Of a stretch of DNA of 64,000 nt, positions 1-64,000 are shown piece after piece. Both the position numbers and the translations under genes were made by a program. The notes beneath the pieces are model-generated. The model worked only from the letters and a program-made list of their open reading frames with translations. It was not told the origin of the DNA and searched no databases. Every line of letters begins with the position of its first letter. Position 1 is the first letter of the stretch. This DNA is from Nocardioides okcheonensis (GTDB lineage Bacteria > Actinomycetota > Actinomycetes > Propionibacteriales > Nocardioidaceae), in contig NZ_CP087710.1 in assembly GCF_020991065.1 (NCBI RefSeq), positions 1,364,001-1,428,000 of the forward strand, read 5' to 3'.

Positions 1-731
1 TTGCCCCACAGTTCGCGCACGGCCTGGACGAGCGCGGAGATCGGGTTCCACTCGGCGATCGCCCGCAGCACCGGGCTCATCGCCTCGGACGGCGCGAACG
101 CGTTGGAGAGGAACGTCAGCGGGAACATCGTGGTGAACATGACGCCGTTGACCGCCTCGACCGACCGCATCGCCGAGCCGACGAGGATGCCGACCCAGAT
201 CATCGCGAAGCCCCAGAGCAGCAGCAGGCCGTAGGCCGCGAGCGCCTCGAGGACCGACCCACGGATCCGCCAGCCGACGACCAGGCCGGTCAGCGACATC
301 ACGATGATGCCGATGAAGGAGTGGGTGATGCTCGACATGCTGCGTCCGACGAGGATGGCGGCGGGGTTGATCGGCAGCGACCGGAACCGGTCGACGATCC
401 CCTTGTCGATGTCGGCGGTGAGCCCGATGGCGACGATGAACGAGGCGAACGCGATGGTCTGGCCCATGATCCCGCCGAGCAGCCACTCGCGGTAGCCGGT
501 GGTCGACGACACGGTGATCGCCCCGCCGAAGACGAAGGCGAAGAGCAGCACGAACATCACCGGCTGGATGGTGACGTCGAGCAGCATCTCCGGCATCCGC
601 TTGATGTGGATCAGGTTGCGCCGGAAGATCGTGACCGACTGGTGCCACAGGGACGTGTGCCGGATCTCGGGCCGTTCGAGGGCGCCGTGGGTGTGGTGGC
701 CGGTCCGGCTGGTCTCGTCGAGCTGGCTCAT
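1..731 (-). CDS. ABC-2 type exporter permease (DrrB-like), partial
   Basis: Membrane half of a two-gene ABC exporter. The 243 visible residues begin MSQLDETSRT, have a hydrophilic N-terminus of about 45 residues and then successive hydrophobic segments. The stretch RFRSLPINPAAILVGRS is typical of the ABC-2 permeases that work with daunorubicin-resistance-type ATPases. The 3' end lies beyond base 1. Its ATG overlaps the TGA of the upstream ATPase gene by four bases (ATGA), so the two are translationally coupled. By family it moves a hydrophobic drug or lipid outward. The substrate cannot be read from the sequence. Confidence 0.9.
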   Translation of the reverse strand, partial: MSQLDETSRTGHHTHGALERPEIRHTSLWHQSVTIFRRNLIHIKRMPEMLLDVTIQPVMFVLLFAFVFGGAITVSSTTGYREWLLGGIMGQTIAFASFIVAIGLTADIDKGIVDRFRSLPINPAAILVGRSMSSITHSFIGIIVMSLTGLVVGWRIRGSVLEALAAYGLLLLWGFAMIWVGILVGSAMRSVEAVNGVMFTTMFPLTFLSNAFAPSEAMSPVLRAIAEWNPISALVQAVRELWG

Positions 732-1729
732 GCCCGCACCTCCGCGAGGGTCTGGTCGTCGTCGGGGTCCCGGTCGGCGGCCCCGCCCTCCTCGGCCCGG
801 TGGCCGGTGAGGTTGAGGAACACGTCGTCGAGGCTGGGGCGCTGGAGCCCGAGGTCGTCGATCTCGATGCCGCTCCCGTCGAAGAGCGCCGCGATCCGGG
901 TGATGTCGGACAGGCCCTCGGCGGGGGCGGTGATCCTGCGTGCGGAGGTCTCCACGTGGACCTCGAGCCCGGCGCCGCGGATCCGCTCCGCCGCGGCCGC
1001 GAGGTCGTCGGCGCGGGAGACGGTCACGACGAGGGAGGCCTTGCCGGAGGCGTCCTTGAGCTGCAGCGGCGTGCCCTGGGCGATCACGGTGCCGCGGTCG
1101 ATGACGACGATGTCGTCGGCGAGCTGGTCGGCCTCCTCGAGGTACTGCGTGGTGAGCAGCAGCGTGGTGCCGTCGTCGACGAGGTCGCGCAGCACCTCCC
1201 ACAGCTCGACCCGGCTGCGCGGGTCGAGGCCGGTGGTCGGCTCGTCGAGGAACAGCACCGGCGGGGTGGCGATCAGGCTCACGGCGAGGTCGAGCCGGCG
1301 GCGCATGCCCCCGGAGTACGTCTTGACGACCCGGCCGGCGGCGTCGGTGAGGGAGAACCGCTCGAGCAGCTCGTCGCTGACCCGGGCGATGGTGCGCCGG
1401 TCGAGGCCGTAGAGGCTGCCGACCAGCCAGAGGTTCTCGCGCCCGGTGAGCAGCTCGTCGACCGTGGCGGACTGCCCGGTCAGCCCCATCGAGCGGCGTA
1501 CGGCCGCCGGGTCCCGCAGCACGTCGTGCCCGGCCACCCGGGCCGTCCCGCGGGTGGGACGCGTCAGCGTCGTCATCATCCGCACGGTGGTCGTCTTGCC
1601 GGCGCCGTTGGGGCCGAGCAGCCCCAGCACCGAGCCCCGGGGCACGACGAAGCTGACGTCGTCGACCGCGAGGGTCTCCCCGAACTGCTTGACGAGGCCC
1701 TCGGCCTCGATCGCGTGCTCTGCTGCCAC
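728..1729 (-). CDS. ABC exporter ATP-binding protein, DrrA family
   Basis: ATPase subunit (333 aa, GTG start) partnering the permease that follows. Visible motifs: Walker A GPNGAGKT at residues 39-46, Q-loop around Gln86, signature YSGGM at 138-142, Walker B LFLDEP at 159-164 with D-loop TTGLD. The switch position reads TTQYLEEAD, with Gln in place of the usual H-loop His, as in the DrrA branch. About 100 residues follow the nucleotide-binding domain, as in daunorubicin/antibiotic resistance ATPases. It is divergent from a PadR repressor gene 53 bases away, a common arrangement for inducible drug exporters. Confidence 0.92.
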   Translation of the reverse strand: MAAEHAIEAEGLVKQFGETLAVDDVSFVVPRGSVLGLLGPNGAGKTTTVRMMTTLTRPTRGTARVAGHDVLRDPAAVRRSMGLTGQSATVDELLTGRENLWLVGSLYGLDRRTIARVSDELLERFSLTDAAGRVVKTYSGGMRRRLDLAVSLIATPPVLFLDEPTTGLDPRSRVELWEVLRDLVDDGTTLLLTTQYLEEADQLADDIVVIDRGTVIAQGTPLQLKDASGKASLVVTVSRADDLAAAAERIRGAGLEVHVETSARRITAPAEGLSDITRIAALFDGSGIEIDDLGLQRPSLDDVFLNLTGHRAEEGGAADRDPDDDQTLAEVRA

Positions 1730-1751
1730 TCCGCGTCCCCCTCCGTGACTA

Positions 1752-1764
1752 TTCCGATTAGGAA
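1752..1764. promoter_or_regulatory. candidate PadR operator dyad
   Basis: The 53-base gap between the divergent ABC exporter and PadR genes contains TTCCGATTAGGAA, an inverted repeat of TTCC with a five-base spacer in an A/T-rich patch that is unusual for this genome. Its place between a PadR gene and its likely target suggests an operator. The dyad is short and does not match the better-known PadR site, so this rests mainly on position. Confidence 0.4.
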
Positions 1765-1782
1765 CACTACTCTGGTGGCGAG

Positions 1783-2370
1783 ATGAGTCAAGACCTTCCC
1801 GTCACGGGCTACGCGATCCTCGGGCTGCTCACGTTCGGCGACGAGCTGACCGGCTACGAGGTCAAGCAGCGCGCCGACATGACGCTGCGCTTCTACTGGG
1901 TCGCCCCCGCGATGAGCCAGGTCTACACGGAGCTGCGCCGGCTCACCGACCACGGGCTGGTGCGGGGGTCGACCAGCGCCGACGGCGGCCGCGAGGTGAC
2001 GACGTACGCCATCACCGAGGCCGGCCAGCGGGCCCTGCGGACGTGGATGGACGCGACCCCGGCCGGCTTCCCCGTGCTGAAGCACACCGTCCTGCTGCGG
2101 CTGCTGGTCGGCCACGCCACCGAGCCCGACCACACCCGGCGGATGCTGCGCGACTACCTCGCCGACCTCGACACCGCGCTCGCCGACCTCACCCACGTGC
2201 GCGACGCCCTGCGCGGGGCGGACGCGCCCGGCGAGCCGTTCCGGTTCCCCTCGATCGTCGCGGACTGGGGCCTCGACTACTTCGCCGCCGAGCAGCGGCA
2301 CACCCGCCGCGCGCTCGACAGCCTGTCGGAGCACGGGACGGCACCGGAGGTCGGGCCGCCGACTGCATAG
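1783..2370 (+). CDS. PadR family transcriptional regulator
   Basis: A 195-aa DNA-binding repressor-type protein. The N-terminal winged helix includes YAILGLLTFGDELTGYEVKQ (residues 10-29) and SQVYTELRRLTDHGLV, the PadR signature. The C-terminal half (residues 90-185) is a predicted helical dimerisation domain (Vir-type). It probably represses the divergent ABC exporter and itself, since the two 5' ends lie 53 bases apart with an inverted repeat between them. The ligand is unknown. Confidence 0.92.
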   Translation: MSQDLPVTGYAILGLLTFGDELTGYEVKQRADMTLRFYWVAPAMSQVYTELRRLTDHGLVRGSTSADGGREVTTYAITEAGQRALRTWMDATPAGFPVLKHTVLLRLLVGHATEPDHTRRMLRDYLADLDTALADLTHVRDALRGADAPGEPFRFPSIVADWGLDYFAAEQRHTRRALDSLSEHGTAPEVGPPTA

Positions 2371-2379
2371 GGTGGCCCG

Positions 2380-3267
2380 GTGACCGACCGACCGAGCCGT
2401 GCCGCGCTCGGCCCCGTCGGCCTCGTGCTGGTCGGCATCGCGTCGGTCCAGCTGGGCGCGGCGATCGCCAAGGCGCTGTTCGACGAGGTGTCCCCGACCG
2501 CGATGGTCTGGCTGCGGCTGGTCACCAGCGCCGTGGTGCTGGTGGCGCTCGCCCGGCCGCGGCTGGGTGGTCGTACGCGGCACGACTGGCTGGTCGTCCT
2601 CGGCTTCGGCGCGAGCCTGGCCACGATGAACTGGGCGATCTACCAGTCCTTCGCCCGCATCCCGCTCGGCATCGCGGTCACCATCGAGTTCATCGGCCCG
2701 CTCACCCTCGCGGTGCTCGGCTCGCGGCGCGCCCGCGACCTGGTGTGGGTGCTGCTCGCCGCGGTCGGCGTCGTCCTCCTCGGCCTCGAGCGCACCGACC
2801 TCGACGTCGCCGGCGTGCTGTTCGCCCTGCTCGCGGGCGCAGCCTGGGCGGCCTACATCCTGCTCGCCTCCAGCACCGGACGACGCTGGGCCGGGTTCGA
2901 CGGGCTGGCCGTCGCCAGCCTGGTCGCGGCCGTCGCGATGACGCTCCCGGCGCTGGTCAGCGCCGGGTCGGGCCTGTTCGACGGGCGGGTGCTGCTGCTG
3001 GGCGCGCTGGTCGGCCTGCTGAGCTCGGTGATCCCCTACAGCTGCGAGCTGGTCGCGCTGCGGTCGCTGCGCCCGGCCGTCTTCGGCATCCTGATGAGCC
3101 TGGAGCCGGCCGCCGCCGCGCTCGCCGCGATCGTGGTCCTCCACGAGACCCTGACGCCGGTCCAGTGGCTCGCCGTGGCGTGCGTCGTCGCCGCGTCGGT
3201 CGGCGCCACGCGCACCGGGTCCGGACCGGCCGCGCGTCAGGACGCACCCGGCACAATCGCGGCATGA
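2380..3267 (+). CDS. EamA/DMT family transporter (RhtA-like)
   Basis: A 295-aa inner-membrane protein starting at GTG (MTDRPSRAAL), with about ten hydrophobic helices arranged as two EamA repeats. The segment LGIAVTIEFIGPL and the ending LEPAAAALAAIVVLHETLT resemble threonine/homoserine exporters of the RhtA type. It lies nine bases after the PadR gene and its TGA overlaps the ATG of the next gene, so the three could share a transcript. Export of an amino acid or similar metabolite is a family-based inference. Confidence 0.88.
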   Translation: MTDRPSRAALGPVGLVLVGIASVQLGAAIAKALFDEVSPTAMVWLRLVTSAVVLVALARPRLGGRTRHDWLVVLGFGASLATMNWAIYQSFARIPLGIAVTIEFIGPLTLAVLGSRRARDLVWVLLAAVGVVLLGLERTDLDVAGVLFALLAGAAWAAYILLASSTGRRWAGFDGLAVASLVAAVAMTLPALVSAGSGLFDGRVLLLGALVGLLSSVIPYSCELVALRSLRPAVFGILMSLEPAAAALAAIVVLHETLTPVQWLAVACVVAASVGATRTGSGPAARQDAPGTIAA

Positions 3268-4415
3268 GATCGCGCCTCGCCCTCACCTCGCTCGCGGTCG
3301 TGCTCGGCGCCGCCACCGGGTGCGCCGGCAACGAGCAGCAGCCGATCCCGCGGGTCACCCAGCCCACCGACCTCCCGAGCCAGCCGACGGCGTCCCCGGA
3401 CGACGAGTCCACGGGCGGGTCGTCGCAGGGTCCCGGCGGCGCGCAGCGCGGGCCGCGGGTGGTGCGCACGCTGGTCGACCAGCTCGAGGTCCCGTGGGGC
3501 CTGGCCTTCCTGCCCGACGGCAGCGCCGTGGTCACCGAGCGGATCAGCGGCCGGGTCCTCGGCGTCGACGCCGACGGTGCGGTGAGCCGGCTCGGTGGCG
3601 TCGCGGCGACGGTCCCCGAGGGCGAGGCCGGGCTGCTCGGCGTGGCCGTGTCGCCGGACTTCGACCGCGACCGGACGCTGTTCCTCTACGTCACGACCGG
3701 CACCGACAACCGGGTCGTCCGCGCCCGCCTCGACGGCACCACGCTGGGCGAGCCGCAGGTCGTGCTGCAGGGGATCCCCCGCGGCTTCATCCACGACGGC
3801 GGCCGGATCGCGTTCGGGCCCGACGGCTTCCTCTACGTCACCACCGGCGAGACGGGCGACCCCGCGCTCGCGCAGGACCCCGACAGCCTCGCCGGCAAGA
3901 TCCTGCGGATCACCGCCGACGGCGACCCCGCGCCCGGCAACCCCGACCCCGGGTCGCCGGTCTGGTCGCTCGGGCACCGCAACGTGCAGGGCCTCGCCTG
4001 GGACGACGAGGGTCGGCTGTGGGCCTCGGAGTTCGGCGACTCCGAGTGGGACGAGCTCAACCTGGTGGAGAAGGGCGGCAACTACGGCTGGCCCGAGGTG
4101 GAGGGCGCCGGGGGCGGTCGGCGCTTCATCGACCCGCAGCTGGTCTGGCCGGTCGAGGAGGCCTCGCCCAGCGGACTCGCGTACGCCGACGGGCGGCTCT
4201 GGATGGCCGGGCTGCGCGGGCAGCGGCTGTGGCGCATCGACGTCTCCGCCGACGGCACCGCGTCGGCCCCGAAGGCCTTCCTCACCGGGGACTACGGGCG
4301 GCTGCGCACCGTCGTCGCCGCACCCGACGGACGGCTCTGGCTGACCACCTCGAACCGCGACGGCCGCGGCCAGCCGACCCCGGCCGACGACCGGGTCGTC
4401 GTGCTGCGCCCCTGA
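3264..4415 (+). CDS. PQQ-dependent sugar dehydrogenase-like lipoprotein
   Basis: A 383-aa secreted beta-propeller of the soluble glucose/sorbosone dehydrogenase family (YliI-like), which oxidises aldoses with pyrroloquinoline quinone. The start at ATG 3264 overlaps the EamA stop (ATGA) and gives a lipoprotein signal peptide with a lipobox ending at Cys20 (AATGC), then a Ser/Pro/Gly-rich linker to about residue 70. Propeller landmarks include VPWGLAFLPDGSAVVTER, GEAGLLGVAVSPDF, the catalytic-His-region IHDGGRIAFGPDG and SLGHRNVQGLAWD. No PQQ biosynthesis genes are present here, so cofactor use is inferred from family. Confidence 0.9.
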   Translation: MRSRLALTSLAVVLGAATGCAGNEQQPIPRVTQPTDLPSQPTASPDDESTGGSSQGPGGAQRGPRVVRTLVDQLEVPWGLAFLPDGSAVVTERISGRVLGVDADGAVSRLGGVAATVPEGEAGLLGVAVSPDFDRDRTLFLYVTTGTDNRVVRARLDGTTLGEPQVVLQGIPRGFIHDGGRIAFGPDGFLYVTTGETGDPALAQDPDSLAGKILRITADGDPAPGNPDPGSPVWSLGHRNVQGLAWDDEGRLWASEFGDSEWDELNLVEKGGNYGWPEVEGAGGGRRFIDPQLVWPVEEASPSGLAYADGRLWMAGLRGQRLWRIDVSADGTASAPKAFLTGDYGRLRTVVAAPDGRLWLTTSNRDGRGQPTPADDRVVVLRP

Positions 4416-4419
4416 CGTC

Positions 4420-6015
4420 TCACAGCTCGGCCAGCGGCAGCGCGCCGGTCTGGTGGAGCTCAGGCGACCCGGCGGCCACCGCGAACGACGCGCGCGTGAA
4501 GGCCGGCGCGCCGGGCTCGCGCACGAACGGCAGGCTCCGGAAGTCGGCGCTCAGCTCGCCCGGGGTGAGCGTGACCCGCACGTAGCCGCGCAGGTCGTTC
4601 CAGAACCGGACCTGCGGGTTGGTTGCCTGCCAGCGATAGCTGCCGTCGGGCGAGTCGGCGCCGTCGCCGTTGGACGTGACGGACGTGCAGATCAGCTCGG
4701 GGGCGACGACGGAGGCGGGGTCGTCGGGGTCGGCCCACACCTCGGTCGCGAACGCGTCGTGCACGTCGCCGGTCAGCACCACCGGGTTCGCCGCGGCCGC
4801 CAGGGAGGCGAGCACGCGCTCGCGGCAGGCCGGGTAGCCGTCCCAGCCGTCCATCGACTGCCGGCCGACGTCGACCGGCGACAGCTCGAGGCTGCCCATC
4901 GGCACCTGCTGGCCCAGCACGTCCCAGGTGGCGCCCGACCCGCGCAGCCCCCGGTCCAGCCACGCCTCCTGCGCGGTGCCGAGGATCGTCCGGTCGGGCT
5001 CCCACGTCTCGTCGCACGCGCCCATCGCGGCCGGACCGCACGCCTGCGGGTCGCGGTGCTGGCGGGTGTCGAGCATGTGGAACGTCGCCAGCCGACCCCA
5101 GCCGAAGCGCCGGAACGCGCGCATCTCCGCGCCCTGCGGGTAGGCCGAGCGGCGCAGCGGCATGTTCTCCCAGTACGCCCGCAGCGCCGAGGCCCGGCGC
5201 AGCCCGAAGTCGCCGCCCACCGTCGTCGTGCCGCGACGGTCGTCGGCCCAGTTGTCGCTCACCTCGTGGTCGTCGAAGACCGCGACCCACGGCGCCGCCG
5301 CGTGCAGCCGCTGCAGGTCGGGGTCCGTCTTGTACTGGGCGTGGCGCCGCCGGTAGTCGGCGAGCGTCACCGTCTCCGGACCCTCGTGCGCGCGTACGTT
5401 GCCCGACCGAGCCGGCTCGAACCCGGGGTCGTACTCGTAGAGGTAGTCGCCGAGGTGGAGGACCAGGTCCGGCTCGTCCTCGGCGATGCGCCGGTAGGCG
5501 GTGAAGTGGCCGTGCTCCCACTGCGCGCAGGACGCGACGGCCACGCTGAGGGCCGCCGGGGTCGACGCGGGCCGCGGCGCGGTGCGCGTACGCCCCACGG
5601 GCGAGAGGTGGCGCCCGAGCCGGAAGCGGTACCAGTGGTCGCGGTCCGGCTCCAGCCCGGAGGGCTCGAGGTGCACCGAGTGGCCCGTCGCCGGCCCGAC
5701 CGGAACCGTCCCGTGCCGCACCACCCGCGCGAACGACGGGTCCGTGGCGACCTGCCACCGGACCTCGTGGACACGGTCGCCCATCCCGCCGTGGCCGTCG
5801 TCGTCGAGGGGCAGCCGGGCCAGGCGGGTCCAGAGCACGAACCCGTCGGGCGACGGGTCGCCGCTCGCGACCCCGAGCGAGAACGGGTTGTCGTGCGGCA
5901 CCTGCGCCGCCGCGGACGGCCGCAGGTCGAGCGAGGGCCCGGTCGTGCCGGGGAGGAACGTGACGCCGGTGGCGAGGAAGCCACCCTTCAGCAGCACCCG
6001 CCGAGAGGTCTCCAC
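4420..6015 (-). CDS. phoD: alkaline phosphatase D, Tat-exported
   Basis: A 531-aa PhoD phosphodiesterase/phosphatase that releases phosphate outside the cell using Ca/Fe. The GTG start gives a twin-arginine signal (SRRVLLKGGFLATG, residues 4-17), so export is via Tat, folded. The N-terminal Fn3-like PhoD domain (NPFSLGVASGDPSPDGFVLW) is followed by the metallophosphatase core: SCAQWEHGHFTAYR, DLVLHLGDYLYEYD, VFDDHEVSDNW and VVLTGDVHDAF supply the metal ligands. It converges on the sugar dehydrogenase, four bases apart. A candidate PHO box lies 42 bases upstream of the start codon. Confidence 0.94.
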   Translation of the reverse strand: METSRRVLLKGGFLATGVTFLPGTTGPSLDLRPSAAAQVPHDNPFSLGVASGDPSPDGFVLWTRLARLPLDDDGHGGMGDRVHEVRWQVATDPSFARVVRHGTVPVGPATGHSVHLEPSGLEPDRDHWYRFRLGRHLSPVGRTRTAPRPASTPAALSVAVASCAQWEHGHFTAYRRIAEDEPDLVLHLGDYLYEYDPGFEPARSGNVRAHEGPETVTLADYRRRHAQYKTDPDLQRLHAAAPWVAVFDDHEVSDNWADDRRGTTTVGGDFGLRRASALRAYWENMPLRRSAYPQGAEMRAFRRFGWGRLATFHMLDTRQHRDPQACGPAAMGACDETWEPDRTILGTAQEAWLDRGLRGSGATWDVLGQQVPMGSLELSPVDVGRQSMDGWDGYPACRERVLASLAAAANPVVLTGDVHDAFATEVWADPDDPASVVAPELICTSVTSNGDGADSPDGSYRWQATNPQVRFWNDLRGYVRVTLTPGELSADFRSLPFVREPGAPAFTRASFAVAAGSPELHQTGALPLAEL

Positions 6016-6056
6016 GGGGGACGACGCTGTCGTGCGTCCCTGACCGGAGCGCGTCG

Positions 6057-6089
6057 CCGGGGTGACGTCCCGGCTGCCCGCAGGTGAGC
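6057..6089 (-). promoter_or_regulatory. candidate PHO box upstream of phoD
   Basis: Read on the minus strand, three consecutive 11-base units lie 42-74 bases before the phoD start: GCTCACCTGCG, GGCAGCCGGGA and CGTCACCCCGG. The first matches the actinobacterial PhoP direct-repeat consensus (G-G/T-TCAYYYR-G/C-G) at 10 of 11 positions, the third at 9 and the middle one poorly. Position and target gene fit phosphate control. A single degenerate middle unit keeps this at moderate confidence. Confidence 0.45.
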
Positions 6090-6096
6090 GGTTGCG

Positions 6097-6954
6097 TCAG
6101 CCCCGGGCGGGCGCCGGCCGGACCACCGCGCGCCGGGCCGCGCGACGCAGCGTGGTGAGGATCGCCGGCCCGAGGACCACGATCGCCACACCCGTCGTGA
6201 TCGCCCGGCCGGTGTCCCAGCCGCCGGTCGAGGTGAGCAGGGTGTAGACGAGGAAGCGGTGCGCGTTCTCCAGCACCGGCGCCCCCGCGACGTAGGCCAG
6301 CGACCCCTCGTGCCCCGGCACCACGATGCCGAGGGTGAAGGGCCAGAAGCTGAGGTTCATCAGCAGGCCGTAGAGGTAGGACGCGACGACGGCGTAGGCG
6401 ACCAGCATCGCGATCTCCGCGCGGCCGCCGACGCGGCGCGGGAGCAGGCCGGCGCCCATGCCGACCCACGCGGCGCAGATCATCTGGAACGGCAGCCACG
6501 GACCGACGCCGGCGGTGAGCAGCGCCGAGGCGAAGAGCGAGGTGCAGCCGAGCACGAAGCCGAAGCCCGCGCCGAACACGCGGCCGCCGAGCACCAGCAG
6601 GAAGAACACCATCTCGATGCCGGCCGTCCCGGCGCCGAGGCCGCGCATCACGGCGTTGATCGCGGACAGCACGCCGAGCACCGCCAGCACCCGGGAGTCC
6701 ATCCCGCCCTCGCCCATCTCGGCCAGGACCACGACCATCACCAGCGGCAGCAGGGCGAGGAAGAGGAACGGCGGCTCGACCCGCTGGCCCGGCTGGGCGT
6801 CGAGCAGCAGCGGCCAGCACAGCATCATCAGACCGGCCACCGAGGCGAGGACGAGCACCGCGGCCGTGCGCGGCCCGATCGGCAGGGCGACACCGGGACG
6901 GTCGTCGCGGACGGTACGCGCCCGGGCGGAGGTCGCGCGCTCCAGGAGGCTCAT
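6097..6954 (-). CDS. ECF transporter S component (predicted cobalamin)
   Basis: A 285-aa membrane protein with about six hydrophobic helices, including RVFGAGFGFVLGCTSLFASA and GPWLPFQMICAAWVGMGAGL, typical of energy-coupling-factor S components (the substrate-binding subunit). The ATG overlaps the stop of the ATPase gene (ATGA). It is last in the run barrel protein - DUF4430 protein - T - A - S behind a cobalamin riboswitch. That context, not a diagnostic residue, is why I call the substrate cobalamin or a corrinoid. Vitamin-binding residues could not be identified. Confidence 0.85.
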   Translation of the reverse strand: MSLLERATSARARTVRDDRPGVALPIGPRTAAVLVLASVAGLMMLCWPLLLDAQPGQRVEPPFLFLALLPLVMVVVLAEMGEGGMDSRVLAVLGVLSAINAVMRGLGAGTAGIEMVFFLLVLGGRVFGAGFGFVLGCTSLFASALLTAGVGPWLPFQMICAAWVGMGAGLLPRRVGGRAEIAMLVAYAVVASYLYGLLMNLSFWPFTLGIVVPGHEGSLAYVAGAPVLENAHRFLVYTLLTSTGGWDTGRAITTGVAIVVLGPAILTTLRRAARRAVVRPAPARG

Positions 6955-8558
6955 CGCGCCACCCCGGCGAGGGCGTCGGCGACTTCCTCCACGACCAGCC
7001 ACGGCGCGCCGAGGACCTTGGTGACCTGCGGGGCGAACGACGGCGACTCGGCGAGCACCCGCCGCGGCGGCCCGCTGGAGACCACCTCGCCCTCGGCCAT
7101 GACGACCACGTCGTCGGCGACGTGGGCGGCGAACTCGACGTCGTGGGTGGCCAGCAGGACGGCGTGCCCGTCGGCGGCGAGGTCGGCGACGATCCGCGCC
7201 AGCTCGGCCTTGCCGGCGTAGTCGAGGCCGCGCGTCGGCTCGTCGAGCAGCACGACGGGCGGCCGCGCGGTCAGCACGACCGCGAGCGCGAGCGCGAGCC
7301 GCTGGCCCTCGGAGAGGTCGCGGGGGTGGGTCGTGGGGTCGATGCCGGGCGCGAGCCGCCCGAGCAGGCCTCGGCAGGTGCCCGGGTCCGCGTCGGCGCC
7401 GGTGTCGGCGGCGGCGCACTCGTCGGCCACCGACTCCAGGTAGAGCAGGTCGGCGGCGGTCTGCGGCACCAGCCCGACGTGGGCGCGTCGCTCGGCGGCC
7501 GACAGGGTGGCGGGGTCGTCGCCACCCACCGACAGGGTCCCCGAGCGTCGCCGGCCGGATCCCTGCAGCGCCCAGATCAGGCTGGACTTGCCGGAGCCGT
7601 TGCGGCCCATCAGCACCGTCACCCGACCGGTCGACAGGGTCAGGTCGACCTCGCGCACCGCCACGGTCCGTCCGTGCACGACGCTCACGTCGCGCGCCTG
7701 CACCAGCGGGGCGGTCGCGGGCAGCGCGACGTCCACCGGCGGCGGCAGGTCCGGCAGGGACCGGGCGTGGCGCCGGGCGTCGCGGACGGTGAGCGGCAGC
7801 GGGTCCCACCCGGCGAGGCGACCGAGGTCGACCAGCGGCGGGGCGACGGGCGAGTCGGCCAGCACCACCTCGGGCGCGGCCGTGCGGATCCCGCCGTCGC
7901 CGGTCACCAGGCAGATCCGGTCGGCGAACGGCACCACCCGCTCGAGGCGGTGCTCGGCGAGCAGGACGGTCAGCCCGAGGTCGTGCACCAGCCGGGTGAT
8001 CGTGGCGAGGACGTCCTCGGCCGCCGTGGGGTCGAGCGCCGAGGTGGGCTCGTCCAGCACCAGCACGCGCGGGTGGGTGGTCAGCACCGAGCCGATCGCG
8101 ACCCGCTGCTGCTGCCCGCCCGAGAGCGTGCGGAGGTCACGGGCGCGCAGGTCGGCGATGCCGAGCAGGTCGAGCGTCTCCTCGACCCGGCGGCGCATCG
8201 TCTCCGGCGGCACGCCGAGCTGTTCCATGCCGTAGGCGAGCTCCTCCTCGACCGTGTCGGTCACGAACCCGGCGAGCGGGTCCTGGCCGACGTAGCCGAC
8301 GAGGTGGGCCCGCTCCCGCGGCGGCTGGTCGAGGATGCTGCGGCCGTCGAGCAGCACGTCGCCGGTCAGCTCGCCGCCGGTGAACCGCGGCACGAGGCCG
8401 GTGACCACCCCGAGCAGGGACGACTTCCCCACGCCGGTGCGCCCGGAGACCACGACCAGCTCGCCCTCCTCGAGGGTGAGGTCGACGTTGCGCAGCACGT
8501 GGTGACGGTCGTAGCGCAGCCCGATCCCGCGCAGCTCGACCACCTCGCGCCCGATCAT
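6951..8558 (-). CDS. ECF transporter duplicated ATPase (A component)
   Basis: A 535-aa protein fusing two ABC ATPase domains (the A and A' subunits of group II ECF importers are usually separate). Domain 1: Walker A GRTGVGKS (39-46), signature LSGGQQQRV, Walker B VLVLDEPTSALD, switch LLAEHRLE. Domain 2: Walker A GRNGSGKSS at about residue 340, signature LSEGQRLALA, Walker B VVLLDEPTRGLD, switch LLATHDVE. Both sites look catalytically complete. It overlaps both neighbours by four bases (ATGA at each end), so stoichiometric expression with the T and S components is expected. Confidence 0.92.
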   Translation of the reverse strand: MIGREVVELRGIGLRYDRHHVLRNVDLTLEEGELVVVSGRTGVGKSSLLGVVTGLVPRFTGGELTGDVLLDGRSILDQPPRERAHLVGYVGQDPLAGFVTDTVEEELAYGMEQLGVPPETMRRRVEETLDLLGIADLRARDLRTLSGGQQQRVAIGSVLTTHPRVLVLDEPTSALDPTAAEDVLATITRLVHDLGLTVLLAEHRLERVVPFADRICLVTGDGGIRTAAPEVVLADSPVAPPLVDLGRLAGWDPLPLTVRDARRHARSLPDLPPPVDVALPATAPLVQARDVSVVHGRTVAVREVDLTLSTGRVTVLMGRNGSGKSSLIWALQGSGRRRSGTLSVGGDDPATLSAAERRAHVGLVPQTAADLLYLESVADECAAADTGADADPGTCRGLLGRLAPGIDPTTHPRDLSEGQRLALALAVVLTARPPVVLLDEPTRGLDYAGKAELARIVADLAADGHAVLLATHDVEFAAHVADDVVVMAEGEVVSSGPPRRVLAESPSFAPQVTKVLGAPWLVVEEVADALAGVAR

Positions 8559-9697
8559 GCGGCCACCTCCCGGTCGACGCGGTCCGGGGCCGGCGCGGCC
8601 TCCGGCTCCCGCGCGGCCCGCACCGGGGTCGTCGCGGGCAGCGGGGTGGCGACCGCGGGCACCAGGCCGAGCAGGCCGACGGCGAGCGCGAGCGGCGAGA
8701 GGTAGGGCATCACGTCGACGGTCGGGTAGGCGACCACCACCTGGGTGCGGCCGAGGTGCCAGCCGAGCACCGCGACCGCGACGCCGACGCCGACGGTCAG
8801 CAGCTCGGGCGGGTTCCACGGGTCGGGGCGGTAGCGGGTGCGCTCGACCCGGCGGCCGGCGCTGACCAGCCCGACCACCGCGACCAGGACGCCCGCCCCG
8901 AGCATCGGCAGCGCCAGCACCCGCGGCGCGGTCGGGTCGAGCCAGGCGTAGGTCCCGACGCAGATGCCGGTGAGGGCGAGCATGAGCAGCGCGCCGGTGG
9001 TCCACCGCTGGCGCGGGGTCGCTCCCCCGGAGCGGCCGTAGCCGCGGGTGTCCATCCCTGCGGCGAGCGCCAGGGAGCGCTCCAGCGCGTCCTCGAGGAC
9101 CGGCACCAGGAAGCGGCGCAGCCGGGCGACCCCCTTGGTCGCTCCCCCGCGCAGGGCCTGTGCCGCCCGGACCCGTCGGGCGCTGTCGGCGAGCTGGGGG
9201 AAGATCGTCACGGCGACGACGAGGGCGGTGCCGATCTCGTAGAGCGCGGGCGGCACCGAGGCCAGCAGCCGCTTGGGGTTGGCCAGCGAGTTGGCGGCGC
9301 CCACGCACACGATGATCGCGGCGAGCCGCATCCCGTCGTAGAGGCCGGCCAGCAGTGCCTCGCTGGTGACCGGGCCGAGCAGGCGGATGCCCGCCGCCCA
9401 GTCCGGCAGCGGCACCTCGGGCAGGTCGAGCAGCACGTGCCCGACCTCCTGACCACCGAAGACGATCCGGAAGACGACGCGCAGCACGACCGTCAGGACG
9501 GCGAGGGCGACGTAGAGGCGGAACGAGCGGCCGAAGGGGTGACCGGACCGGCGTGCCACGACCACCACCGACGCCGTGCCCATCACGAGGAGGAGCAGCA
9601 GCGGGTTGGTGGTGAGCGACGCCGCGGTGGCCAGCCCGATCGCCCAGGTCCACCAGGCGATCGGGTGCAGGTCACGCGGCAGGGCCGGTCCGGTCAC
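8555..9697 (-). CDS. ECF transporter T component (EcfT-like)
   Basis: A 380-aa membrane scaffold that couples the ATPase to the S component. GTG start. Hydrophobic helices in the N-terminal half precede a cytoplasmic region with two coupling motifs, AQALRGG and AGMDTRGYG, corresponding to the A-x-R-G boxes that dock in the ATPase grooves. An extra C-terminal membrane part ends in a charged tail. It starts six bases after the DUF4430 gene stop and overlaps the ATPase gene by ATGA. Confidence 0.9.
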   Translation of the reverse strand: MTGPALPRDLHPIAWWTWAIGLATAASLTTNPLLLLLVMGTASVVVVARRSGHPFGRSFRLYVALAVLTVVLRVVFRIVFGGQEVGHVLLDLPEVPLPDWAAGIRLLGPVTSEALLAGLYDGMRLAAIIVCVGAANSLANPKRLLASVPPALYEIGTALVVAVTIFPQLADSARRVRAAQALRGGATKGVARLRRFLVPVLEDALERSLALAAGMDTRGYGRSGGATPRQRWTTGALLMLALTGICVGTYAWLDPTAPRVLALPMLGAGVLVAVVGLVSAGRRVERTRYRPDPWNPPELLTVGVGVAVAVLGWHLGRTQVVVAYPTVDVMPYLSPLALAVGLLGLVPAVATPLPATTPVRAAREPEAAPAPDRVDREVAA

Positions 9698-9703
9698 GGC
9701 GCG

Positions 9704-10815
9704 TCAGGCCCCCCGTCGCCGACGCGCGACCAGGGCGGCGCCGGCGAGCGCCGTCGCGAGCAGCCCGACGACGCCCCAGGTCACGGCCGCGGGCACGCGG
9801 TCGGGTGCGGCGGCCGTCGGGGTCCCGGAGGTGGGCGCCCCGCGTCGGCCGACCCGGCCGGGTCGACCGTCGGGTCGTCGGTCGCGTCGGTCGCGTCGGT
9901 CGGGTCGTCGGTCGGGTCGCCGGCGCGGTCGTCGCGCCCGCCGGACCTCGAGCCCTTCTCCGAGCCGGCCTTGGGGTCCGCCTTCGTGCCGGAGCCGGAC
10001 CGCGAGCGGCCTCGGTCGTGCCGGGCGTGGACCCGGCGTCCCCGGACGGGCTCGCGGAGGGCGACGACGTCGCCGACGATCCGGACGACGGGGTGGAGGA
10101 CGGGCTCGGCTGCGGTGAGGTCGAGCCGCCCGTGCCGCCGTTCTCGCCACCGCCCGAGCCGCCCGAGCCGCCGGAGCCGGTGGAGCCGCCGCCGGACGGC
10201 TGCGAGCCGCCGGTCGTGCCACCGCCGGAGCCGCCGCCGGAGCCGCCGCCCGACGTCGGCGTCGCGCTCGGCGACGAGCTCGGCGCCGGCTCGGAGGTCG
10301 GCGTGGGGCTCGGCGTGGCCGAGGCGGTGGCCGGCGGCGCGACGGCCGGGGACGCTCGTGCCGGCGGTGCGGTCCTGCTGCCAGGACCAGCCGACCGAGC
10401 CGCCGGCCGGGACCGTCAGGCTGCCGACGCCATAGCTGGAGTAGGTCCACGACGCGCGGCTGCCGTCGGCCCACCACAGTCCCCAGTAGGCGTTGGCCGG
10501 CGAGGTGTTGACGCAGGGGTCGCTGGTGGGGGCGCCGTTGACCCGGCACACGAAGCCCGGCTGGCGGGTGGCGTAGGTGATGGAGACGCCGACGGACGCG
10601 AAGATCGCGGCGGCGCTCCTGCCGCCGCCGTCGGCGGCGCAGGCCGTGACGGTGCCCCCGCCGAGCTCGCGGTAGTCGACGACCACGCTGACACCGCCGG
10701 CCGACGTGCAGGTCGCGGCGGTCGCGGCCGGGGCCGACCCGAGGGCGAGCCCCGGGCCGGCCACCAGCACGGCGAGGGCCGCGGCGAGGCGGCGTACGAC
10801 GCGGGCCGACGTCAT
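9704..10815 (-). CDS. secreted, membrane-anchored DUF4430 (transcobalamin beta-domain-like) protein; frame slips in this sequence
   Basis: The ATG at 10815 overlaps the barrel gene stop (ATGA) and gives a signal peptide (cleavage near Ala34). A domain of about 110 residues with four cysteines follows, with the end pattern AYWGLWWADG...SWTYSSYGVGSLTVPAGGSVGWSW. This is the hallmark of DUF4430, the C-terminal beta domain of transcobalamin and intrinsic factor. Next come a Ser/Pro/Thr/Gly linker, an Asp/Thr-rich linker (DDPTDATDATDDP) and a C-terminal hydrophobic helix plus RRRR. These parts lie in different frames. One extra base at the C run 10348-10351, one missing base near 10005 and one missing near 9838 would unite them. 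Either the gene is broken or the sequence has base errors. I favour errors because codon use stays good in the reconstructed path. Confidence 0.75.
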
Positions 10816-12686
10816 CGCTGCGTCTTCGCCTTCAGCACGGTCGAGCCCGAGCGGAGGTCGGCGAACTGGCCGACCGCACGCACCCGGACCTTGGCGCGAC
10901 CCTGCGGGACGGCGACGCGACCGACGAAGCGGCCCTTGTCGTTGGCGCGGCCCTTGGCGACGACGGTGCCCCCGACCAGCAGCCGCACCTTCTCGCCGGC
11001 GGCCAGGCGCCGGACCAGGACCCGCGCACGGGGGCCCTTGCCGCGCGGCGTGGTCACCTTGAGCCGGCGCTTGCCGAGCACGTCGGTGACGTCGGAGACC
11101 CGGCCGTCCGCACCGACGAGGGTGTAGGTCGCGGCGCCCGTGCCGGAGGGCAGGGTGACCGAGCGGGTCAGCGTGCCGTCGGAGCCGGCGTAGACGGTGA
11201 CCCCGGTGAGGCCCGGGCCCTCGAGCACGTAGCGGGCGCCGGCGGCGGCGCCGGTGACGTCGAGCGACACCCTGCCGCCCGCGCGGTGGAAGCCGGTCGG
11301 GCCGGCGAGGCGGACCCCGCCGACGGCGCCGCGGGCGGAGCCCACGGTGGTGGTGCGGGAGCCGTCGCGACCGCTCACGGTCCAGGTGGGCTGGCCCGAG
11401 GTCGGGACCGTGACGCGCGCCGTGGTGGTGCCGTCGGCGCCGACGACGAGCGTCCGGGTGCCGGTGACGCCCGGACCGGAGAGGCAGTAGCGGTCACCCG
11501 TGCGGCCGCCGGCGATCGTGAGGGTGGAGGCCGAGCCGGGCTCGGCGGGCGTGGTGGTGAGGGTGAGGCCGGAGACCGCGCCGCGGGCCTGGGTCAGGCC
11601 GGCGACGGCCTGGACCGTCGCGCGCCACCACTGGTCGCGGGTGGCGTCGGTGATGCCGTCGGCGCGGGCCGCGGTGAGGGCGTCGTCGGCGTAGGCGATC
11701 GCGCCGTCCTCCCCGGCGAGCGGGGCGGCGGCACCGGGGGCGACCTGGCGGCCCTCGACCCACTCGGCGGCTCGGCCGGCCTGCTCGCAGCGACCCGCCG
11801 ACGCGAGGGCGGCGGCCGCGAGACCGGTGCTGTTGGAGTTCGGGTCGGGCGTGAACGCGCTGCCGACGAACGAGCCGTCGGTGCGCTGGTTGGCGACCAG
11901 CCACGCGACCGCGCGGTCGATCGCGGCCTGGACCCGCGCGGGTCGCGGGGAGATCGCGGACAGCTGGGAGACCACGAGGGCGGTGGTGTCGGTGTCGGTC
12001 GGGTCGGTGCCCTCGACGCACGACTGCTCGGCGGCGTCGGCGGCGCTGAAGAACACCCGGAAGTAGCCCGAGGTGCACTGCTGCCGGAGCAGGAAGTCGG
12101 TCACCGGCGCGGCCTTCGCCGACCCGGCTGCGGACAGGCCCCGGGCGGCGAAGACCTGGCCGAAGGTGTTCGCGTAGTCGGCACCCCCGTCGACCTGGTC
12201 GGCGAGGCGCCCGGCGGTGGGGCCGGACGCGATGACCCGGTCCTCGACCTGCTGGACCAGGTCGAACCCACCGTAGGCGCGGGCGTCGGCCCCGGACACC
12301 TGCGCGAAGACGAGGGCCTTGGCGAAGGACCCGGAGTAGAGGTCGCCGGGGACGCCGTAGTCGACACCGGTGGCGTAGCTCGCGACCCGCGACGACATCG
12401 CCTGGCGGATCTGGCGGACGAGCGCCTGGTCGCCGCCGACCTCGTCCATGCTCAGCGCGATGTCCGCGGTGAGGCCGTAGTCCGGGAAGTCCGGGTAGTT
12501 CGGGTTGATGACCAGGCCGTCGGTGAGCTGGGTGGCCAGCCACCCGGTGGCCGAGCGGGCCGCGGAGGAGGCCGGGTCGGCGGGGGCGGCCGTGGCCGGC
12601 GCGGACAGGAGCGGCTGGGCGAGCACGGAGGTGCCGAGCGAGACCGCCACCCCGAGCACGACACTGCGGGACAGGGAGAGCTTCAT
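10812..12686 (-). CDS. secreted helical-barrel protein, intrinsic-factor alpha-domain-like, with Ig-like repeats
   Basis: A 624-aa exported protein. The start at ATG 12686 follows AGGAAGG and gives a signal peptide of about 34 residues (ends ATAAPA). Residues 40-380 form a prenyltransferase/squalene-oxidase-type alpha-alpha barrel, with repeats such as AVAWLVANQRTDGSF and DFLLRQQCTSGYFRVFF. The cobalamin-binding alpha domain of intrinsic factor and transcobalamin has this fold. Residues 385-620 are three beta-sandwich-like repeats, probably spacers. It is the first gene after a cobalamin riboswitch and is followed by the DUF4430 protein and an ECF importer. Catalytic residues of terpene cyclases are not evident, so a binding role is likelier. 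Confidence 0.85.
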   Translation of the reverse strand: MKLSLSRSVVLGVAVSLGTSVLAQPLLSAPATAAPADPASSAARSATGWLATQLTDGLVINPNYPDFPDYGLTADIALSMDEVGGDQALVRQIRQAMSSRVASYATGVDYGVPGDLYSGSFAKALVFAQVSGADARAYGGFDLVQQVEDRVIASGPTAGRLADQVDGGADYANTFGQVFAARGLSAAGSAKAAPVTDFLLRQQCTSGYFRVFFSAADAAEQSCVEGTDPTDTDTTALVVSQLSAISPRPARVQAAIDRAVAWLVANQRTDGSFVGSAFTPDPNSNSTGLAAAALASAGRCEQAGRAAEWVEGRQVAPGAAAPLAGEDGAIAYADDALTAARADGITDATRDQWWRATVQAVAGLTQARGAVSGLTLTTTPAEPGSASTLTIAGGRTGDRYCLSGPGVTGTRTLVVGADGTTTARVTVPTSGQPTWTVSGRDGSRTTTVGSARGAVGGVRLAGPTGFHRAGGRVSLDVTGAAAGARYVLEGPGLTGVTVYAGSDGTLTRSVTLPSGTGAATYTLVGADGRVSDVTDVLGKRRLKVTTPRGKGPRARVLVRRLAAGEKVRLLVGGTVVAKGRANDKGRFVGRVAVPQGRAKVRVRAVGQFADLRSGSTVLKAKTQR

Positions 12687-12690
12687 GGTT

Positions 12691-12895
12691 CCTTCCTCGC
12701 TGCAACAACGGGAAGGGAGACGGCCGTACGCCGGTCCAGCCCCGCTGCATTCCTCGACAGCGATGGTGGTCAAGACGCGTCGAGGCGGGTGTTCCGGCTC
12801 GCACGGGATCGCTCCCGTGCCCACGGTTGCGGGTCAGCGCCGGTTTCGGACCGGCTTTCCCCAGCTCGGGCGTGTGTGGTGCCGAACCCGGTCGG
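12691..12895 (-). ncRNA. cobalamin riboswitch
   Basis: Minus-strand leader of the barrel gene. It contains the B12 box GCTGACCCGCAACCGTGGG (12820-12838), preceded by a hairpin AGCCGGTCC-GAA-ACCGGC and followed by a perfect seven-base stem loop (12802-12819) and the conserved segment GCCGGAACACCCGCCT (12784-12799). Order and spacing match the AdoCbl/cobalamin riboswitch core. The remaining 95 bases to the ATG would hold the expression platform and the AGGAAGG ribosome site. No intrinsic terminator is obvious there, so translational control is more likely. The outer limits are approximate. Confidence 0.88.
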
Positions 12896-12936
12896 GCGCG
12901 GCTCGCGAAGCGTAACCCCCTCACCCGCCCGGACGC

Positions 12937-12971
12937 ACCTCGGCCCGGCGTGCGGGACGCCGGGCCGAGGT
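12937..12971 (-). terminator. strong hairpin terminator after the upstream barrel paralogue
   Basis: A perfect 15-base-pair G+C-rich stem (ACCTCGGCCCGGCGT and its complement) with a five-base loop, 26 bases after the stop of the gene ending at 12997 and about 40 bases before the riboswitch. There is no clear U-tract, as is usual in high-G+C actinomycetes. It probably insulates the riboswitch operon from upstream transcription. Confidence 0.8.
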
Positions 12972-12996
12972 GGTGGTGCTCAGGTGGTGCGGTGCG

Positions 12997-14406
12997 TCAG
13001 TTCGAGACGCGCAGCGAGGTGCGGGCCTCGTCGTCCGAGGTCTTCACCAGGCCGACCCGGCGCTGGTTGCCGGCGGGAAGCTGGAGCTTGCGGACGATCT
13101 TGTCGCCGGACTTCTTGCCCTTCACGCGCAGGAAGTCGCCCTTGACCTGCATGCAGGCGCTCTCGCTGGGCGCGAGACCGAACACGCGGAACTGCACGCG
13201 CTCGCCCGAGCGGGCCTGCTTGCGCACCGAGACGATGCGCAGCTTGTCCTTGCTCGCGGGGGCGAACTGCAGGCCGAGGATCGCCTGGGCGGTGGCGCGG
13301 CGCCACTCGTCGCGGGCCTCGGCCGGGATGCCGGACGTGGTGGACGCCTTGACCCGGTCCTTGCGGTAGGCGACGGCGCCGGTGTCCTTGGTCAGCGCGG
13401 TGCGGCACTTGTACTTGTCGACCGGCTGGTTCTTGCGCACCCACAGCGCGGCCTTCTGGGACGCCTCGCGGTTCTTCAGCAGGCCGAGGGCGTAGCCGCT
13501 GAGGGCCGTGGTGTTGGTGTTGATCTTGCTCACCGGCGCGGCGGCGCGGAACGCCCCGCTGTTGCGCTGGCGGTCGGCGAGCCAGGTGCCGGCCTTGGCC
13601 AGCGCGCCGACGACGGCGGCGCTCTTGTCGCCCGACTCGACGAGGTTGATCACGGCGAGCGCGGTGGCGTCCGGGTCGACCTCGCTGCCGGCCACGCCGT
13701 CGGTGCACGACTGGTTCGGCAGGTCGGCGTTGGCGAAGTCGGCGCGGAACGCACCCGACGCGCACTGCTGCTTGAGCAGGAAGTCGCGGGCGGTGGCCGC
13801 CTCGGTCGACTGCGCGAGGGTGAGGGCGCGCACGGCGTAGGACTGGCCGACGACGTTGGCGAAGTTGCCGGACGCCGACTTGTCGAAGATCCGGCCGGCG
13901 ATGGCGGCCTTCTGCGGCTCCGCGGCCGGGTCCGCCGGGACGTCGGCCGTGCGCTCCTCGAGGCGGGCGATCAGGTTGATGCCGCCGTAGCTCGTCGGGT
14001 TCTTCTTGGCGACGCGGGCGAACGCCGCGGCCTTGCCCAGCGCCCCGGCGTAGGACTCCGCTGTCCCGTTGCCGACGTACTCGGCGATGCGGGGCTCGAG
14101 GGTGTTGTTGATCGCCGTGACGGTGCCGCCCTGGCTGGACACGGTGGACAGGGCCATGCCGGTGTCGATGGTGAGGCCGAAGTCGGGGTTGGTCCCGCTG
14201 ATCAGCAGGCCGTTCTCGAGCTCGCCGGCCATCCACTCGGCGGCGATGGTCGACGGGGTGCTGTCGGTGCTGACCGCGGCCTTGGCCGAGCGGAGTGCGG
14301 GCGACGGGTCCGCCGAGGCGGGCGACGTGCCGAGCACGCCGGCCCCCAGGGCGGCGGTCGCGAGGACGGCGGTGGCCGTCCGGAGAGGTCGGTTGCGATG
14401 ACGCAT
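12997..14406 (-). CDS. secreted helical-barrel protein, paralogue of the riboswitch-controlled one
   Basis: A 469-aa exported protein. ATG 14406 is chosen because GGGAAGGAAAG precedes it and MRHRNRPLRTATAVLATAAL starts a signal peptide ending ASADP. Residues 45-370 align in pattern with the next gene's barrel (WMAGELENGLLI, DFLLKQQCASGAFRADF, GTWLADRQRNSGAF). Residues 385-469 form one beta-rich domain instead of three. It is the same prenyltransferase/intrinsic-factor-alpha-like fold, with no visible cyclase motif. It lies downstream of gatB and upstream of the cobalamin operon. No B12 box is visible in its own 118-base leader. A corrinoid-binding role is inferred from paralogy. Confidence 0.82.
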   Translation of the reverse strand: MRHRNRPLRTATAVLATAALGAGVLGTSPASADPSPALRSAKAAVSTDSTPSTIAAEWMAGELENGLLISGTNPDFGLTIDTGMALSTVSSQGGTVTAINNTLEPRIAEYVGNGTAESYAGALGKAAAFARVAKKNPTSYGGINLIARLEERTADVPADPAAEPQKAAIAGRIFDKSASGNFANVVGQSYAVRALTLAQSTEAATARDFLLKQQCASGAFRADFANADLPNQSCTDGVAGSEVDPDATALAVINLVESGDKSAAVVGALAKAGTWLADRQRNSGAFRAAAPVSKINTNTTALSGYALGLLKNREASQKAALWVRKNQPVDKYKCRTALTKDTGAVAYRKDRVKASTTSGIPAEARDEWRRATAQAILGLQFAPASKDKLRIVSVRKQARSGERVQFRVFGLAPSESACMQVKGDFLRVKGKKSGDKIVRKLQLPAGNQRRVGLVKTSDDEARTSLRVSN

Positions 14407-14429
14407 GCTTTCCTTCCCGCTCGCCGGGA

Positions 14430-14453
14430 GCAGGTGCCGGGTCCGGCGCCTGC
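14430..14453 (-). terminator. hairpin between gatB and the barrel paralogue
   Basis: Eleven-base arms GCAGGTGCCGG and CCGGCGCCTGC (plus-strand reading) with a two-base loop and one imperfect pair, 71 bases after the gatB stop and 24 bases before the next ATG. It could end gatB transcription or act in the leader of the next gene. There is no U-tract. Confidence 0.4.
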
Positions 14454-14524
14454 GCTCCCCCACGTGGTGCGAGCGTTGGTTGGTGATGTGACCTGTGTGA
14501 CTCGCTTGCACCCTAACAAGTTGT

Positions 14525-16045
14525 CTAGACAGCCAACTTTTCCAGGATCAGCTCGCGCACCCGGCCCGCGTCGGCCTGGCCGCGCATCTCCTTCATCACC
14601 GCGCCGATGAGCGCGCCGGCCGCCGCGACCTTCCCGTCGCGGATCTTGTCGGCCACGTCGGGGTTGGCGGCGATGGCGTTGTCGACGGCCGCGCCGAGGG
14701 CTCCGTCGTCCGAGACGACCGCGAGCCCGCGCTTCTCCACGACCTCGTCGGGGCTGCCCTCGCCGGCCAGCACGCCCTCGAAGACCTGCCGGGCGAGCTT
14801 GTCGTTGACGACCTTCTCCTCGACGAGCGCCTGGATCCGGGCGACCTGGGCGGGCGTGATCGGCAGGTCGACGAGGTCGACGCCGTCCTCGTTGCTGCGC
14901 CGCGCCAGCTCGCCGAGCCACCACTTCCGCGCGGCCTGCGGCGCCGCGCCCTCGGCGATGGTCTCCTCGACGAGCCCGAGCGCGCCGGCACCGACGGTGT
15001 CGCGCATCTCCATGTCGCTGAAGCCCCACTCGGCCTGCAGCCGGGCGCGGCGTGCGGTCGGGTTCTCCGGCAGCGTGCCGCGCAGCTCCTCCACCCACTC
15101 GCGGCTCGGCGCGACGGGGACGAGGTCCGGCTCGGGGAAGTAGCGGTAGTCCTCCGCGTCGGACTTCTCCCGGCCGCTCGTGGTGATGCCGGTGTCCTCG
15201 TGCCAGTGGCGGGTCTCCTGGAGGATCGAGCCGCCGCCGTCCAGGATCGCGGCGTGGCGCTGCATCTCGTAGCGCACGGCCCGCTCCACGGAGCGGAAGG
15301 AGTTGACGTTCTTGGTCTCGGTGCGGGTGCCGAGCACGCCGCTGCCCTTCGGCGAGAGCGACAGGTTCACGTCGGCACGCAGGTTGCCCTGGTCCATCCG
15401 CGCCTCGGAGACACCGAGCGCGACGATCAGCTCGCGCAGCTGCGCGACGTACGCCTTCGCGACCTCGGGTGCCTTCGCCCCGGCACCGACGATCGGCCGC
15501 GTGACGATCTCGATCAGCGGGATGCCGGCGCGGTTGTAGTCGACCAGCGAGTAGTCGGCACCGTGGATGCGACCGGTGGCGCCGCCGACGTGCAGCGACT
15601 TGCCGGTGTCCTCCTCCATGTGCGCGCGCTCGATCTCGACGCGGAAGGTCTCCCCCTCCACCTCGACGTCCATCCAGCCGTCGAAGCAGATCGGCTCGTC
15701 GTACTGCGAGGTCTGGAAGTTCTTCGGCATGTCCGGGTAGAAGTAGTTCTTCCGGGCGAACCGGCACCACTCCGCGATGTCGCAGTTGAGCGCGAGACCG
15801 ATCCGGATGGCCGACTCGACGGCCTTGGCGTTGACCACGGGCATCGCGCCGGGCAGGCCGAGGCAGGTCGGGCACACGCCCGCGTTGGGCTCGCCGCCGA
15901 AGACGGCCGGGCAGCCGCAGAACATCTTCGAGGCCGTGTTGAGCTCGACGTGCACCTCGAGGCCCAGCGCGGGGTCGTAGGACGCGAGCACGTCGTCGAA
16001 CGGCACCAGGGCCGCGTCGGTGTGGCTGGTGGCGGCGGAGGTCAT
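14525..16045 (-). CDS. gatB: Asp-tRNA(Asn)/Glu-tRNA(Gln) amidotransferase subunit B
   Basis: A 506-aa subunit that binds mischarged Glu-tRNA(Gln) or Asp-tRNA(Asn) and activates the carboxyl group in the indirect route to Gln-tRNA and Asn-tRNA. It has [16 protein letters not shown] at residues 28-43, zinc cysteines C43xC45 and CPTCLG, the [15 protein letters not shown] and SQYD blocks, and the C-terminal YqeY-like tail domain (residues 350-506). ATG 16045 overlaps the gatA stop (ATGA). It is the last gene of gatCAB. Confidence 0.97.
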
Positions 16046-17565
16046 CGGTCCGACTCCTTCGTGGGCAGGGCGGGCGCCTTCTCGATGAGGGGGGCTCCCC
16101 ACGTCTTCTCGTGCAGGGCCTCCAGGGCGGCGCCGACGCGGTAGACGCGGTCGTCGGCGAGCGCCGGGGCGAGGACCTGGAGGCCGACCGGCAGGCCGTC
16201 CTCGGCGGCGAGGCCGTTGGGCACCGAGATGCCCGGGACGCCGGCCAGGTTGGCCGGGATGGTGGCGAGGTCGTTGAGGTACATCGCCATCGGGTCGTCG
16301 AGCTTCTCCCCCAGCCGGAAGGCCGTCGTGGGCGCGGTCGGCGAGACCAGCACGTCGACCTGGGCGAACGCGGCGTCGAAGTCGCGGCTGATGAGCGTGC
16401 GGATCTTCTGGGCCTGGCCGTAGTAGGCGTCGTAGTAGCCGGAGGACAGGGCGTAGGTGCCGAGGATGATCCGGCGCTTGACCTCGTCGCCGAAGCCGGC
16501 GTCGCGGGTCGCGCGCATGACGTCCTCGGCGCTCGGGCTGCCCTCGGGGGTGACCCGCAGGCCGAAGCGCATCGCGTCGAACTTCGCGAGGTTGCTCGAC
16601 GCCTCCGCCGGGAGGATCAGGTAGTAGGCGGCCAGCGCGTGCACGAACGACGGGCAGGAGACCTCGACGACCTCGGCGCCCGCCTGGACCATGAGGTCGA
16701 CGGACTCCTGGAAGCGGGACATCACGCCCGGCTGCCAACCCTTGCCCGCGAGCTCGGTGATGACGCCGATCTTCACGCCGGACAGGTCGCCGGTCGAGCC
16801 GGCGCGGGCCGCCTCGGTGAAGGAGGGCCACTCCTGCGCGATGGACGTCGAGTCGCGCGGGTCGTGCCCGCCGATCACGTCGTGCAGCATCGCCGAGTCG
16901 AGGACCGTGCGGGTCACCGGGCCGGCCTGGTCCAGGCTGTTGGCGAGCGCGACGAGGCCGTAGCGCGAGACGCCGCCGTAGGTCGGCTTCACGCCGACGG
17001 TGCCGGTCACCGCGCCGGGCTGGCGGATCGAGCCGCCCGTGTCGGTGCCGATGGCGAGCGGCGCCTCGAACGCGGCGACGGCCGCGGCCGAGCCGCCGCC
17101 GGAGCCGCCGGGGATCCGGTCGAGGTCCCACGGGTTGCGGGTGGGGCCGTAGGCCGAGTGCTCGGTGGAGGAGCCCATCGCGAACTCGTCCATGTTGGTC
17201 TTGCCGAGGATCGGCAGCCCGGCCTCGCGCAGGCGGGTCACCACCGTGGCGTCGTAGGGCGGGATCCAGCCCTCGAGGATCTTCGAGCCGCAGGTGGTGG
17301 GCAGGCCGCGGGTGGTGAGCACGTCCTTGACCGCGATCGGCACGCCGTCGAGCGCACCGCGGGCCTCGCCCCGGGCGCGGCGGGCGTCGGACTCGGCGGC
17401 GGCGGCCAGCGCGCCGTCGCGGTCGACGTGCAGGAAGGCGTGGACGTCCGTGTCGACCGCGGCGATGCGGTCGAGGTGGGCCTCGGTCAGCTCGACCGAG
17501 GTCACGTCGCCGGAGGCGAGCGCGTCCGCGAGGTCGGCGGCGGTGCGTCGGGTCAGGTCGCTCAT
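16042..17565 (-). CDS. gatA: Asp-tRNA(Asn)/Glu-tRNA(Gln) amidotransferase subunit A
   Basis: A 507-aa glutaminase subunit of the amidase-signature family. It hydrolyses glutamine and passes ammonia to GatB. The Ser-cisSer-Lys triad is visible: Lys80 in GVPIAVKD, the cis-Ser in [11 protein letters not shown] and the nucleophile in [14 protein letters not shown] 17565 overlaps the gatC TGA by one base (TGATG). A GTG one codon earlier is also possible. Together with gatC and gatB this makes a complete GatCAB in one operon. Confidence 0.97.
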
Positions 17566-17864
17566 CACGCCTCCTCGCCCAGGATCCGCGGGACGGAGAA
17601 GCGCTGCTCCTCCACCGCCGGGGCGCCGGACAGCGCCTCCTCGGCGGTCAGGCCGGGCACCACCACGTCCTCGCGGAACACGTTGGTCAGCGGCAGCGCG
17701 TGCGAGGTCGGCGGCACGTCGTCCCCGGCCACGCCGTTGATGGAGGCGACGGACTCGAGGATCACGCTCAGCTGCGGGGCGAGGTGGTCGAGCTCGGCGT
17801 CGGAGAGGTCGATGCGGGCGAGGGTGGCCAGGTGCGCCACCTCGTCGCGGGAGATCTCGGGCAT
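17565..17864 (-). CDS. gatC: Asp-tRNA(Asn)/Glu-tRNA(Gln) amidotransferase subunit C
   Basis: A 99-aa belt subunit that stabilises the GatA-GatB pair. It begins [20 protein letters not shown], the conserved GatC N-terminal helix, and has the later [16 protein letters not shown] wrap segment. It is the first gene of the gatCAB operon. The preceding 48 bases before the RTX-like gene stop leave little room for a promoter, so transcription may start within that gap or upstream. Confidence 0.96.
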
Positions 17865-17912
17865 GGGGTTGATCCTAGTGTCGGCGCGCCCGCCCCCCGG
17901 ACCGGGTGCGGA

Positions 17913-19166
17913 TCAGCAGCTCGAGCGCTTCTCCGCGTTCTTGCACGTGTCGTTGCCGCCGCGGCCCCGGACGATGTCGAAGCCCTTGCCGCCGTCGAGC
18001 CGGTCGGGCTCGTCGGAGCCGGTGAGGACGTCGGCGCCGCCGCGGCCGTAGATCTCGGCGCGGTAGTCGGGGTTCGCCGTGACGACCTCGGAGTCGTTGC
18101 TGCCCTTGAAGACCGACGTCGCCCGGGCCGGCAGCAGCACGTCGCTGAAGCCGGTGATCCTGCCCTCGAGGGTGTAGGGCTGGAGGTCGCGGATCTTCGT
18201 CCGGCCCAGCTGGTCGATGCGCACCGACGGCTTCAGCGCGGGGTTGGAGCTCGGGAGCAGCCGCAGCCGGTCCTGGCCGCCGTGTCCCTTGGCGACGAAC
18301 CCGGAGTCGATCGGCAGCGGGAAGGTGATCGTGTCGGCGCCACTGCCGCCGCGGAAGGACTGGTGCAGCTCCGAGCTGGAGGTGAGCACGTCGCTCCCGC
18401 TGCCGCCCACCAGCAGGTCGGAGCCGAGGCTGCCGGTGATCCGGTCGTCGCCGGCGTCGCCGTAGACGCGGTCGTTGCCGGGCGCGCCCGCGGAGTCGCT
18501 GGCGACCTGGTCGTCGCCCCCGCGACCGAAGATCGTGTCGTCGCCGCCGCGGGCGAGGAGGACGTCGGCCTTGTTGGTGCCCTTGATCGTGTCGGCCAGC
18601 GCCGATCCGACCACCCGGATGCCGCCCAGCACGCCGGAGACGGTGTCGCTGCCGTCGGCGGCGATCGCCACGGTCTGCCCCGAGCTGAAGTCGACGACGA
18701 CCGGCGCGGGGGCGTCGGCGTAGGACACGCCGTCGAGCATCGTCGCGGTGCCGGCCGTCGCGGGGCGCGGGTCGTAGCCGAGCTCGATGGTGTCGTTGCC
18801 GGCGCCGCCGGTGAGGGTGTCGCCCTTCTTCACCACCCGGCCGAACCGGTCCAGGCGCACCAGGTCGGCGCCGCCGTCGAGGCGGTCGTTGCCGTCGCCG
18901 CCGAAGATCCGGTCGGCGCCGTCCCCTCCGCAGATGACGTCGTTGCCGGCGAGCCCCCGGATGGTGTCGTTGCCGCCGCGCGCGACGACGACGTCGCGCC
19001 GCGGGGTGCCGGTGATCGTGTTGGCCCGGTCGTTGCCGACGATGGTGGCCCGCAGGCCGCCGCACGTCGGACGGGCCGCCTCGGCGGGCGCGACGAGCCC
19101 GGTGAGCGGGGCGAGCACCACCGCGACGGCGGTGACGGAGAGCAACCTGCGTGCGCTGGGGGACAT
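17913..19166 (-). CDS. secreted calcium-binding RTX-like repeat protein
   Basis: A 417-aa exported protein. The start at ATG 19166 is preceded by GAAAGG and gives a signal peptide ending AEAARP (about residue 32). It carries several blocks of the nonapeptide GGxGxDxUx that fold as calcium-binding beta rolls, e.g. ARGGNDTIRGLAGNDVICGG (residues 61-80), GGDGNDRLDGG, GGAGNDTIELG and GRGGADVLTGSDEPDRLDGG near the end, which finishes NDTCKNAEKRSSC. There is no enzyme domain and no type I secretion gene nearby; the N-terminal signal implies Sec export. Function beyond calcium binding is unknown. Confidence 0.87.
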   Translation of the reverse strand: MSPSARRLLSVTAVAVVLAPLTGLVAPAEAARPTCGGLRATIVGNDRANTITGTPRRDVVVARGGNDTIRGLAGNDVICGGDGADRIFGGDGNDRLDGGADLVRLDRFGRVVKKGDTLTGGAGNDTIELGYDPRPATAGTATMLDGVSYADAPAPVVVDFSSGQTVAIAADGSDTVSGVLGGIRVVGSALADTIKGTNKADVLLARGGDDTIFGRGGDDQVASDSAGAPGNDRVYGDAGDDRITGSLGSDLLVGGSGSDVLTSSSELHQSFRGGSGADTITFPLPIDSGFVAKGHGGQDRLRLLPSSNPALKPSVRIDQLGRTKIRDLQPYTLEGRITGFSDVLLPARATSVFKGSNDSEVVTANPDYRAEIYGRGGADVLTGSDEPDRLDGGKGFDIVRGRGGNDTCKNAEKRSSC

Positions 19167-19306
19167 CGGACGACCTTTCGGTGGTGAGTGCCCGAGACGG
19201 CACCTCGTCAGTGGGACCACGCGGGCGGCCGGTTGGTTGTCGCGAGGTTCCGCCCCTCCCCTACCCGATGCGGCCCGGGCCAGACGTGGACCCGTCCAGA
19301 CGACGG

Positions 19307-20032
19307 CTAGCGCGAGCCGGCCAGCAGGTCCTGCATCCGCTGGATCTCCACCCGCTGGGTCACGTCGATGTCGGCGGCCATCTCGGCCACCCGCAGGTCC
19401 TCGCCGTCGACCGCGACCGTCTGGGCCATGTCGAGCGCGCCCTGGTGGTGCTGGACCATGCCGCGCAGGAAGAGCCGGTCGAAGCGCGCCCCGCTCGCCT
19501 GGGCGAGGTCGTCCATCTGGGCCGGCGTCAGCATCCCCATCATCGGGTCGTGGCCGTGCGCGGAGTGGTCGAACTCCATCGGGTCGTCGTCGGGGGCCGG
19601 GACGTCGAGGTCGTGCTCCTCGAGCCACGACGACATCATCACGATCTCCGGGCCCTGGGCCGCCCGGATGCGCGACGCGAGCACCCGCACCGGGCGGCTG
19701 GACGCGCGGTCGGCGGCGAGGTCGGCCATCTCCAGCGCCTGCGCGTGGTGCGGGACCATCATCTGCACGAACGCCACGTCGGAGTGGTTGAAGCTGCCCT
19801 CGGGCAGCTCCACGGGTCCGCCCGTGGTCGCCGCCTCGCCCGGCGAGCCGGGCTGGAGCACGGTGACCGACGGCGACGGCGAGCCGGACGCGTCGGCGGC
19901 CGGAGGTCCGGCACCGTCGTCACCGCCGCTGCACGAGGTGAGGGCGAGGCAGGCCAGCAGCAGGCCGCACGCGCGCAGGGCGCCGGCCGGGCCGACACCA
20001 CGATGGACACTGTCCCGAGAGTTCACAGTCAT
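19307..20032 (-). CDS. DUF305 family lipoprotein
   Basis: A 241-aa lipoprotein. The start at ATG 20032 places the lipobox LTSC after a hydrophobic segment; a Ser/Pro-rich linker follows. Two copies of the DUF305 helical motif are visible: FVQMMVPHHAQALEMADLA and FLRGMVQHHQGALDMAQTV, each with Met and a paired His that could bind a metal such as copper. That suggestion is from motif chemistry and not established for this protein. It is divergent from the LVIVD gene (65 bases apart), so the two may share regulation. Confidence 0.9.
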   Translation of the reverse strand: MTVNSRDSVHRGVGPAGALRACGLLLACLALTSCSGGDDGAGPPAADASGSPSPSVTVLQPGSPGEAATTGGPVELPEGSFNHSDVAFVQMMVPHHAQALEMADLAADRASSRPVRVLASRIRAAQGPEIVMMSSWLEEHDLDVPAPDDDPMEFDHSAHGHDPMMGMLTPAQMDDLAQASGARFDRLFLRGMVQHHQGALDMAQTVAVDGEDLRVAEMAADIDVTQRVEIQRMQDLLAGSR

Positions 20033-20097
20033 GGTGTGATGACCGTACGGCAGTGACCTGCCACCTCGCACCGCCCTGTTCTCGGAAGGACACGTGC

Positions 20098-21672
20098 ATG
20101 TCTCGGAAACCCCTGCGCCGGCGCACCCGCGCCCGCACCCTGGTCGCGCTCGCCGCGGCCCTCACCACCTCGGTCGGCCTGTCGGCCGTCCTCGTCCCCG
20201 CCTCCGCCCACGACACGGGCGGGCACGCCCACGGGTCGGGCGCGAAGGACACCACCTCGGAGCGCCGGGCCGCGGAGTGCCCGCCGGAGCTCCAGGCCCA
20301 GCTCGACGCGCTCGAGGACCGCTTCGGCACCGGCTGCGACGTCGCCGGCGGCGGGTTCGCCGCGCTCGACGACAGCGACACCGTGCTGCCCCCGGGCGGC
20401 GTGGCCAGCAGCGGCAACATCGGCCTGGTCGCGAACATCCCCAAGCAGGGAGCGTTCAACACCGAGTCGGCCCTCAACAGCGACCTGGCGTTCAAGGGCG
20501 ACTACGCCTTCGCCGGCAACTACGAGGGCTTCATGGTCTACGACATCAGCCAGCCCACGCAGCCGAAGGTCGTCACGCAGGTCGTGTGCCCCGGCTCGCA
20601 GAACGACGTGTCGGTCTGGAAGGACCTGCTGGTCCTGAGCGTCGACTCCAGCCGCAGCGACGACTCGTGCAGCAGCACCGCGCAGTCCGCGACGGTCAAG
20701 GAGTCGTGGGAGGGCGTGCGGGTCTTCGACATCAGCAACCCCGCGTCCCCGCAGTACGTCGCCGCGGTGGAGACGCCGTGCGGGTCGCACACCCACACCC
20801 TCGCCCCGAGCCGGGACCAGAAGAACCTCTACGTCTACGTCTCGTCGTACTCGCCGCGCGCGGAGTACCCGGACTGCCAGCCCCCGCACGACCGGATCAG
20901 CATCGTGAAGGTGCCGCGCAGCTCGCCGGACGCCGCGTTCCTCAAGTCCTCCCCGGTCCTCTTCCCCGACGGCGGCGAGCCGGGCGGTGGCTACTCCTCG
21001 ACCACCAGTGGCTGCCACGACATCACCGCCTACCCCTCGCGCGACGTCGCGGCGGGCGCCTGCATGGGCGACGGCATCCTGATGGACATCTCGGACCGCG
21101 AGAACCCGGTCGTGACCGAGCGGGTGCGCGACAACGAGAACTTCGCGTTCTGGCACTCCGCCACCTTCAACAACGACGGCCGCAAGGTGGTCTTCACCGA
21201 CGAGCTCGGCGGAGGCGGCGCGCCGACCTGCAACCCGACCGTGGGTGACACCAAGGGCGCCGACGGCATCTACGACATCGTCGGCGGCAAGCTCGTCCAC
21301 CGCAGCTACTACAAGATCAGCCGCACCCAGGCCAACACCGAGAACTGCGTCGCCCACAACGGCTCGCTCATCCCGGTGAAGGGCAAGGACATCATGGTCC
21401 AGGCGTGGTACCAGGGCGGCATCTCGGTGTTCGACTTCACCGACTCGGCCAACCCGCGCGAGATCGCGTGGTTCGACCGGGGCGCCGTCGCCGCCGACCG
21501 GCTCCTCGTCGGCGGCTCGTGGTCGGCGTACTACTACAACGGCTACATCTACTCCAACGACATCCAGAAGGGCCTCGACGTCATCGACCTCACCGACAAG
21601 GTGACGAAGAAGGCGAAGAAGGTCCGCCTGGGTGAGCTCAACCCGCAGTCCCAGCCGTCCTGGAACGGCTGA
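20098..21672 (+). CDS. secreted LVIVD-repeat beta-propeller protein
   Basis: A 524-aa exported protein. ATG 20098 follows CGGAAGGA and gives a signal peptide MSRKPLRRRTRARTLVALAA ending near ASAHD. The body has LVIVD-type blades such as FMVYDISQPTQPKVV, VRVFDISNPASPQYV and ISVFDFTDSANPREIAWFD. Several Cys (CPGSQND, CGSHTHT, CQPPHD) could make disulfides. LVIVD proteins are surface or periplasmic propellers of unknown activity. It is divergent from DUF305, and a strong terminator follows. Confidence 0.88.
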   Translation: MSRKPLRRRTRARTLVALAAALTTSVGLSAVLVPASAHDTGGHAHGSGAKDTTSERRAAECPPELQAQLDALEDRFGTGCDVAGGGFAALDDSDTVLPPGGVASSGNIGLVANIPKQGAFNTESALNSDLAFKGDYAFAGNYEGFMVYDISQPTQPKVVTQVVCPGSQNDVSVWKDLLVLSVDSSRSDDSCSSTAQSATVKESWEGVRVFDISNPASPQYVAAVETPCGSHTHTLAPSRDQKNLYVYVSSYSPRAEYPDCQPPHDRISIVKVPRSSPDAAFLKSSPVLFPDGGEPGGGYSSTTSGCHDITAYPSRDVAAGACMGDGILMDISDRENPVVTERVRDNENFAFWHSATFNNDGRKVVFTDELGGGGAPTCNPTVGDTKGADGIYDIVGGKLVHRSYYKISRTQANTENCVAHNGSLIPVKGKDIMVQAWYQGGISVFDFTDSANPREIAWFDRGAVAADRLLVGGSWSAYYYNGYIYSNDIQKGLDVIDLTDKVTKKAKKVRLGELNPQSQPSWNG

Positions 21673-21688
21673 CCACGCACCACCCGGC

Positions 21689-21722
21689 AGCGGGGCCGGA
21701 GCCGGTCGGCTCCGGCCCCGCT
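21689..21722. terminator. bidirectional hairpin terminator
   Basis: A perfect 15-base-pair stem (AGCGGGGCCGGAGCC and complement) with a GGTC loop, placed midway between the convergent stops of the LVIVD gene and ligA (75-base gap). The symmetry fits termination in both directions. Confidence 0.85.
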
Positions 21723-21747
21723 GTGGTCGTGAGCGTGGTCCCGGGCG

Positions 21748-24074
<2,327 letters not shown>

Positions 24075-24092
24075 ATCGATCCGAGAGGCACC

Positions 24093-24761
24093 ATGACCCC
24101 GACCGAGGCCGGCACCCGCCCCCGCGTGGTGGGCGAGCGCGAGATGGAGATCTTCGAGGCGACCCTCGAGGTGCTCGCCGACGTGGGCTACGACCTGCTC
24201 ACGATGGACGCGGTCGCGACCCGCGCCAAGGCGTCGAAGGCGACGCTCTACCGGCGCTGGCGCGGCAAGCCCGAGCTCGTGGTGGCCGCGATCATGGCGC
24301 ACAAGGGCGAGGCCACCGTCCCCGACACCGGCACCCTGCGCGGCGACCTGGTGGAGGCGTACTGCGGTGCGGGCGGCATCGACGACCCGCTCGCCCAGTC
24401 GGTGCTCGCCGCGGTCGTCACCGCCATGGGCCGCGACCCCGAGTTCGCCGAGGTCTACCGACGCGAGTTCATCGGCCCCAAGGTCGCCGCGTCGCGCGCG
24501 ATCTACGAGCGTGCCCGCGCCCGCGGCGAGGTGCACCCCGACGTCGACCTCGACGTCCTCGCGCCGTCCCTCGCCGGGATCGTCCTGCACCGCGCCTTCC
24601 TGCTCGGCGAGCAGGTCACCCCCCACCTGGTCGGGCGCGTGCTCGACGAGGTGATCCTCCCCGCCGCCCTCCACGGCCCGTCCACGGGCGCGCTCCCCCG
24701 CGCCCACTGTCAGACCCCTCTGCTCGACTCGACCCACACCTCCGAGAAGGACCTCCCATGA
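24093..24761 (+). CDS. TetR/AcrR family transcriptional regulator
   Basis: A 222-aa repressor-type protein. ATG 24093 follows GAGAGGC and starts MTPTEAGTRPRVVGE. The helix-turn-helix (residues 35-58) reads LLTMDAVATRAKASKATLYR, then RRWRGKPELVVAAI, the classic TetR pattern. The C-terminal ligand domain (TetR_C-type, AVVTAMGRDPEFAEVYRREF) resembles regulators of multidrug pumps. Its stop overlaps the MFS pump ATG (ATGA) and a perfect palindrome lies upstream, so it most likely represses its own operon until a drug binds. Confidence 0.94.
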   Translation: MTPTEAGTRPRVVGEREMEIFEATLEVLADVGYDLLTMDAVATRAKASKATLYRRWRGKPELVVAAIMAHKGEATVPDTGTLRGDLVEAYCGAGGIDDPLAQSVLAAVVTAMGRDPEFAEVYRREFIGPKVAASRAIYERARARGEVHPDVDLDVLAPSLAGIVLHRAFLLGEQVTPHLVGRVLDEVILPAALHGPSTGALPRAHCQTPLLDSTHTSEKDLP

Positions 24762-26365
24762 CCGACGTCTCCCGCAACGCGCAGCCACCCGAGGCGGTGG
24801 CCACTCCCCCTCGCGAGCTCAACCTCACCTGGGCGCTCGTCCTCATCTCCATCGCCCAGCTGATGGTGGTGCTCGACGCCACCATCGCCAACATCGCGCT
24901 GCCCTACATCCAGAAGGACCTGGCCATCAGCCAGGCCAACCTCCAGTGGGTCGTCACCGGCTACGCCCTCGCGTTCGGCAGCCTGCTGCTGCTCGGTGGC
25001 CGCCTGGGCGACCTCTACGGCCGCCGCAAGGTGTTCATGGCCGGCCTCGGCATCTTCGCCGTCGCCTCGCTGCTCGGCGGCATGGCGACCACCGAGCCGC
25101 TGCTCCTCGCCGCCCGGGGCCTCCAGGGCCTCGGCGCCGCGCTCGCCTCGCCCGCGGCGCTGGCCCTGATCACCACCACCTTCCCCGCGGGTCCCGCCCG
25201 CAACCGCGCGTTCGCGGTCTACGCCGCGATGTCCGGGGCCGGCGCCGCCGTCGGCCTCATCCTCGGCGGCTGGCTCACCGGCACCTCCCCCGAGGTGCTC
25301 GGCGTCGTCGTCGACGGCTGGCGCCTGACGTTCCTCATCAACGTGCCGATCGGCCTGGCCGCCGCGGCCCTCGCCCCCCGCTTCCTCAACGAGTCGGAGT
25401 CACACCCCGGACAGCTGGACCTGCCCGGAGCCGTCACCGGCACGCTGGGTCTGCTCGGTGTGGTCTACGGCCTCTCGCGCGCCGGCACCGAGGGCTGGGG
25501 CGACGGGCTCACCATCGCGAGCCTGGTCGTCGGCGTCGTCGTCCTGGTCGTGTTCGGCCTGGTCGAGAGCCGGGTCGAGCACCCGCTCCTGCCGTTCCGG
25601 ATCTTCACCAGCCGGACCCGCGCGTCGAGCTTCGTCGCGATGTTCCTCGCCCCGGCGGCGATGTTCGCGATGTTCTACTTCCTCAGCCAGTACATCCAGA
25701 ACGTGATGGGCTACAGCCCGCTCAAGGCGGGCGTGGCGTTCCTCCCCTTCACCGTCGGCATCGTCGTGGGCGCCGGGCTGGCGTCGAACCTGGTCAACCG
25801 CATCGACCCGCGCTTCATCTCCGGCGTCGGCACCCTGTTCGCCGCGGGCGCGCTGTTCGGGTTCTCCACGCTGCCCTACGACACGACGTTCCCTGCCCGG
25901 GAGGTGACGGGCTCCTACGTCACCGACATCCTGCCCTTCATCGTCATGATGTCCTTCGGCATGGGCCTGACGTTCGTCCCGGTCACCCTGACCGCCGTCC
26001 ACCACCTGCGCTCCGAGGAGTCGGGCATCGGCTCGGGCGTGCTCAACACCGCCCAGCAGGTCGGCGGCGCGCTCGGCCTCGCGGTGCTGGCCACCGTGGC
26101 GACGCAGACGTTCACCGACCGGGGCAAGGAGTTCGCCGAGGCGGGCGCCGCCGCGGCCCAGGCCGGCGGACCGCAGCCGCCCCCGGAGCAGGTGCAGCAG
26201 CTCCAGCTCATCGCCCAGCACCAGATCTTCACCGAGGGCTCGACGCAGGCGTTCCTCGTCGGCGCGTTCCTCATGCTGGCCGCGTCGATCGTGATCTGGG
26301 TCTTCCTCGACGTCCCGCACGAGGAGCTCGCGACCGACGGCCCGGAGGGCGTCGTCGCCCACTGA
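24758..26365 (+). CDS. MFS multidrug efflux transporter, DHA2 (EmrB/QacA) family
   Basis: A 535-aa proton-driven exporter with about 14 membrane helices. Family motifs: LMVVLDATIANIALPYIQ in helix 1 (Asp typical of DHA2), motif A GGRLGDLYGRRKVF, motif C GAAVGLILGGWLTG, and the late segment SGIGSGVLNTAQQVGGALGL. Its ATG overlaps the tetR stop, so regulator and pump are one transcriptional unit, ended by a hairpin 15 bases downstream. Substrate unknown; hydrophobic or cationic drugs are usual. Confidence 0.94.
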   Translation: MTDVSRNAQPPEAVATPPRELNLTWALVLISIAQLMVVLDATIANIALPYIQKDLAISQANLQWVVTGYALAFGSLLLLGGRLGDLYGRRKVFMAGLGIFAVASLLGGMATTEPLLLAARGLQGLGAALASPAALALITTTFPAGPARNRAFAVYAAMSGAGAAVGLILGGWLTGTSPEVLGVVVDGWRLTFLINVPIGLAAAALAPRFLNESESHPGQLDLPGAVTGTLGLLGVVYGLSRAGTEGWGDGLTIASLVVGVVVLVVFGLVESRVEHPLLPFRIFTSRTRASSFVAMFLAPAAMFAMFYFLSQYIQNVMGYSPLKAGVAFLPFTVGIVVGAGLASNLVNRIDPRFISGVGTLFAAGALFGFSTLPYDTTFPAREVTGSYVTDILPFIVMMSFGMGLTFVPVTLTAVHHLRSEESGIGSGVLNTAQQVGGALGLAVLATVATQTFTDRGKEFAEAGAAAAQAGGPQPPPEQVQQLQLIAQHQIFTEGSTQAFLVGAFLMLAASIVIWVFLDVPHEELATDGPEGVVAH

Positions 26366-26379
26366 CCCGCTCACCAGCC

Positions 26380-26418
26380 GCGAGGGAGGATCACCGGTAC
26401 GCCGGGGTCCTCCCTCGC
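26380..26418 (+). terminator. hairpin terminator after the tetR-MFS unit
   Basis: Eleven-base arms GCGAGGGAGGA and TCCTCCCTCGC enclose a 17-base loop that can itself pair (CCGG/CCGG). It lies 15 bases after the MFS stop and 41 bases before the next start. Confidence 0.75.
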
Positions 26419-26458
26419 CGCATCCCATCCACCACGACCCCGGCTCCGAAGGACCGAC

Positions 26459-27094
26459 GTGCCCGACCTCCACGTGACGACCTACGACGGCCCCGAGCGC
26501 CCGAGCGCGATGGTGCTCGTCCTGCACGGCGGCAAGCCCCGCTCGCGCCAGCCCGTCGACGGCCGCAGCGCGTCCTGGCGCCGGGCTGCGTGGCTCGCGC
26601 GGTCGGTGGCGCCCCGGGCGGCCGACGCCGGCGCGGGCGTCTGGCTGGTCCGCTATGACGAGCGCGGCTGGAACGGTGGGGACGGCCGGGTGGCGGACGC
26701 CCGCCGGGCGCTCGACGAGCTCCGCGCCGCGCACGGCGACGTACCGGTGGTGCTCCTCGGTCACTCCATGGGCGCCCGGGTCGCGGTCCACGTCGCCGAC
26801 GACCCGTCGGTGGTGGGCGTCGTCGGGCTCGCCCCCTGGTGGTCGGCCGACGACCCGGTGTCGACGCTCGCCGGTCGGACGCTGCGCGCCGCCCACGGCC
26901 GCCGCGACCGGATCACCTCATTCAAGGAGACGACGCGCTACGTCGAGCGCGCGCGCCGCGTCGCCGACAGCGCTGACCTGCGCGACATGGGCGCGCTCGG
27001 CCACTACATGCTCAGCGGGTCGCAGCGCTGGCACGACGTCGCCGTCGGGCTGACCCTCGAGGTGCTCGCGCCGGTGGTCAACCCCGTCGAGTGA
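26459..27094 (+). CDS. alpha/beta hydrolase
   Basis: A 211-aa cytosolic hydrolase with a GTG start after GAAGGA. The oxyanion-side strand MVLVLHGGKP, the nucleophile elbow VLLGHSMGARVAV (Ser in GHSMG, about residue 102) and later VVGLAPWW support an alpha/beta fold of the lysophospholipase-like group. The catalytic acid and His are probably in the C-terminal third but I cannot fix them. The 3' end overlaps the convergent membrane protein gene by 17 bases. Substrate unknown. Confidence 0.85.
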   Translation: MPDLHVTTYDGPERPSAMVLVLHGGKPRSRQPVDGRSASWRRAAWLARSVAPRAADAGAGVWLVRYDERGWNGGDGRVADARRALDELRAAHGDVPVVLLGHSMGARVAVHVADDPSVVGVVGLAPWWSADDPVSTLAGRTLRAAHGRRDRITSFKETTRYVERARRVADSADLRDMGALGHYMLSGSQRWHDVAVGLTLEVLAPVVNPVE

Positions 27095-28634
27095 CGAGCT
27101 CCCGGTCGGCGACCGGACCCGGCCGGTCGACCGGCTCGAGCCGGGCCGCCTCGTGGGCGAGGTCGTCGAGGCGGTGCACCGACCGCGCGCGACGCACGAG
27201 CACGCCGACGACCGCGACCCCCAGCGCGGCGGCCATCGTCGCGAGCAGGTCCGGCACCGGGCCGTTGACGGGCGAGAACTCCTGGTGGCCGAAGACGTGG
27301 CGGTACTCCAGCCAGACGAGGGTCCGGGCGAGCCAGGCGAGCAGCACGACGGCCCACGCCGTCGCGGTCCACCAGTCCCGGCGGTCGGCCGCCGGCGTGC
27401 CCCGGGGGGCGGACCGCCACCAGTGCCCGGCCCCGGCCATCCCGATCGCCGTCACGGTGGCGAGCAGCGGCATCGCCTGCATGAGGTAGCGGTCGTGGAA
27501 CCCGCCGCCGGCGCGCATGAAGCCGACCAGGCTGACCACGGTGAGCAGCGTGTGCAGGGACAGCAGGATCCACACCGCGTCGAAGCGGACGCCGTGGCGC
27601 CGGGCCGAGCCGATCACGGCGACCGGGACCAGCACCAGCGCCGCGACCAGCACCAGCGAGGTGGCCAGCACGGGCTGGTCGAGCGTCCGGACCGCACCGA
27701 GGCGGTCGAGCGCGACCGGGGTCCGGTCGAACTTGTCGAGCAGCGCGTCCTGCCCCGTGAAGTCCCCGTAGAGCCGGTAGTTGCGGACGTAGAACCAGCC
27801 CCAGGCGGCGGCCGGCAGGCCACCCACCGGCGCGGCGACCGCCAGGGCCCGCCGCCACGCAGCCCCGGACCAGCCCGACCGGCGGACCAGCACCACGAGC
27901 AGCACCACGGAGCACAGGGCCACCAGGAGCACCCCCTGCGCGCGGGTGCCGGCGGCCACGGTCCCCGCCAGCGCGGCGACGACGACCCGGTGGGACGTCG
28001 CCCCGTCCCGCAGGACACGCACCGTCATCAGCAGCAGGAGCGCCGCGGAGGCGGCGGCCCAGCCGTCGTTCTGGGCGTAGGACGAGCGCAGCACCAGGGT
28101 CGGCGCGGCGGCGACGACCGCGGCCAGCGCCGCGACGGCCGGCCGGCCGGGCACGAGCTGCCGCGCGAGGAGGCCGACGAGGTAGAGCCAGACCGCGAAG
28201 CCGGCCGTGTTCGCGACCCGCATCGTGATGACCATGCCGCTCTGGTTGACGTCGGACAGGGCCCACCAGACCGGCACCATCGCGAGGTGGAACAGCGGCG
28301 GGTGGTTGGCCGTCCAGATGTCGCCGTGCTCCTCGTCGCGACCGGCGAACTCCTCGGCCGTCAGCGGGAACCGGGCGGGGTCGTCGACGATGTCGGTCTC
28401 GATGGTCGGCAGCCGACCCTCCGCGAGCGCGGCGACGTAGCCGACGTGGGCGGGCTCGTCGTTGGCCCAGCTCGGCACCGTGGACACCAGCGCGACCTGC
28501 ACGCCGACGAGGAGGAGCAGGCCGGCCATGAGCAGCGGCACCGCGTCCGGGCGGTCGGCGACCCACCGTGCGCTGCGACGGATGGTGGTGATCACGGTCT
28601 CCCTCTCGTGGACGTGGCCGGGCTCAGCAGTCAT
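27078..28634 (-). CDS. polytopic membrane protein, GT-C/DUF2142-like
   Basis: A 518-aa protein with about eleven hydrophobic helices. After the first helix comes PSWANDEPAHVGYVAALAEG, the acidic pair and His typical of lipid-sugar-dependent (GT-C) glycosyltransferases and DUF2142 proteins; WTANHPPLFHLAMVPVWW and HDRYLMQAMPLLA follow. It probably transfers a sugar from a polyprenyl-phosphate donor on the outer side of the membrane. That is inferred from fold only. It is last in a five-gene minus-strand unit and overlaps the previous gene by 11 bases. Confidence 0.82.
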   Translation of the reverse strand: MTAEPGHVHERETVITTIRRSARWVADRPDAVPLLMAGLLLLVGVQVALVSTVPSWANDEPAHVGYVAALAEGRLPTIETDIVDDPARFPLTAEEFAGRDEEHGDIWTANHPPLFHLAMVPVWWALSDVNQSGMVITMRVANTAGFAVWLYLVGLLARQLVPGRPAVAALAAVVAAAPTLVLRSSYAQNDGWAAASAALLLLMTVRVLRDGATSHRVVVAALAGTVAAGTRAQGVLLVALCSVVLLVVLVRRSGWSGAAWRRALAVAAPVGGLPAAAWGWFYVRNYRLYGDFTGQDALLDKFDRTPVALDRLGAVRTLDQPVLATSLVLVAALVLVPVAVIGSARRHGVRFDAVWILLSLHTLLTVVSLVGFMRAGGGFHDRYLMQAMPLLATVTAIGMAGAGHWWRSAPRGTPAADRRDWWTATAWAVVLLAWLARTLVWLEYRHVFGHQEFSPVNGPVPDLLATMAAALGVAVVGVLVRRARSVHRLDDLAHEAARLEPVDRPGPVADRELVTRRG

Positions 28635-30231
28635 GGAGGCGGTGCACCTCCATCACCGGACCCGGTCGGTGGTGCGCGGGCGGGTAGTAGTTGAAGCTGA
28701 AGTCGAAGGAGAACGGCGGGCGGTCGCCGTCGGCGTACGGCGACGACGTCACGACCGTGTCCCCCTCCGCCTCGAGGTCGCGGTAGTAGGCGAGCGCACC
28801 CGGCAGCCCCGCGGCGAGGCCGCGCTCGCGCTGCTGGCCCGACACGACCACCCAGCACCAGCCCTCGGACCGGTAGGTGTCGAGCAGGCCGGGCTCCAGC
28901 CGGGCCTCGTAGGCCTGGTGGGGCCGCGGGACCGGGCGGACCTCCAGCCGGGCGTCGCGCAGGGTGGCGAGCCACGACCGGGGCAGGGCGGGCTCGACGA
29001 CGAGCCGGCTGTCCGGCGGCACCTGCGCGAGGAGGGCGTCGAGCGCGACCTGGCGGGTGTCGGTGCGGGTGAGCAGCACGTCGCTGCGGGCGACGTCGAC
29101 GAGCGGCTGGGCGAGGACGAGCAGGCCCACGACACCCGTCGCGACGGGGGCCGGGACCCGGCGGGCCACCACCGCGGCGAGCTCGCGGGCCGCGACGGCC
29201 GCGAGCAGGACGAGCGCCGGGTAGGCCGGCAGCAGCCACCGGCCGAACCACCGGCCCTGGACCGCCATGCTGACGTAGAGCACCACCGGGAAGCACACGA
29301 GCAGCACGGCGGTGCCCCGGTCGCGGCGCAGGAGCAGCACGAAGCCGGCCGCGGCCAGGACGACCGGCACCAGGCCGAGGCCCCACAGCAGCGACACCGG
29401 GTAGTCCAGCCACGCCGAACCGTCCTGGCCGAGCTTGGCCGACGAGGCCTGACCGGTCTGGCCGCGGAACTCGCTCCAGAACCGCGACGCGGCGAGGGCG
29501 ATGTAGGGATTGAGCACGAGCACCCCGGCCAGGCAGGCGACGGCCGCGCCGCCGAGGCGGGCGAGCGCCGGGCCGACCGGCTGCCGGCCCGCGACCACCC
29601 GCAGCGCCACGGCGAGGGCCACCACGAGCGCCATGGGCGCGGCGAGGTACTTGGTCCCGGCCGCGAGCCCGACGAGCGCCCCGGCGGCGAGGGCGTCGCG
29701 CCACCGGCCCCGTCGGTGGAGGCTGACGCAGGCGCCGGTCGCGAGGACCACCGGCAGCAGCGTCGCCGCATCGTTGAGCGCCTGGTGGCCGTAGAAGACC
29801 GGGAGGTAGGCGACGGCGAGGAGGGCCGCGGCCCACAGGCCGGCGGCGGGGTCGAGGACGCGGCGCCCGACCGCGTGGACGGCGACGACGGTGAGCGCGC
29901 CGAGCACCGCGGAGACGACCCGGGCGACGAGGAACACCGCCCCGGGGTCGTCCGCGAGGAGGGCCGGCAGGTCCTGCCCGGGGAACGCGGCACGCAGCAC
30001 CACGGCGACGACGTAGGTGAAGCCGCTCGGGTTCTCGAAGTACCCCGGGTCCAGGTCGCCCTCGGCGGCGCGGGCCGCCGGGGGGACGAAGTGCAGCTCC
30101 TCGTCGGGGTTGTAGGCGAACGGCAGCCCGTGCCGGATCCCGACCAGCCGGACGCCGAGCGCCACCGCGACCACGACGGCCAGCACGACCAGGTGCCTCA
30201 CGCCGACCCGGGAGGGACGGTGGTCGTTCAT
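28624..30231 (-). CDS. GT39-like membrane glycosyltransferase
   Basis: A 535-aa membrane protein. ATG 30231 overlaps the previous gene's stop (ATGA). The first loop has AYNPDEELHFVPPAARAAEG, with the DE pair of the ArnT/PMT (GT39) family, followed by ENPSGFTYVVAVVL and multiple helices. The C-terminal 130 residues are soluble (LLAQVPPDSRLVVEPALPRS...), as in periplasm-facing lids of this family. Predicted to use a polyprenyl-phosphate sugar; acceptor unknown. It belongs with the GT2 gene of the same unit, which could supply the lipid-linked donor. Confidence 0.86.
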   Translation of the reverse strand: MNDHRPSRVGVRHLVVLAVVVAVALGVRLVGIRHGLPFAYNPDEELHFVPPAARAAEGDLDPGYFENPSGFTYVVAVVLRAAFPGQDLPALLADDPGAVFLVARVVSAVLGALTVVAVHAVGRRVLDPAAGLWAAALLAVAYLPVFYGHQALNDAATLLPVVLATGACVSLHRRGRWRDALAAGALVGLAAGTKYLAAPMALVVALAVALRVVAGRQPVGPALARLGGAAVACLAGVLVLNPYIALAASRFWSEFRGQTGQASSAKLGQDGSAWLDYPVSLLWGLGLVPVVLAAAGFVLLLRRDRGTAVLLVCFPVVLYVSMAVQGRWFGRWLLPAYPALVLLAAVAARELAAVVARRVPAPVATGVVGLLVLAQPLVDVARSDVLLTRTDTRQVALDALLAQVPPDSRLVVEPALPRSWLATLRDARLEVRPVPRPHQAYEARLEPGLLDTYRSEGWCWVVVSGQQRERGLAAGLPGALAYYRDLEAEGDTVVTSSPYADGDRPPFSFDFSFNYYPPAHHRPGPVMEVHRLHDC

Positions 30232-31133
30232 GCGCGTGCCCCGGCCCCTGCGGCGGGGCGGACCCGGCCGATCCGGGCACACCCGATGGCCCCCGCCGCG
30301 ACCAGGAAGTCCGCGAGGGCCTGCGCGACCCGCGACAGGAGCGCGACCGCGGCGGCACCCGGCACCCCGACCACCGGCGAGAGCAGCGCGACCAGGACCG
30401 CCTCGCGGGCGCCGACGCCCGCCGGCGCGAGGACGACGAGCACCCCGACGGCGTGGGCCAGCGCGAAGGCGGCCACCGCGCCGGCGAGGCCGGGCGAGCC
30501 GCCGCCACCCGGCACGAGGAGCAGCAGCGACGCGCCGTGGAGCGCCCACACCGCGGCCATCAGCCCGAGGGCGCGCACCAGCTCGGGCCCGCCGAGGACC
30601 GCGTCACGCCTCGTCCGGCCAGCCGGTCGGCGACCCGTCAGCAGCGGCGGGGCGCGGTGCCAGCGAGGACCTGGGTAGTCCAGGCCAGGAGCGCCGAGGT
30701 CGATCGCGCCCAGCAGCACCAGCAACCCGCCCGCCAGCAGGCCGGTCGCGGTGTGGACGAGCAGGAAGACCAGCGAGGCGGTGGCGCTGGATCGGGCGGG
30801 CACGCCGTGGCGTCGGCCCAGCCGGGCCTGCACGGCGATGCTCCACACCGACCCGGGGACGTACTTGCCGAGCTGGCCCACGAAGAAGACGGACGCGGCG
30901 TCGCGCACGCCGACGTCCGACCCGAGCCAGCGCAGCAGCAGCCGCCACAGCAGGCCGGTGAGCACCAGCCCGGCGGTAGCGCAGGCCACGGCGCCGGCCA
31001 GCCGGAGCGGGCCGGTCGTCGACGCGGCGGCACCGATCTCGCCCCACCGGCCGCGGAAGCCCCACCAGGCGAAGGCCAGGGTGAGCAGGACGAAAACGAG
31101 ACGGGCGGCGCCCAGCGCCCGGCGCCGGGTCAC
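30228..31133 (-). CDS. UPF0104/lysylphosphatidylglycerol synthase transmembrane-domain protein
   Basis: A 301-aa membrane protein starting at GTG (overlaps the methyltransferase stop, GTGA). The family mark is VFFVGQLGKYVPGSVWSIAVQ, then APAGVGAREAVLVALL. The family includes the flippase-like part of MprF and is often found with polyprenyl-sugar genes. Residues about 147-176 (30604-30700) read as Arg/Pro-rich soluble sequence with atypical codons, where neighbouring frames give membrane-like sequence (SALLAWTTQVLAGTAP). This suggests compensating small indels. Ends are in one frame, so the length is otherwise normal. Confidence 0.82.
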   Translation of the reverse strand: MTRRRALGAARLVFVLLTLAFAWWGFRGRWGEIGAAASTTGPLRLAGAVACATAGLVLTGLLWRLLLRWLGSDVGVRDAASVFFVGQLGKYVPGSVWSIAVQARLGRRHGVPARSSATASLVFLLVHTATGLLAGGLLVLLGAIDLGAPGLDYPGPRWHRAPPLLTGRRPAGRTRRDAVLGGPELVRALGLMAAVWALHGASLLLLVPGGGGSPGLAGAVAAFALAHAVGVLVVLAPAGVGAREAVLVALLSPVVGVPGAAAVALLSRVAQALADFLVAAGAIGCARIGRVRPAAGAGARA

Positions 31134-31858
31134 GCCACCTCGGGGCGCACCCGCGACGCGTGCAGCAGGGCGGTGCGGGTCGGGTACGGCAGGGCCGGCG
31201 TGAGCCCGCGCGTCATGGTGACCGCGATCCGGTCGCCCGTGGCGACGACGGCGGCGTCGATGGCCTCCCGGTAGCGCTGGCGGTCGACGTTGTCGAAGAC
31301 GATCACGCCGCCGGGCGCGAGCCGCTCGACGGCCCGTGCCAGGCAGGCCTCGCGCGCCCGGCCGTCGATGACGACGACGTCGAACTCCCCGGGCACCGCG
31401 TCGATGGCGGCGACGTAGTCGGCGAAGTCCATGCCGTCGTGACCGGGCTTCGCCGACGGCACGACCGGCGCCGCGGCCCGCGGCGCCTCGACGACCCGGA
31501 GCGTGACGTTGTCGGGCAGGCGCGGCGCGATGACGTCCGCCCAGCCGGCGTGGTGCTCCACCGAGTGGACGGACGCGGCGCGGGCGGCGAGCCACAGGGT
31601 GGAGGCGCCGGAGCCCCACTCGAAGACCCGGGCGCCGGGGTGCTCGCCCAGCCAGGCGTCGACCCGGTCGGCGGAGTCGAAGGTCCACCACGGCACGTCG
31701 AGGCGGTGCAGGCCGTCGACGTCGTGGATCGCGAGGAGCGACAGCGCCCAGGTCGCCGCCCGCGAGCGCGGGTGGCGGCGCTGCAGCCGGTCGAGGACGC
31801 CGAGGGCGCGCAGCGGGGCCGCGACCAGCCGGACGGCCCGGACGTAGAGCCCCTTCAC
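31130..31858 (-). CDS. class I SAM-dependent methyltransferase
   Basis: A 242-aa methyltransferase, GTG start overlapping the GT2 stop (GTGA). Motif I RVFEWGSGASTLWLAARA (SAM glycine loop), SVEHHAGWADVI with the acidic end of strand 2, FDVVVIDGRAREACL and LAPGGVIVFDNVDR complete the Rossmann core. The N-terminal 60 residues may be a substrate cap. Its place in a membrane glycosylation operon suggests methylation of a sugar or lipid-linked glycan, an inference from context only. Confidence 0.86.
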   Translation of the reverse strand: MKGLYVRAVRLVAAPLRALGVLDRLQRRHPRSRAATWALSLLAIHDVDGLHRLDVPWWTFDSADRVDAWLGEHPGARVFEWGSGASTLWLAARAASVHSVEHHAGWADVIAPRLPDNVTLRVVEAPRAAAPVVPSAKPGHDGMDFADYVAAIDAVPGEFDVVVIDGRAREACLARAVERLAPGGVIVFDNVDRQRYREAIDAAVVATGDRIAVTMTRGLTPALPYPTRTALLHASRVRPEVA

Positions 31859-32868
31859 CGGACGCTCCCGCGCTGCGGGGTCCGGGGCCCGGGCGGCGCC
31901 TCGAGGACCGGCACCGGCGGCACCCGGAGGATGTCGTAGCGGGCCCGCTTGGTGTGCTCGAGGTTGGCCTCGATGAGCGCCCGGTTGGTGCGGATCAGGT
32001 CGGAGACGATGCCCAGCATCACGCAGAGCGAGGACACCACGACCAGCGCGGCGCCCACCAGCAGCGACTGCACGTGCCCGCCTCCGTTGCCGGTCGCGGC
32101 GAGGACGGCGTAGCGCAGGAACGGCACCAGCCCGAGCAGGCCGAAGAGCAGCGCCATCACGCCGAAGATCACGTACGGGCGGTACATCACGTAGGCCCGC
32201 ACGATCGCCGCCGCCGAGCGGAAGACGTGCTGGCGGGTCGAGGAGAACAGCCGCGACTCGCGGGTCTTCGCGTTGGTCACGACCGGGATGCTGGTGATCG
32301 CGAGGTTCTTGTTGCCGGCCTGGATGATCGTCTCCATGCAGTAGGAGAAGCGGGTCACCGTGTTGAGCCGCATCAGCGACTCGCGCGAGTACGCCCGGAA
32401 CCCGCTCGCCGCGTCCGGCAGCTCGGTGCGCGCCGCCACGTTGACCACCTGCGAGCCCCAGCGCTGGAGCGCCTTCTTCGCCGGCGAGAAGTGCGCGATC
32501 GAGCGGACCTGGCGGTCGGCGACCACGATGTCCGCCTCGCCCCGGAGGATCGGCTGGACCAGGTCCGCGATCCGCTCCTGCGGGTACTGGTTGTCGCCGT
32601 CGGTGTTGACCACGATGTCCGCGCCGATGGCGAGGGCGTGGTTGACGCCGTCGGTGAACGAGCGGGCCAGCCCCTGGTTGCGATGGTGGCGCACGATCTC
32701 GCGCACCCCGTGGGACCGCGCGACCGCCACGGTCCGGTCCGAGCTGCCGTCGTCGACGACGACGACGACGATCTCGTCGATCCCGGGGATCCGGTCCGGG
32801 ATCGAGGACAGCACGAGGGGGAGGGTCTCCTCCTCGTTGAGGCACGGCACCTGCACCACGAGCTTCAC
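31855..32868 (-). CDS. glycosyltransferase family 2 (polyprenyl-phosphate sugar synthase type)
   Basis: A 337-aa protein. GTG 32868 is chosen because MKLVVQVPCLNEEETLPLVL is the canonical GT2 start; longer forms add an unconserved Arg/Pro-rich stretch. VVDDGSSDRTV and the DxD NTDGDNQYP (metal and nucleotide-sugar binding) are intact, and AASGFRAYSRESL matches dolichyl-phosphate-sugar synthases. Two C-terminal helices anchor it (YVIFGVMALLFGLLGLVPF; SLLVGAALVVVSSLCVMLG). Likely charges polyprenyl phosphate for the GT-C enzymes downstream. First gene of the unit. Confidence 0.92.
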   Translation of the reverse strand: MKLVVQVPCLNEEETLPLVLSSIPDRIPGIDEIVVVVVDDGSSDRTVAVARSHGVREIVRHHRNQGLARSFTDGVNHALAIGADIVVNTDGDNQYPQERIADLVQPILRGEADIVVADRQVRSIAHFSPAKKALQRWGSQVVNVAARTELPDAASGFRAYSRESLMRLNTVTRFSYCMETIIQAGNKNLAITSIPVVTNAKTRESRLFSSTRQHVFRSAAAIVRAYVMYRPYVIFGVMALLFGLLGLVPFLRYAVLAATGNGGGHVQSLLVGAALVVVSSLCVMLGIVSDLIRTNRALIEANLEHTKRARYDILRVPPVPVLEAPPGPRTPQRGSVR

Positions 32869-32983
32869 GCCGGCGACGCTAGGGTCGCGCCGGGGCGCAG
32901 GACGGTCGGGCAGGTGTCCGGCGGGCGAACGCTGGGAGAGCGCTCGGCCACGGACCTCGCCCCGCGCGGGTGGCGCGACGACA

Positions 32984-34381
32984 ATGGCGCGCATGTCCCG
33001 GTGGCTGGTCCCGCTCGCCGTGCTCGGCGTGCTGGCCGCCCTCTACGGCGCGACCAGCAACCCGGATCCGAGCCCCGACGCCCGCACCGCCGCCTTCGCC
33101 GCGCGCCACGTCGCGCTCACCGGCGACCCGGTGCCGGACATCGCGTCGTTCCCCTACCTCGACGACAACATCATCCGGGGGACGTGGATCGTCGAGACCG
33201 CCGACGGGCGCGAGGCCGTCGGACGGGCGCCGGGCGTGATCGCCGCCGTCGTGCCGGCCTACGCCCTGGCCCGGCCCGGCACGGTCGACCCGCTGCCGGG
33301 CGGGCTGACGGCCGCGCTGCTCACCGCCGTGGCCATGGTCCTGCTCCTCCTCGTGCTGCGCCGCCACCTCGGCACCCGCACCGCCCTCGCGGCGACCGCG
33401 GTCGTCGCGCTCGGCACGCCCGTGTGGTCGGTCGCGGCCGACGCCGTCTGGCCGCACACGCTCACCACCCTGGGCATCCTCGGCACCGCGTGGGCCGCCG
33501 ACCGCCGCCGGTGGTGGCTGGTGGGGGTGTTCGGCGGCGTGATGCTGTGGGGCCGGCTGCACGCGGCGGTGATCTGCGCCGTCGTCGGCCTCGGCCTGGC
33601 CCGCACGCGCCGGCAGCCGGGGATCGCGCTGCGCGTGGGCGCGGCGGCGGCGGCCGCACTCGCGCTGTCGTCGGCCTGGACCCGGTGGATGTACGGCTCG
33701 TGGGACCCGTCGTCGGGCTACCGCGCCGGCGACTTCACCGGCGGCGTCCTCGACCACGCGCTCGACCCGCTCAACTGGCTCGGCTTCGTGGTGTCCGCCG
33801 ACCGGGGCCTGCTGTGGTGGGCCCCGCTCCTCGTGGTGCTCGGCCCGACCGCCTGGCGGGTCCGGCACGCGCTCCCCGACTGGAGCCGCTGGCTCGCCGC
33901 CGGCGGCGCGACCTACGCGGTGACCCAGGCCGTGCTCAACCGGTTCAGCGGCGGCGACCACTTCTACGGCTACCGGACCAGCCTCGAGCTGGTCGTCAGC
34001 CTGGCCCCGGCCCTCGCGCTGGCCACGCCCCACCTCTCCGCGCGAGCCCGCCGGTGGGTGCTGCCCGCGGTCGTCGTGCAGGTCACGGTGATCGCGACCG
34101 GGGCGATCACCGACGACCTCTACTCCCCCGTGCGCGACGTGTGGTGGCGCCACGCGTTCGTCGACGCCGTCGTGCACCGGCCGGGCCACGTGCTGCCCCT
34201 GGCCGTGGTCGTCGCGGTCACCACCCTGCTCGCGGCGCGGGTGCTGCGCGACGCCCGGGTCGCCGTGTGGCTCGACCGCGCGGACCGCCCGGTCACAGGT
34301 TCCGCGCCACCACCGTCGCGAGCCGCAGCGCCTGTGACGCCCACGCCGACCCCGCGCCCGCCAGCCCGCAGGTCGGGGTGA
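32984..34381 (+). CDS. polytopic membrane protein, GT-C-like
   Basis: A 465-aa protein with about ten membrane helices starting MARMSRWLVPLAVLGVLAAL (an ATG three codons later is an alternative). An extracytoplasmic loop follows helix 1 (FPYLDDNIIRGTWIVETADG). The overall layout resembles uncharacterised actinobacterial glycosyltransferase-like membrane proteins, but no acidic catalytic pair stands out. It is divergent from the GT2 operon with 115 bases between starts. The 3' end, Pro/Thr-rich, overlaps the convergent MetE-like gene by 89 bases. Confidence 0.75.
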   Translation: MARMSRWLVPLAVLGVLAALYGATSNPDPSPDARTAAFAARHVALTGDPVPDIASFPYLDDNIIRGTWIVETADGREAVGRAPGVIAAVVPAYALARPGTVDPLPGGLTAALLTAVAMVLLLLVLRRHLGTRTALAATAVVALGTPVWSVAADAVWPHTLTTLGILGTAWAADRRRWWLVGVFGGVMLWGRLHAAVICAVVGLGLARTRRQPGIALRVGAAAAAALALSSAWTRWMYGSWDPSSGYRAGDFTGGVLDHALDPLNWLGFVVSADRGLLWWAPLLVVLGPTAWRVRHALPDWSRWLAAGGATYAVTQAVLNRFSGGDHFYGYRTSLELVVSLAPALALATPHLSARARRWVLPAVVVQVTVIATGAITDDLYSPVRDVWWRHAFVDAVVHRPGHVLPLAVVVAVTTLLAARVLRDARVAVWLDRADRPVTGSAPPPSRAAAPVTPTPTPRPPARRSG

Positions 34382-35282
34382 CCACGAGGCGGTCGCCCAC
34401 CTCCTCGGGGTCGAGGCCGAGCATGTCGAGCCAGCGCTGCACCCGCTCCACGACGCGCGCGTCGGAGACCGGGGAGCCGGGGTCGGTCGAGGGCACGACG
34501 CCGAGCGCCGCCGTGCGTCCCTGCTCCAGCACCTCGGCGAAGGTGTCGAGGTCGGCGGGACCGAGCATCGCGAGGTCCGCCGAGAGACCGGTGACGCCCG
34601 TGCCGGCCACCAGCGACCAGGGGGTCTGCGGGGCGCAGGAGTGCACCCACGCCTCGGCCCCCGCACCGGTGATCGCGGCGACCACCCACTCCAGGTGGGC
34701 CGAGGCCTCGGGGAGGTCGACACTGCGGTGGCGGCCGAAGCCGCTCGCGGTCGGCACCTGGCCGGCGAGGACGGCCGCCAGCGCCGGCTCGTCGACCTGG
34801 ACGACGAGCCGGTCGACGCCGCGCAGGCGACGCCGCAGGTCCGCGACGTGGTCGCGCACCCCCTCCGCGAGCGCCTGGGCGAGCTCCCGGCGGGCGCCGT
34901 GGTCGCTCAGCACCTTGTCGCCCCGGGGCTTCTCGACCGTCGCGGCCAGCGTCCACGGTCCGGTGACCTGGGTCTTGAAGGCACCGGTCCACCCCTGGGC
35001 GACCTCCTCGACGGTGTCGAGGTCCTGCGCGAGGAGCGACCGGGCCCGCCGGTGGTCGACGCCGCTGGTGTCGGTGAGCCGCCAGCCGGCGGGCTGCAGG
35101 TCAGCCCCGATGCCGTCGACGAGGCCCAGCGTCCGCCCGGTCATCGCGGCGGTCACCCCTCGTCCCGGCAGCTCGGGGACGTGCGGCAGGTCGGGCAGCT
35201 CGCCCAGCACGAGGCGTACGGCCTCGGCGTGCTCGGCGTCGGTCGTGCCGGGCATCGACCCGACGCCGGTGGCCGCGGTCAC
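34293..35282 (-). CDS. MetE-like (UROD/MetE fold) methyltransferase domain protein
   Basis: A 329-aa protein matching only the C-terminal catalytic half of cobalamin-independent methionine synthase. It begins [12 protein letters not shown]. Zinc-ligand candidates are the HxC of [11 protein letters not shown] and the Cys of [30 protein letters not shown] is the substrate-loop motif. The N-terminal half of MetE is absent, as in archaeal and core-MetE proteins. GTG 35282 overlaps the mnmA stop (GTGA). Activity may be methyl transfer to homocysteine or a related thiol. Methyl donor unknown. Confidence 0.85.
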
Positions 35283-36379
35283 GGGGCGACCACCGGGCGG
35301 GTCGACGCGATCGTCGCGGAGCCGACCACGCGGGTGCCGTCGTAGATCACCGCGGCCTGGCCGGGCGCGATGCCCTCGGCGGGGTCGAGCAGGTCGATCG
35401 ACACCCGGTCGCCGTCGACCACGACCACCGCGCGGTGCTCGGCGCCGTGGGCGCGCAGCTGGACCGTGCCGTCGACCCGCTCGGGGACGGTGCCGCACCA
35501 GCGCGGCCGGATGCCGGAGACGTGGTCGACCGCGAGGCGCTCGCGCGGGCCGACCGTCACGGTGCCGCTGACCGGCTCGATGTCGAGGACGAACCGCGGC
35601 TTGCCGTCCGGCGCGGGGACGCCGAGGCGCAGCCCGCGACGCTGGCCGATGGTGAAGCCGTAGGTCCCGGTGTGGCTGCCGACCGTCTCCCCCGTCGTCA
35701 CGTCGACGATCTCGCCGCCGTGGTTGGGGGCGCGGTCGCCGAGCTTCTCGCGCAGCCAGCCCGCGTTGTCGCCGTCGGCGACGAAGCAGATGTCGTGGGA
35801 GTCGGGCTTGTCGGCGACCAGCAGGCCGCGCGCCTCGGCCTCACGGCGCACGGACGGCTTGTCGGTGTCGCCCAGCGGGAAGAGCGAGTGGCGCAGCTGC
35901 GACTGGTCGAGGACGCCGAGCACGTAGGACTGGTCCTTGCCGTGGTCCACCGCGCGGTGCATCTCGATCAGCCCGTCGGCCCCGGTCCGCAGCTGCGCGT
36001 AGTGCCCGGTCGCCACGGCGTCGAAACCCAGCGCGAGCGCGCGGTCGAGCACCGCGGCGAACTTGATCTTCTCGTTGCACCGCAGGCACGGGTTCGGCGT
36101 GCGGCCGGCGGCGTACTCGTCCATGAAGTCCTCGACCACGTCGGAGTGGAAGCGGTCGGAGAGGTCCCAGACGTAGAACGGGATGCCGATGACGTCCGCG
36201 GCGCGGCGGGCGTCGTTGCTGTCCTCGATGGTGCAGCAGCCGCGGGCGCCGGTGCGGTACGACGCGGGGTTGCGGCTGAGCGCGAGGTGCACGCCGGTCA
36301 CGTCGTGCCCGGCCTCGACCGCGCGTGCGGCGGCCACGGCCGAGTCCACCCCGCCCGACATGGCGGCGACCACCCTCAC
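35279..36379 (-). CDS. mnmA: tRNA 2-thiouridylase MnmA
   Basis: A 366-aa enzyme that makes 2-thiouridine at tRNA position 34, taking sulfur from a cysteine desulfurase. P-loop [10 protein letters not shown] (residues 7-16) adenylates the tRNA. The catalytic pair is Cys in [12 protein letters not shown] and Cys in [17 protein letters not shown] and [12 protein letters not shown] are further conserved blocks, ending in a beta-barrel. GTG 36379 is preferred since it places SGGVDS near the N-terminus. It follows the cysteine desulfurase gene by 11 bases, linking sulfur donor and acceptor. Confidence 0.96.
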
Positions 36380-36390
36380 CGGTCGCCCCC

Positions 36391-37572
36391 TCAGCGGGCC
36401 CGCGCGGAGCGGGCGCGCTCCACGACGGGACCGATGGCCTCGACGAGGGCGTCGACGTCGGCGGGGGTGGTGGTGTGGCCGAGCGAGAAGCGCAGCGAGT
36501 GCCGCGCCTGGTCCGGGTCGCAGCCCATCGCCAGCAGCACGTGGGACGGCTGCGGCACCCCGGCCGAGCACGCCGACCCGGTCGAGCACTCGATGCCGCG
36601 GGCGTCGAGCAGCATCAGCAGCGAGTCGCCCTCGCAGCCGGGGAAGCCGATGTGGGCGTTGCCGGGCAGCCGCCGGGGTCCGACGGGGGCACCGTGCAGG
36701 TGCGCGTCGGGCACGGCCGCCAGCACCCGGCGCACGAGGTCGTCGCGCAGGGCCGCGACGCGCGCCGCGTGGTCGTGCTGGCCCTTGACCGACGCCTCGA
36801 CGGCGGCCGCGAGGCCCGCGATGGCCGGGACGTCGAGGGTGCCGCTGCGGATGTCGCGCTCCTGGCCGCCGCCGTGCACCAGCGCGCTGACCGGCAGGTC
36901 GCGGCGCACCACGAGCGCGCCGACGCCGTACGGGCCGCCCACCTTGTGGCCGGTGAAGGTCAGCGCGTCGACGCCGGAGGCGGCGAAGTCGACCGGCACC
37001 TGGCCGAGCGCCTGCACAGCGTCGGTGTGCACCGGGATCCGGTGCTCGGCGGCGAGCGCGACGACCTCCTCGAGCGGCTGGAGCGAGCCCACCTCGTTGT
37101 TGGCCCACATCACCGACACCAGCGCGACGGAGGCGGGGTCGCGCTCGATCGAGGCCCGCAGCGCGTCGACCTCGAGCACGCCCTCGCCCGACACGGGCAG
37201 CAGCTCGACCTCGGCGTGGTCGTTGTCTGCCAGCCAGTGCAGCGGGTCGAGCACGGCGTGGTGCTCGACGGCGGTGGACAGGATGCGGGTGCGACGGGGG
37301 TCCTCGGCGCGACGCGCCCAGAAGATCCCCTTCAGCGCGAGGTTGTCGGACTCGGTGCCGCCCGAGGTGAAGACGATGTCGCCGGGGCGGGCTCCGACGA
37401 CTCCTGCGATCGCCTCGCGCGACTCCTCCACGACCCGTCGGGCGCCGCGGCCCGAGGCGTGCAGCGAGCTGGCGTTGCCGACCCCGGAGAGGTGGCGCGT
37501 CATGGCCTCGACCGCGACCGGCAGCATCGGCGTGGTCGCGGCGTGGTCGAGGTAGACGATGCGCTCGCTCAT
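36391..37572 (-). CDS. cysteine desulfurase (IscS/NifS type)
   Basis: A 393-aa PLP enzyme that removes sulfur from cysteine as an enzyme-bound persulfide. N-terminal [26 protein letters not shown], the cofactor His region TAVEHHAVL, the PLP lysine in [12 protein letters not shown] and the catalytic loop [19 protein letters not shown] are all present. It probably supplies sulfur to MnmA encoded directly downstream, and may also serve Fe-S assembly. First gene of the minus-strand unit. Confidence 0.95.
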
Positions 37573-37646
37573 GACCTGCCAAGCCTACGCGGGTGACCTC
37601 GGCGATCCCGCCCCGCGTGCCCCGCCGAGCACCTAGGCTCCGGCGC

Positions 37647-38882
37647 ATGCGTGCGTCCCGGGCCTGGCTCGCCTCCCTCGTGCTGCTCCCGCTCGCCGGC
37701 TGCCGGGCCGGCGGCGACGAGCCGACGCCCGCCCCCGAGCGCACCGCGCCGGCGGGGATGGACGAGTCGCTGCGCGACGCCGCGCTCGACCTCGTCGAGC
37801 GGCGCGAGCAGGCGCTGGTCGACGGCGACCGCGACGCGTTCCTCGCCACCGTCGACCCCGCGGCCGAGGACTTCGCCCGCACCCAGGCCCGCTGGTGGGA
37901 CAACGTCGCCCAGCTCCCGGCGACCGACTTCGCGCTCGAGCTCGGGGACGAGGGCGTGATGACGCGCATCTCGGGCGCCGGCGACCTCCAGCTGCCGGTC
38001 GACTTCACCATGCGCCTCGACGGCTACGACGAGGGCGCCGTCACGCAGCCGCTGGTCTACACGTTCGTCGGGGACGAGGACGAGGTCCTCCTCACCAGCG
38101 ACCGCAACGTCCAGAGCGACGCGTTCACCGGCTGGGTGCCGGCGCCGTGGGACGTCACCGCGATCACGGTCGAGGAGTCCGACGGCGTCCTCGCCGTCTT
38201 CGACGACGAGACGCGGGCCGACGCCGGTCCGGTGCACGCCGACGTCGTCGCCGCCCGCGACGCCATCCGCCCGCTCCTCCCGCCGTGGTCCGGCCGGGTG
38301 GTCGCCTACGACATCTCCGACGTCGACGCCATCGACCAGATGAGCGCGATGACGGTCGACGACACCGCCGGCGTCGCCTTCCCGGTGACCCGCCGGCCGG
38401 GCAGCAAGCGGTCCGTCGCCTACCGCTTCGCCGTCAACCCGGTCCACACCGCGGGCGAGGAGTGGCGCGGCATCCTGTTCCGCCACGAGCTGGTCCACGT
38501 CGCCCTCGGGGACGCCGACGACCGCAGCCCGACCTGGCTGACCGAGGGCGCGGCAGAGCACGTCGCCCACGCCGCCGCCTACGACGAGGTCACCCGCCGC
38601 CGGGTCCTCGCGGAAGCGCTCGCAGGGGCCACGCCGCGCAGCCTCGCCACCGGCCGCGACTTCTACCAGCGCGACCCGCGGCTCAACTACGACCTCGCCC
38701 ACCTCGCCTGCGCGTACCTCGCCGCCACGCGCGGCGAGGACGTGCTGTGGGACCTCGTGGAGAGCTTCCGCCGGCAGGAGGCGCTGTTCCCCGGCGACGT
38801 GGAGGACCTGGTCCGCGCCGAGGTCGGGCTCACGACCCGGGACCTCGTCGCCGAGGCCCTCGCCTGGGCCCGCTCGGCCTAG
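37647..38882 (+). CDS. gluzincin-type zinc metallopeptidase lipoprotein
   Basis: A 411-aa lipoprotein beginning [19 protein letters not shown] with the lipobox Cys at residue 19. The first half (residues 40-180) looks like a beta-rich NTF2-like or substrate domain. The second half has the zinc site H280-ELV-H284 with Glu303 in [13 protein letters not shown], i.e. the HExxH-x18-E spacing of gluzincins. The substrate is unknown and no known peptidase family was recognised with certainty. It stands alone, divergent from the cysteine desulfurase, and its stop shares bases with the convergent nucleotidyltransferase gene. Confidence 0.8.
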
Positions 38883-39532
38883 CCGGCCAACGCCATCCGC
38901 TCCAGCCACGGGTGGTCAGCGCGCTCGCGGCGCACGGCCTCGCGCAGCCAGTCCTGCTCGGTCGCGCCCAGCAGGGGCCAGGCGACGGCGAGGTCGGCGG
39001 CGTCCTTGGTCCGCGACGGCCGTGCCTTGTGGTGCAGCACCACCTCGGGCCGCATGTAGCGGATCCCGTCGTCGGCGACCCACGTGACGTCCGCGAGCGG
39101 CGCCACGTGGTCGGGGTCGCGGCGCGAGACCCACAGGCCGTCCATGTCCTCGGACAGCAGGCAGTCGAGGAACCACGGCGCGAGCGCGTGGTCGCGCAGC
39201 CACACCTGCCCGGCCCCGGGGTGCGGCTCCGGCCACTCGTCGGTGACGGGCCGGATCATCCCGCTGCCGGCCGCCCAGACGTGGTGCCGCTCCCCCACCA
39301 GCTCGCGCAGCCGGGGCAGGTCGCGGCGCCAGATGACCGCGTCGATGTCGTCGTGCGGGCGGTGCTGCCCGGTGAAGGCGTCGATGGCCCAGCCGCCGAC
39401 CACCCACCACTCCCGGTCGTAGTCGGCCATGAAGTCCTTCAGCCCCGCCGGGTCCAGCGCCCGCCACGCGCCCCACAGCCGCTCGAACGCGGCCTGCTCC
39501 GCCTCGTCGTCCTCGCTCGGCGTCCAGTGCAC
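38879..39532 (-). CDS. nucleotidyltransferase-fold protein (aminoglycoside/lincosamide-type)
   Basis: A 217-aa protein, GTG start. WWVVGGWAIDAFTGQHRPHDDIDAVIW holds the GG...W and the hDhD metal-binding pair (DDIDAV) of small nucleotidyltransferases, as in lincosamide or aminoglycoside adenylyltransferases. RPEVVLHHKARPSRTKDAADL matches the C-terminal helix of the same group. Its natural target is unknown; many chromosomal members are not resistance enzymes. Its stop shares bases with the convergent metallopeptidase stop. Confidence 0.82.
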   Translation of the reverse strand: MHWTPSEDDEAEQAAFERLWGAWRALDPAGLKDFMADYDREWWVVGGWAIDAFTGQHRPHDDIDAVIWRRDLPRLRELVGERHHVWAAGSGMIRPVTDEWPEPHPGAGQVWLRDHALAPWFLDCLLSEDMDGLWVSRRDPDHVAPLADVTWVADDGIRYMRPEVVLHHKARPSRTKDAADLAVAWPLLGATEQDWLREAVRRERADHPWLERMALAG

Positions 39533-39663
39533 CCCCGCAGGCTAGTCGGGGCCGCTCCCCGCCGGAACCGCCCGCGACACGTGCTCCCGGCGCGACACGC
39601 CGCGTCCCGCGACTGTGTCGCTGGGTTCAGGCCCTCCGGCCCCGCGTGGGACAGGATCGGCCC

Positions 39664-39984
39664 ATGGACTTCGAGCAGATGCGGGAGCGGGCGCGCGCCA
39701 TCCGGGCGAGGTACGCCGAGGTGGAGGCGTCGGCCTACGGCCGGTCGTGGACGACCGAGGAGGTGATGCTCGGCTTCGTCGGCGACGTGGGCGACCTCGC
39801 CAAGCTCGTGCAGGGCAAGGCCGGCGTCCGTCCGCGCGAGGACCTCGACGAGGCGCTCGCCCACGAGCTGGCCGACTGCCTTTGGTGCGTGATGACGCTG
39901 GCCGACGCCTACGACGTCGACCTCGCCGCGGCCTTCACCTCGACCATGGACGAGCTCGACGCCTCGCTCGCCGCGGAGGACTGA
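39664..39984 (+). CDS. MazG-like NTP pyrophosphohydrolase
   Basis: A 106-aa all-helical protein. The acidic pattern EEVMLGFVGDVGDLAKLVQG then EALAHELADCLWCVMTLADA corresponds to the ExxE...ExxD magnesium site of MazG/dUTPase-like pyrophosphohydrolases, which clean up nucleotides. Single domain, as in the short MazG-like branch. ATG 39664. A 131-base gap upstream holds its promoter region, and proB converges on it 34 bases downstream. Confidence 0.8.
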   Translation: MDFEQMRERARAIRARYAEVEASAYGRSWTTEEVMLGFVGDVGDLAKLVQGKAGVRPREDLDEALAHELADCLWCVMTLADAYDVDLAAAFTSTMDELDASLAAED

Positions 39985-40018
39985 GCGGCCGCACGTGCGG
40001 CGGGAGCGGATCCTCCGG

Positions 40019-41152
40019 CTAGAGCAGCACCAGGTCGTCGCGGTGCACGACCTCGCGCTCGTAGGCCGCGCCGAGCGACGCCTTGAGCTCACCGGTCGAC
40101 CGGCCGAGGAGCGCGGGCACCTCGTCGGCGTCGAAGGCGACCAGCCCGCGCCCGACGAGCGCGCCGTCCGGACCGAGCAGGTCGACCGCGTCGCCGGCCA
40201 CGAACGAGCCCTCGACGGCGGTGATGCCGGCCGGCAGCAGCGAGGCGCCGCGCTCGACGACCGCTCGGACCGCGCCGGCGTCGAGGGTCAGGCTGCCCTG
40301 CCCCGACGTGGCGTGGGCCAGCCACAGCAGCCGGGTCGGGCGCCGCTTGCCGGTGGCCTCGAAGAGCGTCCCGACCTCTGTGCCGGCCAGCGCGGCGGCG
40401 GCCTGGTCGGCGGAGGTGAGCAGGACGTCGATGCCGGCGCCGGTGGCGATGCTGGCGGCGTCGACCTTGGTCGTCATGCCTCCGGTGCCGACGCCGGCGG
40501 CGCCCGCCGCGCCGATGGTCACCGCGGCGAGGTCGGCCTCCGACCGCACGAGCGGGACCAGGCGCGAGCCCGGGCGCGAGGGCGGCCCGTCGTAGAGGCC
40601 GTCGACGTCGGAGAGCAGGACCAGCAGGTCGGCGTGGACCAGGTGGGCGACGAGCGCCGCGAGCCGGTCGTTGTCGCCGAAGCGGATCTCGGAGGTGGCG
40701 ACCGTGTCGTTCTCGTTGACGATCGGCACCACGCCGAGCTCGATCAGCTTGGCGAAGGTCTGGTGGGCGTTGCGATAGCTCGCCCGCCGCATCACGTCGT
40801 CGACGGTGAGCAGCACCTGGCCGGTGACGATCCCGTGCCGGGCGAACTCCTCCTGGTAGCGGTGGGCCAGCAGGCCCTGGCCGACCGACGCGGCGGCCTG
40901 CTGGGCGGCGAGGGCACGCGGCCGCGAGAACAGGCCCAGCGGAGCCAGCCCCGCGGCGATCGCGCCGGACGACACCAGGACGACCTCGGCGCCGCCGTCG
41001 CGCGCGGCCGCGAGCACCTCGACGAGGCGGCGTACGCGCGCGGGGTCGATGCCGCCGGCAGCGGTGGTGAGCGACGACGAGCCGACCTTGACCACGATCC
41101 GCCGCGCGGCCGACACCAGGTCGGCCCGGGCGGTCGGGGCGTCAGTCGTCAC
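40019..41152 (-). CDS. proB: glutamate 5-kinase
   Basis: A 377-aa enzyme for the first step of proline synthesis (glutamate + ATP). The amino-acid kinase domain starts [13 protein letters not shown], with [35 protein letters not shown] and [15 protein letters not shown]-terminal PUA domain (residues 285-370) is present. The only good start, GTG 41152, lies inside the end of obgE (11-base overlap), so translation is probably coupled. proA is not adjacent. Confidence 0.95.
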
Positions 41153-42707
41153 TGCCGTCCCAGTCGGGGTCGTCCTTCGTGCCGATCTCGTAGGCCATCG
41201 GACCGACGCCGGAGCTGCCGGTGCTGCGGTTGGGGCCCTTCTTGGCGCGCTCGGCGTCGAGGCGGCGCGCGACGTCCGCGCGGGCCTCCTCCTCGGCCTT
41301 GGTCTCCATGCCCTCCGCGATCTCGCGGCGGCGGTCGCGGGCCGGACGGGCCTCGCGCAGCCGCTCGTCCTCGCCGCGCCGGCCGAGCATCTCGGCACCG
41401 GCCTCGATGCTGGGCTTGAAGTCGAAGACGACCGAGTTGTGCTCGGGGCCGATGATGACCGTGTCGCCCTCCTGGGCGCCCATCTGGGCGAGCCTGACCT
41501 CGACGCCCAGCCGGTTGAGCCGGTCGGCGAGGAAGCCGACGGCCTCCTCGTTGCTGAAGTCGGTCTGGCGCACCCACCGCTCGGGCTTCGTGCCGCGCAC
41601 CCGCCAGCCGTCCTCGGTGCCGACGACCTCGAAGTCGTCGCCGCCGTCGACGGACCGCGGGCGGATCACGATCCGCTCGGGCTCGACCGCCGGCGCGGTG
41701 GCCCGAGCCGCGACCACGATCTCGGCCATCGCGAAGGTGAGCTCGCGCAGGCCGGCGCCGGACGCCGCGCTCACCTCGAAGACCCGCAGGCCGCGGCCGC
41801 GCAGCTCCTCGACCACCATGTCCGCGATGTCCTGGCCGTCGGGGACGTCGACCTTGTTGAGCGCGACCAGGCGCGGGCGGTCCTCGAGGCCGCCGTAGCG
41901 GGCCAGCTCGCGCTCGATGACCTCGAGGTCGTCGAGGGGGTTGCGGCCCGGCTCGATGGACGCGGTGTCGACCACGTGGACGATCGCCGCGCACCGCTCG
42001 ACGTGGCGCAGGAAGTCGTGGCCGAGCCCGCGGCCGTCGGCCGCGCCCTCGATCAGCCCGGGCACGTCGGCGACCACGAAGGTGGTCTCGCCGGCCGTGA
42101 CCACGCCGAGGTTGGGGATCAGGGTCGTGAAGGGGTAGTCGGCGATCTTGGGCCGGGCCCGCGAGATCGCGGCGATCAGCGACGACTTGCCGGCGCTCGG
42201 GAAGCCGACGAGGCCGATGTCGGCGACGACCTTCAGCTCGAGGCGCACGACGAGCTCGTCACCGGGCTCGCCGAGCAGCGCGAAGCCGGGCGCCTTGCGC
42301 TTCGACGAGGCGAGCGCGGCGTTGCCGAGGCCGCCGCGACCACCCTGCGCGACCACGAGGGTCGTGCCGTGGCCGACCATGTCGGCGAGGACCTCGCCAT
42401 CCTGGTCCTTGACCAGCGTGCCGTCGGGGACGGTCAGGACGAGGTCCTTGCCGTTGCCGCCGTTCTTGTGGTCGCCCGCGCCCTGGCCGCCGTTCTCGGC
42501 GCGGCGCTTGGGGCTGTGGTGGTAGTCGACGAGCGTCGTGACGCTGGTGTCGACCTGCAGGATGATCGATCCGCCCTGGCCGCCGTTGCCGCCGTCGGGG
42601 CCACCGAGCGGCTTGAACTTCTCCCGCTTGACCGAGGCGACGCCGTTGCCACCCCGTCCGGCCGCGAGGTGGAGCGTGGCCTGGTCGACGAACGTGGGGA
42701 TGGCCAT
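41142..42707 (-). CDS. obgE: Obg family GTPase
   Basis: A 521-aa essential GTPase of ribosome assembly and stress signalling. The glycine-rich Obg fold ([20 protein letters not shown]...) covers residues 1-160. The G domain has G1 [10 protein letters not shown], switch [14 protein letters not shown]3 [17 protein letters not shown]4 NKVD and G5 VSAASGAG. An OCT domain (residues 345-425) and an acidic/basic tail ending DPDWDGSDD follow. It is downstream of rpmA, separated by a hairpin terminator, the usual rplU-rpmA-obg order. Confidence 0.97.
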
Positions 42708-42733
42708 GACGAATCCTTCTGCTGCAGAAATGG

Positions 42734-42766
42734 CGAAGGGCGCCCCGAGTCTAGGGGCGCCCTTCG
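42734..42766 (-). terminator. hairpin terminator between rpmA and obgE
   Basis: A perfect 13-base-pair stem CGAAGGGCGCCCC with complement and a seven-base loop, 28 bases after the rpmA stop. It likely lowers obgE expression relative to the ribosomal protein genes. Confidence 0.8.
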
Positions 42767-42793
42767 GTGAAGACGTTCAGTGTCGCGGGAGCG

Positions 42794-43048
42794 TCACTCG
42801 CCGGGAACGACGTTGATCACGCGACGACCGCGGCGGGTGCCGAACTCGACGGCGCCGGCCTGCAGGGCGAACAGCGTGTCGTCGCCACCGCGACCCACGC
42901 CGGTGCCCGGGTGGAAGTGCGTGCCGCGCTGGCGGACGATGATCTCGCCGGCACCCACGACCTGGCCGCCGAAGCGCTTCACACCGAGGCGCTGGGCGTT
43001 GGAGTCACGACCGTTCTTGGTGCTCGCGGCACCCTTCTTGTGAGCCAT
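42794..43048 (-). CDS. rpmA: 50S ribosomal protein L27
   Basis: An 84-aa protein of the peptidyl-transferase region of the large subunit. It starts [20 protein letters not shown] and contains [20 protein letters not shown], both invariant in L27. The N-terminal Met is followed directly by AHKKG, so there is no cleavable extension of the Firmicutes type. It follows rplU by 44 bases. Confidence 0.98.
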
Positions 43049-43092
43049 TGTTCAGTCCTTCTGAAGAGACTTGGTCGACCTCGAGCGAGCGC

Positions 43093-43392
43093 TCAGAGGG
43101 AGATGTCGGTGACCTTGACCTGGGTGTACTTCTGGCGGTGACCCTGGCGCTTCTTGTAGCCGGTCTTGTTCTTGTACTTCTGGATGATGATCTTCGGGCC
43201 CTTGGTGCGGCCGGTGACCTCGACGGTCACGCTCGCCTTGTCGAGACCGGTCGCGGTGACCTTCTCGCCGTCGACGACCATGACCACCGGAAGGGTCAGG
43301 GTGTCGCCGGTGGCAGCCATCGCGTCGATCTCGATGACGTCGCCGACGGCAACCTTCTGCTGCTTGCTGCCACTGCGCACGACTGCGTACAC
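43093..43392 (-). CDS. rplU: 50S ribosomal protein L21
   Basis: A 99-aa large-subunit protein, GTG start after GAGGAGAG. MYAVVRSGSKQQKVAVGDVI, the L21 core, and KIIIQKYKNKTGYKKRQGHR near the C-terminus (rRNA-binding signature) are clear. First gene of rplU-rpmA, behind rne with its own likely promoter. Confidence 0.98.
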   Translation of the reverse strand: MYAVVRSGSKQQKVAVGDVIEIDAMAATGDTLTLPVVMVVDGEKVTATGLDKASVTVEVTGRTKGPKIIIQKYKNKTGYKKRQGHRQKYTQVKVTDISL

Positions 43393-43519
43393 GGCGAGTC
43401 ACTCTCCTCAGAACTACAGGTGATGAAAATTGCGGGACTGCGCACGACACCGCCTGGAATCCGGGCGAGTACGCCACGTGACGGGCGCGCAGAATCGGTG
43501 TGTCGAACACCGAGGGACA

Positions 43520-43549
43520 AGACTACGGGATCGGGTGGCGACCGGGCAA
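43520..43549 (-). promoter_or_regulatory. candidate promoter for rplU-rpmA
   Basis: Minus-strand TTGCCC (43544-43549) and TAGTCT (43520-43525) with an 18-base spacer, about 130 bases before the rplU start, in the gap after rne. Match to a housekeeping sigma promoter is fair. The 182-base rne-rplU gap holds no gene, and no convincing ribosomal-protein leader structure was recognised. Confidence 0.35.
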
Positions 43550-43574
43550 AACGAGGCCCGGCCGCCGCCCGGGG

Positions 43575-46500
43575 TCAGCGCTTGCGCGAACCCTTCCGCT
43601 TGATCGGGACGTGCTCGACCGTCGACGCCTCGGCGGCCGGCGCCACGGAGCCGTCGGTCGCGGTGGTGGCGCCGGGCTCCACCTCGGCGGTGCCGGGCTC
43701 GACCAGGCCGGACTCCGGGAGGGTGCCGGCGACCCCGGAGGTCGCCGTCGCCAGGGGCAGCGCGGCCGGCGGGCCGGCCGGTCGGCTCGCGGAGCGGCGG
43801 CGCGTACGCGTCACCACCCGCGGCTTCTCCGGCCCGGGCGCCTGCTCGGGCTCGGTGGCCTGCGGAGCCGGCTCGGGCTCCGGCCGCTCGGGCTCGACCA
43901 GCTCGGGCTCGGCCGGGGCGGCCTCGGACTGCTCCGGCTCGGACTGCTCCGGCTCCACCTGCTCCGGCTCCACCTGCTCAAGCTCGGCCGGGGCGGGCTC
44001 GGACTGCTCCGGCTCGGCCTCGACGGGCTCGACGACGTCTGCGGTGGGCTCCTCGGCAGCCGGCTCGTCGGCCGGCTTCTCGTGGCGCGCCATGGCTGCG
44101 ACGTCCTTGGGCGACGGGGCGGCCGACGACTGCTCGGCCGGACGCTGCTCGCCACCGTTGTCGCCGTTGTCGCCGGCGGCGCCGCGACGGCCGCGACGGC
44201 GGCTGCCCCGACGGCCCTCGCCCTCCTCGGCCTTCTGGTGCGGGTCGACCGGCTGGTCGCGGACCACGACGCCGCGGCCGTGGCAGTGCTCGCAGTTCTC
44301 GCTGAACGCCTCGAGCAGCCCGGTGCCGATCCGCTTGCGGGTCATCTGGACCAGGCCGAGCGAGGTCACCTCGGCGACCTGGTGCCGGGTGCGGTCGCGG
44401 CCCAGGCACTCGACGAGGCGGCGCACCACCAGGTCGCGGTTGGACTCCAGGACCATGTCGATGAAGTCGACGACGATGATGCCGCCGATGTCGCGCAGCC
44501 GGAGCTGGCGGACGATCTCCTCCGCGGCCTCCAGGTTGTTCTTGGTGACGGTCTCCTCGAGGTTGCCGCCGGACCCGGTGAACTTGCCCGTGTTGACGTC
44601 GACGACCGTCATCGCCTCGGTGCGGTCGATGATCAGCGAGCCACCCGAGGGCAGCCACACCTTGCGGTCGAGGCCCTTGCTGATCTGCTCCTCGACCCGG
44701 TAGGTCGCGAACACGTCGCCGGCGCCGTTGCGCTGGTACTTCTCGACGCGCTCGGCGAGGTCGGGGGCGACCTGCTCGACGTAGCCGCGGACGGTGTCCC
44801 AGGCGTCGTCACCCTCGATGACGAGCTTGGAGAAGTCCTCGGTGAACAGGTCGCGGACGACCTTCAGCGTGAGGTCCGGCTCGCCGTAGAGCAGCTGCGG
44901 GCCCGAGCCCTTGTGGGTCGCCTTCTTCTCGATCTCCTCCCAGCGCGACTTGAGGCGCTCGACGTCGCGCGTCAGCTCCTCCTCGCTCGCGCCCTCGGCC
45001 GCGGTGCGCACGATGACGCCGGCCGTGTCGGGGACGATCTCCTTGAGCAGGGTCTTGAGCCGGTTGCGCTCGGTGTCGGGCAGCTTGCGCGAGATCCCGG
45101 ACGTGGTGCCGTCCGGCACGTAGACGAGGAACCGGCCGGCCAGGCTGACCTGGCTGGTCAGGCGGGCGCCCTTGTGGCCGATCGGGTCCTTGGTGACCTG
45201 CACCAGCACCATCTGGCCGCTGGTGAGGACCGACTCGATCTTGCGGGGCTGGCCGTCCTTGTGGCCGAGCGCCGACCAGTTGACCTCGCCGGCGTAGAGG
45301 ACCGCGTTGCGACCCTTGCCGATGTCGATGAACGCGGCCTCCATCGACGGGAGGACGTTCTGCACCCGGCCGAGGTAGACGTTGCCGATGAGGGAGGTCT
45401 GCGACTCGCGGGCCACGTAGTGCTCGACGAGCACCCGGTCCTCGAGGACGCCGATCTGGGTGAGGTCCTCGCGCTGGCGGATGACCATCACGCGGTCGAC
45501 CGACTCGCGGCGGGCGAGGAACTCGGCCTCGCTCACGATCGGCGCGCGCCGGCGACCGGCCTCGCGACCCTCGCGGCGACGCTGCTTCTTGGCCTCGAGG
45601 CGCGTCGACCCCGCCACGGCGGTGATCTGGTCCTCGGCGCTGCGACCCTTGCGGACCCGCGTGACGGTGTTCGGGTCGTCGTCGTCGCCCCCTCCGTCGT
45701 CGCCGGCGCGGCGCCGGCGCCGGCGGCGGCGCGAGGAGCCCTCGCCGGACCCGTCGGCGGCGTCGGACTGGTCGGGGCCGGTCGAGCCGGCCTCGGACGC
45801 GTCGTCGGAGCCGGCCGACGCCTCGGCGTCACCGCCGTCGCCGTCGCCGTCCTCGGACCCCTCGCCGGACGCGTCGGAGGACTTGCGGCGCCTGCGGCCG
45901 CCGCGGCGGCGGCGCCGGCGCGGCGAGCCGCCCTCGCCGTCGGTGGCGTCGTCGGACTGCTCGCCGTCCTCGGCGTCGGTGTCGGTGTCGGTGTCGGCCT
46001 GCGCGTCGGCGTCCGCGTCGGTGGCGTCCCCGTCGACGGCGTCCGCGTCGGTGGCGGTCTCGTCCTCGTCGGTCGCCTCGACCTCCTCGACCTCCTCGAC
46101 CTCCGTGGCCTCCGCCGCGGCGGCAGCCTTGCGGCCACCCCGCTTGCGGCTGCGCGGGGCCGCGCCGTCGGCGGGCTCCTGGCCGGACGCCGCCTGCTGG
46201 TCGGTGTCGCCCGCGGTCGTCCCGGCTGCGGCGTCGGCGGTGGTCTCCGCGGCGGCCTTCTTCGCACCCGACTTCCTGCCGCCGGACTTCCTGGCACCGG
46301 ACTTCGCACCGGGCTTCGTGGCGCCGGAGGCCCCGTCCGCGGCAGGGGTGTCCGCCGGGGTGTCCGCCGGGTCGGTCGCGGCGTCCGCGCCGGCGTCGAC
46401 CGCGGCGGGAGCGGGGGCGGCCTTCTTGCGGGTGCGTCGGGTCGTGGTCACGACCGGCGCCTGGAACAGCACGGCGTGCCCGGTCTCGGAGTCCTCGTCG

Positions 46501-46973
46501 GGGGCGTCGGCCGCGGGCGCGTCGTCGACGGCCGGCGCGGCCGCCGCCTTCTTGGTGGTGCGCTTGGCGGCCGTCTTCCTGGCCGGCGCGCGCTTGGCGG
46601 CGGCCTTCTTCGCCGGGGCCGCCTCGGCGGCCTCGGCGGCGTCGGCCGGAGCGTCGGCCGGGGTGCCGTCCGCGGCGTCGTCGGGCCCGGTCGCGGGCTG
46701 GCGCCGGGGCCTTCTTCTTGGCGGTCCGCTTGGCGGCCGTCTTCTTGGCCGGCGCGCGCTTGGCGGCGGCCTTCTTCGCCGGGGCCGCCTCGGCGGCCTC
46801 GGCGGCGTCGGCCGGAGCGTCGGCCGGGCGTCGGCCGCGGCGGGGGCGGACTTCCTCGCACGCGAGGCGCGGGTCCGGCGGGTCACGACCGGCGCCGCGG
46901 GCGTGTCCTGCGCCGCGCTCACCTCGCCGGCCTGCGTCTCGGTGGTGCTGTCGGGCTGGTCGGAATCGAGCAT
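43575..46973 (-). CDS. rne: ribonuclease E/G family endoribonuclease
   Basis: About 1132 aa from ATG 46973 (preceded by GAGGAGC). The catalytic core is C-terminal to a long low-complexity arm: S1 domain (VEHYVARESQTSLIGNVYLG), RNase H-like and DNase-I-like parts with metal ligands in VVDVNTGKF and IVVDFIDM, and the zinc-link CEHCHGRG. Both ends are disordered: N-terminal Lys/Ala repeats (PAKKAAAKRAPA) and Arg/Asp/Glu runs, and C-terminal Glu/Pro repeats (EPEQVEPEQSEPEQSE). This is the actinobacterial RNase E layout for mRNA decay and rRNA processing. Between about 46705 and 46830 the frame gives Arg/Pro nonsense while another frame reads PADAPADAAEAAEAAPAKK, so two compensating one-base slips are likely. 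Confidence 0.9.
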   Translation of the reverse strand: MLDSDQPDSTTETQAGEVSAAQDTPAAPVVTRRTRASRARKSAPAAADARPTLRPTPPRPPRRPRRRRPPPSARRPRRRPPSGPPRRRPRRQPATGPDDAADGTPADAPADAAEAAEAAPAKKAAAKRAPARKTAAKRTTKKAAAAPAVDDAPAADAPDEDSETGHAVLFQAPVVTTTRRTRKKAAPAPAAVDAGADAATDPADTPADTPAADGASGATKPGAKSGARKSGGRKSGAKKAAAETTADAAAGTTAGDTDQQAASGQEPADGAAPRSRKRGGRKAAAAAEATEVEEVEEVEATDEDETATDADAVDGDATDADADAQADTDTDTDAEDGEQSDDATDGEGGSPRRRRRRGGRRRRKSSDASGEGSEDGDGDGGDAEASAGSDDASEAGSTGPDQSDAADGSGEGSSRRRRRRRRAGDDGGGDDDDPNTVTRVRKGRSAEDQITAVAGSTRLEAKKQRRREGREAGRRRAPIVSEAEFLARRESVDRVMVIRQREDLTQIGVLEDRVLVEHYVARESQTSLIGNVYLGRVQNVLPSMEAAFIDIGKGRNAVLYAGEVNWSALGHKDGQPRKIESVLTSGQMVLVQVTKDPIGHKGARLTSQVSLAGRFLVYVPDGTTSGISRKLPDTERNRLKTLLKEIVPDTAGVIVRTAAEGASEEELTRDVERLKSRWEEIEKKATHKGSGPQLLYGEPDLTLKVVRDLFTEDFSKLVIEGDDAWDTVRGYVEQVAPDLAERVEKYQRNGAGDVFATYRVEEQISKGLDRKVWLPSGGSLIIDRTEAMTVVDVNTGKFTGSGGNLEETVTKNNLEAAEEIVRQLRLRDIGGIIVVDFIDMVLESNRDLVVRRLVECLGRDRTRHQVAEVTSLGLVQMTRKRIGTGLLEAFSENCEHCHGRGVVVRDQPVDPHQKAEEGEGRRGSRRRGRRGAAGDNGDNGGEQRPAEQSSAAPSPKDVAAMARHEKPADEPAAEEPTADVVEPVEAEPEQSEPAPAELEQVEPEQVEPEQSEPEQSEAAPAEPELVEPERPEPEPAPQATEPEQAPGPEKPRVVTRTRRRSASRPAGPPAALPLATATSGVAGTLPESGLVEPGTAEVEPGATTATDGSVAPAAEASTVEHVPIKRKGSRKR
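46551..46828. repeat. tandem pair of about 112-bp direct repeats in rne
   Basis: Copies at 46551-46662 and 46717-46828, period 166 bases, differ at only about three positions in 112. They encode the Ala/Lys-rich unit ADAPADAAEAAEAAPAKKAA plus KRAPAKKTAAKR. The spacer is 54 bases. In the upstream-coding copy (46717-46828) the annotated frame is shifted relative to the other copy. Confidence 0.9.
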
Positions 46974-47297
46974 GCGGTGCTCCTCGGGCACCCTCACGGT
47001 GCCGATACGGCGCCCACCGCTCTCGCACGGCGATCCCGGGGACGCAAAGCTTCTGTGGCGGCGACCCCCTCCGCGGGATGCGTCTCCGAAGGCCTTCCGC
47101 CACCCGCCGCGGTCGCCGGGCCCGGGGGGAGTCGCTGTCACCGACTCCTGGGGCCGCGTCGCGGTCCGGTGACGTCCACCCGTCCGGGGTGCCGGCCACG
47201 TGGTGCGGCCGGCGAGAACGTCGTCGGCTCGACGTGGTCCTGACGGTCGTCAGGGCGTCGAACGTGGCGAGTATCGCACACGCGTGGCCGGCTCGCC
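46974..47297 (-). promoter_or_regulatory. long rne leader with candidate extended -10 promoter
   Basis: This 324-base stretch between the TIGR03936 gene and rne holds no credible gene. On the minus strand TGCGATACT (47269-47277) resembles an extended -10 element, without a good -35, and would give a leader of about 290 bases. A seven-base stem GGAGTCG/CGACTCC (47128-47148) lies within. Long structured RNase E leaders can serve autoregulation; here that is an inference. Confidence 0.35.
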
Positions 47298-48023
47298 CTA
47301 TGCGCGAGCCGCCAGCGGGTCGCCGACCTCGCCGGAGTCCAGCAGCGGCCCCTGGGCCAGGCGGGTCATCAGCGGTGCCTCCCCCGCGTCGAGCCCCGCG
47401 ACCGTCGCCAGGCCGCGCAGCACGTCGTCGGGCCGGACGGCCGGGGTGCCGTGGCGCAGCACGACGTCGAGGGACGTACGCCCGCTCGCGGGGGCCTCGG
47501 GCAGGACCGCCAGCGCGACCACCGCACCGCGCGCGTCGAACTCGCGCATCCCCTTCTTCGTCATCCGCTCCACGAGCGCCTCGTCCGCGGCGAGGAACCG
47601 CTCCGCCGCCGCGGACGCGACGTCCGGGGTGGCCGCCACGTCGATGCGCCAGCGGCTGGCCTCGAGCAGGTCGGCGAGCGACCCGCCGGGCGACTCCACG
47701 ACCTCGAGCACGTCGAGGCCGGGCGGGAGCGCCTCGTCGAGCACCGCGTGGATCGCGGCCGGGTCGACCACCTCGGCGAGCGCGAGCTCGAGGTACTCCG
47801 CCTCGCTCGCGGACCCCGTCGGCGCCGCGCCGGCGTAGGAGATCCGCGGGTGCGGGTTGAAGCCCGACGAGTACGCCATCGGCACCCGGGCGCGGAACAC
47901 CGCGCGCTCGAACGCGCGGCTGAAGTCGCGGTGGCTGGTGAAACGAAGCCGACCCCGCTTGGCGTAGCGCACGCGGAGGCGCTGGACGGGCGGGGCCTGC
48001 TGCTCGGGCTGCTGCTGGGGCAC
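47298..48023 (-). CDS. TIGR03936 family protein (DUF2344)
   Basis: A 241-aa protein. GTG 48023 gives MPQQQPEQQAPPVQRLRVRY; the hallmark RYAKRGRLRFTSHRDFSRAF and PMAYSSGFNPHPRISYAGAA identify the radical-SAM-associated TIGR03936/DUF2344 family, usually beside a TIGR03960 B12-binding radical SAM gene and rne. It is beside rne here, but the radical SAM partner is not present. A polysaccharide locus starts instead. Role unknown, probably RNA or tRNA related. Confidence 0.9.
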   Translation of the reverse strand: MPQQQPEQQAPPVQRLRVRYAKRGRLRFTSHRDFSRAFERAVFRARVPMAYSSGFNPHPRISYAGAAPTGSASEAEYLELALAEVVDPAAIHAVLDEALPPGLDVLEVVESPGGSLADLLEASRWRIDVAATPDVASAAAERFLAADEALVERMTKKGMREFDARGAVVALAVLPEAPASGRTSLDVVLRHGTPAVRPDDVLRGLATVAGLDAGEAPLMTRLAQGPLLDSGEVGDPLAARA

Positions 48024-48097
48024 GAGGGGAAACGGTAGTCGCCCGCGGTCTGTGGTTAGGTGCTGCCCGTCGCCGGACGCTGAAGGGGGAGAGATCC

Positions 48098-49489
48098 GTG
48101 CGCAAGGACACACCGTCGCGCCCGTGGCTGGTGCCGGTGGTGCTGGCGGGGACCTTGTTGGTGCTGCTGACCGCGCTGTGGCGCGAGGCCGGGTCGGACC
48201 GGCCGATGAGCGCCGTCGACGAGCACATGCACCTCGACACCCACGCCCACGTGCACCGCGGCGACTTCCCGCACCGCGGGTCGTTGATGACCATGGAGGT
48301 CGTGCGCGAGTGGGCCTGCGGCGTCGGGCACGAGGCGGGCGCCGCCATGGCGCCGTGCGACCACCCCGACCTCGGCCCGAACTCGCTGCCGTCGGGCATC
48401 CACAGCTCCGGCTACATCCACTACCCCACCTACTTCGTCGCCGCCGAGGGCTATCGCACGGCGGTCGACGCCGTCAGCAGCACCGACGACGCGGACTCCT
48501 TCGTCGACACCTACCGCCACTTCGCGACACTGCTGAGCGTCCTCGGCGTCGCGGCGTGCCTCCTCGCCGGCCGACGGCTCGGGTTCCGCGGGGCAGCGCT
48601 GGTGGCGGCGACCTTCGTCCCGTCCGCGACGGCCGGGATCCTGCTCTACGGCACCATCGCCAACCCGCAGTCGACGGCCGTCCTCACCGGCGCGCTGATC
48701 GCCTGGGCCGGCCTGCGCTGGGCGCTGGGTCGCGGCGGGTTCTGGCCGCTGGCGGCGGCGACCGCGCTCGGGGCGTCCCTCGCCGTGGTCGACTCCCTCC
48801 CCGCCGGTGCGTTCATGGTCGCGATGGCCGCCGTCCTGGTGCTGCGCCGCCTCGGCTGGCAGGTCGCCGGCACGTGGCAGCCGCGCTGGTGGCAGCTGGC
48901 GGTCCTCGGCGTGCTCGTGGTCGGCCCCGTCATCGGCTACGGCGCGTTCATCTCCTCGCGCGCCACCATCAGCAACGACGAGCTCTACGCCTTCGCCTCG
49001 CTCGACGGCCTCTCCAACATCATCGCGGGCGGGGTCTGGGAGCTCTCGATCCTGCACACCCCGTGGTACGAGACGACCTCGCTGTCCGCGGCCGAGGACG
49101 CGCCCCTGGTGCAGCACGTGCTGCGCGCCGCGGTGCAGGGCGTCCCGCTGTGGCTGACGCTGGCCGTCTTCGCCTGCCTCGTCGTCGCCGCGGCGCGTGG
49201 GGTGACCGCGCCGCGCGCCCCGCGGACCGGCGCTCGTACGATCGCGGTCGTGCCGCTCCTGGTCATCTCCGCCCTCGTCGCGCTGCTGCTGTTCCCGCCC
49301 GCCATGCGGATCAGCAACGCCCTCAACGTCGGCTTCGACTACCCGATCGTCTCCCGCTACGCGATGCCCTTCACGCCGCTGCTCGTGTGGCTGGTGCTGC
49401 TGACGTCGCCCACCCGGCCCGTGCTCGCGCGCGGGCTGGCGCTGCTCGGCGTGGGCGGCGTCCTCGGCGTGGCACTGGCGGTCTGGTGA
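48098..49489 (+). CDS. DUF2142-like polytopic membrane protein (first of a pair)
   Basis: A 463-aa protein, GTG start after GGGGGAGA, with about ten membrane helices. After helix 1 comes MSAVDEHMHLDTHAHVHRGD, the acidic/His loop typical of DUF2142, then SSGYIHYPTYFVAAEG. The extracytoplasmic loops and helix layout suggest a GT-C-like enzyme acting on cell-surface polysaccharide. No direct evidence of activity. Divergent from TIGR03936; its TGA overlaps the next gene's GTG (GTGA). Confidence 0.82.
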   Translation: MRKDTPSRPWLVPVVLAGTLLVLLTALWREAGSDRPMSAVDEHMHLDTHAHVHRGDFPHRGSLMTMEVVREWACGVGHEAGAAMAPCDHPDLGPNSLPSGIHSSGYIHYPTYFVAAEGYRTAVDAVSSTDDADSFVDTYRHFATLLSVLGVAACLLAGRRLGFRGAALVAATFVPSATAGILLYGTIANPQSTAVLTGALIAWAGLRWALGRGGFWPLAAATALGASLAVVDSLPAGAFMVAMAAVLVLRRLGWQVAGTWQPRWWQLAVLGVLVVGPVIGYGAFISSRATISNDELYAFASLDGLSNIIAGGVWELSILHTPWYETTSLSAAEDAPLVQHVLRAAVQGVPLWLTLAVFACLVVAAARGVTAPRAPRTGARTIAVVPLLVISALVALLLFPPAMRISNALNVGFDYPIVSRYAMPFTPLLVWLVLLTSPTRPVLARGLALLGVGGVLGVALAVW

Positions 49490-50925
49490 GCGCGCCGGCC
49501 ACCTCCGCCCGCGGGCGGCTCCGCTCCCGCGTGGCGTCCGCCCTCGGGGTCGGGGTCCTCGTCGCCGGGCTGCTGCTGACCCTGGTGACCACCTGGCGCC
49601 TCGCCAGCGAGGGCAAGCCGCTCTCCCCCGTCGACGAGGTCGCCCACGCCGACACCGCGTTCAAGGTGCACCGCGGCAGCTACCCGTACCGCGGCGCCGA
49701 GTTCGGACGGCCGCTGGTCGACACCTGGACCTGCTACACCGGCCACCAGAGCATCACCTTCAAGGCCCCCTGCGGCTCGCCGAAGGCCCGCGCCGACCGG
49801 CTGCCGATGTCGTCCGGCGCCCTCACCACCGGCTACATCCACTACCCGACCTACTTCGTCGCTGGCGAGGTCTTCCGCAGGGGGGTCGACCTCGTCGCCC
49901 CGGACCCGCGCTGGGACATCGACACCTACCGGCAGTTCGCCGCGGTCGTCGCCGCGGCCGGCATGGCGCTCTGCGCGTGGGTCGCTCGCCGCCTCGGGCT
50001 CGGGCCGGCCGGCCAGGTGGCCGCCGCCTTCACCCCCGTCGCCGCCCCGTCGGTGCTCGTCTACTCGACCATGGTCAACCCGATGTCGGCGGCGGTGCTG
50101 TGCGGTGCCCTCGTCGCCGGCGCGGGGCTGCGCTGGATGATGACCGGCCGCGGCTTCGGCTGGCTCGCGGGCGCCACCGCCGCGAGCGCCGCGGTCGCGG
50201 TGACCGCGTCCCTGCCGGCGGGCGTGTTCCTCCTCGCCGTGCTGCTCGGCCTCGTGCTCAAGGCGCGCGGACGCCGCTTCAACAGCGCGTGGGACCCCCG
50301 CTGGTGGCACGCGGGCGTCCTGGCCGCCCTCCTCGTCGGCCCGATCCTCGCCTTCGGGTTCTTCATCAGCGCCCGGGCGACCGTCGGCAACGACGTCATC
50401 TACGCCGCCTACGCCGCCACCGGCTGGGACAAGATCGCCCTCGGCGTCTGGGCCGAGGTCTTCGCCTCGCACCTGCCGTGGGTCGAGGACGGCAGCCTGG
50501 TGCGACCCGACCTCGGGACGGTCCGCGTGTGGATCCGCTCGGCCGGCGTCGGGATGCCGCTGCTGGTCACCGCGATCGTCACCGGCGGCCTGGTGGCCGC
50601 CGCCACCGGCGTGCTCCGGCGCCGCGACCCGGCCCCGGCCCGTCGCTCCCCCGCCGCCGCACCCGCGACGGCCCCGGTGCGGGTGCTGCAGCTGGCGGCG
50701 GTCTCGACCGTGCTGGGCCTGCTCGCCTACCCGCCGCTGCTGCGCCTGCTCAACGCGATCAACGTCGGCATCGACTTCCCCGTCGTGTCGCGCTACTCGA
50801 TCTCCCTCGCCCCGCTGTTCGTGCTCGTGGTGCTGCTGCTGGCGCGCGACCACCCGTGGTTCGCCCGCGTCCTGGGGACGGTCAGCACGGTGGCCGTCGT
50901 CGCCTGGTGCGTGACCGCGTGGTGA
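49486..50925 (+). CDS. DUF2142-like polytopic membrane protein (second of a pair)
   Basis: A 479-aa paralogue of the preceding protein: LSPVDEVAHADTAFKVHRGS, TTGYIHYPTYFVAGEVFRRG and the ending NAINVGIDFPVVSRYSISLAP match it position for position. About ten helices, with a longer cytoplasmic loop near residue 385 rich in Pro/Ala/Arg. GTG overlap indicates coupled translation. A duplicated pair may act as a heterodimer or on two related glycans; both are guesses. Confidence 0.82.
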   Translation: MSAPATSARGRLRSRVASALGVGVLVAGLLLTLVTTWRLASEGKPLSPVDEVAHADTAFKVHRGSYPYRGAEFGRPLVDTWTCYTGHQSITFKAPCGSPKARADRLPMSSGALTTGYIHYPTYFVAGEVFRRGVDLVAPDPRWDIDTYRQFAAVVAAAGMALCAWVARRLGLGPAGQVAAAFTPVAAPSVLVYSTMVNPMSAAVLCGALVAGAGLRWMMTGRGFGWLAGATAASAAVAVTASLPAGVFLLAVLLGLVLKARGRRFNSAWDPRWWHAGVLAALLVGPILAFGFFISARATVGNDVIYAAYAATGWDKIALGVWAEVFASHLPWVEDGSLVRPDLGTVRVWIRSAGVGMPLLVTAIVTGGLVAAATGVLRRRDPAPARRSPAAAPATAPVRVLQLAAVSTVLGLLAYPPLLRLLNAINVGIDFPVVSRYSISLAPLFVLVVLLLARDHPWFARVLGTVSTVAVVAWCVTAW

Positions 50926-51022
50926 CCTCCCGTCGTTTTCCGAACCCCCTTCGCGAGCGTCTAGGTTGGGACGTCCGCCAGACCCGGCCCGCACCCGCGG
51001 CCACGAACCCGGAAGGTCCCGC

Positions 51023-52168
51023 ATGAACGCCACCCGTCAGGTCGCACTCGGACAGCCCACGGTGGGCGAGGAGGAGATCGAGGCGCTCCGCGAGGTGTTC
51101 GCGAGCGGCTGGCTCTCCGGCGCCGGTCCGACCTGCGTGGCCTTCGAGGGCGAGCTCGCGGCGAGCGCCGGCACGGCGCACGCGCTGGCCACCTCCAACT
51201 GCGGGTCCTCCCTCCACCTCGCGCTGCAGGTGCTCGGCGCGGGCCCCGGCGACGAGGTGATCGTCGCCGACTACACCTTCCCCGCGACCGGCCACTCGGT
51301 CGTGTGGACCGGCGCGACGCCGCGCTTCGCCGACGTGCGCCCCGACACCGGCACCATCGACGTCGACGCCGCCGCCGCGCTGGTCAACGAGCGCACCGTC
51401 GGCATCATCGCGGTCGACATGGTCGGCCAGCCGGCCGACTACGACGAGCTCAACGCCCTCGCCCGCCGCCACGGCCTGTGGGTCGTCGAGGACGCCGCGT
51501 GCTCCGCGGGCGCGACCTACAAGGGCCGGCCCGCGGGCAGCCTGGCCGACCTGGCCGCCTTCAGCTTCCACGGCCGCAAGGGCATCACCGCCGGCGAGGG
51601 CGGCGCGCTGGTCGGCGACGACACCGCGAAGATGGACCTCGCCCGCAAGCTGCACACCTACGGCATCGCGCCGGCCGTGAGCCGCGAGGGCTCGGCCGCG
51701 CTGGCGGTCCCGTCCTTCGACACCGCGGGCTACAACTACCGGATGTCGGACGTGCAGGCCGCGATGATGCGCGTGCAGCTCAAGCGGCTCCCGGACCTGG
51801 TCGCGGCGCGGGTCGCCGCGGCCGCCGGCTACGCCGAGCGGCTCGGCGACGTCGAGGGCATCGACCTCCCGGTCGTCGGCGCCGACCGCACCCACCCGTA
51901 CCAGTCCTACCTGGTCACCACCCACGACTCGGTCGACCGCGACGCCGTCGTGGTCGCGCTGCGCGAGCGCGGCGTCGGCAGCAACTTCGGCACGTACGCC
52001 TCGCACGTCCAGCCGGTCTACGGCACGTCGGACGTGTGCCCGGTGTCGGCGCGGCTGTTCACCTCGCAGTTCGCGCTGCCGATGCACGCCAACCTGGTCG
52101 AGGACGACCTCGACTACGTCGCCGAGCAGCTGCGCGCCGTCCTCGCCGACCCGGCCGTGCGCCGCTGA
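51023..52168 (+). CDS. DegT/DnrJ/EryC1/StrS aminotransferase
   Basis: A 381-aa PLP enzyme that aminates keto-sugar nucleotides. ATG 51023 after GGAAGG. SNCGSSLHLALQVLGAGPGDEVIV, VVEDAACSAGATYKGRPAG and the PLP lysine Lys186 in FSFHGRKGITAGEGG are conserved. NYRMSDVQAAMMRVQL is the dimer motif. It is followed by a LpxA-type acyltransferase (26-base gap), so an amino sugar made here may be acylated by it. Confidence 0.93.
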   Translation: MNATRQVALGQPTVGEEEIEALREVFASGWLSGAGPTCVAFEGELAASAGTAHALATSNCGSSLHLALQVLGAGPGDEVIVADYTFPATGHSVVWTGATPRFADVRPDTGTIDVDAAAALVNERTVGIIAVDMVGQPADYDELNALARRHGLWVVEDAACSAGATYKGRPAGSLADLAAFSFHGRKGITAGEGGALVGDDTAKMDLARKLHTYGIAPAVSREGSAALAVPSFDTAGYNYRMSDVQAAMMRVQLKRLPDLVAARVAAAAGYAERLGDVEGIDLPVVGADRTHPYQSYLVTTHDSVDRDAVVVALRERGVGSNFGTYASHVQPVYGTSDVCPVSARLFTSQFALPMHANLVEDDLDYVAEQLRAVLADPAVRR

Positions 52169-52194
52169 CCGGCGGGCACAGGAGCACCACGGAC

Positions 52195-52887
52195 GTGAGC
52201 AACCGGATCCACCCCACCGCGGTCATCGGCCCCGAGGTCACCCTCGGTGAGGACAACGTCGTCGGACCCTTCTGCGTGCTGCAGGGCCGGGTCACCCTCG
52301 GTGACGGCAACTACCTCGCCTCCCACGTCGTCGTCGGCGGCGCAGCGGAGGTCCGCGGCCACGACATGACCGCCTCGTGGGAGGAGCCGTTCGACGGCAA
52401 CCCGGTCGTCATCGGCTCGCGCAACGTGCTCAAGGAGATGGTGACCGTCAGCGGCGGGTGGGCGCACGAGACGTCCCTCGGCGACGACGGGTTCCTCATG
52501 TCGAAGGCCCACGTCAACCACGACTGCCGGCTCGGCGACGAGGTCACGCTCTCCGCGATGGTGGTCGCCGCCGGCCACGTCACGATCGGCGACGGCGCCA
52601 ACCTGGGCCTCGGCACCGTCGTCCACCAGCGGCTGACCGTCCCCGAGGGCTCGATGATCGGCATGCAGTCGGCCGTCACCCGCGAGCTGCCGCCCTTCGT
52701 GGTGAGCATGGGCGTGCCGGCCCGTCCCGCCCGCCTGAACACCTACCGCCTCGACCGCCTCGGCGTTCCGGCCGAGCAGCACGCGCCGCTCGCGGCCGTC
52801 GTGCTCGAGGGCTCGCGCGACACCTCGGGGCTCCAGGAGCCCCTGCGCGCGCCCGTCGAGGCGTGGCTCGAGCGCACCTCCGGCTGA
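52195..52887 (+). CDS. LpxA-type hexapeptide acyltransferase
   Basis: A 230-aa left-handed beta-helix protein, GTG start after CAGGAGC. Hexapeptide repeats IHPTAVIGPEVTLGEDNVVG, VTLGDGNYLASHVVV, HVTIGDGANLGLGTVVHQ precede an alpha-helical C-terminus (ARPARLNTYRLDRLG), as in UDP-GlcNAc acyltransferase LpxA. An outer-membrane lipid A role is excluded in a Gram-positive, so it probably N- or O-acylates a nucleotide sugar from the neighbouring aminotransferases. Confidence 0.86.
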   Translation: MSNRIHPTAVIGPEVTLGEDNVVGPFCVLQGRVTLGDGNYLASHVVVGGAAEVRGHDMTASWEEPFDGNPVVIGSRNVLKEMVTVSGGWAHETSLGDDGFLMSKAHVNHDCRLGDEVTLSAMVVAAGHVTIGDGANLGLGTVVHQRLTVPEGSMIGMQSAVTRELPPFVVSMGVPARPARLNTYRLDRLGVPAEQHAPLAAVVLEGSRDTSGLQEPLRAPVEAWLERTSG

Positions 52888-52942
52888 CGCCGGCCCCCAG
52901 TCCCCCGCACCGACAGCAGACGCCAGCACCGAAAGGCAACCC

Positions 52943-54055
52943 ATGTCCGCCGACTCCCTCCCGTTCATCCCGCCCGCCAAGCCGATCGTCGGCGACGACG
53001 AGCGCGCCGCCGTGGACCGCGTGATGCGCTCCGGCATGATCGCGCAGGGCCCCGAGGTCGCCGCGTTCGAGCAGGAGTTCGGCGCCGCGGTCACCGGCGG
53101 TCGTACGGCGGTGGCGGTCAACTCCGGCACCTCCGCGCTCCACCTCGGGCTGCTGGCCGCGGGCATCGGCCCGGGCGACGAGGTCATCGTGCCGTCGTTC
53201 ACCTTCGCGGCCACCGCGAACTCGGTCGCGCTCACCGGCGCCACCCCGGTCTTCGCGGACGTCGAGCCCGACTTCTTCTGCCTCGACGCCGACAGCGTCC
53301 GCGCCGCCGTCACCGAGAACACCGCTGCGATCATGCCGGTGCACCTCTACGGCCACCCGGCCGACGTCGACGCGCTGAAGGCGGTCGCCGACGAGCACGA
53401 CCTGCGCCTCTTCGAGGACGCCGCGCAGGCGCACCTCGCGACGTGGAAGGGCGCCCAGGTCGGCACCTTCGGCGACTTCGCGATGTTCAGCCTCTACCCC
53501 ACCAAGAACATGACCTCGGGCGAGGGCGGCATGGTCTCCTGCGCCACCGAGGAGATCGCCCGCATGGTGCGGCTGCTGCGCAACCAGGGCATGGAGCGCC
53601 AGTACGCCAACGAGGTCGTCGGGTTCAACGCCCGGATGACCGACATCCACGCCGCCATCGGCCGGGTCCAGCTCACCAAGGTCGAGGGCTGGACCAAGGT
53701 CCGCCAGGACAACGCGGCCTACCTCGACCGCCACCTCGAGGGCGTCGTGGTGCCGCCGGTCGCCGCCGACGCGACCCACGTCTACCACCAGTACACGATC
53801 AAGGTCGACGGTGACGAGCGCGACCGGATCGTCGCCGCGATGCGCGAGGAGCACCAGGTCGGCTCGGGCGTCTACTACCCGATCCCGAACCACCAGCTCG
53901 CGTCGCTGACCCGCTACGCCGAGGGCCTCGAGCTGCCGGTGACCCAGCAGGTCGCGCGCGAGGTCATCTCGCTCCCCGTCCACCCCTCGCTCACCGAGGC
54001 CGACCTCGAGCGGATCGTGACCGCGGTCAACACCACGGTCCGCGCCGGCGCCTGA
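52943..54055 (+). CDS. DegT/DnrJ/EryC1/StrS aminotransferase (WbpE-like)
   Basis: A 370-aa sugar aminotransferase. ATG 52943 after GAAAGG. PFIPPAKPIVGDDERAAVDR at the N-terminus, VNSGTSALHLGLLAAGIGPG, LFEDAAQAHLATWKG, and PLP lysine Lys188 in LYPTKNMTSGEGGM. This resembles the WbpE/ArnB branch acting at C3 or C4 of UDP sugars. With the Gfo/Idh oxidoreductase (58896-59849) and acyltransferase (58475-58909) it could form a WbpB-WbpE-WbpD-like route. Confidence 0.92.
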   Translation: MSADSLPFIPPAKPIVGDDERAAVDRVMRSGMIAQGPEVAAFEQEFGAAVTGGRTAVAVNSGTSALHLGLLAAGIGPGDEVIVPSFTFAATANSVALTGATPVFADVEPDFFCLDADSVRAAVTENTAAIMPVHLYGHPADVDALKAVADEHDLRLFEDAAQAHLATWKGAQVGTFGDFAMFSLYPTKNMTSGEGGMVSCATEEIARMVRLLRNQGMERQYANEVVGFNARMTDIHAAIGRVQLTKVEGWTKVRQDNAAYLDRHLEGVVVPPVAADATHVYHQYTIKVDGDERDRIVAAMREEHQVGSGVYYPIPNHQLASLTRYAEGLELPVTQQVAREVISLPVHPSLTEADLERIVTAVNTTVRAGA

Positions 54056-54076
54056 GCGCCCGCCAGCACCTCGGCC

Positions 54077-54109
54077 GAGCGGCCGGCGCCCTGCGGGTGC
54101 CGGCCGCTC
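54077..54109. terminator. bidirectional hairpin terminator
   Basis: Arms GAGCGGCCGGC and GCCGGCCGCTC, extendable by three pairs including one G-U, close a five-base loop. It lies between the convergent stops of the aminotransferase and the membrane protein gene (86-base gap). Confidence 0.78.
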
Positions 54110-54141
54110 GTCGCGTCCGGCCGCCGCGGCCCCCGGGTGGG

Positions 54142-56016
54142 TCAGCCGCGGTCGCGGAGGGCGTAGACGTACTGCGGGCCGCCGCTCCACGCGAACGAGC
54201 GGACCTCCCGGACGCACGGGCCGGTGAGCTCGGTGGTCGACACCAGGTAGCCGACGTCGAGGTCGCTGGCCGCGAGCCAGCAGGGGTGGGCGTGGACCAC
54301 GATGACGTCGGGTGCCGTCGCCTCGATGGTCGGCTCCTCGCGGGGACCGTCGCCCGCGACGAGGAGGTAGCTCGCCCCGCGGTTCCAGATCTCCTCGTAC
54401 TGCCCGTCGGGGTCGACCTCGCGCCACGCGGACTCGACCGGGCCGGTGACCTGGTAGCCGCTGAGCATCGGCGCGCCGTTGGCGACGAGGATCGCGTTGC
54501 CGGCCGGCGAGCTCGCGGCGACCAGCACGCCCTCGTCCTCGGCACGCGCCACCAGCGCACGGGCGGCGTCGGCGGCGGGGCTGGTCCGCAGCTGGCCGAC
54601 ACCGTGGACGACCGGGTTGGTGTCGGCGCCGGCGAGCAGGCACACCACCAGGGTGCCGACGACCGGCCACGCCCGGGCCGGCCACCGGGTCACGGCGTAG
54701 GTCACCGCGGCCACGGCGAGGACCGACACCCAGACCTGCCACGTCGGCACGGTCGGCAGCACCCGCTGCAGGTCGCCCACGCCGAACGCCGTCGCGGCCG
54801 CGGTGACGGCGGCCGAGCCCGCGGCCAGCCGCGCCGTCGGGCCCTCGAGGCGGGAGGCGAGCAGGACGAGCAGCAGGGCCGCGGGGTAGCCGACGGTCTG
54901 GGCGGCCCGCACCGGGAGCACCGAGCTCAGCAACGGCAGGTGCTCGCCGAGGGCACCCCACGGGAACATCGCCCACGAGCTCCACAGCCCGGTGGCGGCC
55001 GCGAGGGTGACGATCGCGCCGCGCTGGGCGGTGGTCGCGCGCGACCACGCCCGTCGCCAGACCACGACGGCCCACAGCCCGCAGACCAGGAACGCCGAGG
55101 AGATCTCGCTCTGGTTGAGGATGGTCGGGCTGCCGGCCGTCTCCATCTCGAACAGCCCCGGCCCGCCGAGCAGCTGGGCGGGGGTCTGGGTGGCGCCGGT
55201 GACCCGGCGCAGGCCGGGGTAGACGGTGTTGAGCTCGGCCGACAGCGAGGCGGCGTTCTCCAGCAGCGTGCCCGCCAGGACGGCGAGGGAGACCAGGGCT
55301 CCGGCGCCGACCGTCACCAGCGCCTGACGTCGGGTCAGCCGGTCGGCGACGAGGTACACGCCGGTCGCCACGACGAGCGGCACGCCGAGGGTCAGCGACC
55401 ACGGCACGTAGTAGGTCACCAGGCGGGCCAGCAGGATCCCGGCGACGGCGGCCTGGAGCACCGCGGTGACCCGTCTGCCGGCGACCATCCGGTCGCGCGC
55501 GAGCCACAGGACATAGCTGCCGGCGGCCGCGAAGGCCATGATCCGCACCGGCATGAACGACCACCACAGCGACGCCGGGGCGAGGAAGACCAGCACCAGG
55601 CCGAGCCACGACATCGGCCGGGACGCACCCAGGCGGCGCAGGAGGGGCGGCAGGGCGAGCACGAGGAGCAGCCACGGCCAGGCCCGGAACGCCGCGAAGA
55701 GCATCGTGTCGGGCAGCCACTCCCCCAGCCGCAGCAGGTTGCCCTCGTGGAACAGCACCGACTCGACGACCTGGCCGGAGGAGATCTGGTAGATCAGGTC
55801 CGGGTCCTGGGAGAGCGCGGGCGCGCTCGACGAGCCGTTGGCGAGCACCGAGAGGTCGATGGGCGCCTGGGTCAGCCACTCGTCGCTGCGGATCGGCAGC
55901 GAGTCGCCCCACTGGTCGGCGCCGCTGCCGTCGCCGGCGACGGACAGCAGGCCGAGCGAGGAGGTGGTGAGCCCGCCGAGGGTGATCACGACGTACGCGA
56001 GCAGCGGCAGCAGCAC
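54142..56016 (-). CDS. large polytopic membrane protein, YfhO/GT-C-like
   Basis: At least 624 aa with 12 or more membrane helices. The loop after helix 1 has DSLPIRSDEWLTQAPIDL, and a soluble C-terminal domain (LVARAEDEGVLVAASSPAGN...GYQVTGPVESAWREVDPDG) faces outside, as in YfhO-like glycosylation proteins. The first standard start (GTG 56016) falls at the edge of helix 1. In-frame coding-like sequence (TTSEPSAPPEPSADPVATTA) extends upstream to ATC 56124, five bases after GGGGAGG, before a stop. The true start may be that AUC. Confidence 0.82.
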   Translation of the reverse strand: MLLPLLAYVVITLGGLTTSSLGLLSVAGDGSGADQWGDSLPIRSDEWLTQAPIDLSVLANGSSSAPALSQDPDLIYQISSGQVVESVLFHEGNLLRLGEWLPDTMLFAAFRAWPWLLLVLALPPLLRRLGASRPMSWLGLVLVFLAPASLWWSFMPVRIMAFAAAGSYVLWLARDRMVAGRRVTAVLQAAVAGILLARLVTYYVPWSLTLGVPLVVATGVYLVADRLTRRQALVTVGAGALVSLAVLAGTLLENAASLSAELNTVYPGLRRVTGATQTPAQLLGGPGLFEMETAGSPTILNQSEISSAFLVCGLWAVVVWRRAWSRATTAQRGAIVTLAAATGLWSSWAMFPWGALGEHLPLLSSVLPVRAAQTVGYPAALLLVLLASRLEGPTARLAAGSAAVTAAATAFGVGDLQRVLPTVPTWQVWVSVLAVAAVTYAVTRWPARAWPVVGTLVVCLLAGADTNPVVHGVGQLRTSPAADAARALVARAEDEGVLVAASSPAGNAILVANGAPMLSGYQVTGPVESAWREVDPDGQYEEIWNRGASYLLVAGDGPREEPTIEATAPDVIVVHAHPCWLAASDLDVGYLVSTTELTGPCVREVRSFAWSGGPQYVYALRDRG

Positions 56017-56283
56017 CTCGAGCCGGTCGGCCCAGGAACCGCGCAGGCGCCACGGCGCCGTGGTCGCGACGGGATCCGCGGACGGCTCGGGCGGAGCCGA
56101 CGGCTCCGATGTCGTGCTGGTGATGACGGCCTCCCCGTGTCTGCGTCCGAGCGGCGGTCAGGCTACTGCACGGGGACGGCCCGCCCGGCCTCCGGGACGC
56201 GCCCCGACGGATTGGGAGGAGGGTGTCGGACCTCGTTATGGTGGTTCGGTTTGTCGGCGCAGAAAATCGATCGGGGTCCTTGA

Positions 56284-57489
56284 GTGCGCATCGTCGTGGT
56301 CAACAACTTCTACCCGCCGCGCGTGGGGGGCAGCGCCCACCTCAGCGACGCCCTCGCCCGGGGCTACGCGGCGCGCGGGCACGAGGTGCTCGTCGTCACC
56401 GCGGCCTACCAGGACGCACCGGCCGAGGAGTGGCGCGACGGCGTCCGCGTCGTCCGCTTCCCCGCGTTCGTGCTCCCCGAGAGCCGGCTCGCGGTGTCGT
56501 TCGACATCTCCTTCGCCACCCGCCCGAGCCTGCGCCGCCGCCTGTCCCGCCTGCTCGACGAGTTCCGCCCCGACGTGATCCACCAGCACGGGCAGTTCAT
56601 GGACCTCACCTGGGCCACCGGCGCCTGGGCCCGGCGCCACGACGTCCCGGTGCTGCTCAGCATCCACACCCGCCTCGAGAACCCCGCGGCCGCCTACCGG
56701 CACGCGTTCCGGTTCCTCGACGCCACCCTCGTCGCGCCGCGCCTGCGCCGCTACCGCCCCTCGCTGGTCGTCATGGACTCCTACATGGACGACTACATCA
56801 AGGAGCGCTACGCCGGCCGCTACCGCGACCTGGTGGCGATCCCCGTCGGCGTCGACCCCGCGTGGGTGCGCGCCGGCGACGCCGCACGGGGCCGCGAGCT
56901 CGCGGGCGTCGGGCCGGACGCGCCGATCATCCTCTCCATCGGGCACGTGATCCCGGTCCGGGACCGGCTCGGCGTCGTCGAGGCGCTGCCCGCCGTCCTG
57001 GAGCGCCACCCCGATGCCAAGCTGGTCGTCGTCGGCCGGGTCTACTACGACCTGTTCCAGCAGCGCGCGGAGGAGCTCGGCGTCGCGCACGCCGTGACCG
57101 CCCTCGGCGCGATGCCCAAGGCCGACATCCCGCACCTGCTCGCCGCGGCGACCGTCGAGACCCACGAGCAGGGCCTCGGCCTCGGCACCGCCACCCTGGA
57201 GTCGATGGCCGCCGGCACCCCCGTGGTCGCCTGGGGCCGCATCGACAACTTCCCCGGCGTCCCGATGGTCGACGGCGACGACATCTTCATGTGCCGCCCC
57301 GGCGACGTCGCCGGCCTCGCCGAGCGGATCACGCTGGCGCTCGACGACCCCGAGGCGACCCGCGTGGTCGGCGAGAAGGCGGCGGCGATCGTCGACGAGC
57401 ACTTCGCGCTCGAGCGGGTGCTCGACCGCCACCTCGAGGTGCTGGAGGAGCTGTGCGCGACGCCGGCCCCCCAGGCCGCCCGCCGCTGA
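56284..57489 (+). CDS. glycosyltransferase family 4
   Basis: A 401-aa GT-B fold enzyme. GTG 56284 gives MRIVVVNNFYPPRVGGSAHL with the N-terminal glycine-rich loop. The C-terminal Rossmann domain has ILSIGHVIPVRDRLGVVEAL, then THEQGLGLGTATLESMAAGT containing the EX7E retaining-GT4 motif. Cytoplasmic, predicted to add a sugar from a nucleotide donor to a lipid-linked polysaccharide intermediate. Divergent from the membrane protein gene by 267 bases, which must hold both promoters. Confidence 0.93.
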   Translation: MRIVVVNNFYPPRVGGSAHLSDALARGYAARGHEVLVVTAAYQDAPAEEWRDGVRVVRFPAFVLPESRLAVSFDISFATRPSLRRRLSRLLDEFRPDVIHQHGQFMDLTWATGAWARRHDVPVLLSIHTRLENPAAAYRHAFRFLDATLVAPRLRRYRPSLVVMDSYMDDYIKERYAGRYRDLVAIPVGVDPAWVRAGDAARGRELAGVGPDAPIILSIGHVIPVRDRLGVVEALPAVLERHPDAKLVVVGRVYYDLFQQRAEELGVAHAVTALGAMPKADIPHLLAAATVETHEQGLGLGTATLESMAAGTPVVAWGRIDNFPGVPMVDGDDIFMCRPGDVAGLAERITLALDDPEATRVVGEKAAAIVDEHFALERVLDRHLEVLEELCATPAPQAARR

Positions 57490-57543
57490 CCGGCACCCCA
57501 CGTCCAGAACCCACCGCACCACCCACCTGAGGAGAACCACCAG

Positions 57544-58467
57544 ATGAGCTCGAAGGAAACCGTCTTCTTCACCGGCGGTGCCGGCTTCATCGGCATGCAC
57601 GTCGTCCCCATGCTGCTCGAGAAGGACTACAAGGTCCGCATCTTCGACAACATGTTCCGCGGCGACCGCGACGCCGTCGCCAAGCTCGGTGACGACGTCG
57701 AGCTCATCGACCAGGACGTGCGCTACGGCGGTGCCGTGCACGCCGCGATGAAGGGCTGCTCCAAGGTCATCCACGCGGCAGCGGTGTCGATCAACAAGAG
57801 CCAGGCCGACCCGTACGAGTCCATGGACATCAACATGATCGGCAACCACAACGTGTTCGCGGCCGCGGCCGACCACGGCGTGGACCGCCTCGTCTACTGC
57901 TCCTCCGCGTCGGTCTACGGCGACCCGGAGCGGCTGCCGATGCACGAGGACGACAAGCTCCTCCCGATCACGCCCTACTGCATCGCCAAGCGTGCCGGCG
58001 AGGACCTGCTGGCCTACTACCAGCGTCGGGCGAACCTCTCGTGGGTCGCGCTGCGGTTCTTCAACGTCTACGGCCCCGGCCAGAAGACCACCGCGTACTA
58101 CACCTCGGTGATCAACCACTTCGTCAACCGGATCAAGAACGGCGAGCCGCCGGTCATCGACGGCAAGGGCGAGCAGTCGATGGACTTCATCCACGTCCAC
58201 GACATCGCGCGCTCGGTCGTGCTGGCGCTGGAGTCGGAGCAGGCCAACGTGCCGGTCAACATCGGCACCGGCATCGACACCTCGATCGCCGACCTCGCGC
58301 GGATCCTCATCGACGCGGTCGGCGCCGACGTGGAGCCCCAGTTCAACCCCCGCGACGTGCTGGTGAGCCGCCGCGCGGCCGACACCACCCGCGCCAAGGA
58401 GGTCCTCGGCTTCGAGCCGACGATCGACGTGCGCTCGGGCATGACCGAGCTCATCCGGGGCCAGTGA
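57544..58467 (+). CDS. NAD-dependent nucleotide-sugar epimerase/dehydratase
   Basis: A 307-aa extended SDR. NAD-binding TGGAGFIG at residues 10-17, HAAAVSINKSQADPYE, SSASVYGD and the catalytic Tyr145-xxx-Lys149 in TPYCIAKRAGE. Resembles UDP-glucose/GlcNAc C4-epimerases. Good AGGAGA ribosome site. Followed at 7 bases by an acyltransferase gene, so it is likely in the same route to a modified sugar. Confidence 0.93.
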   Translation: MSSKETVFFTGGAGFIGMHVVPMLLEKDYKVRIFDNMFRGDRDAVAKLGDDVELIDQDVRYGGAVHAAMKGCSKVIHAAAVSINKSQADPYESMDINMIGNHNVFAAAADHGVDRLVYCSSASVYGDPERLPMHEDDKLLPITPYCIAKRAGEDLLAYYQRRANLSWVALRFFNVYGPGQKTTAYYTSVINHFVNRIKNGEPPVIDGKGEQSMDFIHVHDIARSVVLALESEQANVPVNIGTGIDTSIADLARILIDAVGADVEPQFNPRDVLVSRRAADTTRAKEVLGFEPTIDVRSGMTELIRGQ

Positions 58468-58474
58468 GCCCGTC

Positions 58475-58909
58475 GTGAGCGCCGGACTGCCGCCCAACCC
58501 CTGGAACGAGCACGCCTGGGTGGTGGGCGAGCCGAGCGTCGGAGAGGGCACCTGGATCGGTGCCTTCACGGTGATCGACGCGTCCGGCGGCCTCACGATC
58601 GGCCGGGGGTGCGACATCTCCTCCGGCGTGCACATCTACACCCACTCCTCGGCGAAGCGGTGCGTCTCGGGACGCCGCTTCGCCGAGGTGGAGCGGCAGC
58701 CGGTGACGATCGGCGACCGGGTCTTCATCGGCGCCGGTGCCGTGGTCAACATGGGCGTCACGATCGGCGACGAGGCCGTCGTGGGCGCCGGCGCGGTCGT
58801 CACGGCCGACGTGCCCGCCCGGGCGATCGTCGGCGGCGTACCGGCGCGTCAGATCGGTCGGGTCGACCTCGACGACCCGACCGACCCGAGGTTCGTCACC
58901 GGGTCCTGA
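58475..58909 (+). CDS. hexapeptide-repeat acyltransferase (WbpD-like)
   Basis: A 144-aa left-handed beta-helix acetyltransferase, GTG start. Repeats ASGGLTIGRGCDISSGVHIY, QPVTIGDRVFIGAGAVVNMG and VTIGDEAVVGAGAVVTADVP, then RAIVGGVPARQIG, the usual acetyl-CoA-binding end. It matches the short acetyltransferases acting on 3-amino UDP sugars (WbpD). Its stop overlaps the convergent oxidoreductase gene by 14 bases. Confidence 0.88.
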   Translation: MSAGLPPNPWNEHAWVVGEPSVGEGTWIGAFTVIDASGGLTIGRGCDISSGVHIYTHSSAKRCVSGRRFAEVERQPVTIGDRVFIGAGAVVNMGVTIGDEAVVGAGAVVTADVPARAIVGGVPARQIGRVDLDDPTDPRFVTGS

Positions 58910-59849
58910 GGACCTCGTCCACCACGCGGTGGGCCGGCAGGATGCTCGCCCGCTCGGTGTCGGCGTCGACCGTGCCGTCGACGAGGTCGACGAAGTGCGC
59001 GAGCTGGGAGACCAGCGGCTCGGCGCCACCGATCTCCGGGACCTCGATCTCGGTGAACTGGCGGAAGCCGACGAAGGCGTCGTCGGGCTCGATGCTGGAG
59101 TGGCGGTAGCTGGTGAGACCGCGGCGCAGCAGGTCGATCTCGATCATCCGGTCGAGCTCCTGGATCACCATCGAGCGGACCTTGACCTGGCCGAGCCGGC
59201 TGGCCGACACCGACGCGATGCCGCCGCCGGTGAACCGCACGCCCGCCTCGACGACGTCCTCGGCGCCCGGCACGCTGCTGGGGTGGAACTGGCCCACGCT
59301 GACGTCGAACGACTCGGGCTGCTGCTCGCCGAAAGCCCGCACGACCAGGTCGACGTCGTGGACCAGCAGGTCCCAGGCGACGCCGGTCTTGATGCGCGGC
59401 GCGTAGGGCGAGTGCCGCTGGGCGCGGACGTAGACCGGCGCCTCGATCATCTTCATCGCGGTCATCACCGCGGGGTTGAAGCGCTCGAGGAAGCCGCACA
59501 TCAGCGGCGTCCCGGCGGCCTCCGAGGCGCGCACGAGGTCCTCGGACTGCTCCAGCGACGGGCACAGCGGCTTCTCGACGAGCAGCGGCCGCCCGGCGGC
59601 GATGACCTCGGCGGCGATGTCGTGGTGGGCCTCCGTGGCCGCGGCGACGACCACGGCGTCGAAGCCGCCGACGCCGTCGAGGTCGGGCTGCCAGGCGGAG
59701 CCGTACTGCTCGGCGACGGCGAGGCCGCTCTCCTCGTGCGGGTCGATGACCGCGGCGAGCTCGGTCCGGGGACCGGTGGCGATGACCCGCGCGTGGTTGC
59801 GTCCCATGGACCCGGATCCGACGAGTGCGATGCGCAGTGCTCCAGACAT
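58896..59849 (-). CDS. Gfo/Idh/MocA family oxidoreductase
   Basis: A 317-aa NAD(P)-dependent sugar dehydrogenase. ATG 59849 gives MSGALRIALVGSGSMGRNHA with the dinucleotide glycine motif GSGSMG. The catalytic EKP is in LLVEKPLCPSLEQS and a likely second active-site block is TGVAWDLLVHDVDLV. Candidate for the 3-dehydrogenation step (WbpB-like) before the aminotransferase and acetyltransferase of the same locus. It is on the opposite strand to them. Confidence 0.9.
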   Translation of the reverse strand: MSGALRIALVGSGSMGRNHARVIATGPRTELAAVIDPHEESGLAVAEQYGSAWQPDLDGVGGFDAVVVAAATEAHHDIAAEVIAAGRPLLVEKPLCPSLEQSEDLVRASEAAGTPLMCGFLERFNPAVMTAMKMIEAPVYVRAQRHSPYAPRIKTGVAWDLLVHDVDLVVRAFGEQQPESFDVSVGQFHPSSVPGAEDVVEAGVRFTGGGIASVSASRLGQVKVRSMVIQELDRMIEIDLLRRGLTSYRHSSIEPDDAFVGFRQFTEIEVPEIGGAEPLVSQLAHFVDLVDGTVDADTERASILPAHRVVDEVLRTR

Positions 59850-59992
59850 GGCCCGCACCTTATCGACGGCCCTCGTTTTGGCCGCATCGCGCCCCCGTGG
59901 GGCAAGATGGCGGTCCGGACGCCGCCTCCTGCGCGCGTGCGTCCGCCACCGGTGAGCCCTCGGGGAGCGGCCGCCCGACGAAAGGATCCGCC

Positions 59993-60988
59993 ACGTCCGC
60001 CGAAGTCCAGTCCGCGCACACCCTGCGCGGCCGGCTGATCCACTGGGCGCGCATCCTCCTCGTGGTCGCGGTCGTGCTGGCCGCCGGCTACGCGCTGTGG
60101 TCCAACCACGAGGTCGTCCAGGAGACGCTCGCGGAGCTCTCCTGGCACGACTGGCTGCCCTCCTTCGTCGCCCTGCCGGTGGCGATCCTGCTGTCCACCT
60201 GGAGCTGGCAGCTCCTCGTCGACGAGCTCGGCGAGCCGATCGGCGTCGCGCGCGGCGCGCAGATCTTCCTGGTCGGCCAGCTCGGCAAGTACCTCCCCGG
60301 CTCGGTGTGGGCCTACCTCCTCCAGATCGAGCTCGGCCGGCGCGCCGGGCTCGCCCGCGCCCGGATCTTCACGGCGACGCTGTTCTCCCTGGCGGTGGCG
60401 GTGGTCGCCGCGCTGCTCGCCGGCTCGCTCGTGCTGCCGGGCTTCGTCCGCGACTACGAGGCGCTGCGCGGGCTGGTCTGGCTCTACCTGCTGCTGCCCG
60501 TCGGCCTGGTGTGCCTCCACCCGCGGATCCTGCAGTGGATCGTGTCGGTGGGGTTCAAGGTGCTGCGCCGTCCTCAGCCCGACCACCCGGTGCGGATGCG
60601 CGCGATCGCGCTGTCCCTGCTGGCGGCCGTGGCGTCGTACTGCTTCTTCGGCGTCCACCTGTGGCTGCTGGTCCGCGGCGTCTCCGACGTCGACGGCAGC
60701 GCGTCGTTCCTGCTCGTGTGCATCGGGACGATGGCGATCGCGATGATCTCGGGGCTGTTCTTCTTCCTGCTCCCCTCGGGCGCCGGCGTCCGCGAGCTGG
60801 TCATCGTGACGGCCCTCGCCCCGACGATCGGGTCGGGCGAGGCCATCGCCCTCGCCGCGGTCTCCCGGGTGCTGATCATCGTGGCCGACGTGGTCACGGC
60901 CGCGACCGCCGCCGGTCTGGGCTGGTGGGAGCGGCGCCACTTCGGCCCGATCCCGCACGACCAGGGCGTCGACGACGACGAGGTCTGA
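59993..60988 (+). CDS. UPF0104/lysylphosphatidylglycerol synthase transmembrane-domain protein
   Basis: A 331-aa membrane protein of about eight helices. Family marks: AQIFLVGQLGKYLPGSVWAY and LPSGAGVRELVIVTALAP, close to the protein encoded at 30228-31133. The best upstream ribosome site, AAAGGA, lies seven bases before ACG 59993, the apparent start (TSAEVQSAHTLRGRL). Standard in-frame starts are either far upstream or inside helix 1 (GTG 60062). Probably a flippase-like or lipid-handling partner of the polysaccharide locus. Confidence 0.83.
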   Translation, partial: TSAEVQSAHTLRGRLIHWARILLVVAVVLAAGYALWSNHEVVQETLAELSWHDWLPSFVALPVAILLSTWSWQLLVDELGEPIGVARGAQIFLVGQLGKYLPGSVWAYLLQIELGRRAGLARARIFTATLFSLAVAVVAALLAGSLVLPGFVRDYEALRGLVWLYLLLPVGLVCLHPRILQWIVSVGFKVLRRPQPDHPVRMRAIALSLLAAVASYCFFGVHLWLLVRGVSDVDGSASFLLVCIGTMAIAMISGLFFFLLPSGAGVRELVIVTALAPTIGSGEAIALAAVSRVLIIVADVVTAATAAGLGWWERRHFGPIPHDQGVDDDEV

Positions 60989-61020
60989 GCCCCGCTCCAG
61001 GCACGCCGGTCGACCCGGGC

Positions 61021-62241
61021 TCAGGCCCCCGCGAGGTCCGGCCGCTCGATGCCGTCGACCCGGTCCACGATCAGCCCGGCGATCGGCAGCGCCGACGTCG
61101 CGGCCGGCGACGGCGCGTTGACGACGTGCAGCGTGCGCGGGGTGTCGCGCAGCAGGAAGTCGTGGACGAACGACCCGTCGCGCATGACCGCCTGGGCCCG
61201 GATCCCCGCCTCGCGCGGCGTCAGGTCCTCGAGGCGCAGGTCGGGGCAGTACTTCTGGCACAGGCGCAGGTAGCCGCGCTTGGACAGCGAGTTGCGCATC
61301 TCGCGCACGCCGGTGCGGACGTTGGCTCGTGCGACGTGCCACATGCCGGGGAACGTGACGATGTCGCGGAAGTCGCGGCGGTCGAAGGAGAACTTCGGGT
61401 AGCCCTCGCGGGCGAGCCCGAGCACCGCGTTCGGGCCGACGTTGAGCCCGCCGTCGACGGTGGGCGTCAGGTGCACGCCGAGGAACGGCAGCTCCGGGTC
61501 GGGGATCGGGTAGACGAGGGTGTCGACCAGGTCGGCGCGCTCGGGGCGCACGTCGTAGTACTCGCCGCGGAACGGGACCATCGCGAAGTCGACCTCGATC
61601 CCGGCCATCGCCGCGACCCGGTCGGCCTGCACGCCGGCGCAGAACACCACGTGCGCGCCGCGGACCTCGCCGCGGCTGGTGGTCAGCACGACCTCCTGCG
61701 CGGTCTCCCGGATGCCGAGCACCCGGGTGTCGCGCATCAGGGTCCCGCCGGACGCCTCGACCAGCTCCGCGAGGCGCCGGTTGATCATGCCGTAGTCGGT
61801 GATGCCGGTGGCGGAGACGAACAGCGCGCCGAGGCCGGCCACGTGCGGCTCGCGCTCGCGCAGCTCGGCGGCCGACAGCACGGTCGCGTCGATCCGGTTG
61901 ACCTCGGCCCGCTCGGCGAGCGCGCGCATCCCCGCGAGCTCGCGCTCGTCGGTCGCGACGAGCAGCTTGCCGATGCGCCGCCACGGGATGCCGTGCTCCT
62001 CCGCGAAGGCCTCGGTGGCGGCAGCGCCGGCCCGGCACAGCTCGGCCTTGAGGCTGCCCGGCTGGTAGTAGATCCCCGAGTGGATGACGCCGCTGTTGTG
62101 GCCGGTCTGGTGCCGGCCGAACTCGGGCTCCTTGTCGAGCAGCAGCACGCTGCGGTCGGGGTGGCGCCGGCTCAGCGTCCAGGCGGTCGCCGCGCCGACG
62201 ATGCCTCCGCCGACGACGACGTGGTCAAAGGTGTCGGCCAC
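61021..62241 (-). CDS. lhgO: L-2-hydroxyglutarate oxidase
   Basis: A 406-aa FAD enzyme converting L-2-hydroxyglutarate to 2-oxoglutarate, a metabolite-repair activity. GTG 62241 places DHVVVGGGIVGAATAWTLSR (FAD-binding GxGxxG) at residue 6. GRHQTGHNSGVIHSGIYYQP is the family signature, later VPFRGEYYDV and NAPSPAATSALPIAGL. It stands alone on this strand inside a polysaccharide locus, so it is not an obvious functional partner. Confidence 0.92.
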   Translation of the reverse strand: MADTFDHVVVGGGIVGAATAWTLSRRHPDRSVLLLDKEPEFGRHQTGHNSGVIHSGIYYQPGSLKAELCRAGAAATEAFAEEHGIPWRRIGKLLVATDERELAGMRALAERAEVNRIDATVLSAAELREREPHVAGLGALFVSATGITDYGMINRRLAELVEASGGTLMRDTRVLGIRETAQEVVLTTSRGEVRGAHVVFCAGVQADRVAAMAGIEVDFAMVPFRGEYYDVRPERADLVDTLVYPIPDPELPFLGVHLTPTVDGGLNVGPNAVLGLAREGYPKFSFDRRDFRDIVTFPGMWHVARANVRTGVREMRNSLSKRGYLRLCQKYCPDLRLEDLTPREAGIRAQAVMRDGSFVHDFLLRDTPRTLHVVNAPSPAATSALPIAGLIVDRVDGIERPDLAGA

Positions 62242-62340
62242 TGGGGGTCCTCCGGCGCGGTGGGTCGTGGTGGTGCGAGGTCGGGCGACAGCATAGGTAC
62301 CGGCCGGGGCGGGGGTGGGCTGCGGGTAAGGTGCTGCCCC

Positions 62341-62916
62341 GTGGACGAGCGGGGAGACCAGGGCGACGACGGCCTCCGGCTGGCACGGGCCGAGAAGGCG
62401 CTGCGCCAGTCCGGGCGCGAGCTCAAGTGGTGGCAGATCGAGCTCGAGCACACCACCGAGGACCTCCAGCGCGCCCGTCGCCAGCGGGCCCGGCTCCGCG
62501 AGCAGGTCGACGTCCTCTCCGAGGCGCTCGCGACCTCGCTGTCCGAGGCGTACTGGTCCTCGCGGCCGTCCGCGTCCGGCGTGGGCCGGCTGCTCGGCCG
62601 CGGCGCGTCCGCCGACCCCGAGGCCGACCTGGTCCGCGAGGTCGAGGCCAGCGACCGCTTCGACGGCGCCTGGTACGTCCGCACCCACCCGAAGGCAGCC
62701 CGGTCGGGCCTGAGCCCGGCGCTGCACTACGTCCGCCACGCCGCCCGCCTCGACCCGGGGCCGCGGTTCTCCACCAAGCGCTACCTCGAGGAGCACCCCG
62801 AGGCCGCCGGGAGCGACCTGCCGCCGCTGCTGCACGCGGCGCGCCACGGCCACCTCCACGACCGCGCCGACGACGCCGACGGCGCGTCGTCCCCGGCCCA
62901 CGACGTCCACCTGTGA
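62341..62916 (+). CDS. coiled-coil protein with WYV-type repeats, coupled to a rhamnan-synthesis-F-like gene
   Basis: A 191-aa protein, GTG start (62341). Residues 10-70 are a charged coiled coil (LARAEKALRQSGRELKWWQI...RARLREQVDVLSEAL). Two repeats follow: FDGAWYVRTHPKAARSGLSP-ALHYVRH and FSTKRYLEEHPEAAGSDLPP-LLHAARH. These resemble the repeats found at the N-terminus of many glycosyltransferase and RgpF proteins. Its TGA overlaps the next GTG (GTGA). No catalytic motif; perhaps an assembly or anchoring subunit of the following enzyme. Confidence 0.72.
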   Translation: MDERGDQGDDGLRLARAEKALRQSGRELKWWQIELEHTTEDLQRARRQRARLREQVDVLSEALATSLSEAYWSSRPSASGVGRLLGRGASADPEADLVREVEASDRFDGAWYVRTHPKAARSGLSPALHYVRHAARLDPGPRFSTKRYLEEHPEAAGSDLPPLLHAARHGHLHDRADDADGASSPAHDVHL

Positions 62917-64000
62917 CCGCACCGACCGCCCCGGGGACGCCCCTGCCGCTGGCCGAGTTCACGGCGCGGTGGCGCGCCTTCGTGCCCGGCTGGGCCGCCG
63001 CATCCCCGGAGGAGCGGGAGCGGATGCTCGCCGAGGTGATCGAGCACGGCCTGCCGCCGCTCGGTCCCGGCGCGGCCGACGCCGACCCGCCGGACCCCGA
63101 CGACGTGGTGGCGGCGGAGGTCGCGGTCGTCCGCGCGAGCGGGCTGTTCGACGAGCTCGGCTACCTCGTGCACAACCCCGACCTGCACTGGAACCTCTGC
63201 CTCAGCCCCGAGCAGGCGATCCACTTCGTCGAGCGCGGCTGGCACGAGATGCGCCACCCCTCCCCCGGCTTCGACCTCTGGCACTACACCTACACCCACC
63301 TCGACCCCGAGACCGACGAGGTCAACCCGCTGGTCCACCACACCCTCGAGGGGCGCCGCCACGGCCTGTCGGTGCAGCCCGACGTCCACGAGCTCGAGCC
63401 GCCGGAGCCGCCGGTCGCCGCGCCGCGGCGGGTGTGCCTGTTCGCGGGCTTCGACGTCGACGGGATCATCGACCCGACCGTCGTGACCTACCTCGCCGAC
63501 CTCAGCCGCTTCGCCGACGTCTACTACCTCGCCGACTGCGAGCTCGAGGACGGCGAGCTGGAGAAGCTCGCGCCGTACACCGAGGGCGCCTGGGCGATCC
63601 GGCACGGACGCTACGACTTCGGCTCCTACGCGATGCTCGCCACCGAGCTCGTCGGCTGGGACGTGATCGACCAGTACGACGAGATGATGCTGGCCAACGA
63701 CTCGGCCTGGCTCGTGCAGCCGCTGGACCGCGTGTTCGCCAAGATGGACGCCACCACGTGCGACTGGTGGGGCCTCCAGGCGACCTACGAGGACTTCACC
63801 GTCCTCGACCACGAGCGGCTCGGGCGTCGGCTCGACCTCGACGAGCTCGAGGAGCAGATGCGCCGGCCCGACCTGTGGCGCTACTCCGACTTCCTGCACG
63901 TCGGGTCGTACTTCCTGGTCTACCGGCGCCGCGTCGTGCAGGACGCCGGCTTCCGCCGCCGCCTCGAGACGGTCGCCAAGCAGCGCGACAAGACCGCCAT
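62913..64000 (+). CDS. rhamnan synthesis F (RgpF)-like glycosyltransferase, partial
   Basis: The 5' part of a large gene; 362 codons are visible and it runs off the window. After an N-terminal helical part, two repeats (FDELGYLVHNPDLHWNLCLS; FDLWHYTYTHLDPETDEVNP) precede the RgpF-type domain: RRVCLFAGFDVDGIIDPTVV, LSRFADVYYLADCEL, WDVIDQYDEMMLANDSAWLV and WRYSDFLHVGSYFLVYRRRV. Rhamnan-synthesis F proteins build surface polysaccharides. GTG overlaps the preceding gene (GTGA). Confidence 0.85.
   Translation, partial: MTAPTAPGTPLPLAEFTARWRAFVPGWAAASPEERERMLAEVIEHGLPPLGPGAADADPPDPDDVVAAEVAVVRASGLFDELGYLVHNPDLHWNLCLSPEQAIHFVERGWHEMRHPSPGFDLWHYTYTHLDPETDEVNPLVHHTLEGRRHGLSVQPDVHELEPPEPPVAAPRRVCLFAGFDVDGIIDPTVVTYLADLSRFADVYYLADCELEDGELEKLAPYTEGAWAIRHGRYDFGSYAMLATELVGWDVIDQYDEMMLANDSAWLVQPLDRVFAKMDATTCDWWGLQATYEDFTVLDHERLGRRLDLDELEEQMRRPDLWRYSDFLHVGSYFLVYRRRVVQDAGFRRRLETVAKQRDKTA

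Follow-up and report, generated by a model that had tools for sequence, protein, structure and literature searches.

Secreted bacterial proteins that resemble the animal B12 carriers have been predicted before. Burroughs et al. 2007 (PMC1796856) proposed B12 scavenging for a toroid plus a transcobalamin-like domain encoded in operons with CbiO/CbiQ, and suggested that the animal carriers came from bacteria. The clade described there comprises low-GC Gram-positives, planctomycetes and some euryarchaea. ECF-CbrT of Lactobacillus delbrueckii has been shown experimentally to import B12, and the Lactobacillus ECF module is common to several S components (PMC5997447). BtuG surface lipoproteins of Bacteroides also capture B12 at the surface, with another envelope and another transporter (PMC6143338). 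These papers are cited for the portions of their text that were available.

In this study, we analyzed a stretch of 64,000 nucleotides (hereafter the window) from Nocardioides okcheonensis, whose genome forms a single 4.47-Mb contig with a completeness score of 99.64%. The window holds an operon of an ECF importer with two secreted proteins, a barrel (toroid) and a beta-domain protein. The fold of BtuG differs from that of these capture proteins. The animal carriers (intrinsic factor, transcobalamin and haptocorrin) have the same two folds, judging from the models, and relatives of the window proteins carry them in the same order on one chain. Both domains share one chain in animals, whereas in the window there are two chains beside an ECF importer, with a predicted carrier role. 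The window system shares with that of Burroughs et al. 2007 (PMC1796856, available text) the secreted toroid and transcobalamin-type beta-grasp domain, in either order when fused, the ATPase and CbiQ neighbors, and a proposed B12 scavenging in hosts without B12 synthesis, but it is found in Actinomycetota. Like ECF-CbrT, the importer of this operon is of the ECF type (T, A, A' and S) and has a link to B12; unlike it, as far as the available text goes (PMC5997447), T, a fused A-A' and S stand in one operon, S is not recognisably like solved S components, and secreted capture proteins are added.

The Operon and Its Leader

The candidate transcription unit runs from 12903 to 6097 on the minus strand, in the order cobalamin riboswitch, barrel, beta domain, EcfT, EcfA-A' and S. 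The initial annotation had described these parts as one overlapping operon, and all of them are present on the minus strand. The ends of neighboring genes overlap or leave 6-base gaps, and the region is likely a single transcription unit.

The riboswitch aptamer lies in the operon leader at 12774..12903 (minus strand). Rfam at the gathering score did not report a cobalamin riboswitch in the whole 64-kb window, and RF00174 run on a 2.5 kb piece gave 27.5 bits (E 1.8e-4), below the cut-off of 31.5. A covariance model was then trained on 26 leaders, those of the window and 25 other loci, and replaced an earlier pattern search. The window leader scored 116.5 bits against this model, in which it is one training row, and training rows match by construction. 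The alignment of the 26 leaders has a conserved core and covarying stems, and at 11 of the 25 consensus pairs a double change kept the pair in at least one sequence. The model matched each of the 70 loci whose sequence extends 6 kb or more upstream of S, including the 25 that trained it. Rfam models exceeded their cut-offs at the operon leader in three of the seven loci tried, L041 (RF01482) and L053 and L075 (RF00174); in L048 they did so only away from the leader, elsewhere in the locus. Because these three homologous leaders pass Rfam, we regard the window leader as a short member of the cobalamin riboswitches, which bears out the B12 riboswitch first placed ahead of the operon.

The barrel gene has GGAAGG as its ribosome-binding site, and a hairpin at 12691..12716 (minus strand) pairs it. 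The hairpin was found by folding 12686-12770 (minimum free energy -37 kcal/mol, z -1.94, equalled by 5 of 200 shuffles). A similar hairpin was found in L001, and the ribosome-binding site was not clearly paired in L034 and L040. The hairpin is likely the expression platform, and since it follows the aptamer and pairs the ribosome-binding site, control of translation by the riboswitch is likely.

The ECF Importer

EcfT (8555..9697, minus strand), a CbiQ-like transmembrane coupling protein, matched CbiQ PF02361 with 33.2 bits (cut-off 25, E 5.3e-8) and has seven hydrophobic stretches and an AAGMDTRG motif. The fused ATPases EcfA-EcfA' (6951..8558, minus strand) contain Walker A, signature and Walker B motifs twice each; their matches to TIGR04521 and TIGR04520 had E-values of 2.7e-77 and 7.9e-77, with scores that fall short of the cut-offs of both models. 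The S component (6097..6954, minus strand) was recognized by its homologues (7871 among 7996 candidates scored) and its seven hydrophobic stretches. Among the 120 homologues listed, many had PF12822 and one, P0065, carries the depositor name CbrT; the nearest ones with names come from Nocardioides. The window's S itself matched Pfam weakly (PF07155, E 0.084), and a profile of 24 S proteins found 0 PDB sequences at E <= 10 in the comparison with solved S components, CbrT included. A CbiQ-type T, two ATPases and a small membrane S thus stand in one operon, which is the full ECF importer that had been claimed.

The same anatomy could serve cobalt, a corrin precursor or an incomplete corrinoid such as cobinamide, with the secreted pair tuned to that ligand. 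EcfT belongs to the CbiQ family, no match in sequence links S to solved CbrT, and cobinamide is also moved by ECF-CbrT (PMC5997447, available text). However, the B12 riboswitch was found in all 70 loci, cobalt import would not be expected to involve a partner of transcobalamin fold, and a host that lacks CobN and has corrin methylases only of CobA/CysG type would gain little from importing cobalt. We consider this explanation unlikely, and B12 itself is presumably the main cargo.

The Secreted Barrel and Beta-Domain Proteins

Barrel 1 (10812..12686, minus strand) is an ATG ORF of 624 aa with a signal-like N-terminus, in agreement with the secreted barrel of the initial annotation. The barrel covers about residues 30-445 and is followed by a tail; no hydrophobic stretch was found beyond the N-terminus, and no anchor was recognized in the tail. 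The alpha6/alpha6 barrel known from transcobalamin, intrinsic factor and haptocorrin was obtained in a model of a relative. A profile of 50 barrel sequences matched squalene-hopene cyclase (E 1.3e-26) and complement C4 (E 1.5e-5); the 60 listed of its 66 matches included cyclases, complement and others, and transcobalamin was absent among them. DxDD is the defining catalytic motif of squalene-hopene and class II terpene cyclases. It was present in 0 of 50 barrels and the thioester motif CGEQ likewise in 0 of 50, which speaks against a terpene cyclase and against a thioester protein.

A second secreted paralogue, barrel 2 (12997..14406, minus strand), lies upstream of the riboswitch and matched SCO2321_fam NF053823 (E 4.1e-15, 55.6 bits against a cut-off of 300). 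We infer that it belongs to the B12 system. Two barrels were present in 22 of 23 loci (L001-L020 and L022-L024, with L005 and L006 near-identical), and in L008 and L025 the sole barrel lies upstream of the riboswitch and adjoins the beta-domain gene.

The beta-domain gene is separate from that of barrel 1, so that the two intrinsic-factor folds are on separate proteins as first described. It starts at 10815, where it overlaps the barrel 1 stop, and stays open for 149 codons (10815-10369). These encode a signal-like N-terminus and a secreted domain of predicted transcobalamin/intrinsic-factor fold (10369..10815, minus strand). A low-complexity linker and a C-terminal membrane anchor follow (9704..10368, minus strand). 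Three-frame translation placed several reading-frame changes within the Gly/Ser/Pro/Thr-rich linker, and the membrane segment ending at 9704 is readable in a third frame; the need to correct the frame of the 9704-10815 product had been recognized at the outset. The gene is a single open frame in the close relatives L001 (376 aa), L002 (395 aa) and L017 (347 aa). If the frame changes were real, the capture system would be degraded in this strain and the beta domain released without its anchor, and they do occur in a one-contig genome of high completeness. Against this, they are confined to the GC-rich low-complexity linker. Neither the beta domain nor any of the other genes is interrupted, the anchor can still be read in a frame of its own, and the close relatives are fully open. 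Degradation is extremely unlikely in our assessment, and sequencing error is at least as likely a source of the changes.

Profiles of the beta-domain family gave only three low-complexity linker matches in the PDB, and for this reason the fold was modelled. AlphaFold2 of 10728-10369 gave a pLDDT of 88.8 and a pTM of 0.83, and the model matched B12 carriers in both Foldseek and VIA. All Foldseek E-values were above 0.001 (best 2.8e-3), and the VIA match to transcobalamin spans the whole domain. By this model, the window beta domain has the transcobalamin beta-domain fold, and strands 50-52 and 60-63, which follow a helix at 39-45, are read as a hairpin. The hairpin, the secretion signal, the CbiO/CbiQ neighbors and the whole-domain transcobalamin match are features of the beta domains of Burroughs et al. 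2007, as given in the available text. The domain had been called DUF4430-type; the fold was upheld and the Pfam label was not, as PF14478 matched 0 of 30 family members at E <= 1 and was not found in the host genome. PF01122 had no match in the window's proteins and a weak one in one relative, L110 (E 0.0058).

Linkage across Relatives and Gene Fusions

The S component served to draw loci L001-L080, the best 80 of 250 confirmed, of which 75 have the beta domain, 66 a barrel and 70 the riboswitch. Without the 10 loci that have less than 6 kb upstream, the counts were 70, 66 and 70 among 70 loci (barrel absent in four), which include one duplicate since L005 and L006 are near-identical and from the same genome. 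In the Aeromicrobium loci L039 and L056, the riboswitch precedes a barrel and beta-domain pair located after S.

Among 396 Actinomycetota genomes, the beta domain occurred in 52. All 52 had a strong S hit, compared with 21 of the 344 others (Fisher p ~2e-48, uncorrected for kinship). By a division that we set, strong S hits occupy 75 places across 73 genomes, the weakest with E 8e-28, and 45 weaker places remain. The beta domain lay within 8 kb at 47 of the 75 strong places and the barrel within 12 kb at 47, with both at 36. By these cut-offs neither was near at 17, three of which begin no more than 1.7 kb from the upstream end of their contig. At the 45 weak places, the beta domain was near in none and the barrel in 17. 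Six strong places without a near beta domain, some of them barrel-only, were inspected by eye. In L097, L099, L100 and L102 a weaker beta-domain match adjoins T (E 2e-4 to 1e-11), and these counts are therefore lower bounds; L098, which has A and S matches alone, and L103 had no such match. These results link beta domain, barrel, S and riboswitch across relatives, the co-occurrence that the initial annotation had proposed as a check.

Barrel and beta domain are fused in the transcobalamin order in six ORFs of L108-L113 and in 13 proteins, and in the reverse order in nine proteins. Three of the six ORFs carry wall-binding CWB2 and one S-layer repeats. S is fused to a barrel in P0338 and, as a weaker case, in P0352. 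The model of a fused relative had a pTM of 0.62 and a whole-chain rmsd of ~21 A to transcobalamin, with uncertain domain placement. Its VIA list is taken up by the barrel and so has no separate entry for the beta domain, which does not count against that domain. B12 riboswitches also occur at some solo barrels. These riboswitches, the barrel-beta fusions in many relatives, the barrel-S fusion and the missing DxDD and CGEQ motifs argue against a barrel with an enzymatic role (as terpene cyclase, glycan hydrolase or thioester protein) or a scaffold role in the wall, in which case B12 would be handled only by the beta domain and the ECF module. We judge this reading very improbable.

Host Requirement for B12

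The host genome has eight B12-binding domains, seven of them over the cut-off. They belong to MetH, two methylmalonyl-CoA-mutase-type enzymes, an IcmF-like protein, lysine-5,6-aminomutase, one corrinoid protein and two CarH-like proteins. CobN was not found in the genome, and the only three tetrapyrrole-methylase hits were read as CysG, CobA-HemD-like and RsmI. Judged by its gene content, the host lacks central corrin-synthesis genes, and for that reason the operon would feed its B12-dependent enzymes. Depletion of CobN was not seen among genomes bearing S, of which 17 of 73 have the gene compared with 78 of 323 others (p = 1). The depletion was weak among genomes with the beta domain (6 of 52 compared with 89 of 344, p = 0.024).

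BtuFCD homologues were reported in over 90% of B12-using non-producers (PMC2667541, available text). Three FecCD hits were found in the host, a pair that best matched siderophore permeases and a third that best matched a zinc permease. As all scores were below the cut-offs, the pair may have a BtuCD role, and the host may have another B12 importer besides the ECF operon.

Discussion

The operon is probably a B12-repressed system for corrinoid capture and import, a split intrinsic factor/transcobalamin joined to an ECF pump, as sequence and models suggest. Folds, gene linkage, riboswitch and host need support the surface capture complex feeding an ECF transporter that was originally suggested. 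When cellular B12 falls, the riboswitch would free the barrel gene's ribosome-binding site. By their sequence features, barrel 1 and the beta domain would be secreted, and the latter would be tethered to the membrane by its C-terminal anchor, as in relatives. The two may close over one corrinoid, as fold, gene pairing and fusions suggest. From what is known of the family, the corrinoid would then pass to S and be pumped in by the ECF module using ATP.

A bolder version, which we consider possible but doubtful, is that the pair forms a split, partly diffusible 'corrinophore'. The barrel would leave the cell to bind B12 at a distance, much as gastric intrinsic factor or siderophores do for their ligands, and the membrane-held beta domain would recapture it, close over the vitamin and dock on S. 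If so, bacteria would use a two-protein intrinsic factor, and the fused animal carriers could descend from such an arrangement.

The capture and import system is of a kind already predicted by Burroughs et al. 2007. In a literature search mostly outside subscription papers, no other published account of the actinobacterial arrangement was evident. Compared with the available text of that paper, what is new is an actinobacterial branch whose beta domain lies beyond Pfam DUF4430 and is encoded apart from the toroid, together with B12 riboswitch control that recurs in relatives and an identified S component with its barrel fusion.

In our judgement, the number of Actinomycetota that import corrinoids is poorly known. 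For mycobacteria, import and partner proteins are still named as open questions in a 2025 review (PMC12713380, available text). The operon is a concrete importer candidate, and its capture pair is predicted to share the fold of the human B12 carriers. Its function would bear on the bacterial origin proposed for the animal B12 carriers (Burroughs et al. 2007).

Additional barrels and B12 riboswitch matches

Immediately 5' of the operon riboswitch lies the gene for barrel 2 (12997-14406), a secreted paralogue of the operon's alpha/alpha-barrel protein, barrel 1. A search of the window with the riboswitch model found no match of its own for barrel 2. In a quick tree, barrel 2 clustered with the barrels occupying the same position in other Nocardioides, separate from barrel 1. 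In eight Amycolatopsis loci (L053-L055, L057-L060, and L066), a solo barrel adjoins the operon and is transcribed divergently. In seven of the eight, a separate B12 riboswitch match accompanies this barrel; no match for it was found in L053.

The host genome contains a second B12 riboswitch match, outside the window, at G000:C1:59105-59230 (locus L082, 69.6 bits). Downstream of this match is a small protein with a weak match to DUF6221 (E 9.4e-5, below the cut-off).

The beta-domain gene and variation in domain arrangement

As for the beta-domain gene, several reading-frame changes were found in its low-complexity linker (9704-10368), in a genome assembled as one contig. These changes may be sequencing errors or may be real. 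A precomputed Pfam entry, PF28005, is recorded on the proteins P0243, P0253, P0264, P0283, and P0346, and it was absent from our own scans of P0264 and P0283. PF28005 might correspond to the beta domain.

Smaller forms of the locus, consisting of a riboswitch, the beta domain, and the ECF module, were observed in L067, L074, L079, and L080, and no barrel was found in these four loci. Fusions were also observed. P0338 and P0352 join an ECF S component and a cyclase-like alpha/alpha barrel in a single chain, clearly in P0338 and more weakly in P0352. In locus L107, one open frame of 1006 residues on the minus strand (L107:2108-5125) spans the T, A-A', and S matches. The product is apparently a single-chain ECF importer.
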